NCBI GenBank assembly: GCA_937949545.1
Contig: CALEDR010000037.1
Location: forward strand, 1 to 64,000
DNA length: 64,000 nucleotides
Direction of reading: 5' to 3'
Source of the DNA: an uncultured Phycisphaerae bacterium
GTDB taxonomy: Bacteria > Planctomycetota > Phycisphaerae > Sedimentisphaerales > Anaerohalosphaeraceae
Numbering within the stretch: the stretch's first letter is position 1; the number at the start of each line of letters is the position of its first letter. Below the pieces are notes generated by a model. The model had not been told where the DNA came from. It ran no database searches and worked only from the letters and a program-made list of their open reading frames with translations. The position numbers were made by a program, and so were the translations under genes. Shown one piece after another: positions 1-64,000 of the stretch.

Positions 1-2
1 TC

Positions 3-557
3 CACGCCCCCAAAGGGATCGGTGTTCTTTATATCCGCCGCGGGGTTCGTCTGGTGCCTTTGATTCTAGGGGGGCATCAGGAAGCGGGCCGCCGAGGAGG
101 GACGGAAAATGTGCCGGGCATCATCGGTCTGGGCAAAGCCGCCGAATTAGCCGGTGAATATATGCACGACGAAAATACGCGGGTTCGAGCTCTTCGGGAT
201 CGCCTGGAGGCCAAAATTCTGGCGACATGCCCGGATACGATAGTCAACGGCGACCGTCAAAATCGGCTTCCGAATACCCTTAACGTCAGTTTCGAATATA
301 TAGAGGGCGAATCGATTTTGATGATGCTCAATCAATGCGGTATTTGTGCCAGTTCCGGTTCGGCCTGTACCTCCGGTTCTCTGGAGCCCTCTCATGTGAT
401 GCGGGCGATGGGAGTCCCCTTTACGGCGGCTCACGGCTCCGTGCGGTTCAGTCTGAGCCGTTTCAACACGCAGCAGGAGGTCGATTTTGTCGGCGAGAAA
501 ATCGGGCCGATTATTCGGCGTCTTCGCCAGTTAAGTCCTTTTGTCAAGACGGCTTAA
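3..557 (+). CDS. Cysteine desulfurase, NifS/IscS class V aminotransferase (3' part)
   Basis: This is the C-terminal part of a PLP-dependent cysteine desulfurase, which takes sulfur from L-cysteine for Fe-S cluster or tRNA thiolation. The open frame runs in from the left edge; the first residues read HAPKGIGVLYIRRG, so the PLP lysine that precedes this motif in the family lies just outside. The family blocks GGHQEAGRRGGTENVPG and CASSGSACTSGSLEPSH are present; the Cys in SGSACTSGS is the persulfide-forming residue. The C-terminus is normal (FSLSRFNTQQEVD). The symbol is left blank because the short SGSAC loop fits NifS-like group I proteins generally and the N-terminus is missing. A 125-base gap separates it from the sugar kinase. 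Confidence 0.93.
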   Translation, partial: HAPKGIGVLYIRRGVRLVPLILGGHQEAGRRGGTENVPGIIGLGKAAELAGEYMHDENTRVRALRDRLEAKILATCPDTIVNGDRQNRLPNTLNVSFEYIEGESILMMLNQCGICASSGSACTSGSLEPSHVMRAMGVPFTAAHGSVRFSLSRFNTQQEVDFVGEKIGPIIRRLRQLSPFVKTA

Positions 558-595
558 AGATTGTTTCTGTTTCCGCTTCTCCCGTCAGAAAAGAC

Positions 596-624
596 TTGAT
601 GAATCTGTCTTTTTGCGGTACAAA
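596..624 (+). promoter_or_regulatory. Candidate sigma-70 promoter for the PfkB kinase gene
   Basis: TTGATG (596-601), a 17-base spacer and TACAAA (619-624), about 60 bases before the kinase start. The match is moderate and rests on spacing and position only. Confidence 0.35.
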
Positions 625-682
625 CTGTCCAGACATCGGCGTAGAAAATTGTCTGTGTTTTGGGTAAGGAAAGGGTATTTTC

Positions 683-1762
683 ATGGGCCTCGAATTGAAA
701 AAGGGTTGTCAATATCATCTTGTTGTTCCAACCAGTATGGGGGTTCGTTTAACGCCGCTGAATGGTCAGCCGATGCATTGTGCACGTTTGCTGATGATGC
801 AGGCCACCAGCGCCGAGACGAATGTCGCCAGCGTTTCATCGTATTTGGGGCTTCGCGTCAAAGTCCTGACAACCTTTGTCAAAGACAGTCCAATTGCCCA
901 ATTTATCAAAGATGATCTGGCCTCTCGTCATATGGAATATGAAGGGAAGGAAGTCCCGCAGGGGGGGCCTTGGGGGTATCGGCATCAGTTTAATCTGGCC
1001 GACAGCGGGTACGGGAGCCGCGGACCTCGTGTGCACAATGACCGGGCCGGCGAGGTGGGGCGGACGCTGAATGTGAAGGATTTTGATTTGGAGCGTCTTT
1101 TCGGCAAAGAAGGGGTGCAGATTGTCCATATGTCGGGGCTGATTGGGGCTCTTTCGCCGGAGACAGGACAGTTTTGTCTGGAACTGGCTCGTGCCGCCAA
1201 ACGGTATGGGACCAAGATTTCTTTTGATCTCAACTATCGGGCCTCATTCTGGAAGAATCGGGAGAAGGAATTGCGGGCCATCTTTACGGAAATTGCGTCG
1301 GTTTCGGATATTCTGGTCGGCAATGAAGAGGATTTCCAGCTGGCCCTCGGCATCGAGGGGCCGGAAGCGGGGGGCAAAGACATTGCCGCCAAGATTGACA
1401 GTTTTAAGGGGATGATTTCCTATGTCAAGAAGACCTTCCCGAATGCATCCGTTTTTGCCACAACGCTGCGGCAGGTGCTCAGTGCTGAGCGTCATTTGTG
1501 GGGGGCGATTATGGCGGAGGGGAGTGACTGGTACGTGATTGAACCCCGTGAAATCACCGTTCTGGACCGAATCGGCGGTGGGGACGGATTTGTTGGTGGT
1601 CTGCTTTATGCTATTTTGAAGGGCTGGGAGCCGGCCAAATGGGTTCAGTTTGGATGGGCGGCCGGAGCCCTGGCGACAACCCTTCTGACAGATTATGCTC
1701 AGCCGGCGGATGAAGAGCAGATTTGGAGCATCTGGGAAGGCAACGCCCGCGTGAAGCGGTAA
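683..1762 (+). CDS. PfkB-family carbohydrate kinase, 2-keto-3-deoxygluconate kinase-like
   Basis: A 359-residue ribokinase/PfkB-fold kinase that would phosphorylate a sugar or sugar acid with ATP in the cytoplasm. The C-terminal PfkB signature is clear: DRIGGGDGFVGGLLYA, with the presumed catalytic base at Asp301. The block FDLNYRASFWKN (about 181-192) followed by SDILVGNEEDF is characteristic of the 2-keto-3-deoxygluconate kinase branch, so KDG is the likeliest substrate; the exact sugar cannot be fixed from sequence. The ATG is preceded by GGAAAGGG. The N-terminus (GLELKKGCQ) lacks the usual glycine-rich opening and begins with a short strand typical of planctomycete members. It is followed 52 bases later by the guanylyltransferase. 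Confidence 0.88.
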   Translation: MGLELKKGCQYHLVVPTSMGVRLTPLNGQPMHCARLLMMQATSAETNVASVSSYLGLRVKVLTTFVKDSPIAQFIKDDLASRHMEYEGKEVPQGGPWGYRHQFNLADSGYGSRGPRVHNDRAGEVGRTLNVKDFDLERLFGKEGVQIVHMSGLIGALSPETGQFCLELARAAKRYGTKISFDLNYRASFWKNREKELRAIFTEIASVSDILVGNEEDFQLALGIEGPEAGGKDIAAKIDSFKGMISYVKKTFPNASVFATTLRQVLSAERHLWGAIMAEGSDWYVIEPREITVLDRIGGGDGFVGGLLYAILKGWEPAKWVQFGWAAGALATTLLTDYAQPADEEQIWSIWEGNARVKR

Positions 1763-1814
1763 ATCGACAGGCAGTCCCGCTCAAGCGGCTGTTTGAAAAA
1801 AGGAGACAGGTCGA

Positions 1815-2891
1815 ATGGACTTTGCCGTCATTCTGGCAGGCGGCTGCGGGCAGCGGCTGTGGCCTTTGAGCCGTCAGTCTCGACCGAAGCAGATGCTAAA
1901 ACTCCTGAATGGCCGAACGCTTCTGTGGGACAGCTTCGAACGGCTGAATCGGCTTTTCGACCTCCGTAATATCCTGGTTTTAACGAATGCGGAGTATGCC
2001 GAGCAGGTTTCCGAAAACCTGAGTGAACTGCCCAAAGACAATATCATTCCGGAGCCGTGTGTTCGTGATACGGCGGGAGCCGTCGGTCTGGCGGCGGCTG
2101 TCCTTCAAAAAACGGACCCGGAAGCGGTCATGGCAGTGGTGACTTCGGACCATATTCTCCAGCCGGCAGAACCCTTTTTGGATGCTCTTCAGACCGCAAT
2201 CCATTTTGTGAAAGAGCACCCCGAAGCCCTGCTGACTTTTGGAATCAAACCCACTTTTTCGGCAACCCAGTACGGCTATATTCGTCTGGAGATTCAAGAA
2301 GGGAAAAGCCGGATTTTTCCGGTTGCCGAATTTCGGGAAAAACCCGATCAAAAAACCGCAGAACGATTTCTGGCCCAAAGCGGGTATTTCTGGAACTCAG
2401 GGATGTTTGTCTGGAAGGCCAAAACGATTTTGAAGCATCTGAAGACGTTTTTGCCTGAATCGACGGAGCCGCTGGAAAAAATCCGTTCCGCCTGGGGAGG
2501 GCCGGAGCAGTACTCGGCTTTGGAGGAATGGTTTCCCCGTCTTCCGAACATCAGTATCGACTATGCCGTTCTGGAAAAGGCTCCTCAGATTTATGGGATA
2601 CCGCTGTCGTGCCGCTGGCTGGATGTGGGGTCCTTTGCAGCTCTGGCCGACATTGTCTCCTCGGATTCCAATCAGAATACGGTCATTGCCGGTCAGTATT
2701 GTTTGCTGGATTGCCGAAATACGATTGTGGCTACGGAATCGCCTGACCATTTGATTGCGATGATTGGGATGGAAGATGTTATCGTCGTCCACAGCCCGGA
2801 TGCGACCCTGATTTGTCCGCTTCATCAGGCCCATCGACTCAAAGAACTCCTCCGCCGGCTGGAGAGCGAAGGCAAAAGAAACTATCTGTAA
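1815..2891 (+). CDS. Mannose-1-phosphate guanylyltransferase
   Basis: Predicted to make GDP-mannose from mannose-1-phosphate and GTP for glycan synthesis. The nucleotidyltransferase signature LAGGCGQRLWPLSRQSRPKQ sits at residues 8-27, followed by VVTSDHIL (metal/nucleotide site region), FREKPD, WNSGMFVWKA and SIDYAVLEKA, all in the order seen in ManC/ManB-type enzymes. At 358 residues it has only the GT-A catalytic part plus the short left-handed beta-helix tail; the C-terminal cupin (isomerase) domain of bifunctional ManC is absent. The start is set by AAAGGAGACAGG ahead of the ATG. The next gene begins 17 bases downstream, so co-transcription is likely. Confidence 0.93.
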   Translation: MDFAVILAGGCGQRLWPLSRQSRPKQMLKLLNGRTLLWDSFERLNRLFDLRNILVLTNAEYAEQVSENLSELPKDNIIPEPCVRDTAGAVGLAAAVLQKTDPEAVMAVVTSDHILQPAEPFLDALQTAIHFVKEHPEALLTFGIKPTFSATQYGYIRLEIQEGKSRIFPVAEFREKPDQKTAERFLAQSGYFWNSGMFVWKAKTILKHLKTFLPESTEPLEKIRSAWGGPEQYSALEEWFPRLPNISIDYAVLEKAPQIYGIPLSCRWLDVGSFAALADIVSSDSNQNTVIAGQYCLLDCRNTIVATESPDHLIAMIGMEDVIVVHSPDATLICPLHQAHRLKELLRRLESEGKRNYL

Positions 2892-2908
2892 TCGGCAAGG
2901 GCCTTCAA

Positions 2909-4096
2909 ATGCGGTTTTTGGCGATTGACCACGGGGACAAAAGGACGGGGCTGGCGATATGTGACGCCTCTGAACGGGTTGTCTCTCCTTTGACGGTGCT
3001 GGAAGGGGCTGAAAACTCCCCGACTGGGATTCGCAGGGCTCTTGAATCTTATCGACTTGATGCCGCAGTCATCGGTCTGCCTTACAATATGGACGGAACG
3101 GAAGGACCGCGTGCAGCGAAGGTGCGCCGATTTGCGGAGGAACTGAAAAAATCTCTTCCGCTGCCGATTCTTTTCTTCGACGAGCGGCTGAGCAGTTTCG
3201 AGGCGCAGGAGAAATTGGCCGCTATGGAGCTTACCCGAAAAAAACGAAAGAAGCGGATGGATGCCGTGGCGGCGGCGGCGATTCTGGAGGGGTTTCTGGA
3301 GGCCCGTAAACAGGCGTTGGCGGAATTTCCCGGACGGTTTCTCCGAATTTCAGATGAAGAATCGCTGGCCCGGGAGGTGCTGTCGGAGTTTCTTTCCTGT
3401 GCACAACGGGTGCTCAGGGAGAAAGGCCGCTTTGCAGTCGCTCTATGCGGGGGACGAACTCCTCGGCGTTTTTTTGAGCATCTGAGCCGATCAGCCGATG
3501 CCCAAAAGATTGACTGGGAAAACGTGTATTGGTTCTGGACAGATGAGCGAGCCGTAAGTCCTTCCGATGCAGCGAGCAATTATCGGCTGGCCGCGGAAAC
3601 TTTTCTGAAACCCCTGCGCATCCCTCAGGAACGAGTTTATCGGATGGAGGGGGAGGCATCCGATCTGCAGGAAGCGGCGGCCGGCTATGAAAAAAAACTG
3701 CGGGAGGTTTTCGGTTTACAGCCCGGGCAGGTTCCGGTGCTGGATTTGATTCTGCTGGGAGTCGGCACCGACGGCCATATTGCTTCCCTTTTTCCTGGAA
3801 CCGACGTGCTTTCAGACAGGCAATCCCTCGTTCGGGCGGTCCGCAGCCCTGACGGATTGAACCGTCTGACCCTGACGGTTCCGGTGATTCAGAATGCCGG
3901 TTCAATTCTGGTTGTGCTCAGCGGAACGGAAAAGGCGCCGATTCTCTGTACCTTGCTGACCCATCCGCCGGCTCCAGCGGTTTATCCGGCTCACTGCCTC
4001 TGGCCGGTTCTTTCGAGGACGGTTTGGGTTGCGGATGCGGCGGCGGCTTCTCTGCTGGGGGAACGGCCGGAGAGCGGGGTTTCGAGCGGCTTGTAG
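2909..4096 (+). CDS. RuvX/YqgF nuclease domain fused to 6-phosphogluconolactonase
   Basis: A 395-residue two-domain protein. Residues 1-135 are a RuvX/YqgF RNase H-fold domain: FLAIDHGDKRTGLAICD (Asp7), VIGLPYNMDGTEGPRA, FFDERLSSFEAQ (Glu92) and KRMDAVAAAAILEGFL (Asp118), so the acidic triad is intact. Residues about 145-395 are a 6-phosphogluconolactonase (pentose phosphate pathway): ALCGGRTPRRFFEHL, WENVYWFWTDERAV and LLGVGTDGHIASLFPG. No stop or restart signal separates them. I chose ATG 2909 because the RuvX domain starts exactly there; an in-frame start at 2813 lies inside the upstream gene. RuvX usually acts in 16S rRNA 5'-end processing or Holliday junction work, with no known link to the lactonase. 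The 3' end overlaps a convergent gene by 106 bases. Confidence 0.9.
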   Translation: MRFLAIDHGDKRTGLAICDASERVVSPLTVLEGAENSPTGIRRALESYRLDAAVIGLPYNMDGTEGPRAAKVRRFAEELKKSLPLPILFFDERLSSFEAQEKLAAMELTRKKRKKRMDAVAAAAILEGFLEARKQALAEFPGRFLRISDEESLAREVLSEFLSCAQRVLREKGRFAVALCGGRTPRRFFEHLSRSADAQKIDWENVYWFWTDERAVSPSDAASNYRLAAETFLKPLRIPQERVYRMEGEASDLQEAAAGYEKKLREVFGLQPGQVPVLDLILLGVGTDGHIASLFPGTDVLSDRQSLVRAVRSPDGLNRLTLTVPVIQNAGSILVVLSGTEKAPILCTLLTHPPAPAVYPAHCLWPVLSRTVWVADAAAASLLGERPESGVSSGL

Positions 4097-4797
4097 CAGC
4101 CGAGGATTCTGCACCCCCGTTTTTGACAGAGGCTGATGAGCCGCTGAGCCTGGCTGTTCTCTTTTACAAAAAGAAAGGCCTGTTCCGCCGACGAAGCAAT
4201 CATATTGCGGTCCGGATGACCGTCCAAATAAGGGGCGTTAATCAGAATCAGTTCGTATTGATTTTTCACCTGCCGAAGAAGGGGGGCCAGATTCATCTGT
4301 CGCGTTTGGTCAAAATAATGTGCCGGAACCAGAAACAGATTGTCCAGGTCGGATTCCACCGGCAGGGCGGTTAAGCCGTTGGAGGAGGAGGTTGCGAACG
4401 CCTTCCAGACGGCGTTGCGTTTGGTGTCCAAATCAATCAGCAGGCAGCGGCATTTAGCCTGACTGGAAAGCAGGGCCAGCCGGATCGGAATGGTGACCGG
4501 CAGACACTCCAGTCCCGCTGCCGCCAAAAGAACAGTTTTAGGTTTCGAGGGCTCTTTCTTCAGGATTTCAAAGAGCTGCAGTTCGCTGTGCAGAAATGTC
4601 CCAAACGTCTGATTGGAGGTTTGCGAAGCGGCTTTTCGGGAACGAAAAGGACGAAGCGGACGAATCAGTACAGCGATTAAGACGGAGGCAAAGAAAAGAA
4701 CGAGAAGCAGATAGGTCCAGACTGTTCCGAAAATTGTATTGAACCATCCCTGGAATCCGCTGGCCTGCATTGCCTCAAACATGGCAACTATCCGCAT
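3991..4797 (-). CDS. Membrane-anchored degenerate BY-kinase (CpsD/CapB)-like protein
   Basis: A 268-residue protein with one membrane helix at about residues 25-47 (FGTVWTYLLLVLFFASVLIAV), then a cytosolic domain resembling the P-loop domain of bacterial tyrosine kinases of exopolysaccharide systems. LLIDLDTKRNAVWKAF matches the Walker A' strand and ELILINAPYLDGHPD matches the Walker B/'DTPP' strand. The Walker A lysine-serine/threonine motif is missing: the segment reads AAAGLECLPVTIP. It therefore probably does not hydrolyse ATP in the normal way. It overlaps the end of the coiled-coil gene by 10 bases (ATGCGGATAG), which suggests translational coupling; ATG 4782 is an alternative start. 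A regulatory role in polysaccharide export is an inference. Confidence 0.65.
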   Translation of the reverse strand: MRIVAMFEAMQASGFQGWFNTIFGTVWTYLLLVLFFASVLIAVLIRPLRPFRSRKAASQTSNQTFGTFLHSELQLFEILKKEPSKPKTVLLAAAGLECLPVTIPIRLALLSSQAKCRCLLIDLDTKRNAVWKAFATSSSNGLTALPVESDLDNLFLVPAHYFDQTRQMNLAPLLRQVKNQYELILINAPYLDGHPDRNMIASSAEQAFLFVKENSQAQRLISLCQKRGCRILGCYKPLETPLSGRSPSREAAAASATQTVLERTGQRQ

Positions 4798-6254
4798 GGA
4801 AACTCAATATAAACGCCGGGATGGTTTCGGCAGAACTGTTCAATATCTCGACGAACGATTTCGGCAATAAGGGAATCGCCGTTGGCCGGCCGGGTTGTTC
4901 TGACGGCGGAACCTGCGGGCTCAAAAACAGGATGGAGGGGCTGCGGCCTGGGAGCCGATTTGTCGGCCTTTTCGGCAGGCGGAGTGCTGAGGAACTGATG
5001 CACCACGCTGCGAACGGACTTATTCGGATCAATCCGGCTGCTTGTCGGCGGCTGACGGCGGGCGCTGCTCTCTCTTCGCTGGGCGGAAAGAATCTGTTCA
5101 GATAGGTCAAAGCGGGGGATTGCAAAGTCTTTCTTGTCTTCCTCCAAAGCGGCTTCCTGCGGTTTCGGAGACGAATCCGCTTTGGTTTCTTCCGCCTCGA
5201 AAACAGATGAATTGGTCTGTATGTCCGCTTCCGAAATTGCTGCGTCAAAATCTTCCTGTTCGGATGCGAGCTGCTCGCAAACCCGCTCGTATTTCGTTTT
5301 CCAGTTTTCCGCTTCTTTGGTTTTTTTCTCCAGCCCCTCCCGAAGTGCAGCCTCAGTCTTCAGCGAAACTGCCTGCTGTGTGAGAAGATTTTGCTCCAGC
5401 CGCTGAATCTGCCGTTCCAGAGAAGCATTCTGCTGTCGGAGATGTTCGATTTCCTGATGGAAGGCATCAACGGTTTTTTGAAGGGCTTCCGTTTTGTCCT
5501 GAAGCGAGTTTATTTCCTCCTGCAGAGACATTTCGCGGTTTTGCAGGGATTGTCGGATTTGCTGTTCTGCGGCGAGACGATCGGAAATTTGTATTTTTTC
5601 TTTGCGGAGGTGTTCGTTTTCCTCTTTCAGGGCTGAAAGGAGAAGGTTCAGGTTTTCGATCTGGTCTTGTGCCTGTTCAAGGCGGCTTTTGAAGTGTTCC
5701 GTTTCCTGCTGAAGTGTTTTGAATCGGCTGTTTTCTTCTGTCAAAACGGAACAGGTTTCCTGCGTTTGCTGAAGCGTCTTCTGAAGACGGTCAATCTCCT
5801 CTGTCAGCTGCCGAATGTGGTTTTCCTGCTCCTGACAGGTTTGAGAAAGATTTTCTTTTTGTTCCCTGAGCAGGCGAAGGGTTTTTTTGAGTGTTTCAAC
5901 CTCTTGGGTGAGGGAGGGATTTTCCGTGTTAGTGCTAGTATTTGTCAGCGGTGTTTCCGGAGAACCCATCCGTTCTGCGGTGTCGGACAACGCATAGGAT
6001 TCAGACGAGGTCTCATGGAGTATATCCCCGCTGATGGCGTCAGACTCTGCCATCAAGTCGGATTCGGGTTTAATCCCGGGATTCTGGTTTTCTGAAGCGT
6101 CCGGTTCGGTATGGTCAGGTTGGGATGCGATAAGAGGTGTATCTGGGTCGATAGACTCCGGTTCTTCCTTCTCCTTCTCTTCTTTTCTGAGAGCTCGAAG
6201 AATTTCTGCCCTGCACTGAAGAATATCCTCATCCAGATTATCCTCTGGTATCAT
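4788..6254 (-). CDS. Coiled-coil protein with C-terminal BY-kinase-type motif
   Basis: A 488-residue acidic protein without signal peptide or membrane helix. Residues about 1-115 are disordered and rich in Ser/Glu/Pro; residues 115-345 form one long coiled coil (TLKKTLRLLREQKENL onward, with regular Leu/Ile heptads); then comes a Pro/Ser linker. Near the C-terminus is RFDLSEQILSAQRRESSARR, resembling the conserved stretch in front of the kinase core in some planctomycete tyrosine autokinases, and finally a short folded tail (DIEQFCRNHPGVYIEF). Its stop overlaps the start of the degenerate kinase-like gene, so the two probably form a complex. AGGGAG lies about 8 bases before the ATG. Molecular function unknown. 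Confidence 0.7.
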   Translation of the reverse strand: MIPEDNLDEDILQCRAEILRALRKEEKEKEEPESIDPDTPLIASQPDHTEPDASENQNPGIKPESDLMAESDAISGDILHETSSESYALSDTAERMGSPETPLTNTSTNTENPSLTQEVETLKKTLRLLREQKENLSQTCQEQENHIRQLTEEIDRLQKTLQQTQETCSVLTEENSRFKTLQQETEHFKSRLEQAQDQIENLNLLLSALKEENEHLRKEKIQISDRLAAEQQIRQSLQNREMSLQEEINSLQDKTEALQKTVDAFHQEIEHLRQQNASLERQIQRLEQNLLTQQAVSLKTEAALREGLEKKTKEAENWKTKYERVCEQLASEQEDFDAAISEADIQTNSSVFEAEETKADSSPKPQEAALEEDKKDFAIPRFDLSEQILSAQRRESSARRQPPTSSRIDPNKSVRSVVHQFLSTPPAEKADKSAPRPQPLHPVFEPAGSAVRTTRPANGDSLIAEIVRRDIEQFCRNHPGVYIEFPCG

Positions 6255-6338
6255 CTTGCTGTCTCCCTATATAATTGCTTGCCAAAATAGGAAATATAGC
6301 AAAGCAAGGCAAGTTTTTCAACCGTTTTCAGTCGTTCT

Positions 6339-7565
6339 TCATGAATCTTCAGGGCCTATGCTTACTTGTGTAAACTTTTCGAGAGGATAGTCTCGAATCA
6401 ACTGATTAATTTGCTCAACGGTGACGGATTTTACGGCTTGAACATCCTCGGCTACGGGACGGTATGATTTCAGATAAATCCAGTTAAAACCAAGGCTTAC
6501 AAGCCGCCCCATCGGACGTTCGGCTTCGAGAGTAATTGCACTGAGCACTTTGTTTTTTGCGGCTGTCAGTTCGTTTTCCGAAATGCCGTTCTGCTTCAGT
6601 TCATCAAAAATATTCTGGACAATCTGGAGCACTTTCTGTCGATTTTCGGTTGGGCAGCGAATATAACTGGATAAAATCCCCACTCCATCCATCGCTTCAC
6701 AGTGCATCACGGCGGTATCAGCAACAGCCGGGTCCACCAGCGCCCAGAAAAAGCGTGAGCCGGTGGAATCTCCGATGATGACGGATAAAAGAGAGGCCGC
6801 AAATCGGCGGGGGTCCTGCATGGAGACGGAAGGACTCATCAGGCAAATATGTTCACAGGTTAGTCCTCTTTGGGTCTGACGCTTCTGAAGTCCGGTTCCT
6901 TCAAAAAAGGCAAGTGTACGTCCGACTTCCATCGGTTCCCAGGCACTGCAGAGCCGTTCAATCAGCCGACGCGTCTGGTCAAAGTCAAATCGCCCGCAGC
7001 AGGCCGCCACCAGGTTATTCGGGGCGTACCGGCGGCTGAAATAGTCCCGCATTTGTTCCGCTGTCAGATTTCCGATGGTTTCCTCGGTTCCGAGAACGCT
7101 GTTGGCACAGGGATGGGAACCAAAGTGAAGCTGTCTGGCCTGATCAATCACCTGAAACTCCGGCAGGTCCTTGTACATGGCAATCTCTTCGAGGATGACC
7201 TTTTTCTCGACGTCAAAGTCATCGGTTCGAAGAGCGGGCCGCATCAGCCGACACCACAGCTCCACCGCCGCCGAAAAAAATTCCGGCAGGACGGCGGCAT
7301 AATACACGGTATTTTCTTCGCTGGTGAAGGCGTTGAATTTGGCCCCGAGCCGATCGAAGGCCTCGTTGACTTCTACCGATGAAAGGTCCTCCGTGCCCTT
7401 AAAGAGCATATGTTCGAGAAAGTGGGATACGCCGCTGAGGGAAGGGGTTTCATCTCTGGAGCCGGTTCGAACAAAAAAGCCGACGGCAGCGGACTGGGCG
7501 TTGGGATTAATTTCTCCAATCAGTGTTAATCCGTTTTTCAGCTGGACATGTCGGAACTGCATCAA
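6339..7565 (-). CDS. M16 family zinc metallopeptidase (active-site subunit)
   Basis: A 408-residue pitrilysin/processing-peptidase family protein. The inverted zinc motif HFLEH is intact (His48, Glu51, His52, in SGVSHFLEHMLFKGT), and the distal glutamate region ILEEIAMYKDLPEFQ is present. The second half contains the ARG-type loop and the usual SFNWIYLKSYRPV region. No signal peptide is visible, so a cytoplasmic or unusual location is likely. Its start overlaps the end of the neighbouring M16 gene by 4 bases (ATGA), so the two are translated together and likely form the heterodimer usual for this family, with this subunit supplying the zinc site. Confidence 0.92.
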   Translation of the reverse strand: MMQFRHVQLKNGLTLIGEINPNAQSAAVGFFVRTGSRDETPSLSGVSHFLEHMLFKGTEDLSSVEVNEAFDRLGAKFNAFTSEENTVYYAAVLPEFFSAAVELWCRLMRPALRTDDFDVEKKVILEEIAMYKDLPEFQVIDQARQLHFGSHPCANSVLGTEETIGNLTAEQMRDYFSRRYAPNNLVAACCGRFDFDQTRRLIERLCSAWEPMEVGRTLAFFEGTGLQKRQTQRGLTCEHICLMSPSVSMQDPRRFAASLLSVIIGDSTGSRFFWALVDPAVADTAVMHCEAMDGVGILSSYIRCPTENRQKVLQIVQNIFDELKQNGISENELTAAKNKVLSAITLEAERPMGRLVSLGFNWIYLKSYRPVAEDVQAVKSVTVEQINQLIRDYPLEKFTQVSIGPEDS

Positions 7566-8809
7566 GACTCCTGTTGGTTCTGAAGCGACTGAAGCGGCTG
7601 CGGGCCGAGTGAAACAAATGTAAATTCCTGACTGAAAGGCCCGTCCAGGAATTCCTGAACGGTCTGTGTTGTAAGGGATTCGATGGCCCGGCGGATTTCC
7701 TCCAGAGGCCGAACCCGTTTCAGGTAAAACCAGTCTGCCGCCAGCCGGGAAGCGCGGGCGGAGGTTGATTCGTTCTGCATAATCAGCGTGCTTTTCAGGC
7801 CTGTCTTGGCACGAAGCAGTTCGTCTTCGCTGATTCCGTTCCGAAGCCGGCGGAATTCGGAAAGAATGACGGACAGGGTTTCTTCCGCTTTGTCCGGTGT
7901 AGTTCCGGCGTATCCGGAAATGCCGGCGAAGGAACGAAGGGAATGATAGCGGGTTCCTACGGCATAGCAGAGTCCTCTTTTTTCCCGGACTTCCGTAAAA
8001 AGACGGCTGCTCATTCCTCCGCCCAGAACCGCACAGGCCGCCATCACAGAGTAATAGAGCGGCGAGTCACAGGGCGGGACCTTTGTCATAAAACCGATAT
8101 GCACCTGTGCACCGGGATTCGGGATGTGATGATAACCGTCGGCGGCTGCCTGCGGGGGCGGAGGGCATTCCTGACAGGCGGGGGTATGACCGAACAGCGT
8201 TTCAATGTGTCTGAGAAACGCGTGCGTGTCAATTTTCCCCGCCGCCGACAGAACGGCTCCGGACCAGGCAAACAGCCGCTCTTTGAGAGCTCGGGTTTGC
8301 GGTGGGGTCAACTGTTGAAGGTCCTCTTCTTTTCCGGCGCACGGGCGTCCGAGCGGGTCTGGATAGAACCGTTCATACAGGCAGACACTGACCTTTTGAC
8401 GCGGGTCGTCGTCGAGGGCTTCCAGCTCCTGAAGGGCCAGCTGCCGGCTGGGCTCAAACAGGTCCTCTTGCAGACGCGGACGCAGGAGAATGTCGGCATA
8501 CAGTTCGAGGGCTCTGAAAAGGTTTTCGGATTGTAGGGAACCGCCATAGAAGAGATATTCCGGGCTTACACTGCTTTGGCGGTGAAGGCCGATACTGTCC
8601 AGCTCTTCCACCAGCCGACGGCTGTTGTAGGGTCCGGCTCCCCGGAAAAGCCAGTCATTCAGAACCGCGGCGGCTCCGCAGCATCCGTCCGGAAGGGCTG
8701 CACTGCCGCCGGGCAGCAGAAAAGCAAAGGAAGCGGATTCTACGCCGCTGACGGGCTGGACCAGAACGGTCAGACCGCCGGGCAGAGTCATTTGTTCTAC
8801 GGGTTCCAT
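7562..8809 (-). CDS. M16 family peptidase-like protein lacking the zinc motif (partner subunit)
   Basis: About 415 residues, paralogous to the downstream M16 peptidase. Where the active subunit has HFLEH, this one reads CGAAAVLNDWLFRGAGPY, so no zinc site is formed. The C-terminal half is well conserved: MSSRLFTEVREKRGLCYAVG is the R/Y-containing substrate-binding block of the family. This matches the inactive partner of bacterial M16B heterodimers. I chose ATG 8809 (MEPVEQMTLPGGL), where the domain begins; a TTG at 8866, overlapping the SMC stop, would add 19 residues. It ends with a 4-base overlap with the active subunit. Confidence 0.87.
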   Translation of the reverse strand: MEPVEQMTLPGGLTVLVQPVSGVESASFAFLLPGGSAALPDGCCGAAAVLNDWLFRGAGPYNSRRLVEELDSIGLHRQSSVSPEYLFYGGSLQSENLFRALELYADILLRPRLQEDLFEPSRQLALQELEALDDDPRQKVSVCLYERFYPDPLGRPCAGKEEDLQQLTPPQTRALKERLFAWSGAVLSAAGKIDTHAFLRHIETLFGHTPACQECPPPPQAAADGYHHIPNPGAQVHIGFMTKVPPCDSPLYYSVMAACAVLGGGMSSRLFTEVREKRGLCYAVGTRYHSLRSFAGISGYAGTTPDKAEETLSVILSEFRRLRNGISEDELLRAKTGLKSTLIMQNESTSARASRLAADWFYLKRVRPLEEIRRAIESLTTQTVQEFLDGPFSQEFTFVSLGPQPLQSLQNQQES

Positions 8810-8858
8810 TTTGGTTCTTTCATTCGGGGTTGGAAGACTCTTTGGGTTCGGCAACCAT

Positions 8859-11800
8859 TCAGGCAACCGCCGTGTCTGCGGCGTTTTCTATGCTTTCAAA
8901 CTGAACACTGATTTTTTTGCTGACTCCCTGCGTCTGCATCGTAATGCCGTACAGAATATCGGCGATGCTCATGGTTCTTTTGGAGTGTGTAATAATGATA
9001 AACTGGCTGTGCTGCTTGTATTCCTGAACAATCAGGTTAAAGCGTTCATTGTTGGCTTCGTCCAGAGCCGCGTCGACCTCGTCCAGCACGCAGAACGGCG
9101 ACGGTTTGCTTTGAAAGACGGCGAAAAGCAGGGCAATGGCGGTCATGGTTTTTTCGCCGCCGCTGAGCAGGCTGATGGTTCGCGTTTCTTTTCCGGGGGG
9201 ACGGGCCACAATCTCGATGCCGCTTTCGAGCAGGTCCTCCGGGTTTTCCAGAAAGATATCGGCTTTGCCGCCGCCGAACAGTTTTCGGAAAATCTGCTGA
9301 AAGTGCGTCCGAACCTGTTCAAAAGTGGCGGCAAATTTTTCCCGGCTTTCCCGGTTAATCCGCTCAATAAGCTGCTGAAGCTGAGTTTTGCTCTGCCGGA
9401 GGTCTTCCGCCTGGGTTTCAAGGAAAGCTGCCCGTTTTTCCAGCTCTTCCTGCTGGTCGATGGCCTCCACATTCACATGTCCCAGCCGTTCGATTTTTTC
9501 CCGGAGCCCACGAATTTCCTCCTGAACAGCCTCCCAGTCGGTCTGCTCTTCCCGGAAGGTTTCGTATTGGGCCAGGAGGTCCATCTGGAGTTCCTCCCGA
9601 ACCCGCTGCATCAGGTCTTCCTGACGGACCTGGATCTGTCCTAAGTCCATCTGAATCTGATGGACGGCTTCTTCGATTTCCAGCTGAAGGCGCCGGCTCT
9701 GACGGAGATGCTGTTCATTTTCCTTCTGCTGGGCCTGAAGTATTTTGATTTCTTTGTGCAGAGAGCGGCTCTGTTTCTGGGCGGTTTCTTTTTCCAGATA
9801 AAGACGGTTCAGCTCGGACTCGGTCTGCAAAATCATCCGTTCGGCCTGAACGGCCTGTTCCTGACTGCTGTGCCGCTCTGTTCGGGCGGTCTCCAGAACC
9901 ATTCGGCTGTGCTGGAGCTGGCTCTGCAGCGAGGCAATCTGCTGATGAATAGACTTTTGCTGTTCGGCGGCCTGTCCATGCCGGATTTTCAAATCCGTCA
10001 GGGCGGCGGTCAGTTTTTCCATTTCTGCTTTCTTGCCCTCCAGCGCTTTCTGAAGGGCGGAGATTTGCTCCGTGCGCTGACGGTTGAGCTCTTCCAGTTC
10101 CTTCAGTTTGCCCTGCGATTCATGTTCCCGCCGGACGGACTGCTGAATTTCTTCTTCCAGCTGCTTCATTTCTTCGAGAATCAGCGGCTGTTCATCCGTC
10201 AGCCGTTTGAGGTTTTGTTCCATAACCCGCAGCTGCGATTCGGCATCCACGCGTTCCGTGGAGGCCTCATAGATGCTTGTGCGGAGATCCTGACAGACTT
10301 TGGACAGATGCATATATTTCTGGTCGGCCTGCTGGAGATGCTCTTCCTGCAGGCGGATTTGCTCCTGAAGATCCCGAAGTTTTGATTCAATCTGTTCAAT
10401 TCTGCTTTTTCGAGACAGCAGACCTGCCGACCGGCTCACAGGGCCGACGGAAAGAAGCATTCCATTGGTTACAAGATGGCCCTGCGGGGTCACAAACTGA
10501 TACTCTTTTCCGAGCCGGGCGGCCAAATCCAGAGCTGTTTCCGGAGAATCCACCAGCAGGACTTTTCCGAGCAGGGACCAGCAGACCGGAGCATAGCGTT
10601 CTTCAAAACGGATGAATTCAATGAGCCGGCCCCGCACGCCGTTCAGTTCCCGAATGTCGAGACAATCCTGGAAGGGCTCGTAACGGTCCAGGCAGATTGC
10701 CTGAAGACGGTTTTTCAGGGCGGAATGAATGGAGGGGTCTTCCAAAAACCGTCGGGTGTCATTGACCAGAAGGGCCTGCAGGGCGGGACCGAGTGCGGCT
10801 TCCACTGCCGGCGCATACTCCACGTCCGTGCGGAGGATATCCGCCAGCACGCCGTCCAGCAGCCCGGATTGTCCGTTTCGACGGTGCTGATGGAGAATGG
10901 TTTTGACCGTTTCGCTCAATCCTTCCCGTCGATTCTCCATTTCACGCAGGACTTTCCATTCCGCCGTCAGGGCGCTTCGCTGCTCCTTGAGTTGTTCGAG
11001 TTTTTTTCTCAGGAGTGTTTCTTCCTGTCCTACGGTTTCCATCGCCGCTTTTTGCTCGGAGAGGGTCTGGTTGAGCTTCTGCAGGACGTTTTGGATTTCT
11101 TCCAGACGTGTCTGCAGTCGGGCTTTTTCGGTAAGCCAGAGGGCCGTCTGTTCCTGGGCCTGAGCGGCTTTTCCGCTCAGACGGGTTTTTTGCCCGGTCA
11201 GATTATTTCGGTAATGATTCAGACTCTGGATTTCGTTGTGGAGCTGGGCCGTTCGGCGCACGATGTCCAGAATGCCGGATTTTTCGTCATCGAGCTGCGC
11301 CTGGATTTCCGCATAGATTCGGCCGACCTGCCGTATCTGCTCCTCCTGCTGCTGCATCTGACGGTTGAGTTCGTTCAGGCGGTCCTGCCCAGTCTGCATG
11401 TCCTGTCGAAGGACCTGGATATGGTCCAGGAATTGTGAGCATTGACGGCCGGCGCTTCGAATTTGTTCGTCGGCGCGGCTTTTTCTTTTTTGGAGCTCGG
11501 TGAATCGGTCTTTCAGGAACCGGATTCGCTCAATCTGCTGTTCGATTCGACTGCGGGCGGCAATCAAGGTATTATCCCAGCGGCTGATTTCCGCTTCCAT
11601 TTGGCTGATTCGGCTGTGCAGAGCGCTGTCGGCTGCCTCCCGCCGGGATATCTCTGCGGTATTCTGCGCAAAACGTTCCTGCCACTGCGCCAGGATGCGT
11701 TCTTTCTCCTGCTGCTGGGTTTTGAACTTATGAAACTCGGCGAGAGAAAAACGGACTCTGAGCTCTTTGAGGCGATTGGAGTATTCCAGGAAATTGCGTG

Positions 11801-12431
11801 CCTTGCCGGCCTGCAGTTTGATGCTGCGGAGCTGCCGCTGCACCTCATTGATGATGTCGGCCAGACGAAGCAGATTCTGCTCGGCGCGTTCGAGTTTGCG
11901 TTCCGCTTCTTTTTTGTGCACCTTAAACCGGCTGATGCCCGCCGCTTCTTCGAAGATAATCCGCCGGTCCACTTTGGAGGCTTGAAGCAGCTGGTCGATT
12001 TGGCCCTGTTCGATGATGGAATAAGCGCTGACGCCGACCCCTGTGTCCAGGAAGAGGCTGCGGATATCCCGAAGCCGGCAGGGCTTGCCGTTCAGAAGAT
12101 ATTCGCTTTCTCCGCTTCGGAAAAGCCGTCGAGTGACGGTCAGTTCATCCTGCTCCAGCCCGAGGGTTTGCCCCTGCGAGAAATGCAGGGATACTTCCGC
12201 CATTCCGCATGGTTTTCGGCTGCTGGAGCCGCTGAAAATCACATCGGCCATCTGGCCGCTGCGCAAATTTTTTGGACTTTGGCTGCCCAGAACCCATTTT
12301 ATAGCATCGACAACATTGCTTTTTCCGCATCCGTTCGGACCGACAATGGCCGTAATCGGCTGGGTAAATTGGAGTTCTGTTTTGTCGGCAAAGCTTTTAA
12401 AGCCATTGATAACAACCTTTTCTAATCTCAT
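8859..12431 (-). CDS. smc: Chromosome segregation ATPase SMC
   Basis: A full-length 1190-residue SMC protein that loops and condenses DNA in the nucleoid. The N-terminal Walker A is GPNGCGKSNVVDAIKW (about residues 31-46). Two long coiled-coil arms (about 165-510 and 670-1010) flank a hinge near 515-660 (RNGQSGLLDGVLADILRTD and following Gly-rich part). The C-terminal head has the signature LLSGGEKTMTAIALLF and Walker B FCVLDEVDAALDEAN. Start MRLEKVVINGFKSF is the standard SMC opening. No scpA or scpB is adjacent. A codon-level overlap with the next gene is possible only if that gene uses its upstream TTG. Confidence 0.97.
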   Translation of the reverse strand: MRLEKVVINGFKSFADKTELQFTQPITAIVGPNGCGKSNVVDAIKWVLGSQSPKNLRSGQMADVIFSGSSSRKPCGMAEVSLHFSQGQTLGLEQDELTVTRRLFRSGESEYLLNGKPCRLRDIRSLFLDTGVGVSAYSIIEQGQIDQLLQASKVDRRIIFEEAAGISRFKVHKKEAERKLERAEQNLLRLADIINEVQRQLRSIKLQAGKARNFLEYSNRLKELRVRFSLAEFHKFKTQQQEKERILAQWQERFAQNTAEISRREAADSALHSRISQMEAEISRWDNTLIAARSRIEQQIERIRFLKDRFTELQKRKSRADEQIRSAGRQCSQFLDHIQVLRQDMQTGQDRLNELNRQMQQQEEQIRQVGRIYAEIQAQLDDEKSGILDIVRRTAQLHNEIQSLNHYRNNLTGQKTRLSGKAAQAQEQTALWLTEKARLQTRLEEIQNVLQKLNQTLSEQKAAMETVGQEETLLRKKLEQLKEQRSALTAEWKVLREMENRREGLSETVKTILHQHRRNGQSGLLDGVLADILRTDVEYAPAVEAALGPALQALLVNDTRRFLEDPSIHSALKNRLQAICLDRYEPFQDCLDIRELNGVRGRLIEFIRFEERYAPVCWSLLGKVLLVDSPETALDLAARLGKEYQFVTPQGHLVTNGMLLSVGPVSRSAGLLSRKSRIEQIESKLRDLQEQIRLQEEHLQQADQKYMHLSKVCQDLRTSIYEASTERVDAESQLRVMEQNLKRLTDEQPLILEEMKQLEEEIQQSVRREHESQGKLKELEELNRQRTEQISALQKALEGKKAEMEKLTAALTDLKIRHGQAAEQQKSIHQQIASLQSQLQHSRMVLETARTERHSSQEQAVQAERMILQTESELNRLYLEKETAQKQSRSLHKEIKILQAQQKENEQHLRQSRRLQLEIEEAVHQIQMDLGQIQVRQEDLMQRVREELQMDLLAQYETFREEQTDWEAVQEEIRGLREKIERLGHVNVEAIDQQEELEKRAAFLETQAEDLRQSKTQLQQLIERINRESREKFAATFEQVRTHFQQIFRKLFGGGKADIFLENPEDLLESGIEIVARPPGKETRTISLLSGGEKTMTAIALLFAVFQSKPSPFCVLDEVDAALDEANNERFNLIVQEYKQHSQFIIITHSKRTMSIADILYGITMQTQGVSKKISVQFESIENAADTAVA

Positions 12432-12508
12432 TCTTGTCTGAACCTTTTGTAGGAGCCTTTGTTGTGCGACAATTTATGTCCTTTATATCTTCTATCGGTT
12501 CTCTTCTC

Positions 12509-14161
12509 TTATTTATTATCGGTCTTTTGCTCGGCTTTCTGCAGGAAAGAACCCGCCTGGGTCATCGGGCCGGCCAGAAAGTCGGCATTCACCATTTTGT
12601 TTTCCGTTAACTGCTTGAGCAGGAGGAGAATATCCTGATAGGGAACGGCCAGTCCCGGCTGTTTTTTCGGATTGCTGCTTGTGTCGGCGCTTTCTCCGAG
12701 TGTTCGAATCAGGGCGGACAATTCACGGTTTGAATAAATCGGCCCAATCAGGCGGGGACGGGCCGGATGTCTTCGCGAGACGGCGATCATTTTATCCGCG
12801 GGGTTGGCATTCAGAAGGACCCCTGTTTCGTCGGATTGAAGAAAGATATCCGGGCTGCAGTGAATGGGGCTTCCGAACAGGACGATTTTCGGTTCTTCAG
12901 AGCGAAAGACATAAATGAGCGGGCGTCCTGCGCAGAAGACCCTGTCCACAACGAAGCTGTCGGCGACAAGATTGCGGGAAATGGAGGGGCTTTGAATCCG
13001 CTCTAATTGTCTATAGGCCGTTAAGCGTACGGCCGGAAGCTCGCTGGAAGCGGCTTGAAGAAGAATGGGTTCCGATTTCCGGGGACGTACAGTCAGCCCT
13101 ATGGTTTCAATAGCGTCCAGGCAGTAGGGACTGCTTGTGTCTTTGCAGAAGGCTTCCATAACCGGCAGGGCCTGTTCTTCGCCCAGGTTGAGCATGCAGC
13201 GTGCAGCGTGAAAACGTAAGGCGGGGTCTTCGGAAGTCAGCAGAGGGGCCAATCGGCTCAGGACTTTTCTGCCGACAGCCTCGAGAGCAGCTTCTGGATT
13301 GAATTTTTCGGTGTCATTTTTGAACTTATTCAGAAGTCCTTCGATATGCCGGTCGACGGCGGTCTCATCGTCCGGCAGATACAAATTTTGAACGACGGAA
13401 AGGAATCGTTCTTTCTGGTCGCGATAACGGGCCGGTATTTTCAAAGAGATTTCGGTGGAAGAGACAGCGGCTGCTATATTGGCCCCGAACCGTTCATTGA
13501 GTCGGTTTCGGATGGCATTCACAGCTGTAAAGGAGGGTTTGCGAAGCACCAGAGATACGCTCGTATCGTTTTCCACAACCCCGCCTCCCAAAAGATACCA
13601 ATTGGAAGCATTTTCCTCATCCAGTTTGTTTCGAAACAGCTGTCCATGAGCGGAGGCGAATGTTTTGGCATACTGGTCATAGCGGATAAAAGTGCTGCGT
13701 TCTTTCAGCGGGGCTGTGTAAACATACCCGCCGTCCAGAGAAGTTGTCGGACTTCGGTCGAGCGGAAAAACCAGAAGGTCAAAAGTCTCTTTTCTTTCAG
13801 CCAAAGGCGGGATGGTGCCGGTGATTTCCACGACGGCTGTATTAGGGCTGTCGATGAACTGACGGGGATTAAGACCGCCTGTTGTAGGCAGCTGCTGGCG
13901 AATGTATTTTTCCAGTTCATTCCGCAAGGCCGGCGGGCATTCAGAGGACCCTGTGCCGTTAAGCCCTGCGGCAATGCCGAATCCGCGAACCTCAATGGCA
14001 TTAAACTGGTAAATATCCGCCAGATTTCCGATGGTCGTATTTAAGTCAACCGGCTCTTCCAGGGGTAAAGCAGGTTTCGGCTGTGGGCTGCAGCCGAAAA
14101 GAAGGATGACGGCCGCCGTGAACACCCGTCTGCTTTGAGCAGAAATTTCAACGTTTCTCAT
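12509..14161 (-). CDS. FlgI-like (flagellar P-ring) domain lipoprotein with C-terminal HEAT-like region
   Basis: 550 residues. The N-terminus carries a lipoprotein signal, AAVILLFGC (lipobox Cys at about residue 24). Residues about 40-290 resemble FlgI: IGNLADIYQFNAIEVRGFG, then GIAAGLNGTGSSECPPALRN, VVEITGTIPP and VSLVLRKPSFTAVNAIRNRLN. The rest contains short alpha repeats (LTSEDPALRFHAARCMLNLG, ASSELPAVRLTAYRQLERIQ), suggesting HEAT repeats, and a beta-rich tail. FlgI is normally a periplasmic ring protein of the flagellum, but no other flagellar gene is nearby and this form is lipid-anchored. It may be a planctomycete envelope ring or scaffold protein; the role is unknown. A good sigma-70 promoter precedes it. 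Confidence 0.75.
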   Translation of the reverse strand: MRNVEISAQSRRVFTAAVILLFGCSPQPKPALPLEEPVDLNTTIGNLADIYQFNAIEVRGFGIAAGLNGTGSSECPPALRNELEKYIRQQLPTTGGLNPRQFIDSPNTAVVEITGTIPPLAERKETFDLLVFPLDRSPTTSLDGGYVYTAPLKERSTFIRYDQYAKTFASAHGQLFRNKLDEENASNWYLLGGGVVENDTSVSLVLRKPSFTAVNAIRNRLNERFGANIAAAVSSTEISLKIPARYRDQKERFLSVVQNLYLPDDETAVDRHIEGLLNKFKNDTEKFNPEAALEAVGRKVLSRLAPLLTSEDPALRFHAARCMLNLGEEQALPVMEAFCKDTSSPYCLDAIETIGLTVRPRKSEPILLQAASSELPAVRLTAYRQLERIQSPSISRNLVADSFVVDRVFCAGRPLIYVFRSEEPKIVLFGSPIHCSPDIFLQSDETGVLLNANPADKMIAVSRRHPARPRLIGPIYSNRELSALIRTLGESADTSSNPKKQPGLAVPYQDILLLLKQLTENKMVNADFLAGPMTQAGSFLQKAEQKTDNK

Positions 14162-14231
14162 AAAAAAACTCCCCGAATAAAGAAGGCCGAAAAGGACTTT
14201 TTATCTCTTGTTTCTGTTGGAATGGTAAAAT

Positions 14232-14260
14232 AGGATAGATGAAAGCCTTTGCATGGTCAA
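14232..14260 (-). promoter_or_regulatory. Sigma-70 promoter of the FlgI-like gene
   Basis: On the minus strand: TTGACC (14260-14255), a 17-base spacer and TATCCT (14237-14232). It lies about 70 bases upstream of the ATG at 14161. Confidence 0.6.
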
Positions 14261-14278
14261 GCACAATCCCTATTTGTT

Positions 14279-14315
14279 TAAAAAGACCGCAAGCACGACA
14301 GATAGGGCTTGCGGT
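14279..14315 (-). terminator. Rho-independent terminator after the secreted ClpP-fold gene
   Basis: Minus-strand hairpin ACCGCAAGC / GCTTGCGGT is not exactly palindromic in naming order but pairs 9 of 9 bases (14315-14307 with 14294-14286, 12-base loop), followed by CTTTTT. It directly follows the stop at 14327. Confidence 0.8.
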
Positions 14316-14326
14316 TGCTGATTCAG

Positions 14327-15868
14327 TTAATATCCCTGCATCAGCCTTCGCTGCTGAATCGTAAGCAGGGTTTGGGCGGAAAGAAGGTTTTTCTGGAGCG
14401 TTTCGAGAGAAATTCCGGCGGGAAGTGCTCCAGGCCAGCGCCGAGCCAGGCCGATGGCCCGCTGATAATCGGCGATCATTTCGGAAGTAACGGCGATTAG
14501 CTGCCTCCGGATTTCGGGGATATTTCCGGTCGGCTGCTGCTCTGTTATTTTCTCGCGGTCCTGCAGGCCGGAGCGGTCTCGGGTTGTAATTTCCCGTCCG
14601 TAACGGTCCTGCAGAGGGATGTCGGTGTTTCCGGCATCTCTTTCGTTATAATAACGGTCCCAGAGCCGATCTGAATCTATCAGCCGTACCGTTCCACGGC
14701 GGTAGTTTTCGTATTGTCCGCCGCGCGTGACTTCCCGAGTCACGGTGCTTTTGACGGCCATCTCTTCCAACGTGTTCAGGTGATTCTCCAGTGTGCTGAC
14801 GCGGTCTTCCTGGGCCTGGATTTTGGCCAGGAGCTGCTCCAGATTCTTTTTGGCGGTTGTGAATTTTTGAATGGTGCTTGACAGACCGGCGACATTGACT
14901 ATCGGCACTTCACTGAGCCCCATATCAGAAAGGACTTCACTGAGAGAGGCGGCCTGTTTGTCGGCCAATTTCCAGCGTACGGCCTCTGCGGAAGGCACAG
15001 AAAGCAGTTTGCCGACGGAGCGAAGGGGAGAGCCGCCGGACGGCAGGGTTTCCGGCAGTCCTTCCGCGATTGTCCGCACCACGGCCTGGTTTTCCTGTCT
15101 GCGGGAGATTTCTACAATGGACGATTTCCCGTCAGGAGTTCGGACTTCAGCGATTGTTAAGTGTTTATCGATAAAAGCCTGTGCCAGCAGTTCGGGACGA
15201 TTGCCTCGCTGGGCCAAAGTGGCGGCATAGACGCTGAATGAAGACAAGCTGTCCGGTGCATAGGTTTCGAGCATCTGAAGATATTCTTCGTTGGTCTTTG
15301 TGCCGGCTGTTCCCAACGGTCCTACGGCGCCCATTGCGGCGGTAGGGGAGATGTAAATTTTTTCGCAGGCCAGTGCCACAATGGCGGCGGCGGAAAACGC
15401 TCCGCCGTACTGGCCGCCCGACACAAACGCAGCTACACGGGTGCCTGTATTGTCCGCGGCGGTTGTAATCGCCTCGGCAATCTGCCGCATTGGTCCTCCC
15501 TGGCCTCCGGGCAGGTCTATCTGAATGATAATGCCCTTCGGCCCCTGGTCGGCGGCTTTCAGAATCATGGAAGCGGCTTCCTGGGCGACGGCTTCCGAAA
15601 CCAGGACTTCCGGCTGTTCAAGCCGGATGAGCATAACGGAATCCCGTCGGCCCTGATTGTCTCGGGTAATTTCATATTCGCTTAAATCCATCGGAACGGA
15701 CTGATTTTTCTCTGCATTGAAAACGAGGACCTTTCCGGCGGATTTTCTGTGGGTTCGAAATCCTGTAAAGGTCTCTCCTGTTGTGCGATGTTTAAATGTG
15801 TCCGCCCAGGACGGGATGGAAATCAGGATTGCAAGGAACACAAACGGAATTCGTCTGTACGGTGTCAT
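14327..15868 (-). CDS. Secreted ClpP/SppA/NfeD-fold serine protease-like protein 1
   Basis: A 513-residue exported protein: signal peptide at residues 1-22 (IPFVFLAILISIPSWA), a small N-terminal beta domain, then a ClpP/crotonase-fold domain at about 95-300. The block GGQYGGAFSAAAIVALACEK followed by IYISPTAAMGAVGP matches the serine-containing helix and oligomer strand of NfeD/SppA-type proteases; the nucleophile would be the Ser in AFSAAA. The preceding strand GIIIQIDLPGGQGGP fits the oxyanion loop. A C-terminal coiled coil and charged tail follow. It is a paralogue of the gene just upstream (15914-17098), 45 bases away, so the pair likely form one unit. Substrate unknown; there is no NfeD membrane domain. 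Confidence 0.75.
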   Translation of the reverse strand: MTPYRRIPFVFLAILISIPSWADTFKHRTTGETFTGFRTHRKSAGKVLVFNAEKNQSVPMDLSEYEITRDNQGRRDSVMLIRLEQPEVLVSEAVAQEAASMILKAADQGPKGIIIQIDLPGGQGGPMRQIAEAITTAADNTGTRVAAFVSGGQYGGAFSAAAIVALACEKIYISPTAAMGAVGPLGTAGTKTNEEYLQMLETYAPDSLSSFSVYAATLAQRGNRPELLAQAFIDKHLTIAEVRTPDGKSSIVEISRRQENQAVVRTIAEGLPETLPSGGSPLRSVGKLLSVPSAEAVRWKLADKQAASLSEVLSDMGLSEVPIVNVAGLSSTIQKFTTAKKNLEQLLAKIQAQEDRVSTLENHLNTLEEMAVKSTVTREVTRGGQYENYRRGTVRLIDSDRLWDRYYNERDAGNTDIPLQDRYGREITTRDRSGLQDREKITEQQPTGNIPEIRRQLIAVTSEMIADYQRAIGLARRWPGALPAGISLETLQKNLLSAQTLLTIQQRRLMQGY

Positions 15869-15913
15869 ATTGTCACCTCCATGCTTTCAGATCTCTTTCG
15901 TTTTGACGGAAGT

Positions 15914-17098
15914 TTACCGCATTGTTCGGATGTTTTCATACTCGGCTTTTACTGTATTTCGAAATCGAATAACTTTTTCTTCACTGACCGGAACATCCGG
16001 ATACTTCTGTTTCAGGCGAATCAGGGATTCGGTTTGCCGAAGAATATCCTGCAGAGCCTTGAGGACTTCCGAGCGGTTCGGGTTTTGTTTGGCGGTTAAC
16101 TCTTGGAACCGCAGGTCGAGGGTTTCCATCAGTTTGTTGAAGCGTTTGCTCACCAGTTCCAGTTCTTCGCGGGCTTTCGGGATATCCTGGTTGACTTCAA
16201 TCTGCACATCCGATGCATTCAGCAAGGCCAGCAGGCGGCTTCGGCTTTCTGCGATTCCATCGGCCATTCCGCAGCGGACAGCTCGTTCGGGTGTGAGGGT
16301 CAGCAGTTCCCCTTTTTTGCAGAAGATTTCCACAACCTGGTCGCCGGGCTGTTTGTTTTTGGCCTCGATGAAGAGGGGTTGACTTCCCCGTCGGATTTCC
16401 AGCACTTCAATATCCATATTTTCCATTGCCTTGGCCAGAATGCCCGGACGCTTATTTTTTTCGGCCAGGGCTGCCAGATATCCTCTCCAGGCGGAGCCGA
16501 ATTTTTCACCGATGGCTTCTCCGTACACCTCTTTTTCCGTTTTAAACCCTTTATCGGTTTCCACGATAGCCGTGACGGCCCCCATCGCCGTATTGGGAGC
16601 CATATAAATCTTATCGCACGCCAGTGCCACCGCAGTGCCCGCCGAATAAGCCCCCAGGTTCTTTTCACCTTTGATGTAGGCAACCGTCGGGCAGAAACGA
16701 AGCCCGGAAATACCGGCACAGAGCCGCTGAGTCAGGTCCACCCGTCCGCCCGGCGTATCAATTTCGATGAGGATAAAAAGCGGACCTCGTCGGGCCTCTT
16801 TCCGAAGGGCTTCCTCAAAAGCGGATGTCTCTATCTCATAGGCGATTTCATCTGAGATGGAGAGCACCGGAACAAGTCGATTTCTCCCCTCCGGATTTAT
16901 CCGGACGTCAAAGTCAGACAGGTTGATTTTCTGGAACCCTCTCTCTTGGGTTTGGATTTCAGCTGTGCCGTTTTCATCGGCTGCAATCACATAGCCGTGA
17001 TAGAGAATATCCGGCTGGGTCAAATGTCTGAATGTGTCGGCAGCGAGAAATGCCTGACAGGCCTGGAACAGGTATATCCATATCCATTTTCCGCCCAT
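15914..17098 (-). CDS. Secreted ClpP/SppA/NfeD-fold serine protease-like protein 2
   Basis: 394 residues. A short hydrophobic N-terminus (WIWIYLFQACQAFLAAD) serves as signal peptide. The ClpP-fold core includes LFILIEIDTPGGRVDLTQRL and GAYSAGTAVALACDKIYMAP, with the presumed nucleophile Ser in GAYSAG, then NTAMGAVTAIV. The order and motifs equal those of SppA/NfeD-type proteases and of its neighbour. The C-terminal 110 residues are helical and charged (SKRFNKLMETLDLRFQELTA). It starts with ATG after AAGGATCC, a poor ribosome site. With its paralogue it may form a periplasmic hetero-oligomeric protease. Confidence 0.75.
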   Translation of the reverse strand: MGGKWIWIYLFQACQAFLAADTFRHLTQPDILYHGYVIAADENGTAEIQTQERGFQKINLSDFDVRINPEGRNRLVPVLSISDEIAYEIETSAFEEALRKEARRGPLFILIEIDTPGGRVDLTQRLCAGISGLRFCPTVAYIKGEKNLGAYSAGTAVALACDKIYMAPNTAMGAVTAIVETDKGFKTEKEVYGEAIGEKFGSAWRGYLAALAEKNKRPGILAKAMENMDIEVLEIRRGSQPLFIEAKNKQPGDQVVEIFCKKGELLTLTPERAVRCGMADGIAESRSRLLALLNASDVQIEVNQDIPKAREELELVSKRFNKLMETLDLRFQELTAKQNPNRSEVLKALQDILRQTESLIRLKQKYPDVPVSEEKVIRFRNTVKAEYENIRTMR

Positions 17099-17202
17099 AA
17101 CAGGGATCCTTATTTTTAATTATATTATGAAATTCTACGGCTATTGTATCGTTATGGGTGTCGAAAAACCAATGTTTCTTTCGAGAATGACCGTGAAAGA
17201 TT

Positions 17203-18021
17203 TCAGGCGCAGGACCTCTTGTTTTTGTGTTTTTGGAGTGCCTTTTGACTTTTTCGATGGGTTTTCTGGAGAATCTCTCGAGCGAACATTTTGGCGGACA
17301 GGGTCCATCGGGAGATTCCCAAATAAGAAAATAAAAACCGAAGTTTGTCGGTTTGACCGGCCGGAGTACAGTGGTAGTTCAGAGAAGCCAAATCCGCCTG
17401 CCGATTTTTTCGAAAGGGTCGAAACCGCTCCGCTGCTTCCAAATCAATCAGAATCACCCGAATGGGTTTGCAGTCTGGTTTCAGAAGGATATGCTTGGGG
17501 ACCAAATGGCGATGACAAAAACGAAGCTGATGAAGCTTCCGAATTGCGGAAGCGACGGCGGCAATCATTTCTTTTCGGCACGAACACGTTGGCTTTTTCA
17601 GAGTCCATTGAGACAACAAGGTGCTCAGCGGGATAAATTCGTTCGCAAATTCCGTAATCAGGACGGCTTGCGTATGTCCGTCTTTGCGGCGGCAGCCGAA
17701 ATAAAGCGGGCGGGGGACCGCGATTCCTTTCCGCTCCAGAAGAAGCAGATTCTGAAATTCCCTCTGAAGAGTCGGAATACCTCTCAGCGGATGCAGCAAA
17801 GACCGGCTGAAATAGTCGGATTGTCTCTTAACAATCAAATTTCCTGCTTCCGACTTCCACAAAAACACCTGGCTGAAACCGGAGTGTTTCTGATTCGGCT
17901 TATCCAGCGGAGCCAGCGGCATTTCCCAAAGCGTCTCGAAATCAATTTCGCCGAATTTGCCCGCGGTGATTGCCCGAATGCGGTGTTCTCGCAGCCCCTT
18001 CTGCTTGTTTAGAGTCTGCAA
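17203..18021 (-). CDS. Lipopolysaccharide kinase (WaaP/InaA)-like protein with altered catalytic loop
   Basis: 272 residues with a eukaryotic-kinase-like fold of the WaaP/KdkA/InaA group, which phosphorylate LPS core sugars on the cytosolic side. Visible elements: a lysine strand (GNLIVKRQSDYF), the linker LQREFQNLLLLERKGIAVP, catalytic loop region LHQLRFCHRHLVPKHILL and metal strand VILIDLEAAERF. In active relatives the loop reads H-x-D; here it is HRH, so the catalytic aspartate is replaced by histidine, while the metal-binding Asp is kept. The protein may be a pseudokinase or use another base. The C-terminal tail is very basic. Gene lies alone on the minus strand between the ApgM gene and the protease pair. 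Confidence 0.7.
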   Translation of the reverse strand: MQTLNKQKGLREHRIRAITAGKFGEIDFETLWEMPLAPLDKPNQKHSGFSQVFLWKSEAGNLIVKRQSDYFSRSLLHPLRGIPTLQREFQNLLLLERKGIAVPRPLYFGCRRKDGHTQAVLITEFANEFIPLSTLLSQWTLKKPTCSCRKEMIAAVASAIRKLHQLRFCHRHLVPKHILLKPDCKPIRVILIDLEAAERFRPFRKNRQADLASLNYHCTPAGQTDKLRFLFSYLGISRWTLSAKMFAREILQKTHRKSQKALQKHKNKRSCA

Positions 18022-18066
18022 TCGAAAAAACCTCCTCAGAGGTGCGGATATTGTATTTTGGTTCTG

Positions 18067-19257
18067 TTATAACGTTAAGAAATATTCCATTAAATCTGCG
18101 CCGCAGGCGATTTCAAAACCCGATTCGAAACTGTTCGGTTCGCTGAAAGGGGCGTCGAGGATGTTCTTAATGCCGGTGCCGGCCATGGCAAAAGGAACCG
18201 GCTCTCCTACGTGCGAACGGATGTCGCAGGGGGTCGGATGGTCCGGCATCACAAGGATGCGCCACTGCTCAAACGTCTGGATGGCCTCATAAACCGGCCC
18301 GACGATGAACTTGTCGATATTTTCGAGGGCTTTCTTTTTTTGAAGCGGATTGCCGTTGTGGCCGGCCTCATCGGTGGCTTCAATATGAACCAGCACGAGG
18401 TCGTACTTGTCGAGGGCTTCGATGGCGGCCTCGCCTTTCCCCGCATAGTTGGTATCCAGATAGCCCGTAGCTCCGGGGACATGAATCAGGTCGAATCCCA
18501 CAAGTTTGGCCAGCCCGCGAACCAAATCCACGGCGGTGATGGCGGCGCCGGTTTTTCCATATTTCGCCTGGAACTTTTCCAGATAGGCCCGCTGCCCCTG
18601 ACCCCACAGCCAAATGGCGGTCGCGGGATTTTCCTTCAGGTCCCGCCGGACCTTGTTGATGGGGTGGTCTTCAAAAAACTGCTGAGATTTGGCCATCAAC
18701 TCCTTCAGCAGGTCGGCTCCTTTGCCTTTGGGCATGATTTTGTTCAGTTTCTGACCCAGATAATCGTGGGGCGGATAGGTGGTTACCTTAAAGTCCTGTC
18801 CGCTGATGACGCACAAATGCCGATAACTGACGCCGGGATAGAACCGTACGGCCGGATTATCCACCAGTTTGGCCAATTCCTGAATCAGAGCGGTTGCTTC
18901 TTTGGTGGTGATGTGACCGGCGCTGTGGTCCACCATCCGTTCGTCCGCCGTAGTGACCAGATTGCATCGAAACACCCAGTCAGATTCCTCCAGCAGGATT
19001 TCCTGAGCGGCAGCTTCGATGGGAGCTCGTCCTGTATAATTGGTCTTCGGGTCATATCCGAGCAGACTCATCATTGCCACGTCGCTGCCCGGCTGCATTC
19101 CTTTCGGAACGGTGTGAACGATTCCCTGTTTGCCCTGGCGGGCGATTTTGTTGATGTTGGGTATGTCGGCGGCTTCAAAGATCGTTTTGCCTCCGAGAAC
19201 CTCCTGCGGGTTGTCCGCTGCCCCGTCCGGAACAATAATTGCGTATTTGGCAGTCAT
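18067..19257 (-). CDS. ApgM-family phosphoglycerate mutase-like enzyme, likely homoserine kinase analogue
   Basis: 396 residues from ATG 19257. It belongs to the alkaline phosphatase superfamily, archaeal-type cofactor-independent phosphoglycerate mutase branch (COG3635). Metal and nucleophile motifs are in order: AIIVPDGAADNP, QPGSDVAMMSLLGYDP (nucleophile Ser in GSD), DHSAGHITT, VHIEATDEAGHNGN and VMPDHPTPCDIRSHVGE. Its start codon overlaps the homoserine dehydrogenase stop (ATGA) with GGAGGA just upstream, so the two are coupled. Members of this family sitting next to hom/thr genes have been proposed, and in some bacteria shown, to act as a homoserine kinase instead of ThrB. That role fits here; glycolytic mutase activity is the alternative. 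Confidence 0.88.
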   Translation of the reverse strand: MTAKYAIIVPDGAADNPQEVLGGKTIFEAADIPNINKIARQGKQGIVHTVPKGMQPGSDVAMMSLLGYDPKTNYTGRAPIEAAAQEILLEESDWVFRCNLVTTADERMVDHSAGHITTKEATALIQELAKLVDNPAVRFYPGVSYRHLCVISGQDFKVTTYPPHDYLGQKLNKIMPKGKGADLLKELMAKSQQFFEDHPINKVRRDLKENPATAIWLWGQGQRAYLEKFQAKYGKTGAAITAVDLVRGLAKLVGFDLIHVPGATGYLDTNYAGKGEAAIEALDKYDLVLVHIEATDEAGHNGNPLQKKKALENIDKFIVGPVYEAIQTFEQWRILVMPDHPTPCDIRSHVGEPVPFAMAGTGIKNILDAPFSEPNSFESGFEIACGADLMEYFLTL

Positions 19258-20576
19258 TCCGAGTCCTCCGGAATATCGACAATGCGGATGCATACGGGAC
19301 GTCCGCTGATGACTGTCAGGCGGCCCAGTTCATCCAGCGCATTAAACATATTTCGTTCGAGAGTGGGATGGGTTGTGATGACGACCGGCACGGTATTGTC
19401 GGGATCTCGTCCTTCGTGCTGAATGGCGCCGCGGATGCTGATTTTGTGGTTGGCCAGAATCCGTCCGTATTTGGCTACAACGCCGGGCTCATCTTTGGCC
19501 ATCAGCCGGATGTAAAACCGGCATTCAATGTCATCAATGGGTTTGATGGGGATGTTTTTCTGTTTTCCGGATATCATTGGAATAGAGCGGAAGAGACGCT
19601 GGGTGCTACCCAGCCCGATTTCGATTAAATCGGCGACGACGGCGCTGGCAGTGGCCATCATCCCCGCTCCGCGTCCGCAGAACATTGTCCGCCCGACGGC
19701 GTGTCCGTGAATGCTGACGGCGTTAAATGGGCCGGAAACAGCAGCCAGAGGGGTGTCTTCGTGTATCAGCGACGGATGCACGCGGAGGGACAGGGAGCCG
19801 TCGCCGTTTTGCTCGCCGATGGCCAGCAGCTTAATGACATAGCCCATTTCACGGGCATTTCGAATGTCTTCGATTTCGATTCGCTCGATGCCTTCGACGT
19901 AAATATCCGTCATGGCGATTCTGCGTTCGAAGGCCAGGCCAGCCAGGATGGCTAATTTATGGGCTGTGTCGGTCCCGTTGATGTCGAGGGTCGGGTCGGC
20001 CTCCGCATAGCCCCTGGCCTGGGCTTCCGCCAGGACCGTTTTGAAATCGGACCCGCTTTGGGTCATTTTGCTGAGGATGTAATTGCAGGTTCCGTTGAAG
20101 ATGCCGTACAGTCCCAGAATGCGGTTGGCGGCCAGGCCGGTCCGCAAGGCCAGAATAATCGGGATCCCCCCGCAGCAGCTGGCTTCAAACCCGATGCAGC
20201 GGTTTGCCTGGACGGCAGCGGTGTACAGTTCTTCGCCGTGTTCAGCCAGGAGGGCTTTGTTGGCGGTCACGATGTGTTTGCCGGCCTGAAGCAGGCGATG
20301 GTGGATTTCCCGAGCGGCGGTTGTGCCTCCAACCAGTTCGACGCCGACGTCAATAGTTAGGTCATTCAAAAGGCGGTCCAAATTGTCACTGAGAAGACCT
20401 TGCGGCAATGAAACCCGCCGGGGACTGGTTGTGTCCTTGTCAATGACACAGGCCAGTTCCAGCCGGACCCCGGTTCGTGCGGCGATGGCATCGGCTTCTT
20501 CGAGAATCAGTTTTGCGACCCCCGTTCCCACGGTTCCGAAGCCGATAAGTCCTACTCGAAGTTTGGTTTCTTCCAT
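19254..20576 (-). CDS. hom: Homoserine dehydrogenase
   Basis: About 440 residues; reduces aspartate semialdehyde to homoserine with NAD(P)H, in the threonine/methionine branch. The Rossmann motif VGLIGFGTVGTGVAKLI opens the protein, then HIVTANKALLAEHGEEL, GFEASCCGGIPIILALR, IFNGTCNYILSKM and ARGYAEADPTLDINGTDTAH (substrate and catalytic regions). The last 80 residues form a regulatory ACT domain (RFYIRLMAKDEPGVVAKYGR), so feedback control by threonine is likely. ATG 20576 is chosen because GAAGGA lies 6 bases before it; an in-frame TTG is two codons upstream. It overlaps the ApgM-family gene by 4 bases. Confidence 0.95.
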   Translation of the reverse strand: MEETKLRVGLIGFGTVGTGVAKLILEEADAIAARTGVRLELACVIDKDTTSPRRVSLPQGLLSDNLDRLLNDLTIDVGVELVGGTTAAREIHHRLLQAGKHIVTANKALLAEHGEELYTAAVQANRCIGFEASCCGGIPIILALRTGLAANRILGLYGIFNGTCNYILSKMTQSGSDFKTVLAEAQARGYAEADPTLDINGTDTAHKLAILAGLAFERRIAMTDIYVEGIERIEIEDIRNAREMGYVIKLLAIGEQNGDGSLSLRVHPSLIHEDTPLAAVSGPFNAVSIHGHAVGRTMFCGRGAGMMATASAVVADLIEIGLGSTQRLFRSIPMISGKQKNIPIKPIDDIECRFYIRLMAKDEPGVVAKYGRILANHKISIRGAIQHEGRDPDNTVPVVITTHPTLERNMFNALDELGRLTVISGRPVCIRIVDIPEDSE

Positions 20577-20630
20577 AGACAATCCTTCGTTGGCTGTTTC
20601 AGCCGCGGGCCGGGAGCGGCCAGCTTGCCG

Positions 20631-21293
20631 TTAGTTTTTTATAGACTGAAACCGGACCTGTCTGGGCGGCATTGTTTCACAGACTTTTCGAATAATCTGG
20701 AGCATCTTTTCGGTCTGATCGGGCGTCAGGAGGTTTCCGGCGGCTCCGCCGGCAACACCGCCGGCAACGGCTCCGACAACCTTGTCGTCTTCGCCGGTCA
20801 CGGCGTAGCCAATCAGGGCGCCGGCGGCGGCTCCGACAATCGTCCCGAGGGTTTTGCTGCCTTTGCCTTTGCCGCTGGACAGCCATAAGATGCTGCCGTC
20901 TTCGACGTTGACCATTTTGACGGTCATCTGGATTTCATCACCGAATTTCGGGATGTTGACAATCAGAACAGCCGGCACATTCAGGATTCGTCCGGCCTTG
21001 GCAGCGTCTTCGTCACTGGTGATGGCGGAGGCCTGAAATTCCTGTTCCTTCAGGATGACGTGGACCTGGGCCCGTTCAATCGGCGAATACCCTCTTTTCA
21101 GCAATTCCATTGCGAAAAAGTCGGCAATCTGATTGCGGGCAGCTTCCCCGCCGACCGGTCCGATGACGTCCACAACAGCAATTTTCTGGATATTGGAATA
21201 GTCATAATCTTTTCGATAGTGTCCTTCTCCGCTTGTGCAGCCGCTGACAAACACTACAGCAGCGAAAAGTCCGAACCACAGGGTCCCTTTCAT
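20631..21293 (-). CDS. Glycine-zipper lipoprotein (CsgG/LpoB-like N-terminal domain)
   Basis: 220 residues from ATG 21293 (MKGTLWFG), chosen because GAAAGGA lies about 9 bases upstream and the signal peptide starts there; in-frame ATGs further upstream exist. The signal ends in VVFVSGC, a lipobox. The middle (KIAVVDVIGPVGGEAARNQ, LLKRGYSPIERAQ, VPAVLIVNIPKFG) resembles the alpha/beta domain of CsgG/LpoB-type lipoproteins. After it comes a Gly/Ala-rich zipper (LGTIVGAAAGALIGYAVTG, VVGAVAGGVAGGAAGNLL) likely to insert in or pack against the outer membrane. Function unknown; perhaps assembly or signalling in the outer membrane. Divergent from the mltA gene. Confidence 0.75.
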   Translation of the reverse strand: MKGTLWFGLFAAVVFVSGCTSGEGHYRKDYDYSNIQKIAVVDVIGPVGGEAARNQIADFFAMELLKRGYSPIERAQVHVILKEQEFQASAITSDEDAAKAGRILNVPAVLIVNIPKFGDEIQMTVKMVNVEDGSILWLSSGKGKGSKTLGTIVGAAAGALIGYAVTGEDDKVVGAVAGGVAGGAAGNLLTPDQTEKMLQIIRKVCETMPPRQVRFQSIKN

Positions 21294-21334
21294 CGCCAGT
21301 ATCCTTTCCATAAAGAATGTTGTTTCTGCTCTGA

Positions 21335-21362
21335 ATTGTCCGAAAAACGCTTTTTTTGTCAA
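21335..21362 (-). promoter_or_regulatory. Sigma-70 promoter of the glycine-zipper lipoprotein gene
   Basis: Minus strand: TTGACA (21362-21357), a 16-base spacer and GACAAT (21340-21335). It forms a divergent promoter pair with the mltA promoter 50 bases away. Confidence 0.5.
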
Positions 21363-21414
21363 TCTTTTTCTCTCAAGGTTTTGCCGCCGGCAGGGCGATT
21401 TATATTAAGGAGAC

Positions 21415-21443
21415 TTGACGAAAAGAGCCGGGACGACTATCAT
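21415..21443 (+). promoter_or_regulatory. Sigma-70 promoter of the MltA gene
   Basis: TTGACG (21415-21420), a 17-base spacer and TATCAT (21438-21443), about 55 bases before the start codon at 21498. Confidence 0.65.
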
Positions 21444-21497
21444 CTTTAACCCTTTGGAAGAATGAAAGTTAATGGAAAACAAATCAACGGAGTAACT

Positions 21498-22736
21498 ATG
21501 AGGATTCGCGGATGGCTGTTGGCGGTATCTGGGGTGTTGGGGGCGGTTTTGGTGATGGGCGGATGTAAAACGGCACGGGAGCTGGAGGCCCCCCAGTATG
21601 ACCGGCCGCTGCCGCCCGGGCAGTATGCCCTTCGAAAAATTACGGACCCGGCGATGATCCCGGACATCAGTCTGGCCTGTTATGACACGGCAGATTTGCG
21701 AAAAACGATTGATCACAGTCTGAGCTATTTGTCAAAGCCCTCCAGCCGGCAATTCTTCCCGCAGGGGGAGATTACCCACCAGATGGCGGTTGATTCCTTA
21801 AGGACGATGGCCAATCTGCTGGACCAGGGGCTTCGGGGCAAGGCGCTGGAAAGTGCGATTCTGGAGCGGTTTGATTTCTACCAGTCCGTCGGCTGCGATG
21901 ACAGGGGAACGGTTCTTTTCACAGGCTACTACACGCCGATTTTTGAGGGCTCTCTGACGGCGGATTCACGATACCGCTATCCGCTGTATAAGCAGCCGGA
22001 GGATTTGGTGAAGGGGCCCAATGGAGAAATACTTGGGCGGAAAATGCCGAATGGTTCCATTGTGCCGTATCCCTCCCGGCGGGAAATTGAACAGACCGGA
22101 ATGCTCAAAGGGCAGGAAGTCGCCTGGCTGGCGGATCCGTTTGAAGTTTATATCGCTCACGTACAGGGCTCAGCGATTCTTCGTCTGCCGGACGGCAAAC
22201 AGGTTACGCTCGGTTATGCCGCCAACAACGGACACGAATACAACAGCGTAGCTCAGGAGATGATTCGGGATGGAGTGGTTCCCGCCTCCGGAATGAGTCT
22301 GAAAGCGATGATTGATTATTTCAAGGCGCATCCGGACCAGATTGACAAATATGTCTATCGCAATCCTCGGTATGTCTTTTTCCGAATCGATCAGGGCAAT
22401 CCTCGCGGAAGCCTGAACGAGCCGGTCACACCGCTGCGGACGATTGCCACAGATAAGTCGATTTATCCCCGCGGCTGCCTGGCTTTCCTGAAGACGGTTT
22501 TGCCGCGTCCGGCCGGCACACGGATAGTCAAAGCCCCTTACACCGGTTTTGCTCTGGACCAGGACACAGGCGGTGCGATCCGGGCACCCGGACGGTGTGA
22601 TGTGTATATGGGAGTCGGTGATCAGGCCGGACAGATGGCCGGACAGGTTTATGAGGAAGGTCAGCTGTATTATTTGTTTGTCAAGCAAGCGTCCGTTCCG
22701 CAACCGAAGCCTCCCATTCTGCCTGTGAAAAATTAA
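21498..22736 (+). CDS. mltA: Membrane-bound lytic murein transglycosylase A
   Basis: 412 residues; cleaves the MurNAc-GlcNAc bond of peptidoglycan giving 1,6-anhydro ends, acting from the inner face of the outer membrane. ATG 21498 follows GGAG and begins a lipoprotein signal (VLGAVLVMGGC). MltA motifs are clear: TVLFTGYYTPIFEGSL, YRYPLY, AWLADPFEVYIAHVQGSA, LGYAANNGHEYNSV, and the 3D domain APYTGFALDQDTGGAIRAPG followed by RCDVYMGVG, whose Asp residues include the catalytic acid. The C-terminus ends in a proline-rich tail. A strong terminator follows about 65 bases later. Confidence 0.95.
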   Translation: MRIRGWLLAVSGVLGAVLVMGGCKTARELEAPQYDRPLPPGQYALRKITDPAMIPDISLACYDTADLRKTIDHSLSYLSKPSSRQFFPQGEITHQMAVDSLRTMANLLDQGLRGKALESAILERFDFYQSVGCDDRGTVLFTGYYTPIFEGSLTADSRYRYPLYKQPEDLVKGPNGEILGRKMPNGSIVPYPSRREIEQTGMLKGQEVAWLADPFEVYIAHVQGSAILRLPDGKQVTLGYAANNGHEYNSVAQEMIRDGVVPASGMSLKAMIDYFKAHPDQIDKYVYRNPRYVFFRIDQGNPRGSLNEPVTPLRTIATDKSIYPRGCLAFLKTVLPRPAGTRIVKAPYTGFALDQDTGGAIRAPGRCDVYMGVGDQAGQMAGQVYEEGQLYYLFVKQASVPQPKPPILPVKN

Positions 22737-22800
22737 AAATACCGCTTCTTGGCCGGTTTTCTGCCGGCCGGTTGCCGGTGAACAGGGAAAAGACGTTTTG

Positions 22801-22830
22801 GCCCCGGGCTTTTTGCTCGGGGCTTTTTTG
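22801..22830 (+). terminator. Rho-independent terminator after mltA
   Basis: Stem GCCCCGGGC / GCTCGGGGC (9 pairs with one G-U), loop TTTTT, then TTTTTTG. Confidence 0.78.
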
Positions 22831-22831
22831 T

Positions 22832-22879
22832 GCCCGCAGAAGCGGGCGGCATAGGACAGCCCTGCCCGCAAGGGCAGGG
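22832..22879 (+). other. Two tandem perfect hairpins in the mltA-mdh gap
   Basis: The 342-base gap from 22737 to 23078 holds the mltA terminator, these two hairpins and the mdh promoter. Hairpin 1 is GCCCGC-AGAA-GCGGGC (22832-22847). Hairpin 2 is CCCTGCCC-GCAA-GGGCAGGG (22860-22879), with a GNRA tetraloop. Neither is followed by a T run. They could be processing or REP-like elements, or part of a small RNA; no gene is visible in the gap. Confidence 0.4.
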
Positions 22880-23000
22880 AGGGAACAGTTATCCGCCATC
22901 AGTTATCAGGGAGCAGCAAAGAGAAGAGGCGCCGGACGAAGAAATTGGGGGATGGGAAGAGATCGTTGGCAGAGCTGGACAATGAGACGGAACGGACAAC

Positions 23001-23028
23001 TTGTATTCCTCTGTTCGTGCTTTATAAT
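23001..23028 (+). promoter_or_regulatory. Sigma-70 promoter of malate dehydrogenase
   Basis: TTGTAT (23001-23006), 16-base spacer and consensus TATAAT (23023-23028), about 50 bases before the GTG start. Confidence 0.6.
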
Positions 23029-23078
23029 GACGAGCCGATTGATTGGCCAAACAGAACATTGTAGAAAGGAAATGGATT

Positions 23079-24008
23079 GTGAGAGCGAAGATAACGATTG
23101 TCGGTGCGGGGAATGTGGGGGCCACAGCAGCGTTTATTGCGGCGAGCCGTAATGTAGGGGACATTGTTTTGGTGGACATTGTTCCCGGGCTGGCGGAAGG
23201 CAAGGCTCTCGATATGGCTCAGTCGGCGGGGGTTTATCCGTTTGCCGGCCGTATCCGCGGTACAACCGATTGGGATGCGGCAGCCGGAAGCGATATTGTG
23301 ATTATTACCAGCGGTCTGCCCCGCAAGCCCGGGATGAGTCGCGACGACCTTCTGTTCAAGAACGCGGAGATCGTCCGAAGTGTAACGCAGCAGATTGTCC
23401 GCACCAGTCCGAATGCATTCATAATTGTCGTCTGCAATCCGCTTGATGCGATGGTGTATGCGGCAGCGGCGGTGAGCCGATTTGAACACAGGCGGGTGAT
23501 GGGGATGGCCGGTGTTCTCGATTCGGCCCGGTTTGCGGCTTTTATCGCCGAGCAGCTGAATGTCTCCGTCAGTCAGGTTTGCGGTATCCTGCTGGGCGGA
23601 CACGGGGATGATATGGTGCCGCTGCCGCGCTATACGACGGTCGGAGGAGTGCCTTTGTCTCAACTGATGGATGTCTCAGCGATTCAGAAACTGGTGGAGC
23701 GGACGCGGAACGGGGGGATTGAGATTGTCAATCTTCTGGGAACCAGTGCCTATTATGCGCCGGCAGCCGGAGCTGTTCGGATGGCGGAAGCGATCCTTCG
23801 GGATGAAAAGGCCCTGCTATGCTGCTGTGCCTATTGCGAAAAGGAATATGGTGTGGGCGGGGCGTTTGTCGGCGTGCCGGCGGTGCTCGGGGCCGGGGGG
23901 GTTGAAAAGGTGATGGAGTTTGACCTGACCGAAGAGGAGCAAAAGGCGTTTGATGCCTCCGTCGCGCGGGTCAAGGCCCTTGTTGAAAAACTTAAATCTG
24001 TTTTGTAG
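23079..24008 (+). CDS. mdh: Malate dehydrogenase (lactate dehydrogenase-like type)
   Basis: 309 residues; NAD-dependent interconversion of malate and oxaloacetate. Rossmann motif KITIVGAGNVGATAA at the N-terminus; the substrate loop reads LPRKPGMSRDDLL, whose Arg next to PGMSR is typical of malate rather than lactate specificity; IVVCNPLDAMVYAA and the catalytic His in LLGGHGDDMVPLPRYT are present. The GTG at 23079 is the start: it follows AGAAAGGA by a good distance and the Rossmann strand begins at once. An in-frame TTG 12 codons upstream has no ribosome site. Convergent with the AIG2 fusion gene; their ends overlap by 17 bases. Confidence 0.93.
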   Translation: MRAKITIVGAGNVGATAAFIAASRNVGDIVLVDIVPGLAEGKALDMAQSAGVYPFAGRIRGTTDWDAAAGSDIVIITSGLPRKPGMSRDDLLFKNAEIVRSVTQQIVRTSPNAFIIVVCNPLDAMVYAAAAVSRFEHRRVMGMAGVLDSARFAAFIAEQLNVSVSQVCGILLGGHGDDMVPLPRYTTVGGVPLSQLMDVSAIQKLVERTRNGGIEIVNLLGTSAYYAPAAGAVRMAEAILRDEKALLCCCAYCEKEYGVGGAFVGVPAVLGAGGVEKVMEFDLTEEEQKAFDASVARVKALVEKLKSVL

Positions 24009-25953
24009 AGGCCTCCGCGGGGGGCTGACGACAGGCCTGTTCGACCAGTTCGTTAAACTGCTGAATCTGGGTGTTGATTGCCTCCATAGCCCATTCGATA
24101 TAGTGCTGTTTATGGTAGGGGCGGCGGTGCCGTTCGTGCATCAGTCCGTCATAAACGGCGCCCAGAAAGGCCTCTTTGGTTTTTGCGTCGATAGGGTCAG
24201 GCCGAGCCGACCAGGCCTTGAGGTCGGCGTATTCCTGCCGGAGCTTCGGGCTGGCGGCCATCTGTTCAGCGGTCAGGTAGTCTCCCGGATTGAGCGATAG
24301 CTGGATTCCTTTTAAGGCCAGAATCAGAGGTTCATAATTAGTTTGGGGGTCCAGACGGATGAATTTGTACTGCTGAACATAGGCGGGTTCAGAAGCACAG
24401 CGGCCTTCCTCGAGATAGGGGTCATCCAGCCGCCATCGTCTTTTGCTTGTCTGGGCAAAAACCAGCTCTTCGCTCGGACGATAACGGATAATTTCATCGT
24501 GTTCCATGCGGGATATCCAGATTCGATTTCCCTCACTTCGGACCCCTCCTCCCATGGCCAGCAGGCATTGGACAACCCCCAACGGCAGGATGGTCTGCTT
24601 TCCAATTTGGTACCGCCGAAGCTGGAAAGACAGGTGAAGACTGTGGGGGCGAGCGGGATAAAAAGAAGCCGTTTCCCGAATCAGCTGATTGAGAACCCAG
24701 GGGTCATCCGTGGCAGGTTTGGAGACCTCTCCGAGGATGTTGAGCCGTCCGGGGGCTAATTCGAGAAAACCGCGAATGCCCGGTTCGGGCTCTCCGGAAT
24801 GGTCATCAACGTATCCGCCGAGTTTCCAGCTGAGCACATCGAGGGCAAAATCGGAGAAATAGCGGAATCCGTCAAAAACAGGGTCCTCGTTTTCGATATT
24901 TTTGGCAACGGCACGGTAGCCGAGGTTGCTTAATTCCATCTCCGCTCCCATCGGGACCAGTCCGGGCTGAAGATTCTGCCGGATTCGGGTGATTTCGCTT
25001 CGGGCGACTTGGGCATCGAAGATGTTGTCCGCGGCCTGTACGCCGTATTTGACATAATCAATCAAATCATACGTTCCGTCGGCCGGCAGGGTTTCGAGAC
25101 AGCGGCGAAGGACGAGATTGACGACGGAGGCGTTGGCGTTAATCATCCGAAGAGCAATTAAAATGCTCAGGATGCGGGTATAATAGCGGCGATTGGGACA
25201 GAGGCGGTTCAGTTCAAACCGGAATCGATGGTAGAGGTGCCATTCAAACTGGTTGAGCAGAACCTGTTTGACGGCGAGATGGATATAATGATCAAAATAG
25301 GGTTTTACGGCAGGATTGCTGTACAGGTGCCGGATGGATGGAATCGGACGGCTGAGCTCCTGCTCGAGGGCGTAATCGCTGACGGCCGCTCGTCCCAGGT
25401 GGGTGATGACCAGGTTCCGCTCCGTTGTGCCGAGCAGTTCCCGACGGGCCCGCCGTTCGATATCGGCATCCATCGACTCTTCGCCGGGACGGGTATGGGT
25501 TTCAAAGAAGCGTTCGATTCTTCTGCGGAGCCATAATTCATGGATGAGATTGACATGGAAGCGGTCGCCAAACCTTTTTTTCATGGATTTCGGACTGGCC
25601 AGGTAAGCGAAGGCCTGGACGGGTCCGTTGGCGGTGTTGACGGTGACCGTTTCGCGTTCGTAGAGCTTGCCTTCGTAGCGGTCGATTTCGCGGAGAGCCT
25701 CATCGGGCAGATTGTAAATGACGAACCCTTCGATTTTGGCCGCCGGCTCAGGGATGGCATAGAAATAAACGTTGTCGGGGCTGACCCGCCGATAGCCGTT
25801 CAGAATCGCCAGCTCGGCAAAGAGGGTCTGGCCGGGCTGAACACGGGAGGGTTTGAGGGTAAAACTTAATCCGCAGACGGATTCAAAGATGGAGGGTTCA
25901 CGGAGGGAGCCGTACACGAAGAGATTGGAACTTTGCTGCTCGGAAGAGGTCAT
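23992..25953 (-). CDS. AIG2-like gamma-glutamylcyclotransferase domain fused to a large uncharacterised domain
   Basis: 653 residues, no signal peptide. Residues about 8-125 form an AIG2/GGCT fold: NLFVYGSLREPSIFESV (substrate glycine loop), AELAILNGYRR, IEGFVIYNLPDEALREIDRYEG (with the usual Glu) and YERETVTV. Residues about 130-650 are a separate domain I cannot assign firmly. Its blocks GAEMELSNLGYRAVAKN, GFLELAPGRLNILGEVSKPA and SLHLSFQLRRYQIG resemble, weakly, the acidic strands of glutamine-synthetase-fold carboxylate-amine ligases; this is inference. If correct, ligase-like and cyclotransferase activities are joined in one chain. Last gene of the operon that includes alanine racemase, 11 bases downstream of alr. 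Confidence 0.65.
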   Translation of the reverse strand: MTSSEQQSSNLFVYGSLREPSIFESVCGLSFTLKPSRVQPGQTLFAELAILNGYRRVSPDNVYFYAIPEPAAKIEGFVIYNLPDEALREIDRYEGKLYERETVTVNTANGPVQAFAYLASPKSMKKRFGDRFHVNLIHELWLRRRIERFFETHTRPGEESMDADIERRARRELLGTTERNLVITHLGRAAVSDYALEQELSRPIPSIRHLYSNPAVKPYFDHYIHLAVKQVLLNQFEWHLYHRFRFELNRLCPNRRYYTRILSILIALRMINANASVVNLVLRRCLETLPADGTYDLIDYVKYGVQAADNIFDAQVARSEITRIRQNLQPGLVPMGAEMELSNLGYRAVAKNIENEDPVFDGFRYFSDFALDVLSWKLGGYVDDHSGEPEPGIRGFLELAPGRLNILGEVSKPATDDPWVLNQLIRETASFYPARPHSLHLSFQLRRYQIGKQTILPLGVVQCLLAMGGGVRSEGNRIWISRMEHDEIIRYRPSEELVFAQTSKRRWRLDDPYLEEGRCASEPAYVQQYKFIRLDPQTNYEPLILALKGIQLSLNPGDYLTAEQMAASPKLRQEYADLKAWSARPDPIDAKTKEAFLGAVYDGLMHERHRRPYHKQHYIEWAMEAINTQIQQFNELVEQACRQPPAEASTKQI

Positions 25954-25964
25954 AGCGGAGGCCT

Positions 25965-27116
25965 TTAATGGACAATTCGGTTTACGTGAGCGTGAATCAT
26001 TGTAAGGATTTCATAACAAATGGTATCCGCCAGTTCGGCCAGGGCATAGACCCCGCAGGGAGACAGGTGGTCATCATCGATCACCGTGACCATCTGACCG
26101 GTCTGGACATTGGGGACATCCGTGACGTCCACAATCAGCTGGTCCATACAGACCCTGCCGATGACGGGGATGAAGCGGTCGCCCAGTTTCATTACGGCTT
26201 TGTTGGAGAAAGCCCGGCGGTATCCGTCGGCATATCCGAGCGGGACGATGGCCGCCAGGGTATCGCGTTTGGCCCGGAAGGACCTGCCGTATCCGACGGA
26301 TTCTCCGGCTTTGATTGTTTTAATCAGCGTCAGCGGGGCCTGGAGTTTCAGGACAGGCTTCAAGGGGATAGGGGGGCGGTCCATCGGTCTGGAATAATAT
26401 CCGTACATCGAGATGCCGCATCGCACCATGTTGTAATGAGCCGGAGGCATTTTGAGCGTGGCGGCGCTGTTGCAGGAATGGATGAGCAAATCCGGGCGGT
26501 CTTTGAGATGATGTTTCTGCAAGAATGCTTCGAAGCGTCTGTACTGCTCCCAGGCGAAGCTGATGTCATCCTCGTCTGCGGTTGCATAATGAGTGAAGAC
26601 CCCCGTCAGCCGAAGCATCGTCTGGCTGCGCAGCCGGGTCAGGAGGACGGCGGCTTCTTCCGGGGGCATTCCACACCGTCCCATACCGGTTTCGATATTC
26701 AGATGGACGGGCAGAATGCGGTCTGTGCCGGCCAGGGCTTTTCCCGCCCAGTCGAGTCCTTCCAGAGAGGCCAGGACACAGTGAAATCCGGCGGCGGCAC
26801 AGGCGCGGATTTGCTCGGCGGGCTGGGCGGGATGAATCGGTTCGAGAATCAGGATCGACTGGCGATGGACCAGAGGCCGGATATGCAGGGCTTCATAAAA
26901 GGTGGCGACGGCGAAAAAATCGACCGGGCTGTTTTTAAGAATATTGATCACCTCGCGGATGCCGTGGCCGTAGGCGTTGGCCTTTACAACGGCACAAAAG
27001 CGGGTCGTCGGCGCACACAGCCCCCGCAGAGCCCTGACGTTGTCCAGCAGCCGCTCGGAATAGAGATGGGCCTGCAGGTCCGGACGAATAAACGACTGGT
27101 CTCGGTACACCTTCAT
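25965..27116 (-). CDS. alr: Alanine racemase
   Basis: 383 residues; PLP enzyme making D-alanine for peptidoglycan. The PLP lysine is Lys45 in CAVVKANAYGHG. The second catalytic residue, Tyr in SVGYGRSFRAKRD, lies in the C-terminal beta domain, followed by AAIVPLGYADGYRRAF and GRVCMDQLIVDVTD. HLNIETGMGRCGM and GVFTHYATADEDD are family blocks. Its ATG overlaps the stop of the GT2 gene (ATGA), so it is translated in the operon. Full length. Confidence 0.95.
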   Translation of the reverse strand: MKVYRDQSFIRPDLQAHLYSERLLDNVRALRGLCAPTTRFCAVVKANAYGHGIREVINILKNSPVDFFAVATFYEALHIRPLVHRQSILILEPIHPAQPAEQIRACAAAGFHCVLASLEGLDWAGKALAGTDRILPVHLNIETGMGRCGMPPEEAAVLLTRLRSQTMLRLTGVFTHYATADEDDISFAWEQYRRFEAFLQKHHLKDRPDLLIHSCNSAATLKMPPAHYNMVRCGISMYGYYSRPMDRPPIPLKPVLKLQAPLTLIKTIKAGESVGYGRSFRAKRDTLAAIVPLGYADGYRRAFSNKAVMKLGDRFIPVIGRVCMDQLIVDVTDVPNVQTGQMVTVIDDDHLSPCGVYALAELADTICYEILTMIHAHVNRIVH

Positions 27117-27850
27117 GGCTGTTGTTTTAGGATGGTTTTTCGGAGTTTGAATAATTCATAAAAGGCCCTGGCAATGACCCGCAGTTTCGCGCCGGTGGCT
27201 TTTCCGGCCCGCCGGGGATAGTGGTGCACGCCCGCCTGCGTAATGGTATATCCTTTTCGAACGGCTCTGGCAAGCACTTCCGTGTCGATCAGGGCACCGG
27301 TGCTGACCAAAGGCATCCCGTCGAAGATTTTTCGTTTGTAGAGCTTGAAAGAGCAGTCAATGTCCTTCAGTTTCAAACGAAAGAGCAGGCAGACCAGACG
27401 GGTCCAGGCGAACCCGTTGAAGCGGCGAATCCACCCTTCCTGACGGTTCATACGATAGCAGCTGACGATGTCGTATTGTTCCATGAGGGGCAAAAGCGGA
27501 GGCAGTTCATTCAGGTTGAACTGGCGGTCACCGTCGGTGTAGAAGACCAGCTCTTTGGAGGCGGCGCGGAAGCCGCTTTGAAGGGCGGCGCCGTATCCTT
27601 TGTTGACGGGATGATGAATGACCCGGATGCGAGGATTGCCGGCGGCCAAGGCATCCGCCAGAGCCCCGGTGCCGTCTGTACTGCCGTCATCGACGATGAT
27701 AATCTCATAGTCCAGCCCCATTTTGTCCAGCACCTGAACGGCCTGCTGAACCAGCGGCTCAAGGTTTTCCCGCTCATTGAAGCAGGGGAAAAACACGCTG
27801 ATGGAGCGGAACGAAGAGACGGCGGAGGATGGAGTGGATTTAGTACTCAT
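27113..27850 (-). CDS. Family 2 glycosyltransferase, dolichyl/polyprenyl-phosphate sugar transferase-like
   Basis: 245 residues, GT-A fold. ISVFFPCFNERENLEPLV opens the domain; IIIVDDGSTDGTG binds the nucleotide; the metal site is VFYTDGDRQFNLNEL. Family resemblance is to DPM1/ArnC-type enzymes that transfer a sugar from a nucleotide to polyprenyl phosphate, but there is no C-terminal membrane helix. It is two bases from the large GT-C-like membrane protein gene, which could use such a lipid-linked sugar. Start at GTG/ATG 27850 follows the preceding stop closely; it overlaps alr by 4 bases. Confidence 0.88.
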   Translation of the reverse strand: MSTKSTPSSAVSSFRSISVFFPCFNERENLEPLVQQAVQVLDKMGLDYEIIIVDDGSTDGTGALADALAAGNPRIRVIHHPVNKGYGAALQSGFRAASKELVFYTDGDRQFNLNELPPLLPLMEQYDIVSCYRMNRQEGWIRRFNGFAWTRLVCLLFRLKLKDIDCSFKLYKRKIFDGMPLVSTGALIDTEVLARAVRKGYTITQAGVHHYPRRAGKATGAKLRVIARAFYELFKLRKTILKQQP

Positions 27851-27851
27851 A

Positions 27852-30611
27852 TTACCAGACTGCCTGTTTCATGAATCGATCGGTTTCTTTTCGGAATTCC
27901 TGGAGGAGCTGCTGGTAGCGGCTTCGCTGTTCGGGTTCGGTTTTGGCCAAATAGTCAGCGGCAAATCCGGCGACGGTGAGAAGTTCCGCGAAGCCGGCCT
28001 GTCGGCTTAATTCGTCCCGGCGGCGACAGACATCTTCGAAAAACTCTTTGATGATTTGTCTGCCCTGTTCGCGGAAAGGGGGCCACTGCATAGCATTTTG
28101 AAGGACCATATAAGAAGAGGCGCAAGGCCGCAGCCGGAATCCTCGTAGAGCGTGTTCGGTCATTTGCGGCAGATAAGGGGTATTTTGGGTCTCTAAAATC
28201 AGCATCGCAGTGCTCAAATGTCGGGACAGTTCATCGGGAAAGAAGGCCTTTTGAGCAAGGATGGCCTCAGCCAATTGTTTTCCCTGTGGGGATTGGATGT
28301 CCGCCACGAGCTGCTGGCAGGTGTCCAGATAAACGGTTTTCCACTCGGGAGAACGGAGGATTGCCTGCATAAAGACGGTGGGGGCCTGATGGGTCGGCAT
28401 GGAGATAATCCAGACGTCGTTTTTCCGCAGTTCCCGGCTGATCCATTCCCCGATGGAAGCGTAGTTGAGATTTTGCCCGCCGCTTCTGACAGCGTCCGGA
28501 CCGCCGGAAAAAATCAGCTGCCAGTATTCGTATTTGTCGTGGTTATAAGCCGCCTGAGCCCGGCCGTCCATAAAGAGCTGAAGGGGGATGCGTCCGGTTT
28601 TTTCATCGGGTTTTTGCCCGAATGCAAGGGCACCGCCTTCGGTCCAATAGTTGAACATTCGTCCCTGCAGGTGATTGCCGTTGATGAAGTCGCAGACTTC
28701 GAAGGGTTTGATGTTGGAGGCCGTCATCCGCATGAACAGGGAATTGCGGACAGGGTCATTGGGCCAGGGGTCAAGGTAGATGCGCTTATACACAAGCCCC
28801 CAGTAAAACGTCAGTCCAATCAGGACGAAGGTGAGGGCCGCCCATCCTGCCGTACGGATTTTCGGCTGCTGCAAGGCCGCCCAAAATGCCTTTTTCCTGA
28901 AAAGACGGTTCATTTTTCTTCCGATTTGAGAGAGCAGCTGAGCAGCAAATGGGCAGACGCCCGGACCTGCTACGGCAATGAAGCGGCGTGACTGGACGGC
29001 CATATACAGGGTCAGTGCTGCCAGTGTCCAAAGTGCCAGGTCAATCTGAAAAGATTCAGGTTCTGGTGTTTGGGAGGTTTTGGAATGGGATTTTGAGAGA
29101 ACAGCTTGACGGGGGGAGAAAAGATGGACAGCCAGCCAGATGAGGAAAAGAACGGCAGTCAGAATACAGAGAACGGCGAAGGCCTCTTCATCGCCGACCG
29201 GATTCGGGGAGGTGCGGGTTTTGTCCAGCCAGTCGAAGGCCGGACGCCATTCGTTGACCTGCCGCCACGATTCGGCATGCTTGCTGATGCTGATTTCGAA
29301 GGTGTGGGTCAGATTGGTTAACCGGAAGGGGTTCAGCAGCAGCATGGCAAGGAAGGAAACGGCGGAAGCCGCGGCGGTTTCAACAATTTTCGGGATAGGC
29401 AGAAGCACCAAAAGATTTTTCTTCCAGGCCGTCAGCCAGACAAACAGGATACCGATGAGAAAGACAAAAAGGTATCGCGTCTGAGAGGATTGGACAAAGA
29501 AGCGAAACCGTTCATGGTAAACGGGGGTGATTCGGTCGTAAGGAACCTGAATCTGCAGCCGCAGAAACAGGACAAAAAAGACCGTCAGCGTGCTGAGGGT
29601 GAAAAACAGATAAAAACCCCCCTTCAGAGCGGGAGGCAGAAAAAGCGAACCGATTGCGAGGATGGACAGAGTCAGCAGAAAGACGACATAACCATTCTGA
29701 AAAAAGGAGGGTGTCTGCACAGTCAGACGGTTGGCGCCGGCGATGAGTGCGTAGTCTTCATGGGTGAGGAACTGGTGGCTGAGCAGGTAAAGAACCCACC
29801 AAAGACCGATGAAGCCGAGTGCGAAACTCCACTTTTTTGGAAGGGTTCCCAGCAGGTGGATTCCGAGAAACGGTACGAGCATGACATAGACGTAAATATA
29901 CCCGCCGTGGACATTGGCCCAGAAGACCACCAAAGGAACCAGCAGCCAAATATAATGAATGCTGCGATAGACAGCCAGAGCCAGAATAAGAAAGAAGACA
30001 GGGGTGAGGAAATTCGAAAAACCTGCCGGACGGATGTCAAAAAAGGAGCGTCCGACGACCAGACCGAAACAGGCGGCCGAAAGAGACAAAAAGGGTCCGA
30101 CTCCTAAAATCCGAGCCGCACCGTACACGGCAAAGGCCGTCAGGATGTACAGGGCGAATTTCCAGTACACCAGCCAGTTGTATTCATAAGTTCCCGGGGG
30201 AGCAGAAAAGGTTACCAGTTTATAAAAAAGCAGATGGGTGAGCCAGTTCTGGTTAATCCAGCCGGTAGGGTGCCATTTTTGAATGGTTTCGAGAGAGAAG
30301 GGTTTGCAGAGGATTTGCGCCCATCGCGGCCATTTTTGAATGTCCTCCGCTGTCGGACCGGCCGGATGGGAGTTGAAACTGAACGGTTCGACGGTATCGA
30401 CACCGTGTTCGGCAAAGTGTCTTCCGCAGGCCAGAGCAACCCACGTGTCGCCTGCGGCGACCATGTGCGTGGCGCTGTAAATACCAAAAACAATCAGCCC
30501 CAACCCCACAACGGCGGTTATCCAGAGGCGCATCCAGACAGGCGTTTTTGCCTCTGTGAACAGTTTTGTCTGTTCAGTATGAATGGGACGGGTTTCCTTT
30601 ATGAAAGCCAT
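27852..30611 (-). CDS. Polytopic membrane protein, GT-C glycosyltransferase-like
   Basis: 919 residues. A first membrane helix at about 29-49 is followed by a large periplasmic loop with AAGDTWVALACGRHFAEHG (an early Asp, as in GT-C enzymes) and GWINQNWLTHLLFYKL. About a dozen further hydrophobic segments reach residue 590; the remaining 330 residues are extracytoplasmic. In that tail, FINGNHLQGRMFNYWTEGGA then PLQLFMDGRAQAAYNHDKYE matches the block seen after the membrane part of many planctomycete GT-C-type proteins. Probable role: transfer of a polyprenyl-linked sugar, working with the GT2 encoded next to it. The ATG lies inside the last codons of the aminotransferase gene (13-base overlap). 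Catalysis is not proven. Confidence 0.7.
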   Translation of the reverse strand: MAFIKETRPIHTEQTKLFTEAKTPVWMRLWITAVVGLGLIVFGIYSATHMVAAGDTWVALACGRHFAEHGVDTVEPFSFNSHPAGPTAEDIQKWPRWAQILCKPFSLETIQKWHPTGWINQNWLTHLLFYKLVTFSAPPGTYEYNWLVYWKFALYILTAFAVYGAARILGVGPFLSLSAACFGLVVGRSFFDIRPAGFSNFLTPVFFLILALAVYRSIHYIWLLVPLVVFWANVHGGYIYVYVMLVPFLGIHLLGTLPKKWSFALGFIGLWWVLYLLSHQFLTHEDYALIAGANRLTVQTPSFFQNGYVVFLLTLSILAIGSLFLPPALKGGFYLFFTLSTLTVFFVLFLRLQIQVPYDRITPVYHERFRFFVQSSQTRYLFVFLIGILFVWLTAWKKNLLVLLPIPKIVETAAASAVSFLAMLLLNPFRLTNLTHTFEISISKHAESWRQVNEWRPAFDWLDKTRTSPNPVGDEEAFAVLCILTAVLFLIWLAVHLFSPRQAVLSKSHSKTSQTPEPESFQIDLALWTLAALTLYMAVQSRRFIAVAGPGVCPFAAQLLSQIGRKMNRLFRKKAFWAALQQPKIRTAGWAALTFVLIGLTFYWGLVYKRIYLDPWPNDPVRNSLFMRMTASNIKPFEVCDFINGNHLQGRMFNYWTEGGALAFGQKPDEKTGRIPLQLFMDGRAQAAYNHDKYEYWQLIFSGGPDAVRSGGQNLNYASIGEWISRELRKNDVWIISMPTHQAPTVFMQAILRSPEWKTVYLDTCQQLVADIQSPQGKQLAEAILAQKAFFPDELSRHLSTAMLILETQNTPYLPQMTEHALRGFRLRPCASSYMVLQNAMQWPPFREQGRQIIKEFFEDVCRRRDELSRQAGFAELLTVAGFAADYLAKTEPEQRSRYQQLLQEFRKETDRFMKQAVW

Positions 30612-31783
30612 TCCCGAATCCGGTTCATTCCTTTTTCAATCTGTTCGAGGGAACAGGCAAAGCTGAGCCGAATATTTTTCGGGGCCCCAAAGGGACCTCC
30701 CGGAACGACGGCAACTAATTTTTGTTCGAGAAGCGCCTTGGCGAAATCCATGCTGTCTTTGATGAGTGTTCCGCCGATGGTTCGCCCGTAGTGGGCCGAA
30801 ACGTCCGGGAAGCAGTAAAAAGCTCCCTGAGCCGGTACGCAGCACACACCGGGGATTGCATTGAGCCGTTCGGTCATCAGTTTTCCACGCTTTTCGAACT
30901 CCTGCCGCATCTTTTCCACAACTCCGGAGGTGTCTTTGAGGGCGGCGATTGCGGCATATTGCGTAAACGTAACAGCGTTGGAGGTCATATGGTCCTGAAG
31001 ACGCGACATGGCCTTGATGACGTCCAGCGGTCCTGCCGTATAACCCAGACGCCAGCCGGTCATCGAGTAGGATTTGCTCAACCCGTTGATGGTCAGGGTT
31101 CTGTTGTACGCGTCCTGACTGAGAGAGGCGAAACTGACGAAACGCATATTTCCATAGACCAAACGTTCATAAATCTCGTCTGACAGGACGATTACGTTTG
31201 TTCCCTCGAGGACTTTTGCCAGAGCTTTCAGTTCGTCCGGGGTGTAGCAAAACCCGCCCGGATTATTGGGCGAATTGAGAATCAGCATGGCGGTTTTGGG
31301 AGTCATGGCGGATTTCAGCTGGGGGGGAGTGATTTTGTATTCCGTTTTGGCGGTGGTTTCGAGGATGACGGGTTTGGCACCGGCCAGCTGAATCGCTTCC
31401 GGATAGGTTACCCAATAGGGAGCGGGCAGGAGCACTTCATCGCCGGGGTCTAAAACGGCCTGCATGGCCATATAGACGGAGTGTTTGGCTCCGAGATTCA
31501 CAATAATTTGTTCGGGGGCATATTGAAGGTTGTTTTCTTTCAACAGTTTGTCGGCAATTGCCTTGCGCAGCTCCAGAATGCCTGCAGCAGGGGTGTATTT
31601 GGTTTGCCCTTTTCTGAGGGATTCGACAGCGGCGTCTTTGATAAATTGAGGGGTGTCAAAATCCGGTTCTCCTGCACCGAAACTAAGGACATCCAGTCCT
31701 TGCGCTTTCATCTCTTTGGCCCGCGAGGTGACTGCGAGTGTCGCAGACGGGGCAACAGCCTGTGCCCGCAAAGAAATTTTCAT
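30599..31783 (-). CDS. Aspartate aminotransferase-like class I PLP enzyme
   Basis: 394 residues. Family blocks: LSFGAGEPDFDTPQFI, YTPAAGILELRKAIADKLL, LILNSPNNPGGFCYTPDEL, VIVLSDEIYERLVYG and the PLP lysine in TINGLSKSYSMTGWRLGY. RLSFACSLEQIEKGMNRI closes the fold with the carboxylate-binding Arg. This is the Ib subgroup common in thermophiles and planctomycetes; aspartate/oxaloacetate is the most likely pair, but aromatic or prephenate activity cannot be excluded. AAAGGA precedes the ATG and a good promoter lies 50 bases upstream, so it heads the operon that runs to 23992. Confidence 0.92.
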   Translation of the reverse strand: MKISLRAQAVAPSATLAVTSRAKEMKAQGLDVLSFGAGEPDFDTPQFIKDAAVESLRKGQTKYTPAAGILELRKAIADKLLKENNLQYAPEQIIVNLGAKHSVYMAMQAVLDPGDEVLLPAPYWVTYPEAIQLAGAKPVILETTAKTEYKITPPQLKSAMTPKTAMLILNSPNNPGGFCYTPDELKALAKVLEGTNVIVLSDEIYERLVYGNMRFVSFASLSQDAYNRTLTINGLSKSYSMTGWRLGYTAGPLDVIKAMSRLQDHMTSNAVTFTQYAAIAALKDTSGVVEKMRQEFEKRGKLMTERLNAIPGVCCVPAQGAFYCFPDVSAHYGRTIGGTLIKDSMDFAKALLEQKLVAVVPGGPFGAPKNIRLSFACSLEQIEKGMNRIREWLS

Positions 31784-31832
31784 ACAAGTTATCCTTTCGA
31801 ATCTATGAAATTCAGATGCAAAACAGGAGGTA

Positions 31833-31861
31833 TTAAACTTACAAATACTCGGAAGGTCAAG
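31833..31861 (-). promoter_or_regulatory. Sigma-70 promoter of the aminotransferase-alr operon
   Basis: Minus strand: TTGACC (31861-31856), 17-base spacer and TTTAAT (31838-31833). Confidence 0.6.
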
Positions 31862-31977
31862 AAAAACCGAGTCGGTGGTTAATTCATTTGTCAGAGCATT
31901 TCAAGTGTATGTAGGCAGATTATGTCTGTTATATCTTTTGAAAAAATCATTTTGCCGTCCGTAAGGATTGAATTCTT

Positions 31978-32487
31978 CTATTTGCCTTCTTCGCTTTCTA
32001 CGACAGCTGTTCGTGGTTGTCGGGCCATAGCGACGGTGCCGGTCCGGACAAGGTTTTTGATGCCGTAAGGACGGCAGGCTTCGATAAAGGCCTCGATTTT
32101 GTTTTCGGGGCCGGCCACTTCGACCATGACGAATTTGGAGCCGATGTCCACAACCTTTCCCTGAAACATCTCCACCAAAGCGAGGATTTCCGGGCGTTTT
32201 TCAGGCGGGCAGGCGACGCTGATGAGCATCAGGTCTCTGGCGACGACATCCATACCGGCAAAATCCTGGACTTTGACGACGGTGACGATTTTGGCCAGCT
32301 GCTTGCGGACCTGTTCAACGACGCGGTCATCGCCGATGACGACAATGGTCATTCGCGACAGGGAGGGGTCATCGGTTCGGCCGACAGCGAGAGAATCAAT
32401 ATTGAAAGCCCGTGCGGCGAACATTCCCGCCACGTGGGCCAGAACACCGGGTTTATTCTGAACTAAAGCGCTGAGAATATGTTTCAT
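31978..32487 (-). CDS. ilvN: Acetolactate synthase small (regulatory) subunit
   Basis: 169 residues. N-terminal ACT domain HILSALVQNKPGVLAHVAGM with FNIDSLAVGRTDDPSLSRMT; second ferredoxin-like domain PYGIKNLVRTGTVAMAR at the end. The subunit binds branched-chain amino acids and stimulates the catalytic subunit encoded 40 bases upstream. Length and blocks match the family. AAAGGAT lies just ahead of the ATG. Confidence 0.95.
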   Translation of the reverse strand: MKHILSALVQNKPGVLAHVAGMFAARAFNIDSLAVGRTDDPSLSRMTIVVIGDDRVVEQVRKQLAKIVTVVKVQDFAGMDVVARDLMLISVACPPEKRPEILALVEMFQGKVVDIGSKFVMVEVAGPENKIEAFIEACRPYGIKNLVRTGTVAMARQPRTAVVESEEGK

Positions 32488-32527
32488 TGTTCATCCTTTC
32501 CTGTGAGAAGACGACTGGTTTCGGTTT

Positions 32528-34243
32528 TCAGGCCATTTCGAAGATATCGAGACCGTCCATTTCGTGGAGAGATTTGCCGGCGGGGACCATGGGCCAGACG
32601 TTTTCCTCCGGGTCCACACGGAAATCGGCCACACAGGGTCTTTTTTCTGCGAGCATGGCTTTGATGACGGCCGGGACGTCCTCTTTCTTCTCGGCGCGGA
32701 GTCCGACGGCCCCGAAGGCCTCGGCGAGCCGGGCGAAATCGGGACTCTTGAGGGAGCTGCAGGAATAGCGTTTGCCGTAGAAAAGTTCCTGCCACTGGCG
32801 AACCATCCCCATGTAGCCGTTGTTGATCAGGCAGACTTTGACAGGCAGCTCATACATGACGGCGGTGGACAGTTCAGTGAGGGTCATATTGAAGCTGCTG
32901 TCTCCGTCGATGTCGATGACGAGGGTGTCGGGGTTGGCAATCTGGGCGCCGATGGCGGCCGGCAGACCGAAGCCCATAGTGCCCAGGCCGCCGGAGGTGA
33001 TAAACTGACGCGGCCGGTTGAAACGGTAGAACTGGGCCGTCCACATCTGATGCTGTCCGACGCCGGTGGTGATAATCGCCTGTCCCTGGGTCTGTTTCCA
33101 GAGTTCTTCGATGACATACTGGGGTTTGATGGTTTTGGCATTCTGATCATACCGGAGCGGATGGCGTTTTTTCCACTCGGCGATTTGGTCAAACCATTCT
33201 TTTCGTTCTTTGTACTCAACCAGTTCGAGCATTTCCGTCAAAACGTGTCGGGCATTTCCGACAACGGGAATATCGGCCGGGACGTTTTTGGAGATGCTGG
33301 ACGGGTCCAGGTCGATATGGATGACCCGGGCGTGCGGGGCAAACGCCTTGAGTTTTCCGGTGACGCGGTCATCGAAGCGGGCTCCCACGCAGACAAGCAG
33401 GTCGCAGTTCTGCACGGCGAAGTTGGCATAGGCGGCACCGTGCATGCCGAGCATATTGAGCGACAGCGGGTCATTCTGGTCAAAGGCCCCCAGCCCCATC
33501 AGGGTCATTGTGACGGGGATATTAGCCTTTTTGGCCAGTTTCCGCAGGGGCTCGGAGGCGTTGCCGCTGATGACGCCGCCGCCGACATACAGGACCGGTC
33601 TCTGGGAGCTGTTGATTGCCTCTGCGGCCGCTGTAATTTGGCGGGCATGTCCCCGCTCGCGAATGCGATAGCCCGGCAGTTCAATCGGCTGGGGTGGCGT
33701 AACCGGCACCTGGGCGATCTGCATATCGACGGGAATGTCAATCAGGACCGGGCCCGGTCTGCCGGTGGAGGCAATAAAGAAGGCCTCGCGGATAGTCTGG
33801 GCCAGTTCGTTGGGGTTTTTGACGATAACATTGTGTTTGGTGATCGGCCGCGTAATGCCGGTTGTGTCGGCTTCCTGAAATGCATCATTGCCGATCAGTT
33901 CCGTACGGACTTGTCCGGTTAAGGCCACCAGGGGAACGGAGTCCATCATTGCAGTGGCCAGGCCGGTAGTCAGATTGGTGGCACCCGGACCGGATGTAGC
34001 AATCACGACGCCGACCTTTCCTGTGGAGCGGGCGTAAGCGTCGGCCATATGGCAGCCGCCTTGTTCGTGCCGGGGGATGACGACCCGAATGGGGGAATCG
34101 TACAGTTTATCAAACAGCGGCAGCACGACACCGCCGAGGTATCCGAAGAGCACTTCCACGCCGTGCTCCAGCAGGGTATCGACAATAATCTGACTGCCTG
34201 GTTTTGTCTGAACGGCTGTTTTTTCGGTCGTATTGGCTGTCAT
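32528..34243 (-). CDS. ilvB: Acetolactate synthase large (catalytic) subunit
   Basis: 571 residues; TPP/FAD enzyme condensing pyruvate to acetolactate (valine/leucine) or with 2-ketobutyrate (isoleucine). N-terminal TPP domain: VEVLFGYLGGVVLPLFDKL with the catalytic Glu region, TSGPGATNLTTGLATAMMDS; middle FAD-type domain LVCVGARFDDRVTGKL; C-terminal TPP site VIDIDGDSSFNMTLTELS with LINNGYMGMVRQWQ. GGAGTTTCC lies before the ATG. It sits with ilvN in a two-gene operon behind a 340-base leader. Confidence 0.96.
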   Translation of the reverse strand: MTANTTEKTAVQTKPGSQIIVDTLLEHGVEVLFGYLGGVVLPLFDKLYDSPIRVVIPRHEQGGCHMADAYARSTGKVGVVIATSGPGATNLTTGLATAMMDSVPLVALTGQVRTELIGNDAFQEADTTGITRPITKHNVIVKNPNELAQTIREAFFIASTGRPGPVLIDIPVDMQIAQVPVTPPQPIELPGYRIRERGHARQITAAAEAINSSQRPVLYVGGGVISGNASEPLRKLAKKANIPVTMTLMGLGAFDQNDPLSLNMLGMHGAAYANFAVQNCDLLVCVGARFDDRVTGKLKAFAPHARVIHIDLDPSSISKNVPADIPVVGNARHVLTEMLELVEYKERKEWFDQIAEWKKRHPLRYDQNAKTIKPQYVIEELWKQTQGQAIITTGVGQHQMWTAQFYRFNRPRQFITSGGLGTMGFGLPAAIGAQIANPDTLVIDIDGDSSFNMTLTELSTAVMYELPVKVCLINNGYMGMVRQWQELFYGKRYSCSSLKSPDFARLAEAFGAVGLRAEKKEDVPAVIKAMLAEKRPCVADFRVDPEENVWPMVPAGKSLHEMDGLDIFEMA

Positions 34244-34583
34244 TGGAAACTCCTGTAATGAGAAGATTATCAGCTGAAAGATTTTTCCTGCGGCCGAAGG
34301 ACTATTGAGCGCAAGATACGAAACGGAAATGGATTGGATTTTGAAATACCGAGGGAGATGCGGCTGTGCCGAAATGAGAAGTTTGTGTGTTCATAGATTT
34401 TCTCCTGATAAACATTTCGTTATACCGATTTTTGCGGTTTTCGGAGGCCTCCACCATCTGCTTCCGCCGGCAAACCCCAAGTCTGTCCGGCTGATGCAAA
34501 CGGGTTTCACGCCCGCCGCAAAATCGTCACCACAACACCTTGTTGTGTTTCAGGATGTTCTGTTCGCTATGCGAAAGAACTGA
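34244..34583 (-). promoter_or_regulatory. Long untranslated leader of ilvBN, possible regulatory RNA
   Basis: Between a good promoter (34590-34618) and ilvB lie about 340 transcribed bases with several short complementary segments, for example CGGG..CCCG around 34512-34526 and the palindrome GGAGGCCTCC near 34445-34454, then a mini-ORF with a strong ribosome site. I do not recognise a known riboswitch, T-box or branched-chain leader peptide. The 499-base gap 34244-34742 otherwise holds only the divergent promoter for the BamD-like gene. Confidence 0.35.
34302..34391 (-). CDS. Candidate 29-residue leader ORF upstream of ilvB
   Basis: ATG at 34391 is preceded by CAGGAG seven bases away, one of the best ribosome sites in the window. 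The peptide begins MNTQTSHFGTAASPS and ends FRFVSCAQ. It lacks runs of Ile, Leu or Val codons, so it is not a classical branched-chain attenuator peptide, though it is rich in Phe (4) and Ser. It ends 58 bases before ilvB. It may be a real small protein, a translation-coupled leader, or chance. Confidence 0.3.
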   Translation of the reverse strand, partial: NTQTSHFGTAASPSVFQNPIHFRFVSCAQ

Positions 34584-34589
34584 CTTTTA

Positions 34590-34618
34590 ACCATACCTTT
34601 GTTTGCGGATTGAGTCAA
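34590..34618 (-). promoter_or_regulatory. Sigma-70 promoter of ilvBN
   Basis: Minus strand: TTGACT (34618-34613), 17-base spacer and TATGGT (34595-34590). Confidence 0.5.
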
Positions 34619-34660
34619 ACGGTATTTTCTTTTTTCGTCAAAAAGCCGTCTAAAGTTCGA

Positions 34661-34688
34661 TTGCAAGCGGCGATTTCGGCGATATAAT
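34661..34688 (+). promoter_or_regulatory. Sigma-70 promoter of the BamD-like/LptE/FtsH genes
   Basis: TTGCAA (34661-34666), 16-base spacer and TATAAT (34683-34688), 55 bases before the ATG at 34743. Confidence 0.6.
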
Positions 34689-34742
34689 GTCGAGTATCAG
34701 GACAGGTCCGGGAAGATAGCCTGCGGTTGGAAGGATTGTAAG

Positions 34743-35840
34743 ATGCTTAAAGGCAAGAGATTAGCGTTTTTTGGGTTCTGGGCGGTTTGCGTTTTCTCTG
34801 TGCCCGGCTTTTGTGGACAGACGTGGCGATTAACGCCTGAGTCAGGCTGGCAGGAGGTTTCCGGCAGTCCCGAGGGGCAGTTTCTGCTGAAAATTTCTGA
34901 AATCAAGCAGCAGATCGAACAGGGCGACCGAGCGGCAGCCGAACGGGCGCTGGATAGTTTGGAGACGGATTTTCCGGTGTTTTCAGGTCCGGATTTGACC
35001 CTTTATATTCAAGGGGAAAAGCAGTATATTCGGAATAACTGGTCAAAGGCGGCCAAGCAGTATAAGAAGTGTCTGACGGATTATCCGGACAGCCCGCTTC
35101 AGACGGCGGCGGCCGAACGGCTGTATTCGATTGGGGCGGCCTATATGGGGGGCCAGAAGCGTCCGTTTCTGAAGATTTTCCGTCTGCCGGCTTATGAAGA
35201 GGGCGAAAAAATCCTGCGGGACCTGGCCGACCGCTGGGGCCGGGCGCCGCTGGCCTATCGGTCGCTGATTACCCTTGCGGAAAATCAGGAGCGGCGGGAG
35301 CAGTATCTGGATGCCTATCAGACCTGGGCGGAGATTGCAGACCGCTGGCCGACCGGAGAGAGCGGACGGATTGCCCTGTTGCGGATGGCCCAGACGCTGC
35401 ATGCGTCGTATCGGAGTCCGCATTATGATGCGACGGTGCTGCGGGGGGCCTCGAGTTATTTTGAAGATTATCGTAAGCGGTATGAGGCCAGTGCAGCGGA
35501 ACTGGGAATCGAGCAGACTCTGGAGATGATTGCGGAACAGCAGGCCTACAAACTTTTTTTCGTGGGTCTTCATTATGAACGGACGGAACAGATCGGAGCG
35601 GCCCTGATGTATTATCGAAAGGCTCTGGACCAGTATCCCCAGACTCGAGCGGCCCGAATGGCCCGGGAGCACACCTCTGCTTTGGAAGAGGGCCGCAGTC
35701 TGCTGCCGCCGAAAAGTCTGCGGCGGAAGCTTGCAGATGCCGGAGCGGATTTTCTGGATCATTGGTTTGGATTGGGGTACGTTTTGGATTTGCCGACGGG
35801 AAAAGAACCGAAAGAAACGAATCCTATGGAGGGCGTCTGA
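34743..35840 (+). CDS. BamD/YbgF-like TPR envelope protein
   Basis: 365 residues. A signal peptide (LAFFGFWAVCVFSVPGFCG) is followed by tetratricopeptide-type helices: YIQGEKQYIRNNWSKAAKQY then KKCLTDYPDSPLQTAAAERLY, LDAYQTWAEIADRWPTGE, and IGAALMYYRKALDQYPQTRAA. This arrangement is that of BamD (outer-membrane protein assembly) and related CpoB/YbgF proteins. The Cys in PGFCG is close to a lipobox but not ideal, so lipidation is uncertain. The neighbour encodes an LptE-like lipoprotein three bases downstream, which supports a role in outer-membrane biogenesis. Confidence 0.78.
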   Translation: MLKGKRLAFFGFWAVCVFSVPGFCGQTWRLTPESGWQEVSGSPEGQFLLKISEIKQQIEQGDRAAAERALDSLETDFPVFSGPDLTLYIQGEKQYIRNNWSKAAKQYKKCLTDYPDSPLQTAAAERLYSIGAAYMGGQKRPFLKIFRLPAYEEGEKILRDLADRWGRAPLAYRSLITLAENQERREQYLDAYQTWAEIADRWPTGESGRIALLRMAQTLHASYRSPHYDATVLRGASSYFEDYRKRYEASAAELGIEQTLEMIAEQQAYKLFFVGLHYERTEQIGAALMYYRKALDQYPQTRAARMAREHTSALEEGRSLLPPKSLRRKLADAGADFLDHWFGLGYVLDLPTGKEPKETNPMEGV

Positions 35841-35843
35841 GCT

Positions 35844-36356
35844 ATGCGTAAGGGACGGCACGAATGGATTCTGCCGGCTGCGGCGGTGTGCGGACTTCTG
35901 ATGACGATCGGATGTTCCGGATATACCAACCGCTGGCCGTATCCGGAACAGATACGGACGGTGTATGTGGAGATGTTTGACACATCGGACTTCCGGCGGG
36001 GGTATGAGTATCTGCTGACGGACGCGGTGTGCAAGCAAATCGAGGCCCAGACACCTTACAAGATTGTATCGGACCGGAAGGCCGCGGACTCGATTCTGAG
36101 CGGAACAATCCGGACGGGGCAGGGGGGGTTGACGGTGGACCGTTATACCGGCAGGCCCCTGGAGCAGGAGGCCCTGGTGCGTGTGACGTTTACATGGAAA
36201 GATTTGCGGACAGGGGAGGTTCTGATTAATCAGGAGACGGTGGCGGCTTCGGAGCCCTATTCGGCTTTTCTGAGTCAGGATTTTGAATACTCGGCCGCTC
36301 GTGCTGTGAACAAGGCGGCGCAGCGTCTCGTAGAGCGGATGGAATCGGGCTGGTAA
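35844..36356 (+). CDS. LptE-like LPS assembly lipoprotein
   Basis: 170 residues with lipoprotein signal AAAVCGLLMTIGC and then SGYTNRWPYPEQIRTVYVEM followed by DFRRGYEYLLTDAVCKQIE, the conserved start of the LptE domain (start of two strands and the first helix). LptE plugs the LptD barrel that places lipopolysaccharide in the outer membrane. The C-terminal helix FEYSAARAVNKAAQRLVERM fits. Length is normal. Its start is 3 bases after the BamD-like stop, so the two are one transcript. Confidence 0.82.
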   Translation: MRKGRHEWILPAAAVCGLLMTIGCSGYTNRWPYPEQIRTVYVEMFDTSDFRRGYEYLLTDAVCKQIEAQTPYKIVSDRKAADSILSGTIRTGQGGLTVDRYTGRPLEQEALVRVTFTWKDLRTGEVLINQETVAASEPYSAFLSQDFEYSAARAVNKAAQRLVERMESGW

Positions 36357-36430
36357 CCGGCGGAAACAAAAGAAAGTCTTTTTTAAACAATAGTTACGGT
36401 TCAGAACCGGCAAAGAAAAGACAAATATCT

Positions 36431-38374
36431 ATGACAGAAAAAGAATCCAAACGCGGACCGAAAGTTCCGCTTCCGAATTATCAGCGGGGCCCTTTGAGCT
36501 GGCTTTTGATCGGGCTCCTGCTGATGCTGATGATTTCGACGCTGATGCGGATGCAGCGGGTCCAGGAGCTGACGTATTCTCCGGAATTTCTGGATCATGT
36601 GCGTGCCGGGCATGTTAAGTCCGTCGTGATTCACGAGGGCAAGGGCAAAATTCTCGGAGAATTTGACCCGAAATTCGTTTCGGACGGCAGGCCCGCACGG
36701 TTTGAGGTGTCTGTCTCGGAGGTGCTGAAAGATGAGACTCTGCTTCCGCTGCTGGTTTCCCAGCGGGTGGAGGTGAAGATTCAGAAGCCGGACATGTGGG
36801 CTCCGCTGCTTTGGAATCTGCTGCCGTTTGTGCTGCTGATTGCGCTGATTTACTTTTTCTTTATCCGGAACATCCGCACGGGCGGCGGGATGCTGATGAA
36901 CTTCGGCCGCAGCAAGCACCGGGTTCAGGGCAAGAATACCAAAAAGACCTTTGATGATGTAGCGGGGATTGAAGAGGCCAAAGAGGAGGTGGCGGAAATC
37001 ATCGAGTTTTTGAAGAACCCCAAGAAGTTTCAGAAAATCGGCGGCCGGATTCCCCGCGGGGTTTTGCTGGTTGGTCCGCCCGGCTGCGGCAAGACGCTTC
37101 TGGCTAAGGCGATTGCGGGCGAGGCGGATGTGCCGTTTTTCAGCATTGCCGGCAGCGATTTTGTGGAGATGTTTGTCGGGGTCGGAGCCAGCCGCGTGCG
37201 GGATTTATTCCGGCAGGCGAAGGAAAACTCCCCGTGCATTATTTTTCTGGATGAGATTGATGCCATCGGCCGCAAGAGAGGTCCGGGATTTGTCAGCGGG
37301 GGTCATGATGAGCGGGAACAGACGCTCAATGCGATTCTGGTCGAAATGGACGGTTTTGACACCAACGACCAGGTGATTGTGATTGCGGCGACGAACCGGG
37401 CGGATATTCTGGACCATGCCCTGACGCGTCCGGGGCGGTTTGACCGGCAGGTGGTGGTGCCGCTGCCGGATTTGAAGGGGCGGATGAAGATTCTTCAGAT
37501 TCATGCCCGGCGGGTCAAATGCGGGCCGGATGTGGATTTTGAGCGGCTGGCCCGCGGGACGCCGATGTTCAGCGGGGCGGAGCTGGAGGCGCTGATTAAT
37601 GAAGCGGCCATCAGTGCGAGCATGCAGAACAAGGATTATGTGGAGATGAGCGATTTGGAGGAGGCGCGGGATAAGGTGCGGTGGGGCCGTGCCAAGCGAA
37701 GCCGGGTGATTGATGAGTATGACAAGCGGCTGACGGCGTATCATGAGGCCGGCCATGCCCTGGTGCAGTCGCTGCTGCCGGACGCCGACCCGCTGCACAA
37801 GGTGAGCATTATCCCGAGGGGGCCGATGGGCGGGGCGACATTTGCTCTCCCGGAGAAAGACCGGCTGTATTATTCAAAACGATTCTGTCTGGCGCAGCTG
37901 CAGATTTGTTTTGCCGGGCGGATCGCTGTCAAGATGGTTTTCAACGACATCGACAGCGGGGCCTATTCCGATATTCGGCAGGCAACGCTCCTGGCCCGCC
38001 AGATGGTGGCGGAATGGGGAATGGGGGAAGAAGTCGGGCCGGTCTATTACGGAGCGGACGGATCTGATACATATTTTTACGGACCGGTTGGGGTGGACTA
38101 TTCTCAGAAGACGGCGGAATTGATTGACCGGGAAATCAAGAAACTGCTGGATTCGGCCTATGCGAAGGCGGAAGAGCTGCTGATGCAGCATCAGGATAAG
38201 CTTCATGCTCTCGCAGAAGCCCTGCTGAAATATGAAACGCTCGATGCGGAGGATGTGAAACTCATCATCAGCGGTGGGAAACTGGAAAAGCCGACGGTCT
38301 CGGACCTGCTGAATATGGAGCAGAAAAAGCTTTCATCGTCATCCGGCCTGGAGGAAGAAGACTGGAAGGACTGA
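36431..38374 (+). CDS. ftsH: ATP-dependent zinc metalloprotease FtsH
   Basis: 647 residues. Membrane helices at about 21-38 and 122-142 flank the small periplasmic domain. AAA domain: Walker [21 protein letters not shown], Walker [17 protein letters not shown], second region of homology [20 protein letters not shown]. Protease domain: zinc motif [14 protein letters not shown] with the third ligand later in the [15 protein letters not shown] region. It degrades membrane and some soluble proteins. Start ATG follows AAAGAAAAGA weakly; the N-terminal [13 protein letters not shown] is typical of cytosolic leaders. A run of charged residues closes the protein. Confidence 0.97.
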
Positions 38375-38418
38375 ATTCTTCGGCCTGCCGAGGCGGTTGG
38401 GTCAAGGCGGGACATTTT

Positions 38419-38790
38419 ATGGGCGGTGCATCGAAGTTAACCCGGCGGGGTTTGGGGGTTCTTCTGTTTGTTTCGGTTTTCACGCTGTCTGGAAAAGCTT
38501 CCTCTGTGAGTGAGTCGGCTGGGGGCGGTTCGTTTTTTGTCATTCGGGTTGTCGATGAGCAGACGGGACGGGGGGTGCCCCTGATGGAGCTGAAGACCAC
38601 TAACGGGATTTCCTTCTGGACGGACAGTCAAGGTGTCATCGCCTTTTTCGAACCGGGTCTGATGGAGCGAGAGGTGTATTTTTTGTGCGAGGTCCGGGGT
38701 ATGAGTATCCACCGGACGGCTTCGGAAATCGGGGGGTACGGCTGCATGTGCGGGCGGGAAAAACGGCCCAGGTTCAGGTCAGGCGTGTGA
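38419..38790 (+). CDS. N-terminal piece of a frameshifted DUF4185-like secreted protein
   Basis: 123 codons. A signal peptide (GLGVLLFVSVFTLSGKAS) is followed by a beta domain: FFVIRVVDEQTGRGVPLMEL then KTTNGISFWTDSQGVIAFFE and PGLMEREVYFL. From about residue 88 the reading no longer looks like the family; the matching sequence (RGPGYEYPPDGFGNRGVRL) continues in the -1 frame, i.e. in the next entry. The two pieces together equal one protein of about 655 residues known from planctomycetes. The switch point is a T run at 38679-38685. Confidence 0.6.
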   Translation: MGGASKLTRRGLGVLLFVSVFTLSGKASSVSESAGGGSFFVIRVVDEQTGRGVPLMELKTTNGISFWTDSQGVIAFFEPGLMEREVYFLCEVRGMSIHRTASEIGGYGCMCGREKRPRFRSGV

Positions 38791-40400
38791 ACATTGCCGA
38801 ACGACTGTACCGCATTACGGGGCAGGGCATCTATCGGGACAGTGTGCTGGCGGGACTTCCGGTGCCGCTGAAAAATCCCGACTTAAACGGACAGGTGATG
38901 GGGCAGGACTCCGTTCAGACCTGCTGGTACAAAGACAGACTGTACTGGTTTTGGGGCGATACGAATTGTCCGTTTTATCCGCTGGGAAACTTTGCAACCT
39001 CCGGGGCGGTATCTCAGCTGCCGCGGCAGGGCGGGCTGGACCCGGCTGTCGGAGTGGACCTGCACTATTTTACGGACGAGAGGGGCTTTTGCAGGAAGAT
39101 GGTGCCGTTGCCGGAGGAGGGGCTCGTGTGGATTGAGGGGGTCTGTACCGTGAAGGATTCGGAGGGGAAGGAGCATATGACGGCGTTCTTTTCCCGCCGA
39201 AAAGGGCTGACGGAGGCGCTGGAATACGGTCTTTTGGACTATGACGATTCGGCCTGTCAGTTTCGTCCGGTGCTTCGAAGCGAAAAAAATCCGGTACCGT
39301 TCGACGGTGTCGGCCATCCGTTTGGGACGGTCTGCGGGGGCAAACGCTATTATTATTTTGCTGTGCCGTTTCCGCTGGGGGTTCGAATGCGGATTTCCGC
39401 CTGCTGGGGCGATATGCTTTGTCCGGAACGATATGAGATTTATACGGCCCTGGGCAATTCTTCGGCAGGTTCAGGCAGCAAGCCGGGAGGACGCTGGGTT
39501 TCTTGGGGGGAATTGCGGGCCCGATGGAAATCAGAAGAGGAGCTGAAACAAGCTCTGCGGAAAGAAGCACAGGGCACCGCTCTTTTGTCTGACATCCGGA
39601 ACGGTGCTTCCGTGATTCCTCACAGCGGTTCTGTCTATTGGAATGACTGCCGGAGGAAGTGGATTCTGATTGCCGTTCAGCAGGACGGGGAATCCTCCTA
39701 TTTGGGGGAGGTGTGGTATGCGGAGGCCGACACACCCGCAGGGCCGTGGGGATATGCTCAGAAGGTTGTCTCGCACGAGCGGTATTCTTTTTACAATCCG
39801 AAGCATCACCCCTATTTTGACCAGGACGGCGGGCGTATCATTTATTTTGAGGGGACATACAGTTTTACCTTCTCTGGTTCAATGGAAACGGCTGTGCCGC
39901 GCTATGATTACAATCAGATCATGTATCGGCTGGATTTGTCGGATGAACGGCTTAGGCTTCCGGAGCCGGTTTATGAGATTCACAGGGATGACGGCAGGCC
40001 GGAATATTTGTTCGGTTCGCAGGTCCGAAGTGAACAGAAGGAGGGAAGCATTGCAGGGATAGCCTTTTGGGCCGTCAGTCCGGAACGGGCCTTCAAAGGG
40101 CTGATTCCGATTCATGCGGGAAGGATGGAAAATGGGCAGATCCGGTTAAGCAAAGAAGCGGGCGACGGGACGGGAAAGCCTCTTTTCTACGGTGTGCCGG
40201 CGGGGACGGAGAATCTGAATCGTCTCCTTATGCCCTTGTATGAGTACAGGCACAAGAAAACGGGCTTCTTTTATTATTCGGTTGACAACCCCAAAGGGCT
40301 TGCGTGGGAGAAGAGTTCAGGACCGCTCTGTTTGGTCTGGAAAAATCCGGTCGAAAAATGGACAGCGGACTGGGAAGCGCGGCCCTGGACTCTGTGGTAA
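38685..40400 (+). CDS. Main body of the frameshifted DUF4185-like protein (beta-propeller-like)
   Basis: 571 codons in the -1 frame relative to the preceding piece. GTG 38685 is only the first possible start after the shift and has no ribosome site, so independent translation is unlikely. Conserved blocks: RVNIAERLYRITGQGIYRDS, GQDSVQTCWYKDRLYWFWGD, FATSGAVSQLPRQGGLDP and YSFYNPKHHPYFDQDGGRII. The WFWGDTN strand and repeated aromatic beta strands suggest a five-bladed propeller as in GH43-like/DUF4185 proteins, perhaps binding or cleaving a glycan. Function unknown. The body is intact to its stop, so the break is either recent, a read error, or programmed. Confidence 0.65.
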   Translation: MRGPGYEYPPDGFGNRGVRLHVRAGKTAQVQVRRVNIAERLYRITGQGIYRDSVLAGLPVPLKNPDLNGQVMGQDSVQTCWYKDRLYWFWGDTNCPFYPLGNFATSGAVSQLPRQGGLDPAVGVDLHYFTDERGFCRKMVPLPEEGLVWIEGVCTVKDSEGKEHMTAFFSRRKGLTEALEYGLLDYDDSACQFRPVLRSEKNPVPFDGVGHPFGTVCGGKRYYYFAVPFPLGVRMRISACWGDMLCPERYEIYTALGNSSAGSGSKPGGRWVSWGELRARWKSEEELKQALRKEAQGTALLSDIRNGASVIPHSGSVYWNDCRRKWILIAVQQDGESSYLGEVWYAEADTPAGPWGYAQKVVSHERYSFYNPKHHPYFDQDGGRIIYFEGTYSFTFSGSMETAVPRYDYNQIMYRLDLSDERLRLPEPVYEIHRDDGRPEYLFGSQVRSEQKEGSIAGIAFWAVSPERAFKGLIPIHAGRMENGQIRLSKEAGDGTGKPLFYGVPAGTENLNRLLMPLYEYRHKKTGFFYYSVDNPKGLAWEKSSGPLCLVWKNPVEKWTADWEARPWTLW

Positions 40401-40532
40401 GGCCGAAGCATTTCTTTCTGAAAAACCTGACGGTTTGTCTTGTCATTTTGGCAGGATTTTTCTGAAAAACATCGGAGATTGAAAATTTCATATCTTTTTG
40501 TATTACAAGGGCTTGCGATTGATTATTTGTTC

Positions 40533-40548
40533 TGGCACGGATTTTGTA
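40533..40548 (+). promoter_or_regulatory. Candidate sigma-54 promoter of the Hsp20 gene
   Basis: TGGCACG (40533-40539), GATT, TTGTA (40544-40548) matches the -24/-12 consensus TGGCACG-N4-TTGCA except for T in place of the -12 C. Start codon is 70 bases downstream. No equally good sigma-70 site is visible here. Confidence 0.45.
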
Positions 40549-40617
40549 CTAGTCAAATGTGACGGTTGAACAAGAAAAACAAGTCAATCGTAATCGAAAG
40601 AAAGGGAGGTGAGAGCT

Positions 40618-41127
40618 ATGGCACTGATGGAACTGGTACCTTGGAGAACAGGACGCAGAAATCTTTCGGTACGAGGCAGCGAGCTTGAAAATCCTTTCGT
40701 GGCGCTGCAGCGGCAGATGAGCCGACTCTTTGATGAGTTCTTCAGTGATTTCGGTCTGCAGCCCTGGAAGGGGTGGACGGGTTTTGACGGCGGATTCTAT
40801 CCTCGGATGGATGTGGCTGAAACCGATAAGGAAATCACGATCACCGCCGAACTGCCCGGGATTGAGCAGAAGGATATCGAGATTTCTCTGGCGGACGGCG
40901 TTCTGACCCTGAAAGGGGAAAAGAAACAGTCGTCTGAAGAGAAGAAAGAGGGCTACTATCATTCCGAGCGCAGCTTCGGGGCCTTCAGCCGAGCGGTGGC
41001 GCTGCCTGCGGAGGTGGATGAAAACAAGGTGGAAGCCACATACAAGGACGGTGTCCTGAAGATCCGCCTGCCCAAAACCGAAAACCAGAAAGCTCGTGCC
41101 AAGAAGATTGAGGTCAAAGCCGGATAA
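40618..41127 (+). CDS. Small heat shock protein Hsp20/alpha-crystallin
   Basis: 169 residues. The alpha-crystallin domain spans about 55-150: RMDVAETDKEITITAELPGI then DIEISLADGVLTLKGEKK, and the hallmark DGVLKIRLPK near the end. The C-terminal tail lacks a clear I-x-I motif (KKIEVKAG gives I-E-V, a close form). It would hold unfolded proteins in large oligomers. ATG 40618 is set by AGGGAGGTGAG; an in-frame GTG three codons earlier is inside that ribosome site. It lies just ahead of a protease of the HtrA type. Confidence 0.95.
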   Translation: MALMELVPWRTGRRNLSVRGSELENPFVALQRQMSRLFDEFFSDFGLQPWKGWTGFDGGFYPRMDVAETDKEITITAELPGIEQKDIEISLADGVLTLKGEKKQSSEEKKEGYYHSERSFGAFSRAVALPAEVDENKVEATYKDGVLKIRLPKTENQKARAKKIEVKAG

Positions 41128-41142
41128 TCCCGGCTTTCCAAA

Positions 41143-41176
41143 AGAGGGCCCGGAAGGCCCTCTTTTTTCTTTTTTT
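41143..41176 (+). terminator. Rho-independent terminator after hsp20
   Basis: Stem AGAGGGCC / GGCCCTCT (8 pairs), loop CGGAA region, then TTTTTCTTTTTTT. Confidence 0.92.
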
Positions 41177-41210
41177 AAGACGGACACTTGATTGGAAAGG
41201 AAGGAAACAA

Positions 41211-42599
41211 ATGTTTACAAACATCCGGAGTCGAGCAGTCTTAATGGTTCTTGCTGGAGTTTGGATGCTGGGGGTGCCGGTGCAGGCGGTCTCGGAGGAG
41301 GCGGCTGCGCTGAAGCAAACCTCGAAAGCCTTTACAGAAGCAGTCAAAAAGGTTCTGCCGGCGGTGGTTGCGGTACAGTCGGAATACACAGTACAGGGGA
41401 TTTCGTACCGCTCGCCGTTTGAGGATGATTTTTTTGAGAGATTTTTCGGACCGAGATTTCGGATGCCTGTGCCCCGAGAGGAAAAGCGGATTGGCCAGGG
41501 TTCTGGTTTTCTGATTTCGGAAGACGGGTATATCCTGACCAATCATCACGTTGTGGCGGATGCGAGCAAGATTACGATTCTGCTGCACGATGGACGGCGT
41601 TTTGAAAATGTGGAGATTGTCGGTTCGGATGACAAGGCAGACCTGGCTTTGCTGAAGATTCCGGATGTGAAGGGACTGCCGACTGTGAAAATGGGCAATT
41701 CGGATGCACTCGAAGTGGGGGAATGGGTCATTGCGGTCGGCAACCCGTTCGGCTTGACCGAGACGGTCACCGTCGGGGTAGTCAGTGCCAAAGGCCGGCG
41801 AATTCGGGGTGATGATACAGGGGTGTATGAAGATTTTATCCAGACGGATGCGGCGATTAACCCGGGGAATTCCGGCGGGCCGCTTTTGAATATTGAGGGG
41901 GAGGTGGTTGGGATTAATGCGGCCATTGTGACGGGCGATACGGGGGTTCGCGGCTATATGGGAATCGGGCTGGCGGTGCCGATTAATATGGCCAAATCGA
42001 TGGCCGAACAGATGATGAAGACAGGAAAGTTCGTCCGCGGCTATGCAGGAATCGGGCTGCAGGATTTGACGGAGGATATTGCGCAGGGGCTGGATTTGAA
42101 GGTTCGCAAGGGAGCGATTATTACACAGGTATATGAGAATTCGCCGGCGGAGGAAGCCGGTCTGCAGGCGGATGATATTATCCTTTCGATTGATAATCGG
42201 GAGATTCACAACAGTCAGGATGTTCGGAATGTCGTCGGCTATTCGGCCCCGGGGACGAAGCTGACCTTTGTGGTGCTTCGCAACGGGAATGAGAAGAAGA
42301 TTACCCTGACGGTCGGGGCTCGTCCGGTTGCAGAGGACATGATTGAGCAGCTGGGGATTCAGGTTAAGAACAGCGATGACGGGGTCGGCGTGGTGATTAC
42401 GGATGTGAAGAAAGACAGCGATGCGGCACGGGTAGGGCTTCGGTCCGGGATGGTGATTCTGAGTGTGAACCGCGAGCGTGTCAATTCGGTCAAGGAGTTC
42501 AAAGAAGCTCTTCGAAAGGCCGAGGGCAAGGACAAGGTTATTTTGTCCGTCAAGGCGGATCGGATGACCTATTATGTGGTGCTGCCGCTGAAAAAATAA
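41211..42599 (+). CDS. HtrA/DegP-type periplasmic serine protease Do
   Basis: 462 residues with signal peptide (VLMVLAGVWMLGVPVQA). Catalytic triad: His113 in ILTNHHVV, Asp144 in KADLALLKI, Ser220 in INPGNSGGPL. Two PDZ domains follow at about 255-345 (GYAGIGLQDLTEDIAQGLDL, carboxylate loop) and 360-455. The overall layout is DegP/DegQ: a quality-control protease and chaperone. The LA-loop region FEDDFFERFFGPRF is present. GGAAGGAAAC precedes the ATG. Confidence 0.95.
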   Translation: MFTNIRSRAVLMVLAGVWMLGVPVQAVSEEAAALKQTSKAFTEAVKKVLPAVVAVQSEYTVQGISYRSPFEDDFFERFFGPRFRMPVPREEKRIGQGSGFLISEDGYILTNHHVVADASKITILLHDGRRFENVEIVGSDDKADLALLKIPDVKGLPTVKMGNSDALEVGEWVIAVGNPFGLTETVTVGVVSAKGRRIRGDDTGVYEDFIQTDAAINPGNSGGPLLNIEGEVVGINAAIVTGDTGVRGYMGIGLAVPINMAKSMAEQMMKTGKFVRGYAGIGLQDLTEDIAQGLDLKVRKGAIITQVYENSPAEEAGLQADDIILSIDNREIHNSQDVRNVVGYSAPGTKLTFVVLRNGNEKKITLTVGARPVAEDMIEQLGIQVKNSDDGVGVVITDVKKDSDAARVGLRSGMVILSVNRERVNSVKEFKEALRKAEGKDKVILSVKADRMTYYVVLPLKK

Positions 42600-42626
42600 C
42601 GGCGGAAAAATGTGCGGCGAATTCAG

Positions 42627-42664
42627 CAGGCATCGAGCGAACTGTCTCGATGCCTGTTTTTTTT
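42627..42664 (+). terminator. Rho-independent terminator after the htrA-type gene
   Basis: Perfect 11-pair stem CAGGCATCGAG / CTCGATGCCTG (42627-42637 and 42646-42656), 8-base loop, then eight T. The stop codon of the convergent dnaA lies in the T run. Confidence 0.93.
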
Positions 42665-43979
42665 ATGGTTTTTGAGTTAATTGACGCGTGAGGTTTTCGA
42701 TTCGCTGGCGAATCTGTTCGTCGGTTTTGAAGATTTCCTCGATTTTGGAGCAGGCGTGCAGGACGGTGGAATGGTCTCGTCCGCCGAGATGACCGCCGAT
42801 TTCCTCCAGGCTGTGGCGGGTAAGCTGACGGCCCAGATACATACAGATTTGCCGAGGCAGGGCAATGCTTTGGCTTCGTTTTTTGCTTTGGAGGTCTGTA
42901 ACACGGATATCAAATTCGCGGCTGACGGCTTCGATGATGTCTGCCATGGTGATGGTTCGCTGAGCGGCGGTCTGCTGAATGCCGAGCGCCTGGCGGGTCA
43001 GCTCGGGAGTAATAGGCTGGCCGACGGTTCTGGCCGTGGCATACAAAACTGTCAAGGCACCTTCAATTTCACGAATGTTGGACTGGACATGCTCTGCAAT
43101 CATTTCTGCGATGCCCTCGGGCAGGTGGATGCCGCGAAGGCCGGCTTTCTTTTTGACGATGGCGATGCGGGTTTCGTAGCTGGGGGGGTCCAGCCGTGCC
43201 ACCAAACCCCATTTGAACCGGCTGATGAGCCGTTCTTCGAGGGAAGGCAGCTGGGCCGGCGGACAATCGGCGGTCAGAATGATTTGTCGGCGGTTGTTAT
43301 AGAGGGCGTTAAATGTATGGAAAAACTCCTCCTGGCTCTGCTCGCGTTCCCGGAGGAACTGGATATCGTCAATAATCAGAACATCGACACTGCGATGCTG
43401 ATTCTGAAAGTCAGCCAGCCGTCCCTGTTCAATTGCACTGATAAAGCCGTTTACAAACTGTTCACAGCTCAGAAAGCGGATGGACAGATTGCCGTTGTTT
43501 TCGCGGGAGGCATGGCAGACGGCGTGAAGAAGATGGGTCTTGCCCAGGCCGACGCTGCCGTACAGAAAGAGGGGATTGTAAACCGTGCCGGGATTCTGGC
43601 TGACGGCAATGCAGCTGGCATGGGCCAGTCGGTTGCAGGGGCCGACGACAAAGTTGTTGAATGTGTAATCCGGGTGAAGTCGAAGACTGTCCGGGAATGC
43701 CGCCGGAGCTTCCGGACCGGTCCCAACAGAGTGAGCCGAACGGAAGCTGATGGAGACCAGGTATCCGGTAATTTTTTGGGCAGCTTTGGTAAAAACGGAC
43801 AGACAATGGTCATTCAGGTAGTCGGCTTTGGTCTGGTCGGGACAGCCGATATCGAGATGGCCGCCGCTGAAGGACAGCACCGTCAGGTCGCTGAACCAGG
43901 TGCGGACGTTGACGGGGTCTGCCGTGCAGACTTCTTCGAGAATCCGCTCCAAAATCTGTGCCGGTTCCTGCTGTTTCAC
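42663..43979 (-). CDS. dnaA: Chromosomal replication initiator DnaA
   Basis: 438 residues from GTG 43979. Domain I starts VKQQEPAQILERILEEV with the W-F motif VNVRTWFSDL; domain III has Walker A LFLYGSVGLGKTHLLHA, Walker B VDVLIIDDIQFL and sensor ILTADCPPAQLP; domain IV carries the DnaA-box signature GGRDHSTVLHACSKI. I chose GTG 43979 since domain I begins there and a promoter (44053-44081) lies between it and the open frame's first possible start at GTG 44150, which would put the latter outside the transcript. The ribosome site is weak (GGAAAAAG). Neither dnaN nor an obvious cluster of DnaA boxes is nearby. Confidence 0.9.
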   Translation of the reverse strand: MKQQEPAQILERILEEVCTADPVNVRTWFSDLTVLSFSGGHLDIGCPDQTKADYLNDHCLSVFTKAAQKITGYLVSISFRSAHSVGTGPEAPAAFPDSLRLHPDYTFNNFVVGPCNRLAHASCIAVSQNPGTVYNPLFLYGSVGLGKTHLLHAVCHASRENNGNLSIRFLSCEQFVNGFISAIEQGRLADFQNQHRSVDVLIIDDIQFLREREQSQEEFFHTFNALYNNRRQIILTADCPPAQLPSLEERLISRFKWGLVARLDPPSYETRIAIVKKKAGLRGIHLPEGIAEMIAEHVQSNIREIEGALTVLYATARTVGQPITPELTRQALGIQQTAAQRTITMADIIEAVSREFDIRVTDLQSKKRSQSIALPRQICMYLGRQLTRHSLEEIGGHLGGRDHSTVLHACSKIEEIFKTDEQIRQRIENLTRQLTQKP

Positions 43980-44052
43980 TATCTTTTTCCGAGAGTACGG
44001 GGCAGAAGATTTCCGTAAGAACCCTCCTGGCCTTGCTGTTTCCAGATAGAGC

Positions 44053-44081
44053 ACTGTATCGCTTGCCGGCGGTTCTGTCAA
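44053..44081 (-). promoter_or_regulatory. Sigma-70 promoter of dnaA
   Basis: Minus strand: consensus TTGACA (44081-44076), 17-base spacer and TACAGT (44058-44053). Transcription would begin near 44046, favouring the start at 43979. Confidence 0.6.
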
Positions 44082-44197
44082 CGTGAAACAGTCAGAGGCG
44101 GCTGGAAAATCATCGGGATTGAACTTGAAAAAAATGCAGGATTTTGGCACACTGGCGGTTGTGTCAGTCTGGGAAAAATAACCAATTGTGGAGCCAT

Positions 44198-45121
44198 ATG
44201 GGTTTCTTTACAAAAACGGTTCAGTATCTCCGCGAACATCTGAACAAGACGCGCAGCAAAATTGCCTCCGGGTTGGCAGCGGTGCTCGGATTGGGCCGGG
44301 ATTTAGATGAAGAGATTCTCGAACGACTGGAAGAGACGCTCATCAGCGATGACATCGGGGTGGAAACCACTCAGCGGCTGATTGAGGATTTGCGGAATGC
44401 TTATAAAAAGAAGGAGATTGTCAAGACCGATCAGGTGATCCCGTTTTTAAAGGAGCATATCAAGAATTACTGGCCCGCGGAGGACCGGCGGCTGAAGACG
44501 GCGGCTGCCGGCCCGACGGTGATTCTGGTAGCCGGGGTGAATGGGTCGGGCAAGACGACAAGCATTGCCAAGCTGGCGTATATGCTCAGCCGCGGGGGCA
44601 GGAAAGTGATTGTGGCGGCCTGCGATACGTTCCGGGCGGCGGCGGTCGAACAGCTGAGTATCTGGGCGGAGCGGATTGGGGTGCAGATTGTCAAGCACAA
44701 GCAGGGAGCGGACCCGGCAGCGGTGGCCTATGATGCGGCGTCGGCGGCCCTGGCTCGTCAGGCGGATTACCTGATTCTGGATACGGCCGGGCGGCTTCAT
44801 ACCCAAAAACATCTGATGGAGGAATTGACCAAGATTCGAAATGTGGTTTCCAAACATATCCCCGGAGCACCGCACGAGGTGCTGTTGGTGGTGGATGCCA
44901 CGACGGGGCAGAATGCCATTCAGCAGGCCAGAATGTTTACACAGGCGATTGATGTGACGGGGATTTTTTTGGCGAAACTGGACGGAACGGCCCGGGGGGG
45001 GATCGTGATTGCCGTCAAGGATATGTTGAATATTCCGGTGAAGTTTGTCGGGCTGGGGGAAACACCGGAGGATATTGCCGAGTTTGACCCGCAGGAGTTT
45101 GTGGAGGCACTTTTCAGTTAG
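44198..45121 (+). CDS. ftsY: Signal recognition particle receptor FtsY
   Basis: 307 residues, without the long acidic A domain. N-domain [19 protein letters not shown]-domain: [20 protein letters not shown] (G1), [14 protein letters not shown] (G2), [12 protein letters not shown] (G3), [10 protein letters not shown] (G4), and [15 protein letters not shown] (G5). It docks SRP-ribosome complexes at the membrane. ATG 44198 follows GTGGAG, and the protein starts [13 protein letters not shown]; the upstream in-frame extension is without ribosome site. It is divergent from dnaA. Confidence 0.95.
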
Positions 45122-45134
45122 CGCAGGAATTGTC

Positions 45135-45163
45135 TTGACAAAATTTCTCGGTTGTCTTATAGG
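45135..45163 (+). promoter_or_regulatory. Sigma-70 promoter of tRNA-Gly
   Basis: Consensus TTGACA (45135-45140), 17-base spacer and TATAGG (45158-45163), 75 bases before the tRNA. Confidence 0.6.
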
Positions 45164-45238
45164 TCAGGGCTGATGGAAGTCAAACGGCTGCTGATCAGAG
45201 CCGGGGAGGATTATAACGTCTTTTGAGGATAGGATTTA

Positions 45239-45309
45239 GCGGGCGTAGTTCAGTGGCAGAACACCAGCTTCCCAAGCTGGATACGCCAGTTCGATTCTGG
45301 TCGCCCGCA
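45239..45309 (+). tRNA. tRNA-Gly, anticodon CCC
   Basis: Acceptor GCGGGCG / CGCCCGC (7 of 7 pairs), D-arm GTTC..GAAC, anticodon stem CCAGC / GCTGG with loop TTCCCAA (anticodon CCC, codon GGG), T-loop TTCGATT. CCA is not encoded. Confidence 0.97.
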
Positions 45310-45438
45310 TAATAAAAAAGATGTCAGAGCCGCTGTTTCAAGCAGGAAGCGTTTTTGCCCGCTTTTCATGCACAACCTGGAGCTTATCCGGTGTGCCGAA
45401 AAAAGGGGGGTTGGCAGAGCAAGCGGCTGTGTGGGCGG

Positions 45439-46773
45439 CTATTTGCTGCCGTAGATATTCGCTTCATACATGGAAGCGAATCCTGATGGGTTCGAACAGC
45501 CGATTATCGTTATTCGGATATACCGTGCCGCCGCGGTGAAACTGTCTGATGTATCCCCATAGGTCGAATTGGATGTACGATTGACGGCGGTGGTGTACAC
45601 CGCATCATCCGTGCTGACTTCAATTCGGTATCGGTAGGCCCGGCTGGCGCTATTGTACCAAAAAATATCCGCCCGACTCAGGCTGTAAACCGCGCCCAAG
45701 TCCACTTTCCACCATTGCGGATAGGATGCACTGTCAGCTGCCCATCGGGTGTTGAGACTGCCGTCGTTTGCATACGCAATCTCATTGCCCGGCTGTACGG
45801 AACTGGCAAAAGCCGGTTTATATCGAGATACCACTCCCGGCGGCGCGGGCGGCAGCGGGGGCGGATTGTCATAGACCCTCACATAGTCCACCTCAAAAAC
45901 AGCCAAAGGACAGCCGGAAACCCGCGTTTGTCTGTTGGGAGAAGAAGTCAGCTTCAGTTTCATTGGAAAGAGGGCTCCGCTGACGGGACCGGCCGGCCGG
46001 CAGGAAACAACCCCATTCATATAAAAAACAGGCGGTGTGTTTTCATTCCAATACACCCCGTAGGTGTGCCACCGGCTTTCATCTACCGGGGCGGCACATC
46101 CGAGCCAGGTATCTTTTCCATTCTCATCCCAATGATACCATTGTCCCGGAGTTCTTTCGCCGGGGCCGCCCTGAAATTCGCAGATATCAAATTCCGGCGG
46201 CCAGATCAGAGAACCGTTCCAGCCGACGGTCCACCAAGTCGCCCAGATATAGGAATTTTCAAACGAATGTCGGATTCTTGCGACCAGATATTTGTACTGC
46301 GGATTATATTTGCTCTCCGTATCAATATACCCGCCCGTCCATCGCCGTCCGTTATAAAGTTCTTCGAACGAATAAATTTTTAGACATCCGTTGGACACTT
46401 CGATATTTTTGGGAGCATACCAGCAATCCGTGCCGTCTGCTTTGTTATAGACCGTCCATTTCTGCAGGTCCAGCGAGGTTCCGCTGAATTCATCCGCCCA
46501 GACAGGCAGTTCCGTCGACCAGCTGCGAGCCAGGATTGAAAAATCCGCAAGGTCCACTTGTCCGTTTCCGTCAATGTCTGCCCCTTCACATCTGCTGGCT
46601 GCGGCACAGTTTGCCGCAAGCCACCGCTCAGCCAGGAAGGTCAGATCAAACCAATTGACGAATCCGTCGCTGTCCAAATCCGCCGGATTGGGCTGAGCAA
46701 ACCCCACCCAGGTCAGGGCGGCCCATCCGAGACTGACCCACAAGAATTTTTTGCCGAATGTGCTCCTTTTCAT
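45439..46773 (-). CDS. Secreted GH16 glycoside hydrolase with dockerin-like repeats and an F5/8C (CBM32-like) domain
   Basis: 444 residues. After a signal peptide (KFLWVSLGWAALTWVGFA) come two dockerin-like calcium repeats: ADLDSDGFVNWFDLTFLAERW and ADIDGNGQVDLADFSILARSW, here at the N-terminus. The GH16 beta-jelly-roll follows: WADEFSGTSLDLQKWTVY, and the catalytic motif PPEFDICEFQG (Glu nucleophile, Glu acid/base in ExDxxE). The last 130 residues are a discoidin/F5-8C module (NTRWAADSASYPQWWKVDLG, YIRITIIGCSNPSGFASMYE). GH16 enzymes cut beta-1,3/1,4-glucans, agar, porphyran or carrageenan; the substrate is not fixed here. GGAGG precedes ATG 46773. 16 bases from the GH2 gene. Confidence 0.9.
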   Translation of the reverse strand: MKRSTFGKKFLWVSLGWAALTWVGFAQPNPADLDSDGFVNWFDLTFLAERWLAANCAAASRCEGADIDGNGQVDLADFSILARSWSTELPVWADEFSGTSLDLQKWTVYNKADGTDCWYAPKNIEVSNGCLKIYSFEELYNGRRWTGGYIDTESKYNPQYKYLVARIRHSFENSYIWATWWTVGWNGSLIWPPEFDICEFQGGPGERTPGQWYHWDENGKDTWLGCAAPVDESRWHTYGVYWNENTPPVFYMNGVVSCRPAGPVSGALFPMKLKLTSSPNRQTRVSGCPLAVFEVDYVRVYDNPPPLPPAPPGVVSRYKPAFASSVQPGNEIAYANDGSLNTRWAADSASYPQWWKVDLGAVYSLSRADIFWYNSASRAYRYRIEVSTDDAVYTTAVNRTSNSTYGDTSDSFTAAARYIRITIIGCSNPSGFASMYEANIYGSK

Positions 46774-46789
46774 TACAGAGCCTCCTGTC

Positions 46790-49315
46790 TTAACTGTCGC
46801 AGCAGGTCTTTTGTTCATCCGGTTCAGCGGGAGGATTCATCCGGCCGAATTCGAGCCCGAAGATTTTTACTTCGCAATAACTGTTCCAGTCTCCCTCCGC
46901 GGTCCCGTTGGCAAGAATCCGAAGATAGCGGGCGGATGTTTCGGGAAGAACAAATTCTTCCGGTTCTTCCGTGCTTCCGCTGCTGACGGCACCGGTCAAA
47001 GCCGGCCTCCACGAAATCCCGTCGTCTGAAACGCAGATATCCAGATAAGCCCGGCGCGTCTTTCCTCTGTAGAAGGCGATCTGCACCTTTTGGATTTTTT
47101 GGACCGTTCCCAAATCGTACTGAATCCATGCTCCTTTTCCCTGAACGGCCCAGCGGGTGGACAATTTCCCATCTACGGTGTGTTCCGGCGGGTTGCCGTC
47201 CTGAAAACCGCTGGCGGAAACCGCTTTTACTGTCAGAGAAGGTTCCGGCGGTGAGAACTCCCAAAAACAGACATCTGTGTATTCGCGGCCGTTTTTTCTT
47301 CCGACCGCCTTGATTTCGTTTCGTCCCGATTTGAGGGAACCCTTTTCCCATCGAAAGATGCAGTCGGAGCTGCTCAGAATCCCTTCGGAATGTCCGTTGA
47401 CAAAGAGCTCCGCCTTTTCGCAATTGGAATAGACTTTGACCGAAACCGGATTGTCTGATCGAGAGGGGAAACGCCGGCTGGCGATATACACCATCGGCTC
47501 ATCGGACCAGTTGGCCTGATACCAGTAATAAGCGTCTTTCTTGACTGTCCGGTCCCGACTGACAAGCCCCTTGTCGTTGATTCCGGCCTGCTCGCCTTCA
47601 GCACGGCCGTCAGCGCCGAAATCAAAACCGTTCCAAACGGTTTTACACCAGAGAAACGGACGTGTTTTCATGGCATTCCAGTGAATCTCATGGTAGAGCC
47701 CCTGATATTCCTCCGGATGCCAGGGGCCGTCCGGTCTGGGAGGAGCCGGATTGTCTTCGTGCTGAGAAAGACCGGCCCCGGCGCCGTATTCACTGATTCC
47801 GATGCAGTCTCGACTTCGCTGAGCGTGAATCTCATCCGCCCAGGCGGAAAATTCCTCCGCTGTTCCGTGATACCAGCCGAAGTACTTATTAAAAGCCGTC
47901 ACATCGGTCACGTATGTTGTGGGATGAGTATTGGAGGAATTCGCGGCTGCCGCGGTCAGTCGACTGGGATCTTCTGTTTTGGCCAGCTGATGCAGTTCTT
48001 TGAGCAGCGGGGTCGGCTCCGGCCCCCGGACCATCGTAATTTCATTAAAAATTCCCCAGAAGAAAACGGAAGGATGATTGTAGTTCTGTCGTATTAATTC
48101 ACGCAATTGCTGTTTGCAGTTCTCGGCGAAAGCCGGATCGGCGGAGATGGAATTGACCAGCGGAATTTCCGTCCACAGAACAATTCCTTTCTCATCCGCC
48201 AGTTCATAGGTTTTCTTTCCGTGCTGATAGTGGGCCAGACGAAGCCAGGTGCAGCCCATTTCAAGCATAATGTTGATGTCCTCTGCACGGTCTGCGTCGG
48301 AAACAGCCCGCCCTTTGTCCTGGCGGTCTTCGTGAATGGCCGCCCCGTGAAGGTCGTAGGGGTGTCCGTTCAGCAGAAATCCCCGCTGCGGATCTACAGA
48401 AAAGAATCGCAGCCCCAGAGGCTGTTCGATGCAGTCTCGAAGGGTCTGTTCGGTCTCTGCCTCAACTTTTACTCGATAAAGATAGGGGTTCTTGCGTCCT
48501 TCCCAAAGATGCGGATTGCGAAGAACCGTTCTCTGAATGAATTCGGTTGTGGACTGAGCCGGGACCTTTTGCGTTAATATCAAGGTCTCTGCAATGGTTC
48601 CATCGGCTTTACGAATGATCGCCCTGACGGTTACTTCCTGTTCAGAAGGGCCGGCATTGCGAAGGAGGGTTCGGATCTGAAGCTCGGCGGATTCACGGCT
48701 GACCTGCAGAGGGGTGAGATAGACTCCCGGCGAGGCAAAATCGATCGGCGTAATATGGATAGGGTCGGTGATCAGCAGGCGAACAGAACGGCAGATTCCG
48801 CCCCATTGTGTGAAATCACCGGATAGAGGCGCGATCAGCAGGCCCCCCGAATTGTCGGCCTTGACCGCAATCAGGTTTCCCGTTCCGAAACGGACGGCTT
48901 GGGTAATCTCCAGACAGAAAGCCGCGTAGGCACCCTCATGACGTCCGACAAGAATGCCGTTGCAGTACACATCCGCCGCCTTGGCGACGGATTCAAAATA
49001 CAAATAAACGCAGTGCCCGCGGTATTCATTCGGGATGAGGACAGACTTTCTGTACCATCCGACTCCCCGATAGTAATTGTTGCCGCCGTCCTGCCCGTCC
49101 AGAGCATTCCAGGTGTGGGGCACATTAACCAGCGGCCAGGTCGAGTCATCAAACGTTTCTCGTTCAGCTCCGGCAGCATCTGCCTTGCAGAAGCGCCAAC
49201 CGGTATCGAGACTTTGTTCCAGACGCTGGGACCGGACCTGAGAAACGGCTCCCAGCAGCAGGGCCAATACGAGTAGACGGACGAAGCATTGACCCAAACG
49301 TCGATTCTTTATCAA
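46790..49315 (-). CDS. Secreted GH2 beta-galactosidase-family enzyme with C-terminal F5/8C domain
   Basis: 841 residues with a signal peptide (CFVRLLVLALLLGAVSQV). GH2 sugar-binding domain: TFDDSTWPLVNVPHTWNALD and YYRGVGWYRKSVLIP; immunoglobulin-like domain; TIM barrel with FFSVDPQRGFLLNGHPYDLH, acid/base Glu in FFWGIFNEIT and nucleophile Glu in CIGISEYGAGAG. Galactose-type DUF4982-like region precedes the discoidin module at about 690-820 (STRWAVQGKGAWIQYDLG). It would release beta-linked galactose (or a related sugar) from oligosaccharides made by the GH16 enzyme encoded next. It ends CCDS, with two Cys of unclear role. Confidence 0.9.
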   Translation of the reverse strand: MIKNRRLGQCFVRLLVLALLLGAVSQVRSQRLEQSLDTGWRFCKADAAGAERETFDDSTWPLVNVPHTWNALDGQDGGNNYYRGVGWYRKSVLIPNEYRGHCVYLYFESVAKAADVYCNGILVGRHEGAYAAFCLEITQAVRFGTGNLIAVKADNSGGLLIAPLSGDFTQWGGICRSVRLLITDPIHITPIDFASPGVYLTPLQVSRESAELQIRTLLRNAGPSEQEVTVRAIIRKADGTIAETLILTQKVPAQSTTEFIQRTVLRNPHLWEGRKNPYLYRVKVEAETEQTLRDCIEQPLGLRFFSVDPQRGFLLNGHPYDLHGAAIHEDRQDKGRAVSDADRAEDINIMLEMGCTWLRLAHYQHGKKTYELADEKGIVLWTEIPLVNSISADPAFAENCKQQLRELIRQNYNHPSVFFWGIFNEITMVRGPEPTPLLKELHQLAKTEDPSRLTAAAANSSNTHPTTYVTDVTAFNKYFGWYHGTAEEFSAWADEIHAQRSRDCIGISEYGAGAGLSQHEDNPAPPRPDGPWHPEEYQGLYHEIHWNAMKTRPFLWCKTVWNGFDFGADGRAEGEQAGINDKGLVSRDRTVKKDAYYWYQANWSDEPMVYIASRRFPSRSDNPVSVKVYSNCEKAELFVNGHSEGILSSSDCIFRWEKGSLKSGRNEIKAVGRKNGREYTDVCFWEFSPPEPSLTVKAVSASGFQDGNPPEHTVDGKLSTRWAVQGKGAWIQYDLGTVQKIQKVQIAFYRGKTRRAYLDICVSDDGISWRPALTGAVSSGSTEEPEEFVLPETSARYLRILANGTAEGDWNSYCEVKIFGLEFGRMNPPAEPDEQKTCCDS

Positions 49316-49338
49316 GGCGGGACCTCCGGAAAAAATCC

Positions 49339-49376
49339 GAAAAAAGGTTCCGGCAGGCCCATCGGACCTGCCGGAC
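49339..49376 (-). terminator. Rho-independent terminator after the PEP-CTERM gene
   Basis: Minus-strand stem with core TCCGGCAGG / CCTGCCGGA extended to GGT..ACC with a one-base bulge, followed by ACCTTTTTT. It lies between the PEP-CTERM gene and the GH2 gene, so full operon transcription would need read-through. Confidence 0.82.
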
Positions 49377-49385
49377 CGGCGGTTC

Positions 49386-50144
49386 TTACTTTCTTTTTCT
49401 CAGCAGAAGACTGCCCAGTGCGAGGAGCGAAACAGCGGCCGGCTCAGGGATCGGGTTGGTCAGCACGACTCCTTCGAAGAGATAAATGTCATCCAGCCGG
49501 ACTTTGTTGGCGGCCTGGGCACCGGTATAGCCCTGAACCAGAGCCACGAAGGAAACCAGCGGATTGGTGGTTCCGACACGAAAGGCAGCTCCCGAAGCAA
49601 CCTTATCGGCCTCTCCGGCTCCAGCCGAACCGCTTGTCAGGTACACGTCAAAGGCATCTGCTGACTGATTGATGACCGCCCAGACGTTGTACCAGGTCTG
49701 AGGCTGAATGGCGACACCGGGCAGGAAAACTCCGCCGCTTCGGACATCAAACAGTCCGGCATTTACCCGCATCATCACATTCATATCCCCAAATGCAATT
49801 GGGGATGCATTGCTTGACAACCCGAATGCATGGTTGAATGTGTCCGTCTCGGCATAAAACCGCAAAAACAGTGTGGCGGCCGTACTGGCGTCCTCAATCG
49901 GTGCAACAGGTCGTGAACCTCCGCGAATCACGCTGGTTGTCGGGGCAAAGTAGGCAAAATAGCGGTTCCCTTGCTCCTCTGCAATCAGGACGTTTGAAGA
50001 AGTCGGATTGTTAACCGAGGTCCACGGCGGCGATGCGGTTACCCCGAGATTCCCCGTCTGATAGGACTGAAAATTCTCAACCAATGCAGCCCGGCTAAGA
50101 CCGGCCAGTCCGGCTGCACAAATCAACATCAGCATTCTTTTCAT
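49386..50144 (-). CDS. PEP-CTERM sorting-domain protein
   Basis: 252 residues. A signal peptide (MLMLICAAGLAGLSRA) precedes a beta-sandwich-like domain beginning ALVENFQSYQTGNLG, with TLFLRFYAETDTFNHAFGLS, QPQTWYNVWAVINQSADAFD and KVRLDDIYLFEG. It ends PIPEPAAVSLLALGSLLLRK, a PEP-CTERM signal: Pro-Glu-Pro, a membrane helix and basic end, which exosortase-type systems cut. ATG 50144 is chosen because GGAGGAAAGG lies ahead. The same extracellular domain is found in the protein at 52551-54755. Function unknown; likely glycan-related surface protein. Confidence 0.85.
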   Translation of the reverse strand: MKRMLMLICAAGLAGLSRAALVENFQSYQTGNLGVTASPPWTSVNNPTSSNVLIAEEQGNRYFAYFAPTTSVIRGGSRPVAPIEDASTAATLFLRFYAETDTFNHAFGLSSNASPIAFGDMNVMMRVNAGLFDVRSGGVFLPGVAIQPQTWYNVWAVINQSADAFDVYLTSGSAGAGEADKVASGAAFRVGTTNPLVSFVALVQGYTGAQAANKVRLDDIYLFEGVVLTNPIPEPAAVSLLALGSLLLRKRK

Positions 50145-50219
50145 TTTCCTTTCCTCCAAAAAATGTTTCAAAAAAGAGTTGTACTTTTTTACTTGCCGGT
50201 TTTCTTTCTGCAAAATCGG

Positions 50220-51926
50220 TCATGGTCTTCCGGCTTCATACATTCGCTGAATTTCTTCCGGACTCAGAGCCCGTTTGAAAACGGCAATCTCATCGATGAT
50301 TCCCTGAAAATAGAAGGCGTCATTGTTGGTTCCATCTGTTCCGATCCAGAGGTCGGCCGCAACAGCCTCCTGCTGATGCACCCAGGGTCTGGCATCCAGC
50401 AGCTGTCCGTTGCAGTAAAAACGGACTGTCTGATTGTCATGTGTGACAGCCAGCATTCTCCAAGCAGGAGACGGAGGCAGCGGTTTGCTGAAAAGATGAT
50501 TGGACCAGTCCTCCGTTCCCTTTTTGCGGGCCATATGAATGCTGTCCTGTGTCTGCCGGGCTGCGGAGGTTCTGTAGCCGAGCTGATAATTGCAGGCGCC
50601 CCCGTTCAGCAAACGATTGGAAAGGATATGGCCGCCTCCGGCACGGAGGTCCGGACATTGAATCCAGGCTGCCAGGGTAATCGGGCCGTTGAGCTGGATG
50701 GATTCATCGCCAGGGATGGTCAGATGCTGCTGAAGCGACCGTTCGAACTGCAGTCCGGTTTTTTCCGGCCAGCGTCCGCGGGTCCAAACGGGCCTTGAGG
50801 ATTCTGGGACAGCTCCCAAAAAAGCATCGAGGCGTCCTGAGGTCGCCGCGGCCAGGTTGACGATCTTTTCCGAATCAGACGGGTCTTTTTCAAATGTGTA
50901 ATAAGCCACCAGCGTCGGATCCCGTTTCAGGGTATAGCTGTAAGCCAGCCATCGATGATAGGCGGATCCTTTGGAGGCCTTTACATGGACCCCGAATTCC
51001 TCGGAGCGGACAAAGCGGAGCGGGGAAACTTCTTTGAACGCAACAGTTCCCGTACTGTCCACCTGACCGCCCTGACCCTTTTTCAAAACCAGCCCTTTTT
51101 CATACCGAAGCGGATTGGGGCTGTTGCGAATCTCCACCTCTCCCTCAAAAACATAAGTCTGTGTATTGCCGTCCTGAAAAGCGGTGCCGAATTCCGTTCC
51201 GAAGTCCACGACGGCGGCATTCGGGGTGCGGACCACAAAGGGCTGACCGGCCGGAGAGGAAACCAGGGCAACCAAACGGCCTTTTTTCAGATAAATCTGG
51301 CTGGCGGATTCCAGTTCAAAATCGGCAGGGGCTTGTACAATCACCTTAACACCGCTTTCGAGGGTCAGTTCCGCCATTCCCTGTGTGAGCCCCATCACAC
51401 CCGGAAACAGGTCGCTTCCCTCCCGGAGCATTCCGCTCGGGTCGGCCCACTGGGCATTGACCGCACGGGAAATCCGGCCGACATACGGAGAGGCAGGAGC
51501 AGGCACAAGGTGCGGATACAGCAGAATCATCAGCATGGCCGCCAGCGAAAGAAGGGCTGCCGTCAACGAGACTTTATCCACCTTGTGTACAGTCTTTCGG
51601 CTTTCGCTTCCTTCGATATCCGGAGGCGGCGGCACAGAAAGAGGCTTCCGTTTGAGGCCGGGAGCGCGGATTTCATATTGAGCCAGATACGTCCAGAGAT
51701 CCAAATCAAACGAATTGGACAGCTCTGCCGAGTCGTCCTGCCGGAGCAGAATCGGCCGACACTCCGTTCGGAGAAGGTGGAGTTCCATCAGAAAGTCCGC
51801 CCCAAATTTGACGGTTTCCGGATGCTGTCGAAAAATCTGCTCCAGTTCCGCCAGCTCTTCCGGTCGGATGGATTGGTCATACAGCCGCACCAGGAGTTCA
51901 CTGAGATGGAAATCGTCTCGAACCAT
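50220..51926 (-). CDS. FecR-domain anti-sigma-like membrane protein with C-terminal LamG domain
   Basis: 568 residues. Cytosolic N-terminus (LSELLVRLYDQSIRPEELAE then QIFRQHPET, the usual sigma-binding helices), one membrane helix at about 128-150 (VSLTAALLSLAAMLMILLYP), a periplasmic FecR domain at about 190-300 (QPFVVRTPNAAVVDFGTEFG) and a LamG/concanavalin domain at 350-560 (LVAYYTFEKDPSDSEK, FQGIIDEIAVFKRALSPEEI). It should bind the ECF sigma encoded just upstream and release it on a cell-surface signal, perhaps a glycan sensed by the LamG part. The ATG overlaps the sigma stop by one base (TAATG). Confidence 0.88.
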   Translation of the reverse strand: MVRDDFHLSELLVRLYDQSIRPEELAELEQIFRQHPETVKFGADFLMELHLLRTECRPILLRQDDSAELSNSFDLDLWTYLAQYEIRAPGLKRKPLSVPPPPDIEGSESRKTVHKVDKVSLTAALLSLAAMLMILLYPHLVPAPASPYVGRISRAVNAQWADPSGMLREGSDLFPGVMGLTQGMAELTLESGVKVIVQAPADFELESASQIYLKKGRLVALVSSPAGQPFVVRTPNAAVVDFGTEFGTAFQDGNTQTYVFEGEVEIRNSPNPLRYEKGLVLKKGQGGQVDSTGTVAFKEVSPLRFVRSEEFGVHVKASKGSAYHRWLAYSYTLKRDPTLVAYYTFEKDPSDSEKIVNLAAATSGRLDAFLGAVPESSRPVWTRGRWPEKTGLQFERSLQQHLTIPGDESIQLNGPITLAAWIQCPDLRAGGGHILSNRLLNGGACNYQLGYRTSAARQTQDSIHMARKKGTEDWSNHLFSKPLPPSPAWRMLAVTHDNQTVRFYCNGQLLDARPWVHQQEAVAADLWIGTDGTNNDAFYFQGIIDEIAVFKRALSPEEIQRMYEAGRP

Positions 51927-52468
51927 TAGAATATCTCTTCTCCGCTGAGGGTTCGTCGGATGCATCGCTCAAGAATCAGATGTACTCGTGTCAGAGCACG
52001 ATAGACGGACTGAACTGACTGATGATACTGCTCGGCGATGCTCTGGACCGCCTGGTTCATTCCGTACCGCAGGTGCAAAAGCTGCTTATCCGAAGCAGAA
52101 AGTTTTTTCATGCAGCGGCGCAGGGCGGACAGTTTTTCATCGGTCTGGCTGTATGTTTTTTCCATCACGTTACAGAAGCACTGAAAAATGGAATCACTGA
52201 ACTGGACTTTGGATTTGCCTTTCTCCCGCCGATACCGAAGAATATTATAGTAGGCAATCCGAATTCCCCAGGCGGCAAAATCGGTCCCGGGCCGATATTG
52301 ACTGAACTTTTCCCACATGACGGCAATGGTTTGCTGGAAAATATCATCGGCGTCATGAAAATCCGGAACCAGCACACCGATATAAGAACTGATTTGCCTC
52401 TGGCTGGTCATCAGCAGGCTCAAAAACAGCCGGGTCTGGTCATCGGAATTGCTGCGGGCCTGGGTCAT
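51926..52468 (-). CDS. ECF-type RNA polymerase sigma factor
   Basis: 180 residues. Region 2: FHDADDIFQQTIAVMWEKF and FAAWGIRIAYYNILRYRREK, which bind core enzyme and the -10 element; region 4: LSASDKQLLHLRYGM and SIAEQYHQSVQSVYRALTR (helix-turn-helix for the -35). It matches the planctomycete ECF groups paired with FecR/LamG proteins. Overlapped by one base by the anti-sigma-like gene, so the two are translationally coupled. It likely drives the surrounding secreted-enzyme genes; target promoters not identified. Confidence 0.92.
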   Translation of the reverse strand: MTQARSNSDDQTRLFLSLLMTSQRQISSYIGVLVPDFHDADDIFQQTIAVMWEKFSQYRPGTDFAAWGIRIAYYNILRYRREKGKSKVQFSDSIFQCFCNVMEKTYSQTDEKLSALRRCMKKLSASDKQLLHLRYGMNQAVQSIAEQYHQSVQSVYRALTRVHLILERCIRRTLSGEEIF

Positions 52469-52550
52469 TGAGCCGATCTCCTGAGTAACAGCGTTATGGA
52501 CGGGGCAGGCCGCAGCTGCAGACCTGCCCCCTCTGCATTTCCTTATTTAC

Positions 52551-54755
52551 TTACGGACGGCACTGGGGGTACAAACCGCAGTCCAGCCAGGCAGCCGCCA
52601 GCGCCGCCAAATCTCCCAGGTCGACCCTGCAGTTCCTGTCATAATCAAACCCGGATGCATAGGGCTCGATGCAGGCGCTGCGTCCGCTGCCGGCATAAAA
52701 AAGATCGGCTACAGCATAATTGTCTAAAACATAGTTGTAAATCCGCAAGTCGTCCAAAGCCCCTCCATAGAAGGAACTGAGGATTGTTCGATCTGCGGCG
52801 GTGCGAATTGCCCCGATGATGGAGCTTCGCTCCCAGGGGGCAAAGACCGCCGGGGAATCGGCTGTCGCGGAAGCGACCTGCACTCCGTCCACATACACAA
52901 TCAGGCGGCCGCCGGTCTGCCAGGTGGCTGCGACATGATGCCACTGATTGTCAACCATCGTAGAGATTCCGGTCGGCCGGCCCTCTGCTGCTCCGACATC
53001 CGCCGGCGTACCTGTCCCGGTTTGTCCTCGCACATGAATTCGGGCATTCGAAGCGGTTCCGGCCGTCAGACTCAGACCATACCCGGTCAAGCCGGTGGTT
53101 CCGAGATTGTCATTGTAGTTCGAATACAGCATTCCCGGCTGAATGGCTTTCACCCAGCAGCTGATAGTCCCGCTGTCCATTCCGCCGCCGAGCCCCCCGT
53201 TGGGGTAAGCCGACGTATCCAGTTCGATATACTGATTGATGCCGTTGAAGGCCGCCGCCCGGCTGCCGACAATGCCGTCCACAAAAACAGGTCCCGCCGG
53301 GGAATTCGGGTCAGCGCTGCGGCCGATTCCATGATGAGTTCCGACAGAATCGAGGAAATTGTTCTCAAACTCATAACGTGCCAGGAGCTTTTTGATGACA
53401 AGACTGGCTGAGTTGGACTGTATGGCAGGATCCGGTCCATTCGTCAAAAGGCAATAATACCAGGCCTGATCACTCTGCTCGGCGGTGGTGATTGTCAATG
53501 TCGTGGTATACACGCCGTTCGCAAGCCCGGTGGTGATGTTGAAACGTCCTCCGGAAGCAACCGGCGTACCCGGCTGGATGCCGTCAGATTTCATCCACAC
53601 GACGGTTGGGGATGCCACACTGGTAAACAGCACGGTGAATGAAGCTGTTTCAGACGGGAACACCTGGACAGAATTCGGCTGCTGAACAATTGCCGGAATC
53701 GAGCGAACCGTCTCAAAGGACCAAACCGAACCTCGAATCGTATTCGGATCGGTTGGCGAAGAATTGTTCACGCTTTCATCAACCCGCCAGTAATACGTTT
53801 TATCCATCGCCAGCAGAATCGGAGGATAGCAGCTGTCTGTCGGGTTTCCGCTGGCCGGCACTGTCATCGGGCTGACGGCGGCCAGATTGGGATCACCTTC
53901 TCGGAAATACACATAATGCTTGGTGATCAGCGGGTTGGGGTTGGCTGGATTCAACGGGTCAACCCCGGTGTTCCAGGTCAGCGTTGTGTTCAGCGGAACA
54001 TTGACGGTTTTGTCCGCCGGAACAGGATTATGGGCTTCAAAAGGAAGGGCCTTGTTGGTCAAATCCGTGCCGGGGCTGATGTGAATGTTATCAAAGAGGA
54101 TCTGGCTTGTGCCCTGGGACTGGGTCACAAACCGGTCCAGCGCATTGTTATGGACGGCACGAAACGCGTACGAATCTCCTACTTTGTCTGACGGACCGGC
54201 GTTTCCAAGCCCGGTGTTGACATACAATTCAAATCTCTTTGTGGCATGATTGGCGACAATCCAGACATTATACCAGGTATTGGCCGTTATCGGTCTGGAA
54301 GGGCCCCAGTTTGCCGCCGAGCCGTCTCGAGCCTGAATACCGCCGTTATTGACGCGGACAAACGTCGAAATGGAGGCCCAGCAGTTTGCCGGCGGGACAT
54401 CCAAATCAATCAGACCAAACGCTGTATTGGGAGCGGTCGGGGAGCTGACGGTTGTGAAAATTCGTAAAAACAGCGTTTTTGTTTGGCCGTTTTCAACAAT
54501 GGCATCCCCGCTTAAAATGCCGTAAACACCATTATTATTATTGGATTCCGTCACTCCCAGAACTTTGTTGTCCGGATTGAGCGGATCCCCCCGAATAACC
54601 GCAAGCGAAGGACTGGCTATTCCCTTCCAGTTGGTCGTTACGGTGTCAACCGGTCCCGTGCTGTACTTGTCAAAGTTATCTACCAACACTGCGGGAGAAA
54701 ATCCGGGTATTCCAAACCCAAACAGGAAATACAGGAACCATTTTGTCTTCTTCAT
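52551..54755 (-). CDS. Secreted LamG/Ig-like protein with C-terminal dockerin-like repeat
   Basis: 734 residues. Signal peptide (WFLYFLFGFGIPGFSPA) and then the same N-terminal module as the PEP-CTERM neighbour (VLVDNFDKYSTGPVDTVT, TANTWYNVWIVANHATKRFE). Next come a fibronectin-like segment, YYWRVDESVNNSSPTDPNT, an Ig-like domain (IVQQPNSVQVFPSETASFTV, WYYCLLTNGPDP), a LamG domain (LLARYEFENNFLDSVGTHHG ... LDDLRIYNYVLDN) and a single dockerin-like repeat FDYDRNCRVDLGDLAALAAA. No enzyme motif; probably glycan-binding or cell-surface scaffold. ATG 54755 follows GGAAAGGG. It is the first gene of the cluster and 82 bases from the sigma gene. Confidence 0.85.
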   Translation of the reverse strand: MKKTKWFLYFLFGFGIPGFSPAVLVDNFDKYSTGPVDTVTTNWKGIASPSLAVIRGDPLNPDNKVLGVTESNNNNGVYGILSGDAIVENGQTKTLFLRIFTTVSSPTAPNTAFGLIDLDVPPANCWASISTFVRVNNGGIQARDGSAANWGPSRPITANTWYNVWIVANHATKRFELYVNTGLGNAGPSDKVGDSYAFRAVHNNALDRFVTQSQGTSQILFDNIHISPGTDLTNKALPFEAHNPVPADKTVNVPLNTTLTWNTGVDPLNPANPNPLITKHYVYFREGDPNLAAVSPMTVPASGNPTDSCYPPILLAMDKTYYWRVDESVNNSSPTDPNTIRGSVWSFETVRSIPAIVQQPNSVQVFPSETASFTVLFTSVASPTVVWMKSDGIQPGTPVASGGRFNITTGLANGVYTTTLTITTAEQSDQAWYYCLLTNGPDPAIQSNSASLVIKKLLARYEFENNFLDSVGTHHGIGRSADPNSPAGPVFVDGIVGSRAAAFNGINQYIELDTSAYPNGGLGGGMDSGTISCWVKAIQPGMLYSNYNDNLGTTGLTGYGLSLTAGTASNARIHVRGQTGTGTPADVGAAEGRPTGISTMVDNQWHHVAATWQTGGRLIVYVDGVQVASATADSPAVFAPWERSSIIGAIRTAADRTILSSFYGGALDDLRIYNYVLDNYAVADLFYAGSGRSACIEPYASGFDYDRNCRVDLGDLAALAAAWLDCGLYPQCRP

Positions 54756-55452
54756 GCTCATCCCTTTCCGAAACGTCAGCCCCTCGCTCTTTTCTTCTTT
54801 TCCATTTGCCTCAAAACACTCGAATCGCATAATAAAACCACATTTGATAAGAAATTTTCTTAGAGATTTTAGGATTATTTTTGAGAACTACTAACTATCT
54901 ATTGTCTCTCTATATTTAGGTGTTTGTTGGGTCTGATCACTTTTTCTGCTTTTTTTGAGCTGTCTGCTGTTTTCTCAAACCCTGTGTGATTCGGTTTTTG
55001 TTTCGACAAAAAGCGGTTGCAGCATCGAGCGGCTGTTAGGATGCGAAAGGACGGATGATGCAGGTTTATCTGAACAACAGAGGCACCTGCCGATGTTTTA
55101 TTGAGGGGAATCTAATTTTTGTTGAAATAGTTAATCTGCTTTCCGGTTGTCTGTTATTTTGGGGGAAATCATTTTTAGGCGTACTGGAGGGTGGAGTAAA
55201 GAGGGTGCCTGTTGGAGATTGAGCAAGTGCGGTTGGAAAAATCCTTTCGAGAGAAACGACGGATAGATATCGAATCTCTCACGAGTCGCTTTCAAGGCCG
55301 TTTGAACCAGGACACCCGGCAATTGGGTTATCATTCATTTCTCTTGAGCAGACGTCCTCGATAAAAATCCTCAGAATTTCAAAATCAAAGATTGAAATAA
55401 AACAGTTAGCTTTGTAATTTGATCTGTCGATAAAGCAGACGGAGTTCTTTAT
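54756..55452 (+). other. 697-base gap before the CRISPR locus, no firm gene
   Basis: AT-rich. Contents: a hairpin TTTTTGT-TTCG-ACAAAAA (54995-55012); a possible small frame from ATG 55055 to 55222 (55 residues, GAAAGGA ahead, MMQVYLNNRGTCRCFIEG at its start); a second overlapping frame 55212-55364 reading EIEQVRLEKSFREKRRIDIE then SLTSRFQGRLNQDTRQLGYH, charged and helical like real protein but with only a TTG/CTG start. The latter may be the remnant of a lost gene next to the cas operon. A candidate cas promoter lies at 55392-55420. Confidence 0.3.
55392..55420 (+). promoter_or_regulatory. Candidate promoter of the cas operon
   Basis: TTGAAA (55392-55397), 17-base spacer and TAATTT (55415-55420), about 30 bases before the cas6 GTG. 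Confidence 0.4.
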
Positions 55453-56502
55453 GTGAGGATGGAGAGAAAACAGAAGGAATCCGCAGGCGGGGCTGTCTCA
55501 TCGCAAGAGTCCTGCTCGCTGGAGAAAGGAAAAGGTCAGAAGGCAGAGGGGCCGTTCGGAGCTGTTCTTCCATTTGCAGAAGTCCAAATCGAAGGACGGT
55601 TTGAGGGCAAAGGGGGTCTGCCGCCGTTTCGGGGGGCTACGCTGCGAGGCGGGTTGGGGTACCATCTCAAGCAGACGGTTTGTCATCGAAAGCAAAGTAC
55701 CTGTCAGGACTGTATTGTTCGGACCACCTGCGCTTACAGCTGCATCTTTGAAGGAATTCCCCCGCAGGACCGGCAGATGATGCGGCTTTATCCCTATGTC
55801 CCGCAGCCCTTTACGCTGCTGGTCAATTCGGAGGACCCTGCTCAAATTGAGCCGGGCAATCCGTTTTCTTTCGGCATGCGTCTTTTCGGCAGGGCCATCG
55901 AGCTGTTTCCTTATATTGCCTACAGTTTCATCGAAATGGGCAAAGAGGGTCTCGGCAAAGACCGGATTCCTTTCCAAATTACCCGGATTGTCCAGCCGTC
56001 CTTTGGAGCGGAGATTTATCATGAGCAGGGGGCCTGCCTCCATAAGGTTCAAACGGAGTATCCGCAAAATCTGCTTCCAGCCTGCAAACGCATCCGAGTC
56101 GAATTTGTCACCCCAGTGCGTCTTCGGGTAAACGGCCGGGAGCCGTCTACGCTCCGGTTCGAAAATTTGATTCGTGCGATTGTCCGCAGGTTTTCTATTT
56201 TGACCTATTTCTATGGGACGCCGACAGAAAATCTTTCTATTGATTATTCGGCAGTTGCAGCCGTGACATCAGTTTGCAGTCAAACCAAACCAATCGAATT
56301 CCGACGCTTTTCCGGCAGACAGAAACGCCCTGTTAAGATGAGCGGGCTTGTCGGGAGTGCGATTTATGAGGGCAATCTGGAGCCGTTTCTGCCCTGGCTT
56401 TCGATAGCCCGGATTATCGGTGTTGGAAAGGCGACCAGCTTTGGCTTCGGCCGCATCCAGATAACCCCTTTGCAACCAGATAACCCCTTTGCAAGAGGAT
56501 AA
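55453..56502 (+). CDS. cas6: CRISPR pre-crRNA endoribonuclease Cas6 (DUF2276 type)
   Basis: 349 residues. RAMP-fold endonuclease that cuts each repeat to make crRNAs. The N-terminal half has FRGATLRGGLGYHLKQTVC followed by a cysteine cluster (Cys77, 84, 87, 93, 97: CHRKQSTCQDC, TCAYSC), the 'CxxC..CxY' element typical of this Cas6 branch. The C-terminal half has ITRIVQPSFGAE, RIRVEFVTPVRLRVNG and the glycine-rich loop IIGVGKATSFGFGRIQI, which grips RNA. GTG 55453 is 8 bases after GGAG; ATG two codons later is possible. First gene of the cas operon, 2 bases before cas10. Confidence 0.9.
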   Translation: MRMERKQKESAGGAVSSQESCSLEKGKGQKAEGPFGAVLPFAEVQIEGRFEGKGGLPPFRGATLRGGLGYHLKQTVCHRKQSTCQDCIVRTTCAYSCIFEGIPPQDRQMMRLYPYVPQPFTLLVNSEDPAQIEPGNPFSFGMRLFGRAIELFPYIAYSFIEMGKEGLGKDRIPFQITRIVQPSFGAEIYHEQGACLHKVQTEYPQNLLPACKRIRVEFVTPVRLRVNGREPSTLRFENLIRAIVRRFSILTYFYGTPTENLSIDYSAVAAVTSVCSQTKPIEFRRFSGRQKRPVKMSGLVGSAIYEGNLEPFLPWLSIARIIGVGKATSFGFGRIQITPLQPDNPFARG

Positions 56503-56504
56503 AC

Positions 56505-59075
56505 ATGATGCAGAAAGAATTGATTGAACTGTGTATCGGGGCCATCCTCCACGACATCGGTAAAATTGGCGAACGAGCCCGTATCGGCCTTTCCCCTCAA
56601 TCGGAAGGAATAAAATCTTATATTTGTCCAACAGGAAAAGACGGCTCTTACGGCTATCTTCACGCTGCCTGCACCAACGAATTTATGGAAAAGATAACAA
56701 ACAAGCTGCCGCGTGAACTGGACCCCTCAAAAATCGCCAACATCGCCTCCTATCACCACAAGCCCAATCACAATGAACCTCTTCAATTCATTGTTCAGAC
56801 GGCCGATCGGCTTTCCGCCGGACAAGACCGGGCGGATGAGCAAAAAGACGATTCCGCTGTTCCCCGCGATGCAGGAATACGCGATTTTGCCAACAGCATC
56901 TTTGCCGGGATTGTTCCGATCGTCAAAAAGGATTGGAAAAAATCTGAGTCTGTCCATCTGCCGCTGATTCCTTTGGAACTGAATGAAAAAGTCTTCCCCT
57001 GTTCCGCTTCTGCGAATCCTGTTGAGGGTCATAACCTTCTGTGGAATAGTATCTTAAAACATTTTGAGCAGTTGGAGCCGACGAATCCTGCTTTGTTTAT
57101 TAACCAGCTGATTTGGGTCTTCGGACTTTATTCCTGGTCTGTGCGGAGTCATCGAAGCCAGTTTGCGGAAATTTCGTTGCTGGATCACTCCCTGACGACG
57201 GCGGCTCTTGCCTGTGCCCTTTATCAGTACCACATTCAGAAGGGCACCCTGAACGAAAAAGACATTCAGGATGACAAACCCGAGAAATTCCGCATTGTGC
57301 AGGGTGATCTGAGCGGCATCCAATCATATTTGTATGATGCCGCTTTGGACAATCCATCCGGCCTGAGCAAACGCCTCCGCGCCAAGTCTTTTTATTTGAG
57401 TTTGATTACGCGTCTGGCGGGCTCGCTGCTCCTTCAGAAGGTCGGCCTGCCGGAGGTCAACCGCATCATCGATGCGGGCGGAAACTTTACCCTGCTTGTC
57501 CACAATACACCCGATTGCCTCAATTCTCTTAAAGAAGCCCAAAAGCAGATTGACGACTGGTTCCGGCGTGCCTTTGCCGGCAAACTCCATCTGAATCTGT
57601 GCTATGAAACTGAATTAAGCAGCAACGATTTCAAAAAGGAACGTTTTTGCGAAATCCAGAAGAAACTGGCCTGGCAGATGGATCATGCCAAAAAACAGCC
57701 CCAAAAAGCCGTCCTAACTAACAACGGATCCTGGAACCCTGACGCCTTCCTCCCTCAAATTGACCCCTCCCTTCTTCCCAAAAACACTGCAGAAGAAGGG
57801 GAAAATGCCGAGGAACTGCCGGAAAACAAATTTTTTGAAGAATTGGGGAGAAAACTGACCAGCGGAAACTTCCTGATTGTTTCCAGGGCTGCTCTTCCGG
57901 ACGCCTTCAGCGAAGAGCTGGCTCGTTTGCCGCTGGCCCATCCGTTTGGTGCCTTCTATTTTGCCGTCAAAGCAGCCCCGGCCGCTTCCGCCGACATTGT
58001 CGGCTGCTTCGAGCTGGTCCCGGGCAAAGAATCCAAACCCCTCAGTCAAACCCGCTGCGGCCTTCTGCTTGCCAACTACATTCCTCGACAGACCGAGCAG
58101 GACCGGCCGCTTTATGAATTTCCGGAGATTGCAGACTGGCTCCGGCAGCAGTTCACAGAGGAGAACGAATCCCTTTACCGCAGCGGCGAGCCCAAAACCT
58201 TTGCTCAGCTCTGTGCCGATTCGTTCAGAATCTGCAAAACAGGAGAGAAAATTGAGGTCAAAGGCGAGCCCCTGCTGGCTGTCCTGAAGGCCGACGTAGA
58301 CCGCTTGGGCATGCTCTTTTCCAAAACCCTCGAAAACGCCAAAGCCCCGCTGAGCTGGTATATCTCTCTGTCCCGGCAGCTGAACCTGTTCTTCTGCGGC
58401 ATCCTGCCCGGCTGGTTCCTCAATCCGCCGAAGGAAAATCCTGATTTTCGGAATATTTATACCGTCTATGCGGGCGGCGACGACCTCCTTTTGGTCGGGC
58501 CATGGACAACAATGCTCCAATTTGCCTGTTTCCTCCATCAGCAATTCAAAAAATACGTCTGCGGTCATCCGGAAATCTCTATTTCCGCCGGCATTGCCCT
58601 CTGCCACAGCCGCTTCCCTCTTTCTCAGGCCGCCAAACAGGCCAAGGAGGCCCTCGACAAGGCCAAGGAAAACAGAGACCGCATCTGTGTCTTTAACACC
58701 GTTCTCACCTGGGAGGCCTTCGAGCAGGCGATTGGACGGGATGCCGGCTTTTTTGATCAGATGATAACAGAAGAGGGTGCAGAGGGCATCAAGGCCGCCA
58801 AGGGCTTTGTCTATCGCCTCATCCAATATGCGAAAACGGCTGAAGAGTGCGCCGATGCGGGCAAAACGCCGGTCAATCTCCGCAAGCTCCTCTGGCGTTC
58901 GCACCTGAGGTATGACATCGCCCGAAATGTCAAACTTCTTGATAAAAACAACAGCCAACCCCAAGGCCTCCAGCGTCTCGAAGAACTGACCGCCCTCACG
59001 GCCGATGATGCAGGAAAAGACAAAATCCGGCGCCTCAAAGTCGCCGCAACATACTGTCTCTATCTAAACCGTTAA
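56505..59075 (+). CDS. cas10: Type III-A CRISPR large subunit Cas10/Csm1
   Basis: 856 residues. N-terminal HD nuclease motif His16-Asp17 in AILHDIGKIGERA, for target-activated ssDNA cutting, with IASYHHKP as the second metal-ligand region. The palm domains follow: the polymerase-type motif is AGGDDLLLVGPW with Gly657-Asp660, so synthesis of cyclic oligoadenylate second messenger is predicted. ISISAGIALCHSRFPLSQAA, then KQAKEALDKAKE, is the conserved stretch after GGDD. The C-terminal helical domain interacts with Csm2. ATG 56505 follows AGAGGA. Base use is C-ending and GC-rich, unlike csm2. Signalling partner (csm6) is not inside the window. Confidence 0.96.
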   Translation: MMQKELIELCIGAILHDIGKIGERARIGLSPQSEGIKSYICPTGKDGSYGYLHAACTNEFMEKITNKLPRELDPSKIANIASYHHKPNHNEPLQFIVQTADRLSAGQDRADEQKDDSAVPRDAGIRDFANSIFAGIVPIVKKDWKKSESVHLPLIPLELNEKVFPCSASANPVEGHNLLWNSILKHFEQLEPTNPALFINQLIWVFGLYSWSVRSHRSQFAEISLLDHSLTTAALACALYQYHIQKGTLNEKDIQDDKPEKFRIVQGDLSGIQSYLYDAALDNPSGLSKRLRAKSFYLSLITRLAGSLLLQKVGLPEVNRIIDAGGNFTLLVHNTPDCLNSLKEAQKQIDDWFRRAFAGKLHLNLCYETELSSNDFKKERFCEIQKKLAWQMDHAKKQPQKAVLTNNGSWNPDAFLPQIDPSLLPKNTAEEGENAEELPENKFFEELGRKLTSGNFLIVSRAALPDAFSEELARLPLAHPFGAFYFAVKAAPAASADIVGCFELVPGKESKPLSQTRCGLLLANYIPRQTEQDRPLYEFPEIADWLRQQFTEENESLYRSGEPKTFAQLCADSFRICKTGEKIEVKGEPLLAVLKADVDRLGMLFSKTLENAKAPLSWYISLSRQLNLFFCGILPGWFLNPPKENPDFRNIYTVYAGGDDLLLVGPWTTMLQFACFLHQQFKKYVCGHPEISISAGIALCHSRFPLSQAAKQAKEALDKAKENRDRICVFNTVLTWEAFEQAIGRDAGFFDQMITEEGAEGIKAAKGFVYRLIQYAKTAEECADAGKTPVNLRKLLWRSHLRYDIARNVKLLDKNNSQPQGLQRLEELTALTADDAGKDKIRRLKVAATYCLYLNR

Positions 59076-59098
59076 CCTATTTTTGGAGGATTTTAGTT

Positions 59099-59572
59099 AT
59101 GAATAATTCAAACCAGAGAAGCGCGGGTAGCAACCCACAAAGTAAAAAGGATCCCTCTGCCGTTAAAGTAGTTTACTATAAAGATAAGGCCAGGAAAATA
59201 CTTGACCCGGATCTTCTGGATCAGAAAGCCCAAGAGCAAGCCAACAAGTTTCCTGATGTCAATGATAAAAATACAAAAGACAAGCTTTCCAAAAGTCAAA
59301 TCCGGAGATTTTTCGGTGCAATTAAAAATTTGCATTTTCAGCTGGAAAATGGAAGACCGTGGGAGCAAGTCCTGCCTCTTTTCAAAATGTTTCAAAGCAA
59401 GGTCGCTTATGCCAAGCGTTCCGGCGGGAAGAAAATCCCGAAAGAGTTTGCTGTTTTCCTGGAAGAAAATATAAAGCTTGTCGAGAACGATGAGGATAAC
59501 TTTCGGGCTTTTGTGCTCTATTTTGAGGCGGTTTTAGGTTTTGCATACGGAAACGATAAAATAGGAGATTAA
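59099..59572 (+). CDS. csm2: Type III-A CRISPR small subunit Csm2
   Basis: 157 residues, helical. LSKSQIRRFFGAIKNLHFQ is the conserved first helix of the Csm2 core, followed by PLFKMFQSKVAYAKRSG and FRAFVLYFEAVLGFAYG. It lines the target-RNA groove of the Csm complex. The first 35 residues are a low-complexity Asn/Ser/Lys tail. TTTGGAGGATTTT gives a strong ribosome site. Its AT-rich codon use differs from cas10 before and csm4 after. Confidence 0.93.
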   Translation: MNNSNQRSAGSNPQSKKDPSAVKVVYYKDKARKILDPDLLDQKAQEQANKFPDVNDKNTKDKLSKSQIRRFFGAIKNLHFQLENGRPWEQVLPLFKMFQSKVAYAKRSGGKKIPKEFAVFLEENIKLVENDEDNFRAFVLYFEAVLGFAYGNDKIGD

Positions 59573-59574
59573 AA

Positions 59575-60306
59575 ATGGAAATGAAACTTCATGAAATCAT
59601 GAAAATGAAACTTCATAAAATCAAAAAGATTGAGGGAAAGATAAAAGTAATTACAGGCCTTCGTATTGGTGGTTCCGTGGAGACTATGGAAATCGGGGGC
59701 ATTGACATGCCCTTGGTCAGAATTTCCGTGAAGGACAAAGAAACGGAAAAAAATCTTCCTTATATCCCGGGTTCTTCTCTCAAAGGAAGAATGCGTTCCT
59801 TAATAGAATGGGCTACTGGGAATCTTTCCTCTGACAAGCGAAAACCCGTGCATCAATGCAACAACAAAGAGTCTTTTTTAAAATGTGAAGTCTGTAGAGT
59901 TTTCGGCATTTCTGCAGACCAGCAGCTTGATGTGGGGCCTACGCGGCTGTTGGTGAGAGACAGTTATCTGTCTGCAGAATGGTATGAGGCGGTAAGGAAC
60001 GGTAAAGACATCACAGAAGTCAAAGTGGAGAACAATATTAACCGAATTACAGCAAAAGCGACTCCTCGGTCAATAGAGCGGGTGGTGCCGGGGGTAACGT
60101 TTGACCTGGACATCGCCTACCGCGTGCTCGATACCGGCGACGGCGGAGCCATCGATGAAAAGTACTTCCAGGATGTTGTCTTGAAGGCCCTGGCCCTGGT
60201 CGAAAAGGATTACCTGGGCGGCTGCGGCTCCCGCGGATGCGGCAAGGTCAAATTCATCGACCTCAAAGACGAAGCCGGAAATTCCCTCACCCTGCCTACA
60301 GTCTGA
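59575..60306 (+). CDS. csm3: Type III-A CRISPR RAMP backbone subunit Csm3 (target RNA nuclease)
   Basis: 243 residues. Forms the helical backbone and cuts target RNA every six bases. The catalytic aspartate is Asp44 in MEIGGIDMPLVR, as in known Csm3. Other family blocks: GLRIGGSVE, LPYIPGSSLKGRMRSLIEW, a zinc-type cluster His93/Cys95/Cys104/Cys107 (HQCNN..CEVC), VENNINRITAKATPRSIERV, LGGCGSRGCGKVKF. The start 59575 follows GGAGATT by 5-8 bases; a second ATG follows at codon 3. The 5' two thirds is AT-rich and the last third GC-rich, with the change near 60065. Confidence 0.96.
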   Translation: MEMKLHEIMKMKLHKIKKIEGKIKVITGLRIGGSVETMEIGGIDMPLVRISVKDKETEKNLPYIPGSSLKGRMRSLIEWATGNLSSDKRKPVHQCNNKESFLKCEVCRVFGISADQQLDVGPTRLLVRDSYLSAEWYEAVRNGKDITEVKVENNINRITAKATPRSIERVVPGVTFDLDIAYRVLDTGDGGAIDEKYFQDVVLKALALVEKDYLGGCGSRGCGKVKFIDLKDEAGNSLTLPTV

Positions 60307-60324
60307 ACGGAAAGGCCCTGACCT

Positions 60325-61404
60325 ATGCAATGGTACGAAATCAAACTGAAGGTGCACACGGCCCTGGGCACCCGGCTGTCGGCCGACACCCTCTTCGGCC
60401 ATCTCTGCTGGGCCATCCGCTATCACGAAGGCGAAGCGGCCCTCACCGAGTTTCTCCGTGCCTATGCCGACGGAGCGCCTCCGCTTCTTTTGTCCGACCC
60501 CTTCCCCGACGGCTTCTGGCCGCTTCCGCACCTGCCCCGGCCGACCCCCGAGCAGGAAAGAAAGCTGCTCGAGAAAATCCGGGGCATCCCAAAGAATGAA
60601 CTGGTAAACCACCTGTATGACGAAAAAGACGGAGAAAAGCAGCTCACACCTCCAAACGAAATCGAGGCCTTCGATATCCTTAAGCGGATGTACAAGCTGT
60701 CCTTTCTGCCGGATGAAGGTTTCCATGCCCTTTGCGGCGGTCTGAGCACCGAGGCCGTCTTTCATTGGTTTCTCGACAACGAATGCGGAAGCCCGAAACT
60801 GCCCAAAGAAACCGTGGTCGCTCATAATACCATCAGCCGTCTGACCGGCACCACCGGCCAGGAAGGGGCCCTCTTTTTCACCAAAGAGTGGCATGTTAAC
60901 CCGTTTGAGCCGCCCGTTTTTCGTCTTTTGGCCGTCTCGGCTCAGTACAGCGGCGAGAGAATCAAGGACCTGTTTGAGCGGGCTCTTGAGGGCGGCTACG
61001 GCAAATACAAATCCCGCGGCAAGGGCAAAGTTTCTGTCGAATCGGTTTCTCCGGCCCTTCTGCCGGCCGCTTCCAAACCCAATGCCGTCCTCCTTCTGGC
61101 CGCTTGTGCCCCGGCCGCCGACGACCCCGCCGAGGGTTTCTGGAAACTTCAAACCAAAATCGGAAAACTCGGCGGCGACTGGGCCGTCGGCCCCCATCCC
61201 AGCGGCGTCCACGATCCCTACAAAAAACCGCTGATCCTTCTGACGGCCGGGTCTATCCTCAAAACCGACAGCCCGCGTCCTTTTTACGGCCGACTCGTCC
61301 AGAACATCCATCGCCACTTCTCGGAAGTTCGTCACTATGCCCTGGCGCCGGCCCTGCCGGTCTGCTGCAATTTTACGGAGGCGTTATGCAACGCTACAAA
61401 ATGA
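60325..61404 (+). CDS. csm4: Type III-A CRISPR RAMP subunit Csm4
   Basis: 359 residues. Caps the 5' handle end of the crRNA next to Cas10. RAMP features: LGTRLSADTLFGHLCWAIRY at the N-terminus (the opening strand-helix of Csm4), KYKSRGKGKVSV and the glycine loop GGYGKYKSRGKG, then TAGSILKTDSPRPFYGRLVQN. Length matches the family. GGAAAGG precedes the ATG. Its 3' end overlaps csm5 by 19 bases. Confidence 0.93.
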   Translation: MQWYEIKLKVHTALGTRLSADTLFGHLCWAIRYHEGEAALTEFLRAYADGAPPLLLSDPFPDGFWPLPHLPRPTPEQERKLLEKIRGIPKNELVNHLYDEKDGEKQLTPPNEIEAFDILKRMYKLSFLPDEGFHALCGGLSTEAVFHWFLDNECGSPKLPKETVVAHNTISRLTGTTGQEGALFFTKEWHVNPFEPPVFRLLAVSAQYSGERIKDLFERALEGGYGKYKSRGKGKVSVESVSPALLPAASKPNAVLLLAACAPAADDPAEGFWKLQTKIGKLGGDWAVGPHPSGVHDPYKKPLILLTAGSILKTDSPRPFYGRLVQNIHRHFSEVRHYALAPALPVCCNFTEALCNATK

Positions 61405-62570
61405 CTCTCACTATCCTTTCTCCCGTTCATATCGGGTCTGGTCAGGAAATTGACCCCACCGAATACATCGTCAAAGACAGCATTTTCTACCGGATCGACC
61501 TGCCGCGATTTCTCTCGGAGATGCCGCCTTCCCTCCGCGCCGAATTTGACCGCAAAGTGTCAGACCCCAATCCATTTGTTATCCGCGATTTTATTCGCAA
61601 CCATGTTAACCCGGAAAAGTACGCCTGCTTCAAAGCGGATGCAGGGGTTTTTGAGCCGGCCTACAAAGAGAGTCTTTCGAATCCGAATAGGCAGCTGGAA
61701 ATCAATCTATTCACCCGAACTCCGGGAACCTGGCGGGCCTATATCCCCGGCTCCTCCATCAAAGGCGCTATCCGAACCGCTGTAATCAATGCACTGGCTC
61801 AAGAAAAAAAAGAATCTGTGAAACAGAAAAAAGAGGAAGCCGAAGAAAGGGCCAAAGAAAGAACGGAGCGGATTATTGAAAAATTGAAGCAAAAAAACAA
61901 TGAGAAAAAAATCTATCAGGAGCAGCTCCAGAAGGCCTATGAGGAATTCGGCAGGACCCAGCTGGAACCGCTTTGTCTGAAACAAGACAAATTTAATCCG
62001 CAGTCTGACCCATTCCGTTGTGTGAAAATATCGGATGCGATGCTGCCCGATTCACCGACCTTTATTGACAAAACAGAAATTTTTAAGCTGACAAGAACGT
62101 CCGGCGCTGACCCGTCGAAAATCCAGATGTTTTACGAACAGTGTTTCTCGATGCTCGACGACGAAGACATTCAGGCAGAGGGCACTCTCGATATCGACAA
62201 CCTGTTGCCCGAAAAACACATTTATGACAGCCGTCAAGAGAGAACAATCCCCGCTGTCTCGATGAAACTGGACGCCTGCACGATTCTCAAGGCCTGCCGT
62301 GCCTTTTATCAGCCGAAAATGCAGCAGGAGCACGATAAGTTTTACCGTTCCAGCCCCGAACTGGAAAAAAACAGCCGTCAACTGCTGTCCGTTCAGTATG
62401 CCGACAACGAATTCCCCATTCGTCTCGGCCGTTTCAGCCACGTCGAGTGCACCACGGTGGACGAATTTCGTCAGCCGTACAACTCCCGCGGCTGGGGCAA
62501 CTCCCGAACCCTGTCTGGCGGGACCATGCCGATGGGCTGGGTCAAGGTACGCCTCGACCCCATTTCCTAA
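61386..62570 (+). CDS. csm5: Type III-A CRISPR RAMP subunit Csm5 with helical insertion
   Basis: 394 residues. Caps the 3' end of the crRNA and recruits nucleases for trimming. Family blocks: TLTILSPVHIGSGQEIDPTE, FYRIDLPRF, AYIPGSSIKGAIRTAVINAL, and RLGRFSHVEC with the terminal GGTMPMGWVKVRL. Directly after the GSSIKGAIRT helix comes a charged stretch of about 45 residues (KKESVKQKKEEAEERAKER, IIEKLKQKNNEKKIYQEQLQ) forming a long helix that I do not know from ordinary Csm5. ATG 61386 follows GGAGG inside the end of csm4; the much earlier in-frame start lies within csm4 and has no ribosome site. Confidence 0.93.
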   Translation: MQRYKMTLTILSPVHIGSGQEIDPTEYIVKDSIFYRIDLPRFLSEMPPSLRAEFDRKVSDPNPFVIRDFIRNHVNPEKYACFKADAGVFEPAYKESLSNPNRQLEINLFTRTPGTWRAYIPGSSIKGAIRTAVINALAQEKKESVKQKKEEAEERAKERTERIIEKLKQKNNEKKIYQEQLQKAYEEFGRTQLEPLCLKQDKFNPQSDPFRCVKISDAMLPDSPTFIDKTEIFKLTRTSGADPSKIQMFYEQCFSMLDDEDIQAEGTLDIDNLLPEKHIYDSRQERTIPAVSMKLDACTILKACRAFYQPKMQQEHDKFYRSSPELEKNSRQLLSVQYADNEFPIRLGRFSHVECTTVDEFRQPYNSRGWGNSRTLSGGTMPMGWVKVRLDPIS

Positions 62571-62631
62571 TTCCAAGCCGCCGGCAGCCTCTTTGAAAAG
62601 TCCATAGGAGTATTACTCATTCAGGGACCTG

Positions 62632-62671
62632 CGGGCCATGCAGGCCTTCGGTGGTCTGCATGGCTCGTTTT
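62632..62671 (+). terminator. Hairpin with short T run after csm5
   Basis: CGGGCCATGCAG (62632-62643) pairs with CTGCATGGCTCG (62656-62667), 12 pairs with one G-U, and a TTCG-type inner loop, followed by TTTTAC. It probably ends the cas operon. It separates the operon from the array leader (62672-62776). Confidence 0.55.
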
Positions 62672-62776
62672 ACTAAAACAGCCGCCCCTTTTGGCCGATG
62701 ATTGCCGATGGCTTCTATAAGCAGAAAGCGAAGACGCTATGGGCACTGTCTATCTGCAGGAGCAAGGGGCCAAAGT

Positions 62777-63577
62777 CTTGCATTTTCCCCCTGATGAATA
62801 AGGGATTGAACCTGGATGTATCCGCTTATTTCGTAGTTGCCGAAAGAAACAATCACCTTGCATTTTCCCCCTGATGAATAAGGGATTGAAACACCGGCTT
62901 TTGCCGGTCTTTTAATATTGTTGTTTCTTTCGTTAACTTGCATTTTCCCCCTGATGAATAAGGGATTGAAACATCCTCAAGTTTCGAGCAAACTTCGCCG
63001 AATACTTTTTCTTGCATTTTCCCCCTGATGAATAAGGGATTGAAACATCATCAAAATCTTTTTCGATTCGTCGATAGAAAGAGTCCTTGCATTTTCCCCC
63101 TGATGAATAAGGGATTGAAACTTCAAGCTCATCGAATGACTCAAAATCCGCAATTTCCTCTTGCATTTTCCCCCTGATGAATAAGGGATTGAAACATAAG
63201 GAGCTTGCAGGCTTGGGCGATTTGTTTGTTTTGCACTTGCATTTTTCCCCTGATGAATAAGGGATTGAAACATTAACGCTCCGTCACTAAGCCTTATCAC
63301 GGGTTTCACTCTTGCATTTTTCCCCTGATGAATAAGGGATTGAAACCAAGCCGGAGGACAGAACCCACCTCTTTCGCTTTTTCCTTTCTTGCATTTTTCC
63401 CCTGATGAATAAGGGATTGAAACGAGGCGTCGGCCGAAAGGATTCCAGGTGCCTTTGTCGAAGACTTGCATTTTTCCCCTGATGAATAAGGGATTGAAAC
63501 CCGTCTCTTAACTCGTAATAGTCCTTTATTTCTTTTGCTTCACTTGCATTTTTCCCCTGATGAATAGAGATTGAAAC
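62777..63577 (+). CRISPR. Type III CRISPR array, 11 repeats and 10 spacers, read on the + strand
   Basis: Repeat unit of 36 bases starts CTTGCATTTT and ends AAGGGATTGAAAC; the final ATTGAAAC is the usual type III crRNA handle, which sets the + direction. Repeats start at 62777, 62857, 62937, 63011, 63086, 63160, 63236, 63311, 63388, 63465 and 63543. Spacers are 44, 44, 38, 39, 38, 40, 39, 41, 41 and 42 bases. Repeat 1 has ATTGAACC instead of ATTGAAAC at its end. Repeats 1-6 carry TTTTCCCCC, 7-11 TTTTTCCCC. The last repeat is 35 bases with GAATAGAG in place of GAATAAGGG, the expected decay at the distal end. Leader would be 62672-62776. Confidence 0.98.
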
Positions 63578-63679
63578 AGCTTTTCACGGAGAGTAAACAG
63601 CAAGGAGTGATTCGCCGAAAAAGAAACTGAACAAAAAGAAGTTTCGAGGTCTGCACTCTTCTCTCTGAAGCTATTTTAA

Positions 63680-63706
63680 ATCCGTGTCAATCCGTGCCTA
63701 TTCGTG
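63680..63706 (+). repeat. Three direct copies of ATCCGTG with period 10
   Basis: ATCCGTG at 63680 and 63690 and ATTCGTG at 63700, in the 226-base gap after the array. Such spaced repeats look like dispersed intergenic elements; the role is unknown. The rest of 63578-63803 shows no gene. Confidence 0.55.
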
Positions 63707-63803
63707 GTTCTTTTAATCAGCCGGCCTCAAAAATTCTTGACCGATTTAGTGAAATGGTCTTAAAATTCAAAACCCTATTGCCCAGAAGGAAAGGATATAA
63801 AAA

Positions 63804-64000
63804 ATGAATCTTGAGCACATCGCGGACCCGGCCGATTGGCCTAAAATCAAAGAAATCATAGAACAGTTTGCTGTCGAGAAAAAAGGCTCTAGAGATCGCA
63901 ATATATTGGAAGCGATCAGCAAGCAAGCCCTTCCCTATGAAATGCGTTATTTGCCTCAACTCCAAGAATGTTTCCGGGAGTCGCTGTCAAAAGAACCGCG
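63804..64000 (+). CDS. Unidentified protein, 5' part, next to the CRISPR array
   Basis: ATG at 63804 follows GAAGGAAAGGA at good distance. The first 65 residues start MNLEHIADPADWPKIKEIIE and continue charged and helical (QALPYEMRYLPQLQECFRES). No family recognised; it runs off the right edge. Its place after the array and the gap without other genes means a link with the CRISPR system is possible but not shown. Confidence 0.7.
   Translation, partial: MNLEHIADPADWPKIKEIIEQFAVEKKGSRDRNILEAISKQALPYEMRYLPQLQECFRESLSKEP

Follow-up and report, generated by a model that had tools for sequence, protein, structure and literature searches.

A composite ruvX::pgl gene in the Anaerohalosphaeraceae, a probably recurrent fusion across unrelated pathways

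The forward-strand open reading frame at positions 2909-4096 of the window (the whole 64,000-nucleotide stretch analysed here, from an uncultured Phycisphaerae bacterium) is a genuine composite gene, ruvX::pgl, in which a complete RuvX/YqgF domain and a complete 6-phosphogluconolactonase (Pgl) domain are placed end to end. The whole explanation that accounts best for this gene, and that we regard as likely, is a fusion of two neighbouring genes through the loss of a stop codon and of a spacer, with both halves working as independent enzymes and being retained because each is needed.

Architecture of the fused protein

Direct translation of this reading frame yields a chain of 395 residues, stop-free throughout. 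In Pfam, the N-terminal part matches PF03652 (RuvX) with an E-value of 1.1e-38 and 133 bits, for a cut-off of 29.2, and the C-terminal part matches PF01182 (Glucosamine_iso) with an E-value of 8.1e-64. The NCBIfam models TIGR00250 (RuvX) and TIGR01198 (pgl) reach 102.2 and 181.6 bits respectively, above the curated cut-off of 43.25 for the former and the equivalog cut-off of 124.45 for the latter. The deaminase NagB was ruled out as an identity for the C-terminal domain, TIGR00502 giving 58.1 bits versus a cut-off of 236.9. The initial annotation, which had read RuvX/YqgF and 6-phosphogluconolactonase as a single 395-residue chain, is thus borne out by the open frame and by the passing of both family cut-offs. 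It had also proposed a linker of about 10 residues; the linker is indeed short, but its length is 17 residues between the Pfam edges and about 3 residues in the structural model. The features of the gene and of its upstream region are collected in Table 1.

Table 1. Coordinates of the fused gene and of its upstream elements in the window
Feature	Position	Strand	Basis or remark
manC-like sugar-nucleotide transferase (NTP_transferase + ManC beta-helix)	1815..2891	+	directly upstream of the fusion
AAGGG, plausible as a ribosome-binding site (7 bases to the ATG)	2897..2901	+	direct sequence reading
RuvX/YqgF domain, residues 1-131 (PF03652)	2909..3301	+	Pfam, NCBIfam, alignment, structure matches
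Junction, residues 132-148: end of the RuvX helix (to 139), linker 140-142, first Pgl strand (143-147)	3302..3352	+	
6-phosphogluconolactonase domain, residues 149-373 by Pfam edges (PF01182)	3353..4027	+	Pfam, NCBIfam, alignment, structure matches
C-terminal tail (382-395) and stop, variable, mostly low-confidence	4052..4096	+	sequence, model

The motifs described in the initial annotation as intact in both domains proved invariant in an alignment of the 13 full-length fusion proteins: D7, D91, E92 and D118 of the RuvX domain are unchanged in 13/13, and so is the Pgl motif GxGxDGH (G284, G286, D288, G289, H290). The Asp and the His of GxGxDGH belong to the active site of 6-phosphogluconolactonase. 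According to two publications (PMC9601230, PMC3985635), the YqgF family is characterized by three conserved carboxylates, located on strand 1, at the end of strand 5 and on helix 3. Three such carboxylates are found here, namely D7, D91/E92 and D118, and the strand-5 position would be occupied by E92 or D91.

An AlphaFold2 model of the window protein, built from the 13 aligned fusion proteins, has a mean pLDDT of 88.5 and a pTM of 0.86, with both domains confidently folded. Its last RuvX helix spans residues 110-139 and is followed by the first Pgl strand at 143-147. A structure search matched the RuvX part to 7ess, 1vhx, 7w89 and 1nu0 with Z scores of 14-16; the match to 7ess (Z 15.8, rmsd 3.2 over 130 residues) identifies the RNase H-like YqgF fold, and 1vhx is comparably close (Z 15.3, rmsd 2.9 over 131 residues). 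The Pgl part was matched to 3tx2 and 3ico with a Z score of about 32. The window protein therefore shares with the RuvX/YqgF family (TIGR00250, PF03652) the complete domain, the invariant acids and the fold of 1vhx, 1nu0, 7ess and 7w89. Members of this family usually stand alone with about 140 residues, however, whereas the present version bears a C-terminal Pgl domain. It likewise shares with the DevB-type 6-phosphogluconolactonases (TIGR01198, PF01182) the complete domain and the fold (3tx2, 3ico, 1y89; Z about 30), but here, unlike in the rest of that family, a nuclease domain precedes it.

Both domains are under purifying selection. When the window genome (G000) is compared pairwise with its relatives G118, G117 and G119, dN/dS amounts to 0.04-0.09 for RuvX and to 0.15-0.20 for Pgl. 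Constraint is weaker at the junction, where only 17 codons give values of 0.22-1.14.

Copy number and genomic context

The window genome (2.84 Mb, 99.7% complete) was searched for separate ruvX and pgl genes, as the initial annotation had proposed. No second RuvX gene and no second PF01182 gene were found in its 52 contigs besides the fused gene, and the idea of a spare copy making one half dispensable was rejected, no duplicate having appeared in the genome searches. In each of the 14 genomes with the fusion, RuvX is matched once and PF01182 once above its cut-off; three of them (G093, G123, G124) have one further PF01182 match each under the cut-off. The zwf gene of the window genome lies on contig C18 and gnd on contig C2, both away from the fused gene. 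Among the 14 fusion genomes, gnd is present in all and zwf in 13, the remaining one being G123 (83% complete). With zwf and gnd on other contigs and a sole Pgl match, the fused gene appears to be the one source of a DevB-type lactonase for the oxidative pentose-phosphate pathway.

The stop of the manC-like gene ends 17 bases before the start of the fusion, a gap so short that the two genes probably share one transcript. At the other end, the last 35 codons of the fusion (3991-4096) overlap the 3' end of a convergent reading frame on the opposite strand (3991-4797, 268 aa, without Pfam match). Further downstream, also on the reverse strand, a coiled-coil-rich reading frame of 488 aa (4788-6254) shows weak Pfam matches below the cut-off only, and its homologues at related loci are highly variable in length, from about 390 to 1409 aa. 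Two adjacent reverse-strand reading frames (6339-8866) belong to one homology cluster with the look of M16-type peptidases, a name given by eye; this pair recurs downstream in many related loci with enough sequence.

Taxonomic distribution

The same architecture was sought in related genomes, a check called for by the initial annotation, and was found in 13 further genomes of the family. Among the 39 family genomes surveyed, ruvX::pgl is fused in 14 (G000, G093, G095, G100-G102, G116-G119, G122-G125), ruvX and pgl are separate neighbouring reading frames on the same strand, ruvX first, in 20, the situation is unsettled or non-adjacent in four (G107, G109, G110, G112), and one (G098) is without match. 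G116, in which the gene is split by contig ends, was counted as fused because its pgl contig starts in frame with the C-terminus of RuvX. The two genes are on different contigs in G112 and are cut by contig ends in G107; no Pgl of DevB type was found in G109 and G110, both of genus g9, of which G110 is 93% complete and may use another lactonase. Long-linker fusions suspected in genomes such as G092, G097 and G103, with open frames of 470, 454 and 451 aa, were discarded, as stops show separate reading frames.

Three close relatives of the window protein (92, 88 and 71% identical) share its architecture and its open frame through the junction. In the nearest unfused congener (G115), the RuvX frame is closed by a stop, and about 160-190 bases of spacer separate it from an independent Pgl start. 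Fused and unfused states coexist within the same genera, and in the outgroup genomes ruvX and pgl are non-adjacent in 9/9.

Outside the family, no fusion was found among the matches listed from 161 genomes of the order, 397 of the class and 392 of the phylum; these samples overlap and include the family itself, and they give the best matches, so that a fusion with a weak match could have escaped. A scan of named genomes considered the best 80 of at least 592 matching stretches. Among the matches listed, two (L108, L109) span both domains in one gene and correspond to G100 and G093 of the family; two others (L110, L111) also span both domains and correspond to G104 and G114, in which ruvX and pgl are adjacent but separate. 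A Desulfovibrio match (L125, residues 80-381) was rejected as a fusion, since it is by eye a plain Pgl reading frame without visible RuvX motif. No publication on a 6-phosphogluconolactonase-RuvX fusion, or on a fused RuvX in a Planctomycet, was found in open-licence PubMed Central, and the papers returned by a broader literature search were judged unrelated from their listings; the pairing apparently has not been described before in the literature searched.

Gene order and route to the fusion

In the wider order of Sedimentisphaerales, ruvX comes after uvrD-pgi-manC and pgl is located elsewhere, facing lysM-secDF-yajC-tgt. The sister families follow this pattern in the outgroups compared for gene order (G009, G010, G029, G030, G158, G160): ruvX stands behind pgi and manC, with uvrD too where the stretch reaches, and pgl mostly faces lysM-secDF-yajC-tgt. 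The manC-ruvX order recurs in sister families and in additional families of the class. Several family members outside the fused lineages (genera g4, g10, g12, g16) display pgi-manC-ruvX-pgl facing lysM, together with secDF-yajC-tgt where the stretch reaches, and this order is the two neighbourhoods joined. Genus g15 is similar except for an unassigned gene replacing manC; g1, g2, g3 and g14 have another downstream block beside ruvX/pgl, and the window's own lineage carries cysteine desulfurase-like and pfkB-type kinase-like genes (names by eye) ahead of manC. In a genome of a sister family (G128), ruvX is already near tgt-yajC-secDF, and in G015 and G016 ruvX and pgl share a contig at distances of about 10 and 17 kb. 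This order and this linkage imply that the join may predate the family.

The fusion would accordingly have arisen in steps. A rearrangement would have set pgl behind pgi-manC-ruvX on the same strand, the joined order itself being observed in the family. A deletion would then have taken out the stop codon of ruvX along with the spacer and a few initial Pgl codons, so merging the two frames, as the comparison of fused with unfused relatives indicates. The spacer in unfused relatives mostly measures about 130-400 bases, with 1.35 kb in one, and the aligned sequences suggest that the fusion cost the RuvX stop, this spacer and roughly ten Pgl residues, no more. Each half would finally have been kept because the genome has no other copy of that needed enzyme, and any return to separate genes would require a stop, a spacer and a start to be created anew.

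Recurrence of the fusion and competing explanations of its origin

The history of the fusion was examined on a two-gene tree of 44 genomes, built from concatenated RuvX and Pgl columns, with clades named after viewing. The fused state needs three changes on this tree, and a tree constrained to place all 14 fusions in a single clade is rejected (AU p = 0.0136). For these two reasons, at least two separate fusion events are probable. That a single ancient fusion later split several times is a quite improbable alternative. It gains from the fact that a minimum-change count of three cannot tell gain from loss, and from the tolerance of a single clade for the 12 fusions without the two g2 members (p = 0.107, not rejected). 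Nevertheless, it conflicts with the rejection of the 14-member clade, it must accommodate separate genes and spacers that are also found outside the fused lineages within the family, and it is costlier, every split demanding a new stop, a new spacer and a new start.

The product itself could be questioned in two other ways. Pgl might also be made alone from the fused gene, through an internal start or by cleavage: an in-frame ATG, GTG or TTG is present near the junction in 13/13 full-length fusions, and in a few of them (G093, G102, G117, G119) it is accompanied by a plausibly spaced purine-rich stretch. However, the 13 genes have no common position for a start with a ribosome-binding site, and the modelled linker has only about 3 residues, which makes a separate Pgl product very unlikely. 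An assembly or sequencing error that deleted a stop between two genes has a negligible probability, as the same open architecture, with the junction inside one contig, occurs in 12 other genomes, to which G116 can be added; the artefact was rejected on the ground that relatives share the open junction.

Independent enzymes or functional coupling

The RuvX half is predicted to be a nuclease of the type acting on pre-16S rRNA or branched nucleic acids, and the Pgl half to hydrolyse 6-phosphogluconolactone, between Zwf and Gnd. The two halves probably act as independent enzymes, and there is probably no channelling or signalling between them. Of the two readings offered in the initial annotation, the evidence favours the accidental fusion that persists through the need for both parts, given the sole copies, the purifying selection and the adjacency of the genes in unfused relatives. 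A coupling of NADPH supply to RNA/DNA work found no support: Pgl is joined to neither NADPH-producing dehydrogenase, zwf and gnd are elsewhere, and ruvX and pgl occupy unrelated neighbourhoods in the sister families examined.

In a broader and also unlikely form of coupling, the tether would benefit the cell, for example by co-regulating ribosome maturation with pentose-phosphate flux or by letting the self-association of one domain assemble the other. In its favour, at least two fusion events are probable, dimerisation of YqgF is reported in PMC9601230 to matter for activity in some species, and a distant family of the class, f24, keeps ruvX and pgl close in another orientation. Among the matches listed from 121 f24 genomes searched, 60 have both genes; they lie within 10 kb of one another in 49/60 (48 convergent, one with both genes on the same strand), on different contigs in 10 and further apart in one. 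In most f24 genomes with both genes listed, L194 and L200 for example, ruvX comes after manC with pgl tail to tail nearby. This repeated association of ruvX and pgl exceeds what the simplest accident predicts. The f24 genes mostly converge, however, and therefore have no common transcript, which argues against a link of the operon type. The two enzymes have neither a substrate nor a pathway in common; zwf and gnd are elsewhere; separate genes suffice in 20/39 family genomes; and the neighbouring pgi and manC could explain the site of pgl through sugar metabolism, without ruvX. The gene orders suggest, indeed, that pgl gathers with sugar-phosphate genes (pgi, manC) and that ruvX is a passenger. 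Since RuvX is a partner from outside the pathway of Pgl, functional coupling is unlikely. It would be a bold conjecture, to which we give little credence, that the pairing of ruvX and pgl came about more than once owing to a cooperation of their products, Pgl being tethered to, and perhaps assembling or regulating, an rRNA-processing nuclease.

Significance

The closest known parallel is the G6PD-6PGL fusion, described in PMC3148214 as the result of repeated independent fusions in apicomplexans, in metazoan H6PD and in Giardia/Trichomonas. As in ruvX::pgl, a 6-phosphogluconolactonase is joined to another enzyme, repeatedly. In that case the lactonase is joined to the enzyme one step ahead of it in its own pathway, whereas the partner found here is RuvX, a nucleic-acid nuclease with no common substrate. 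The composite gene ruvX::pgl is thus probably the outcome of recurrent fusion between unrelated pathways, which is a known kind of event and not a new mechanism. It offers a natural test of how far functional linkage may be deduced from a gene fusion, as in the 'Rosetta stone' argument, and it calls for caution in function prediction and annotation, as one name on a fused gene may hide the other activity.
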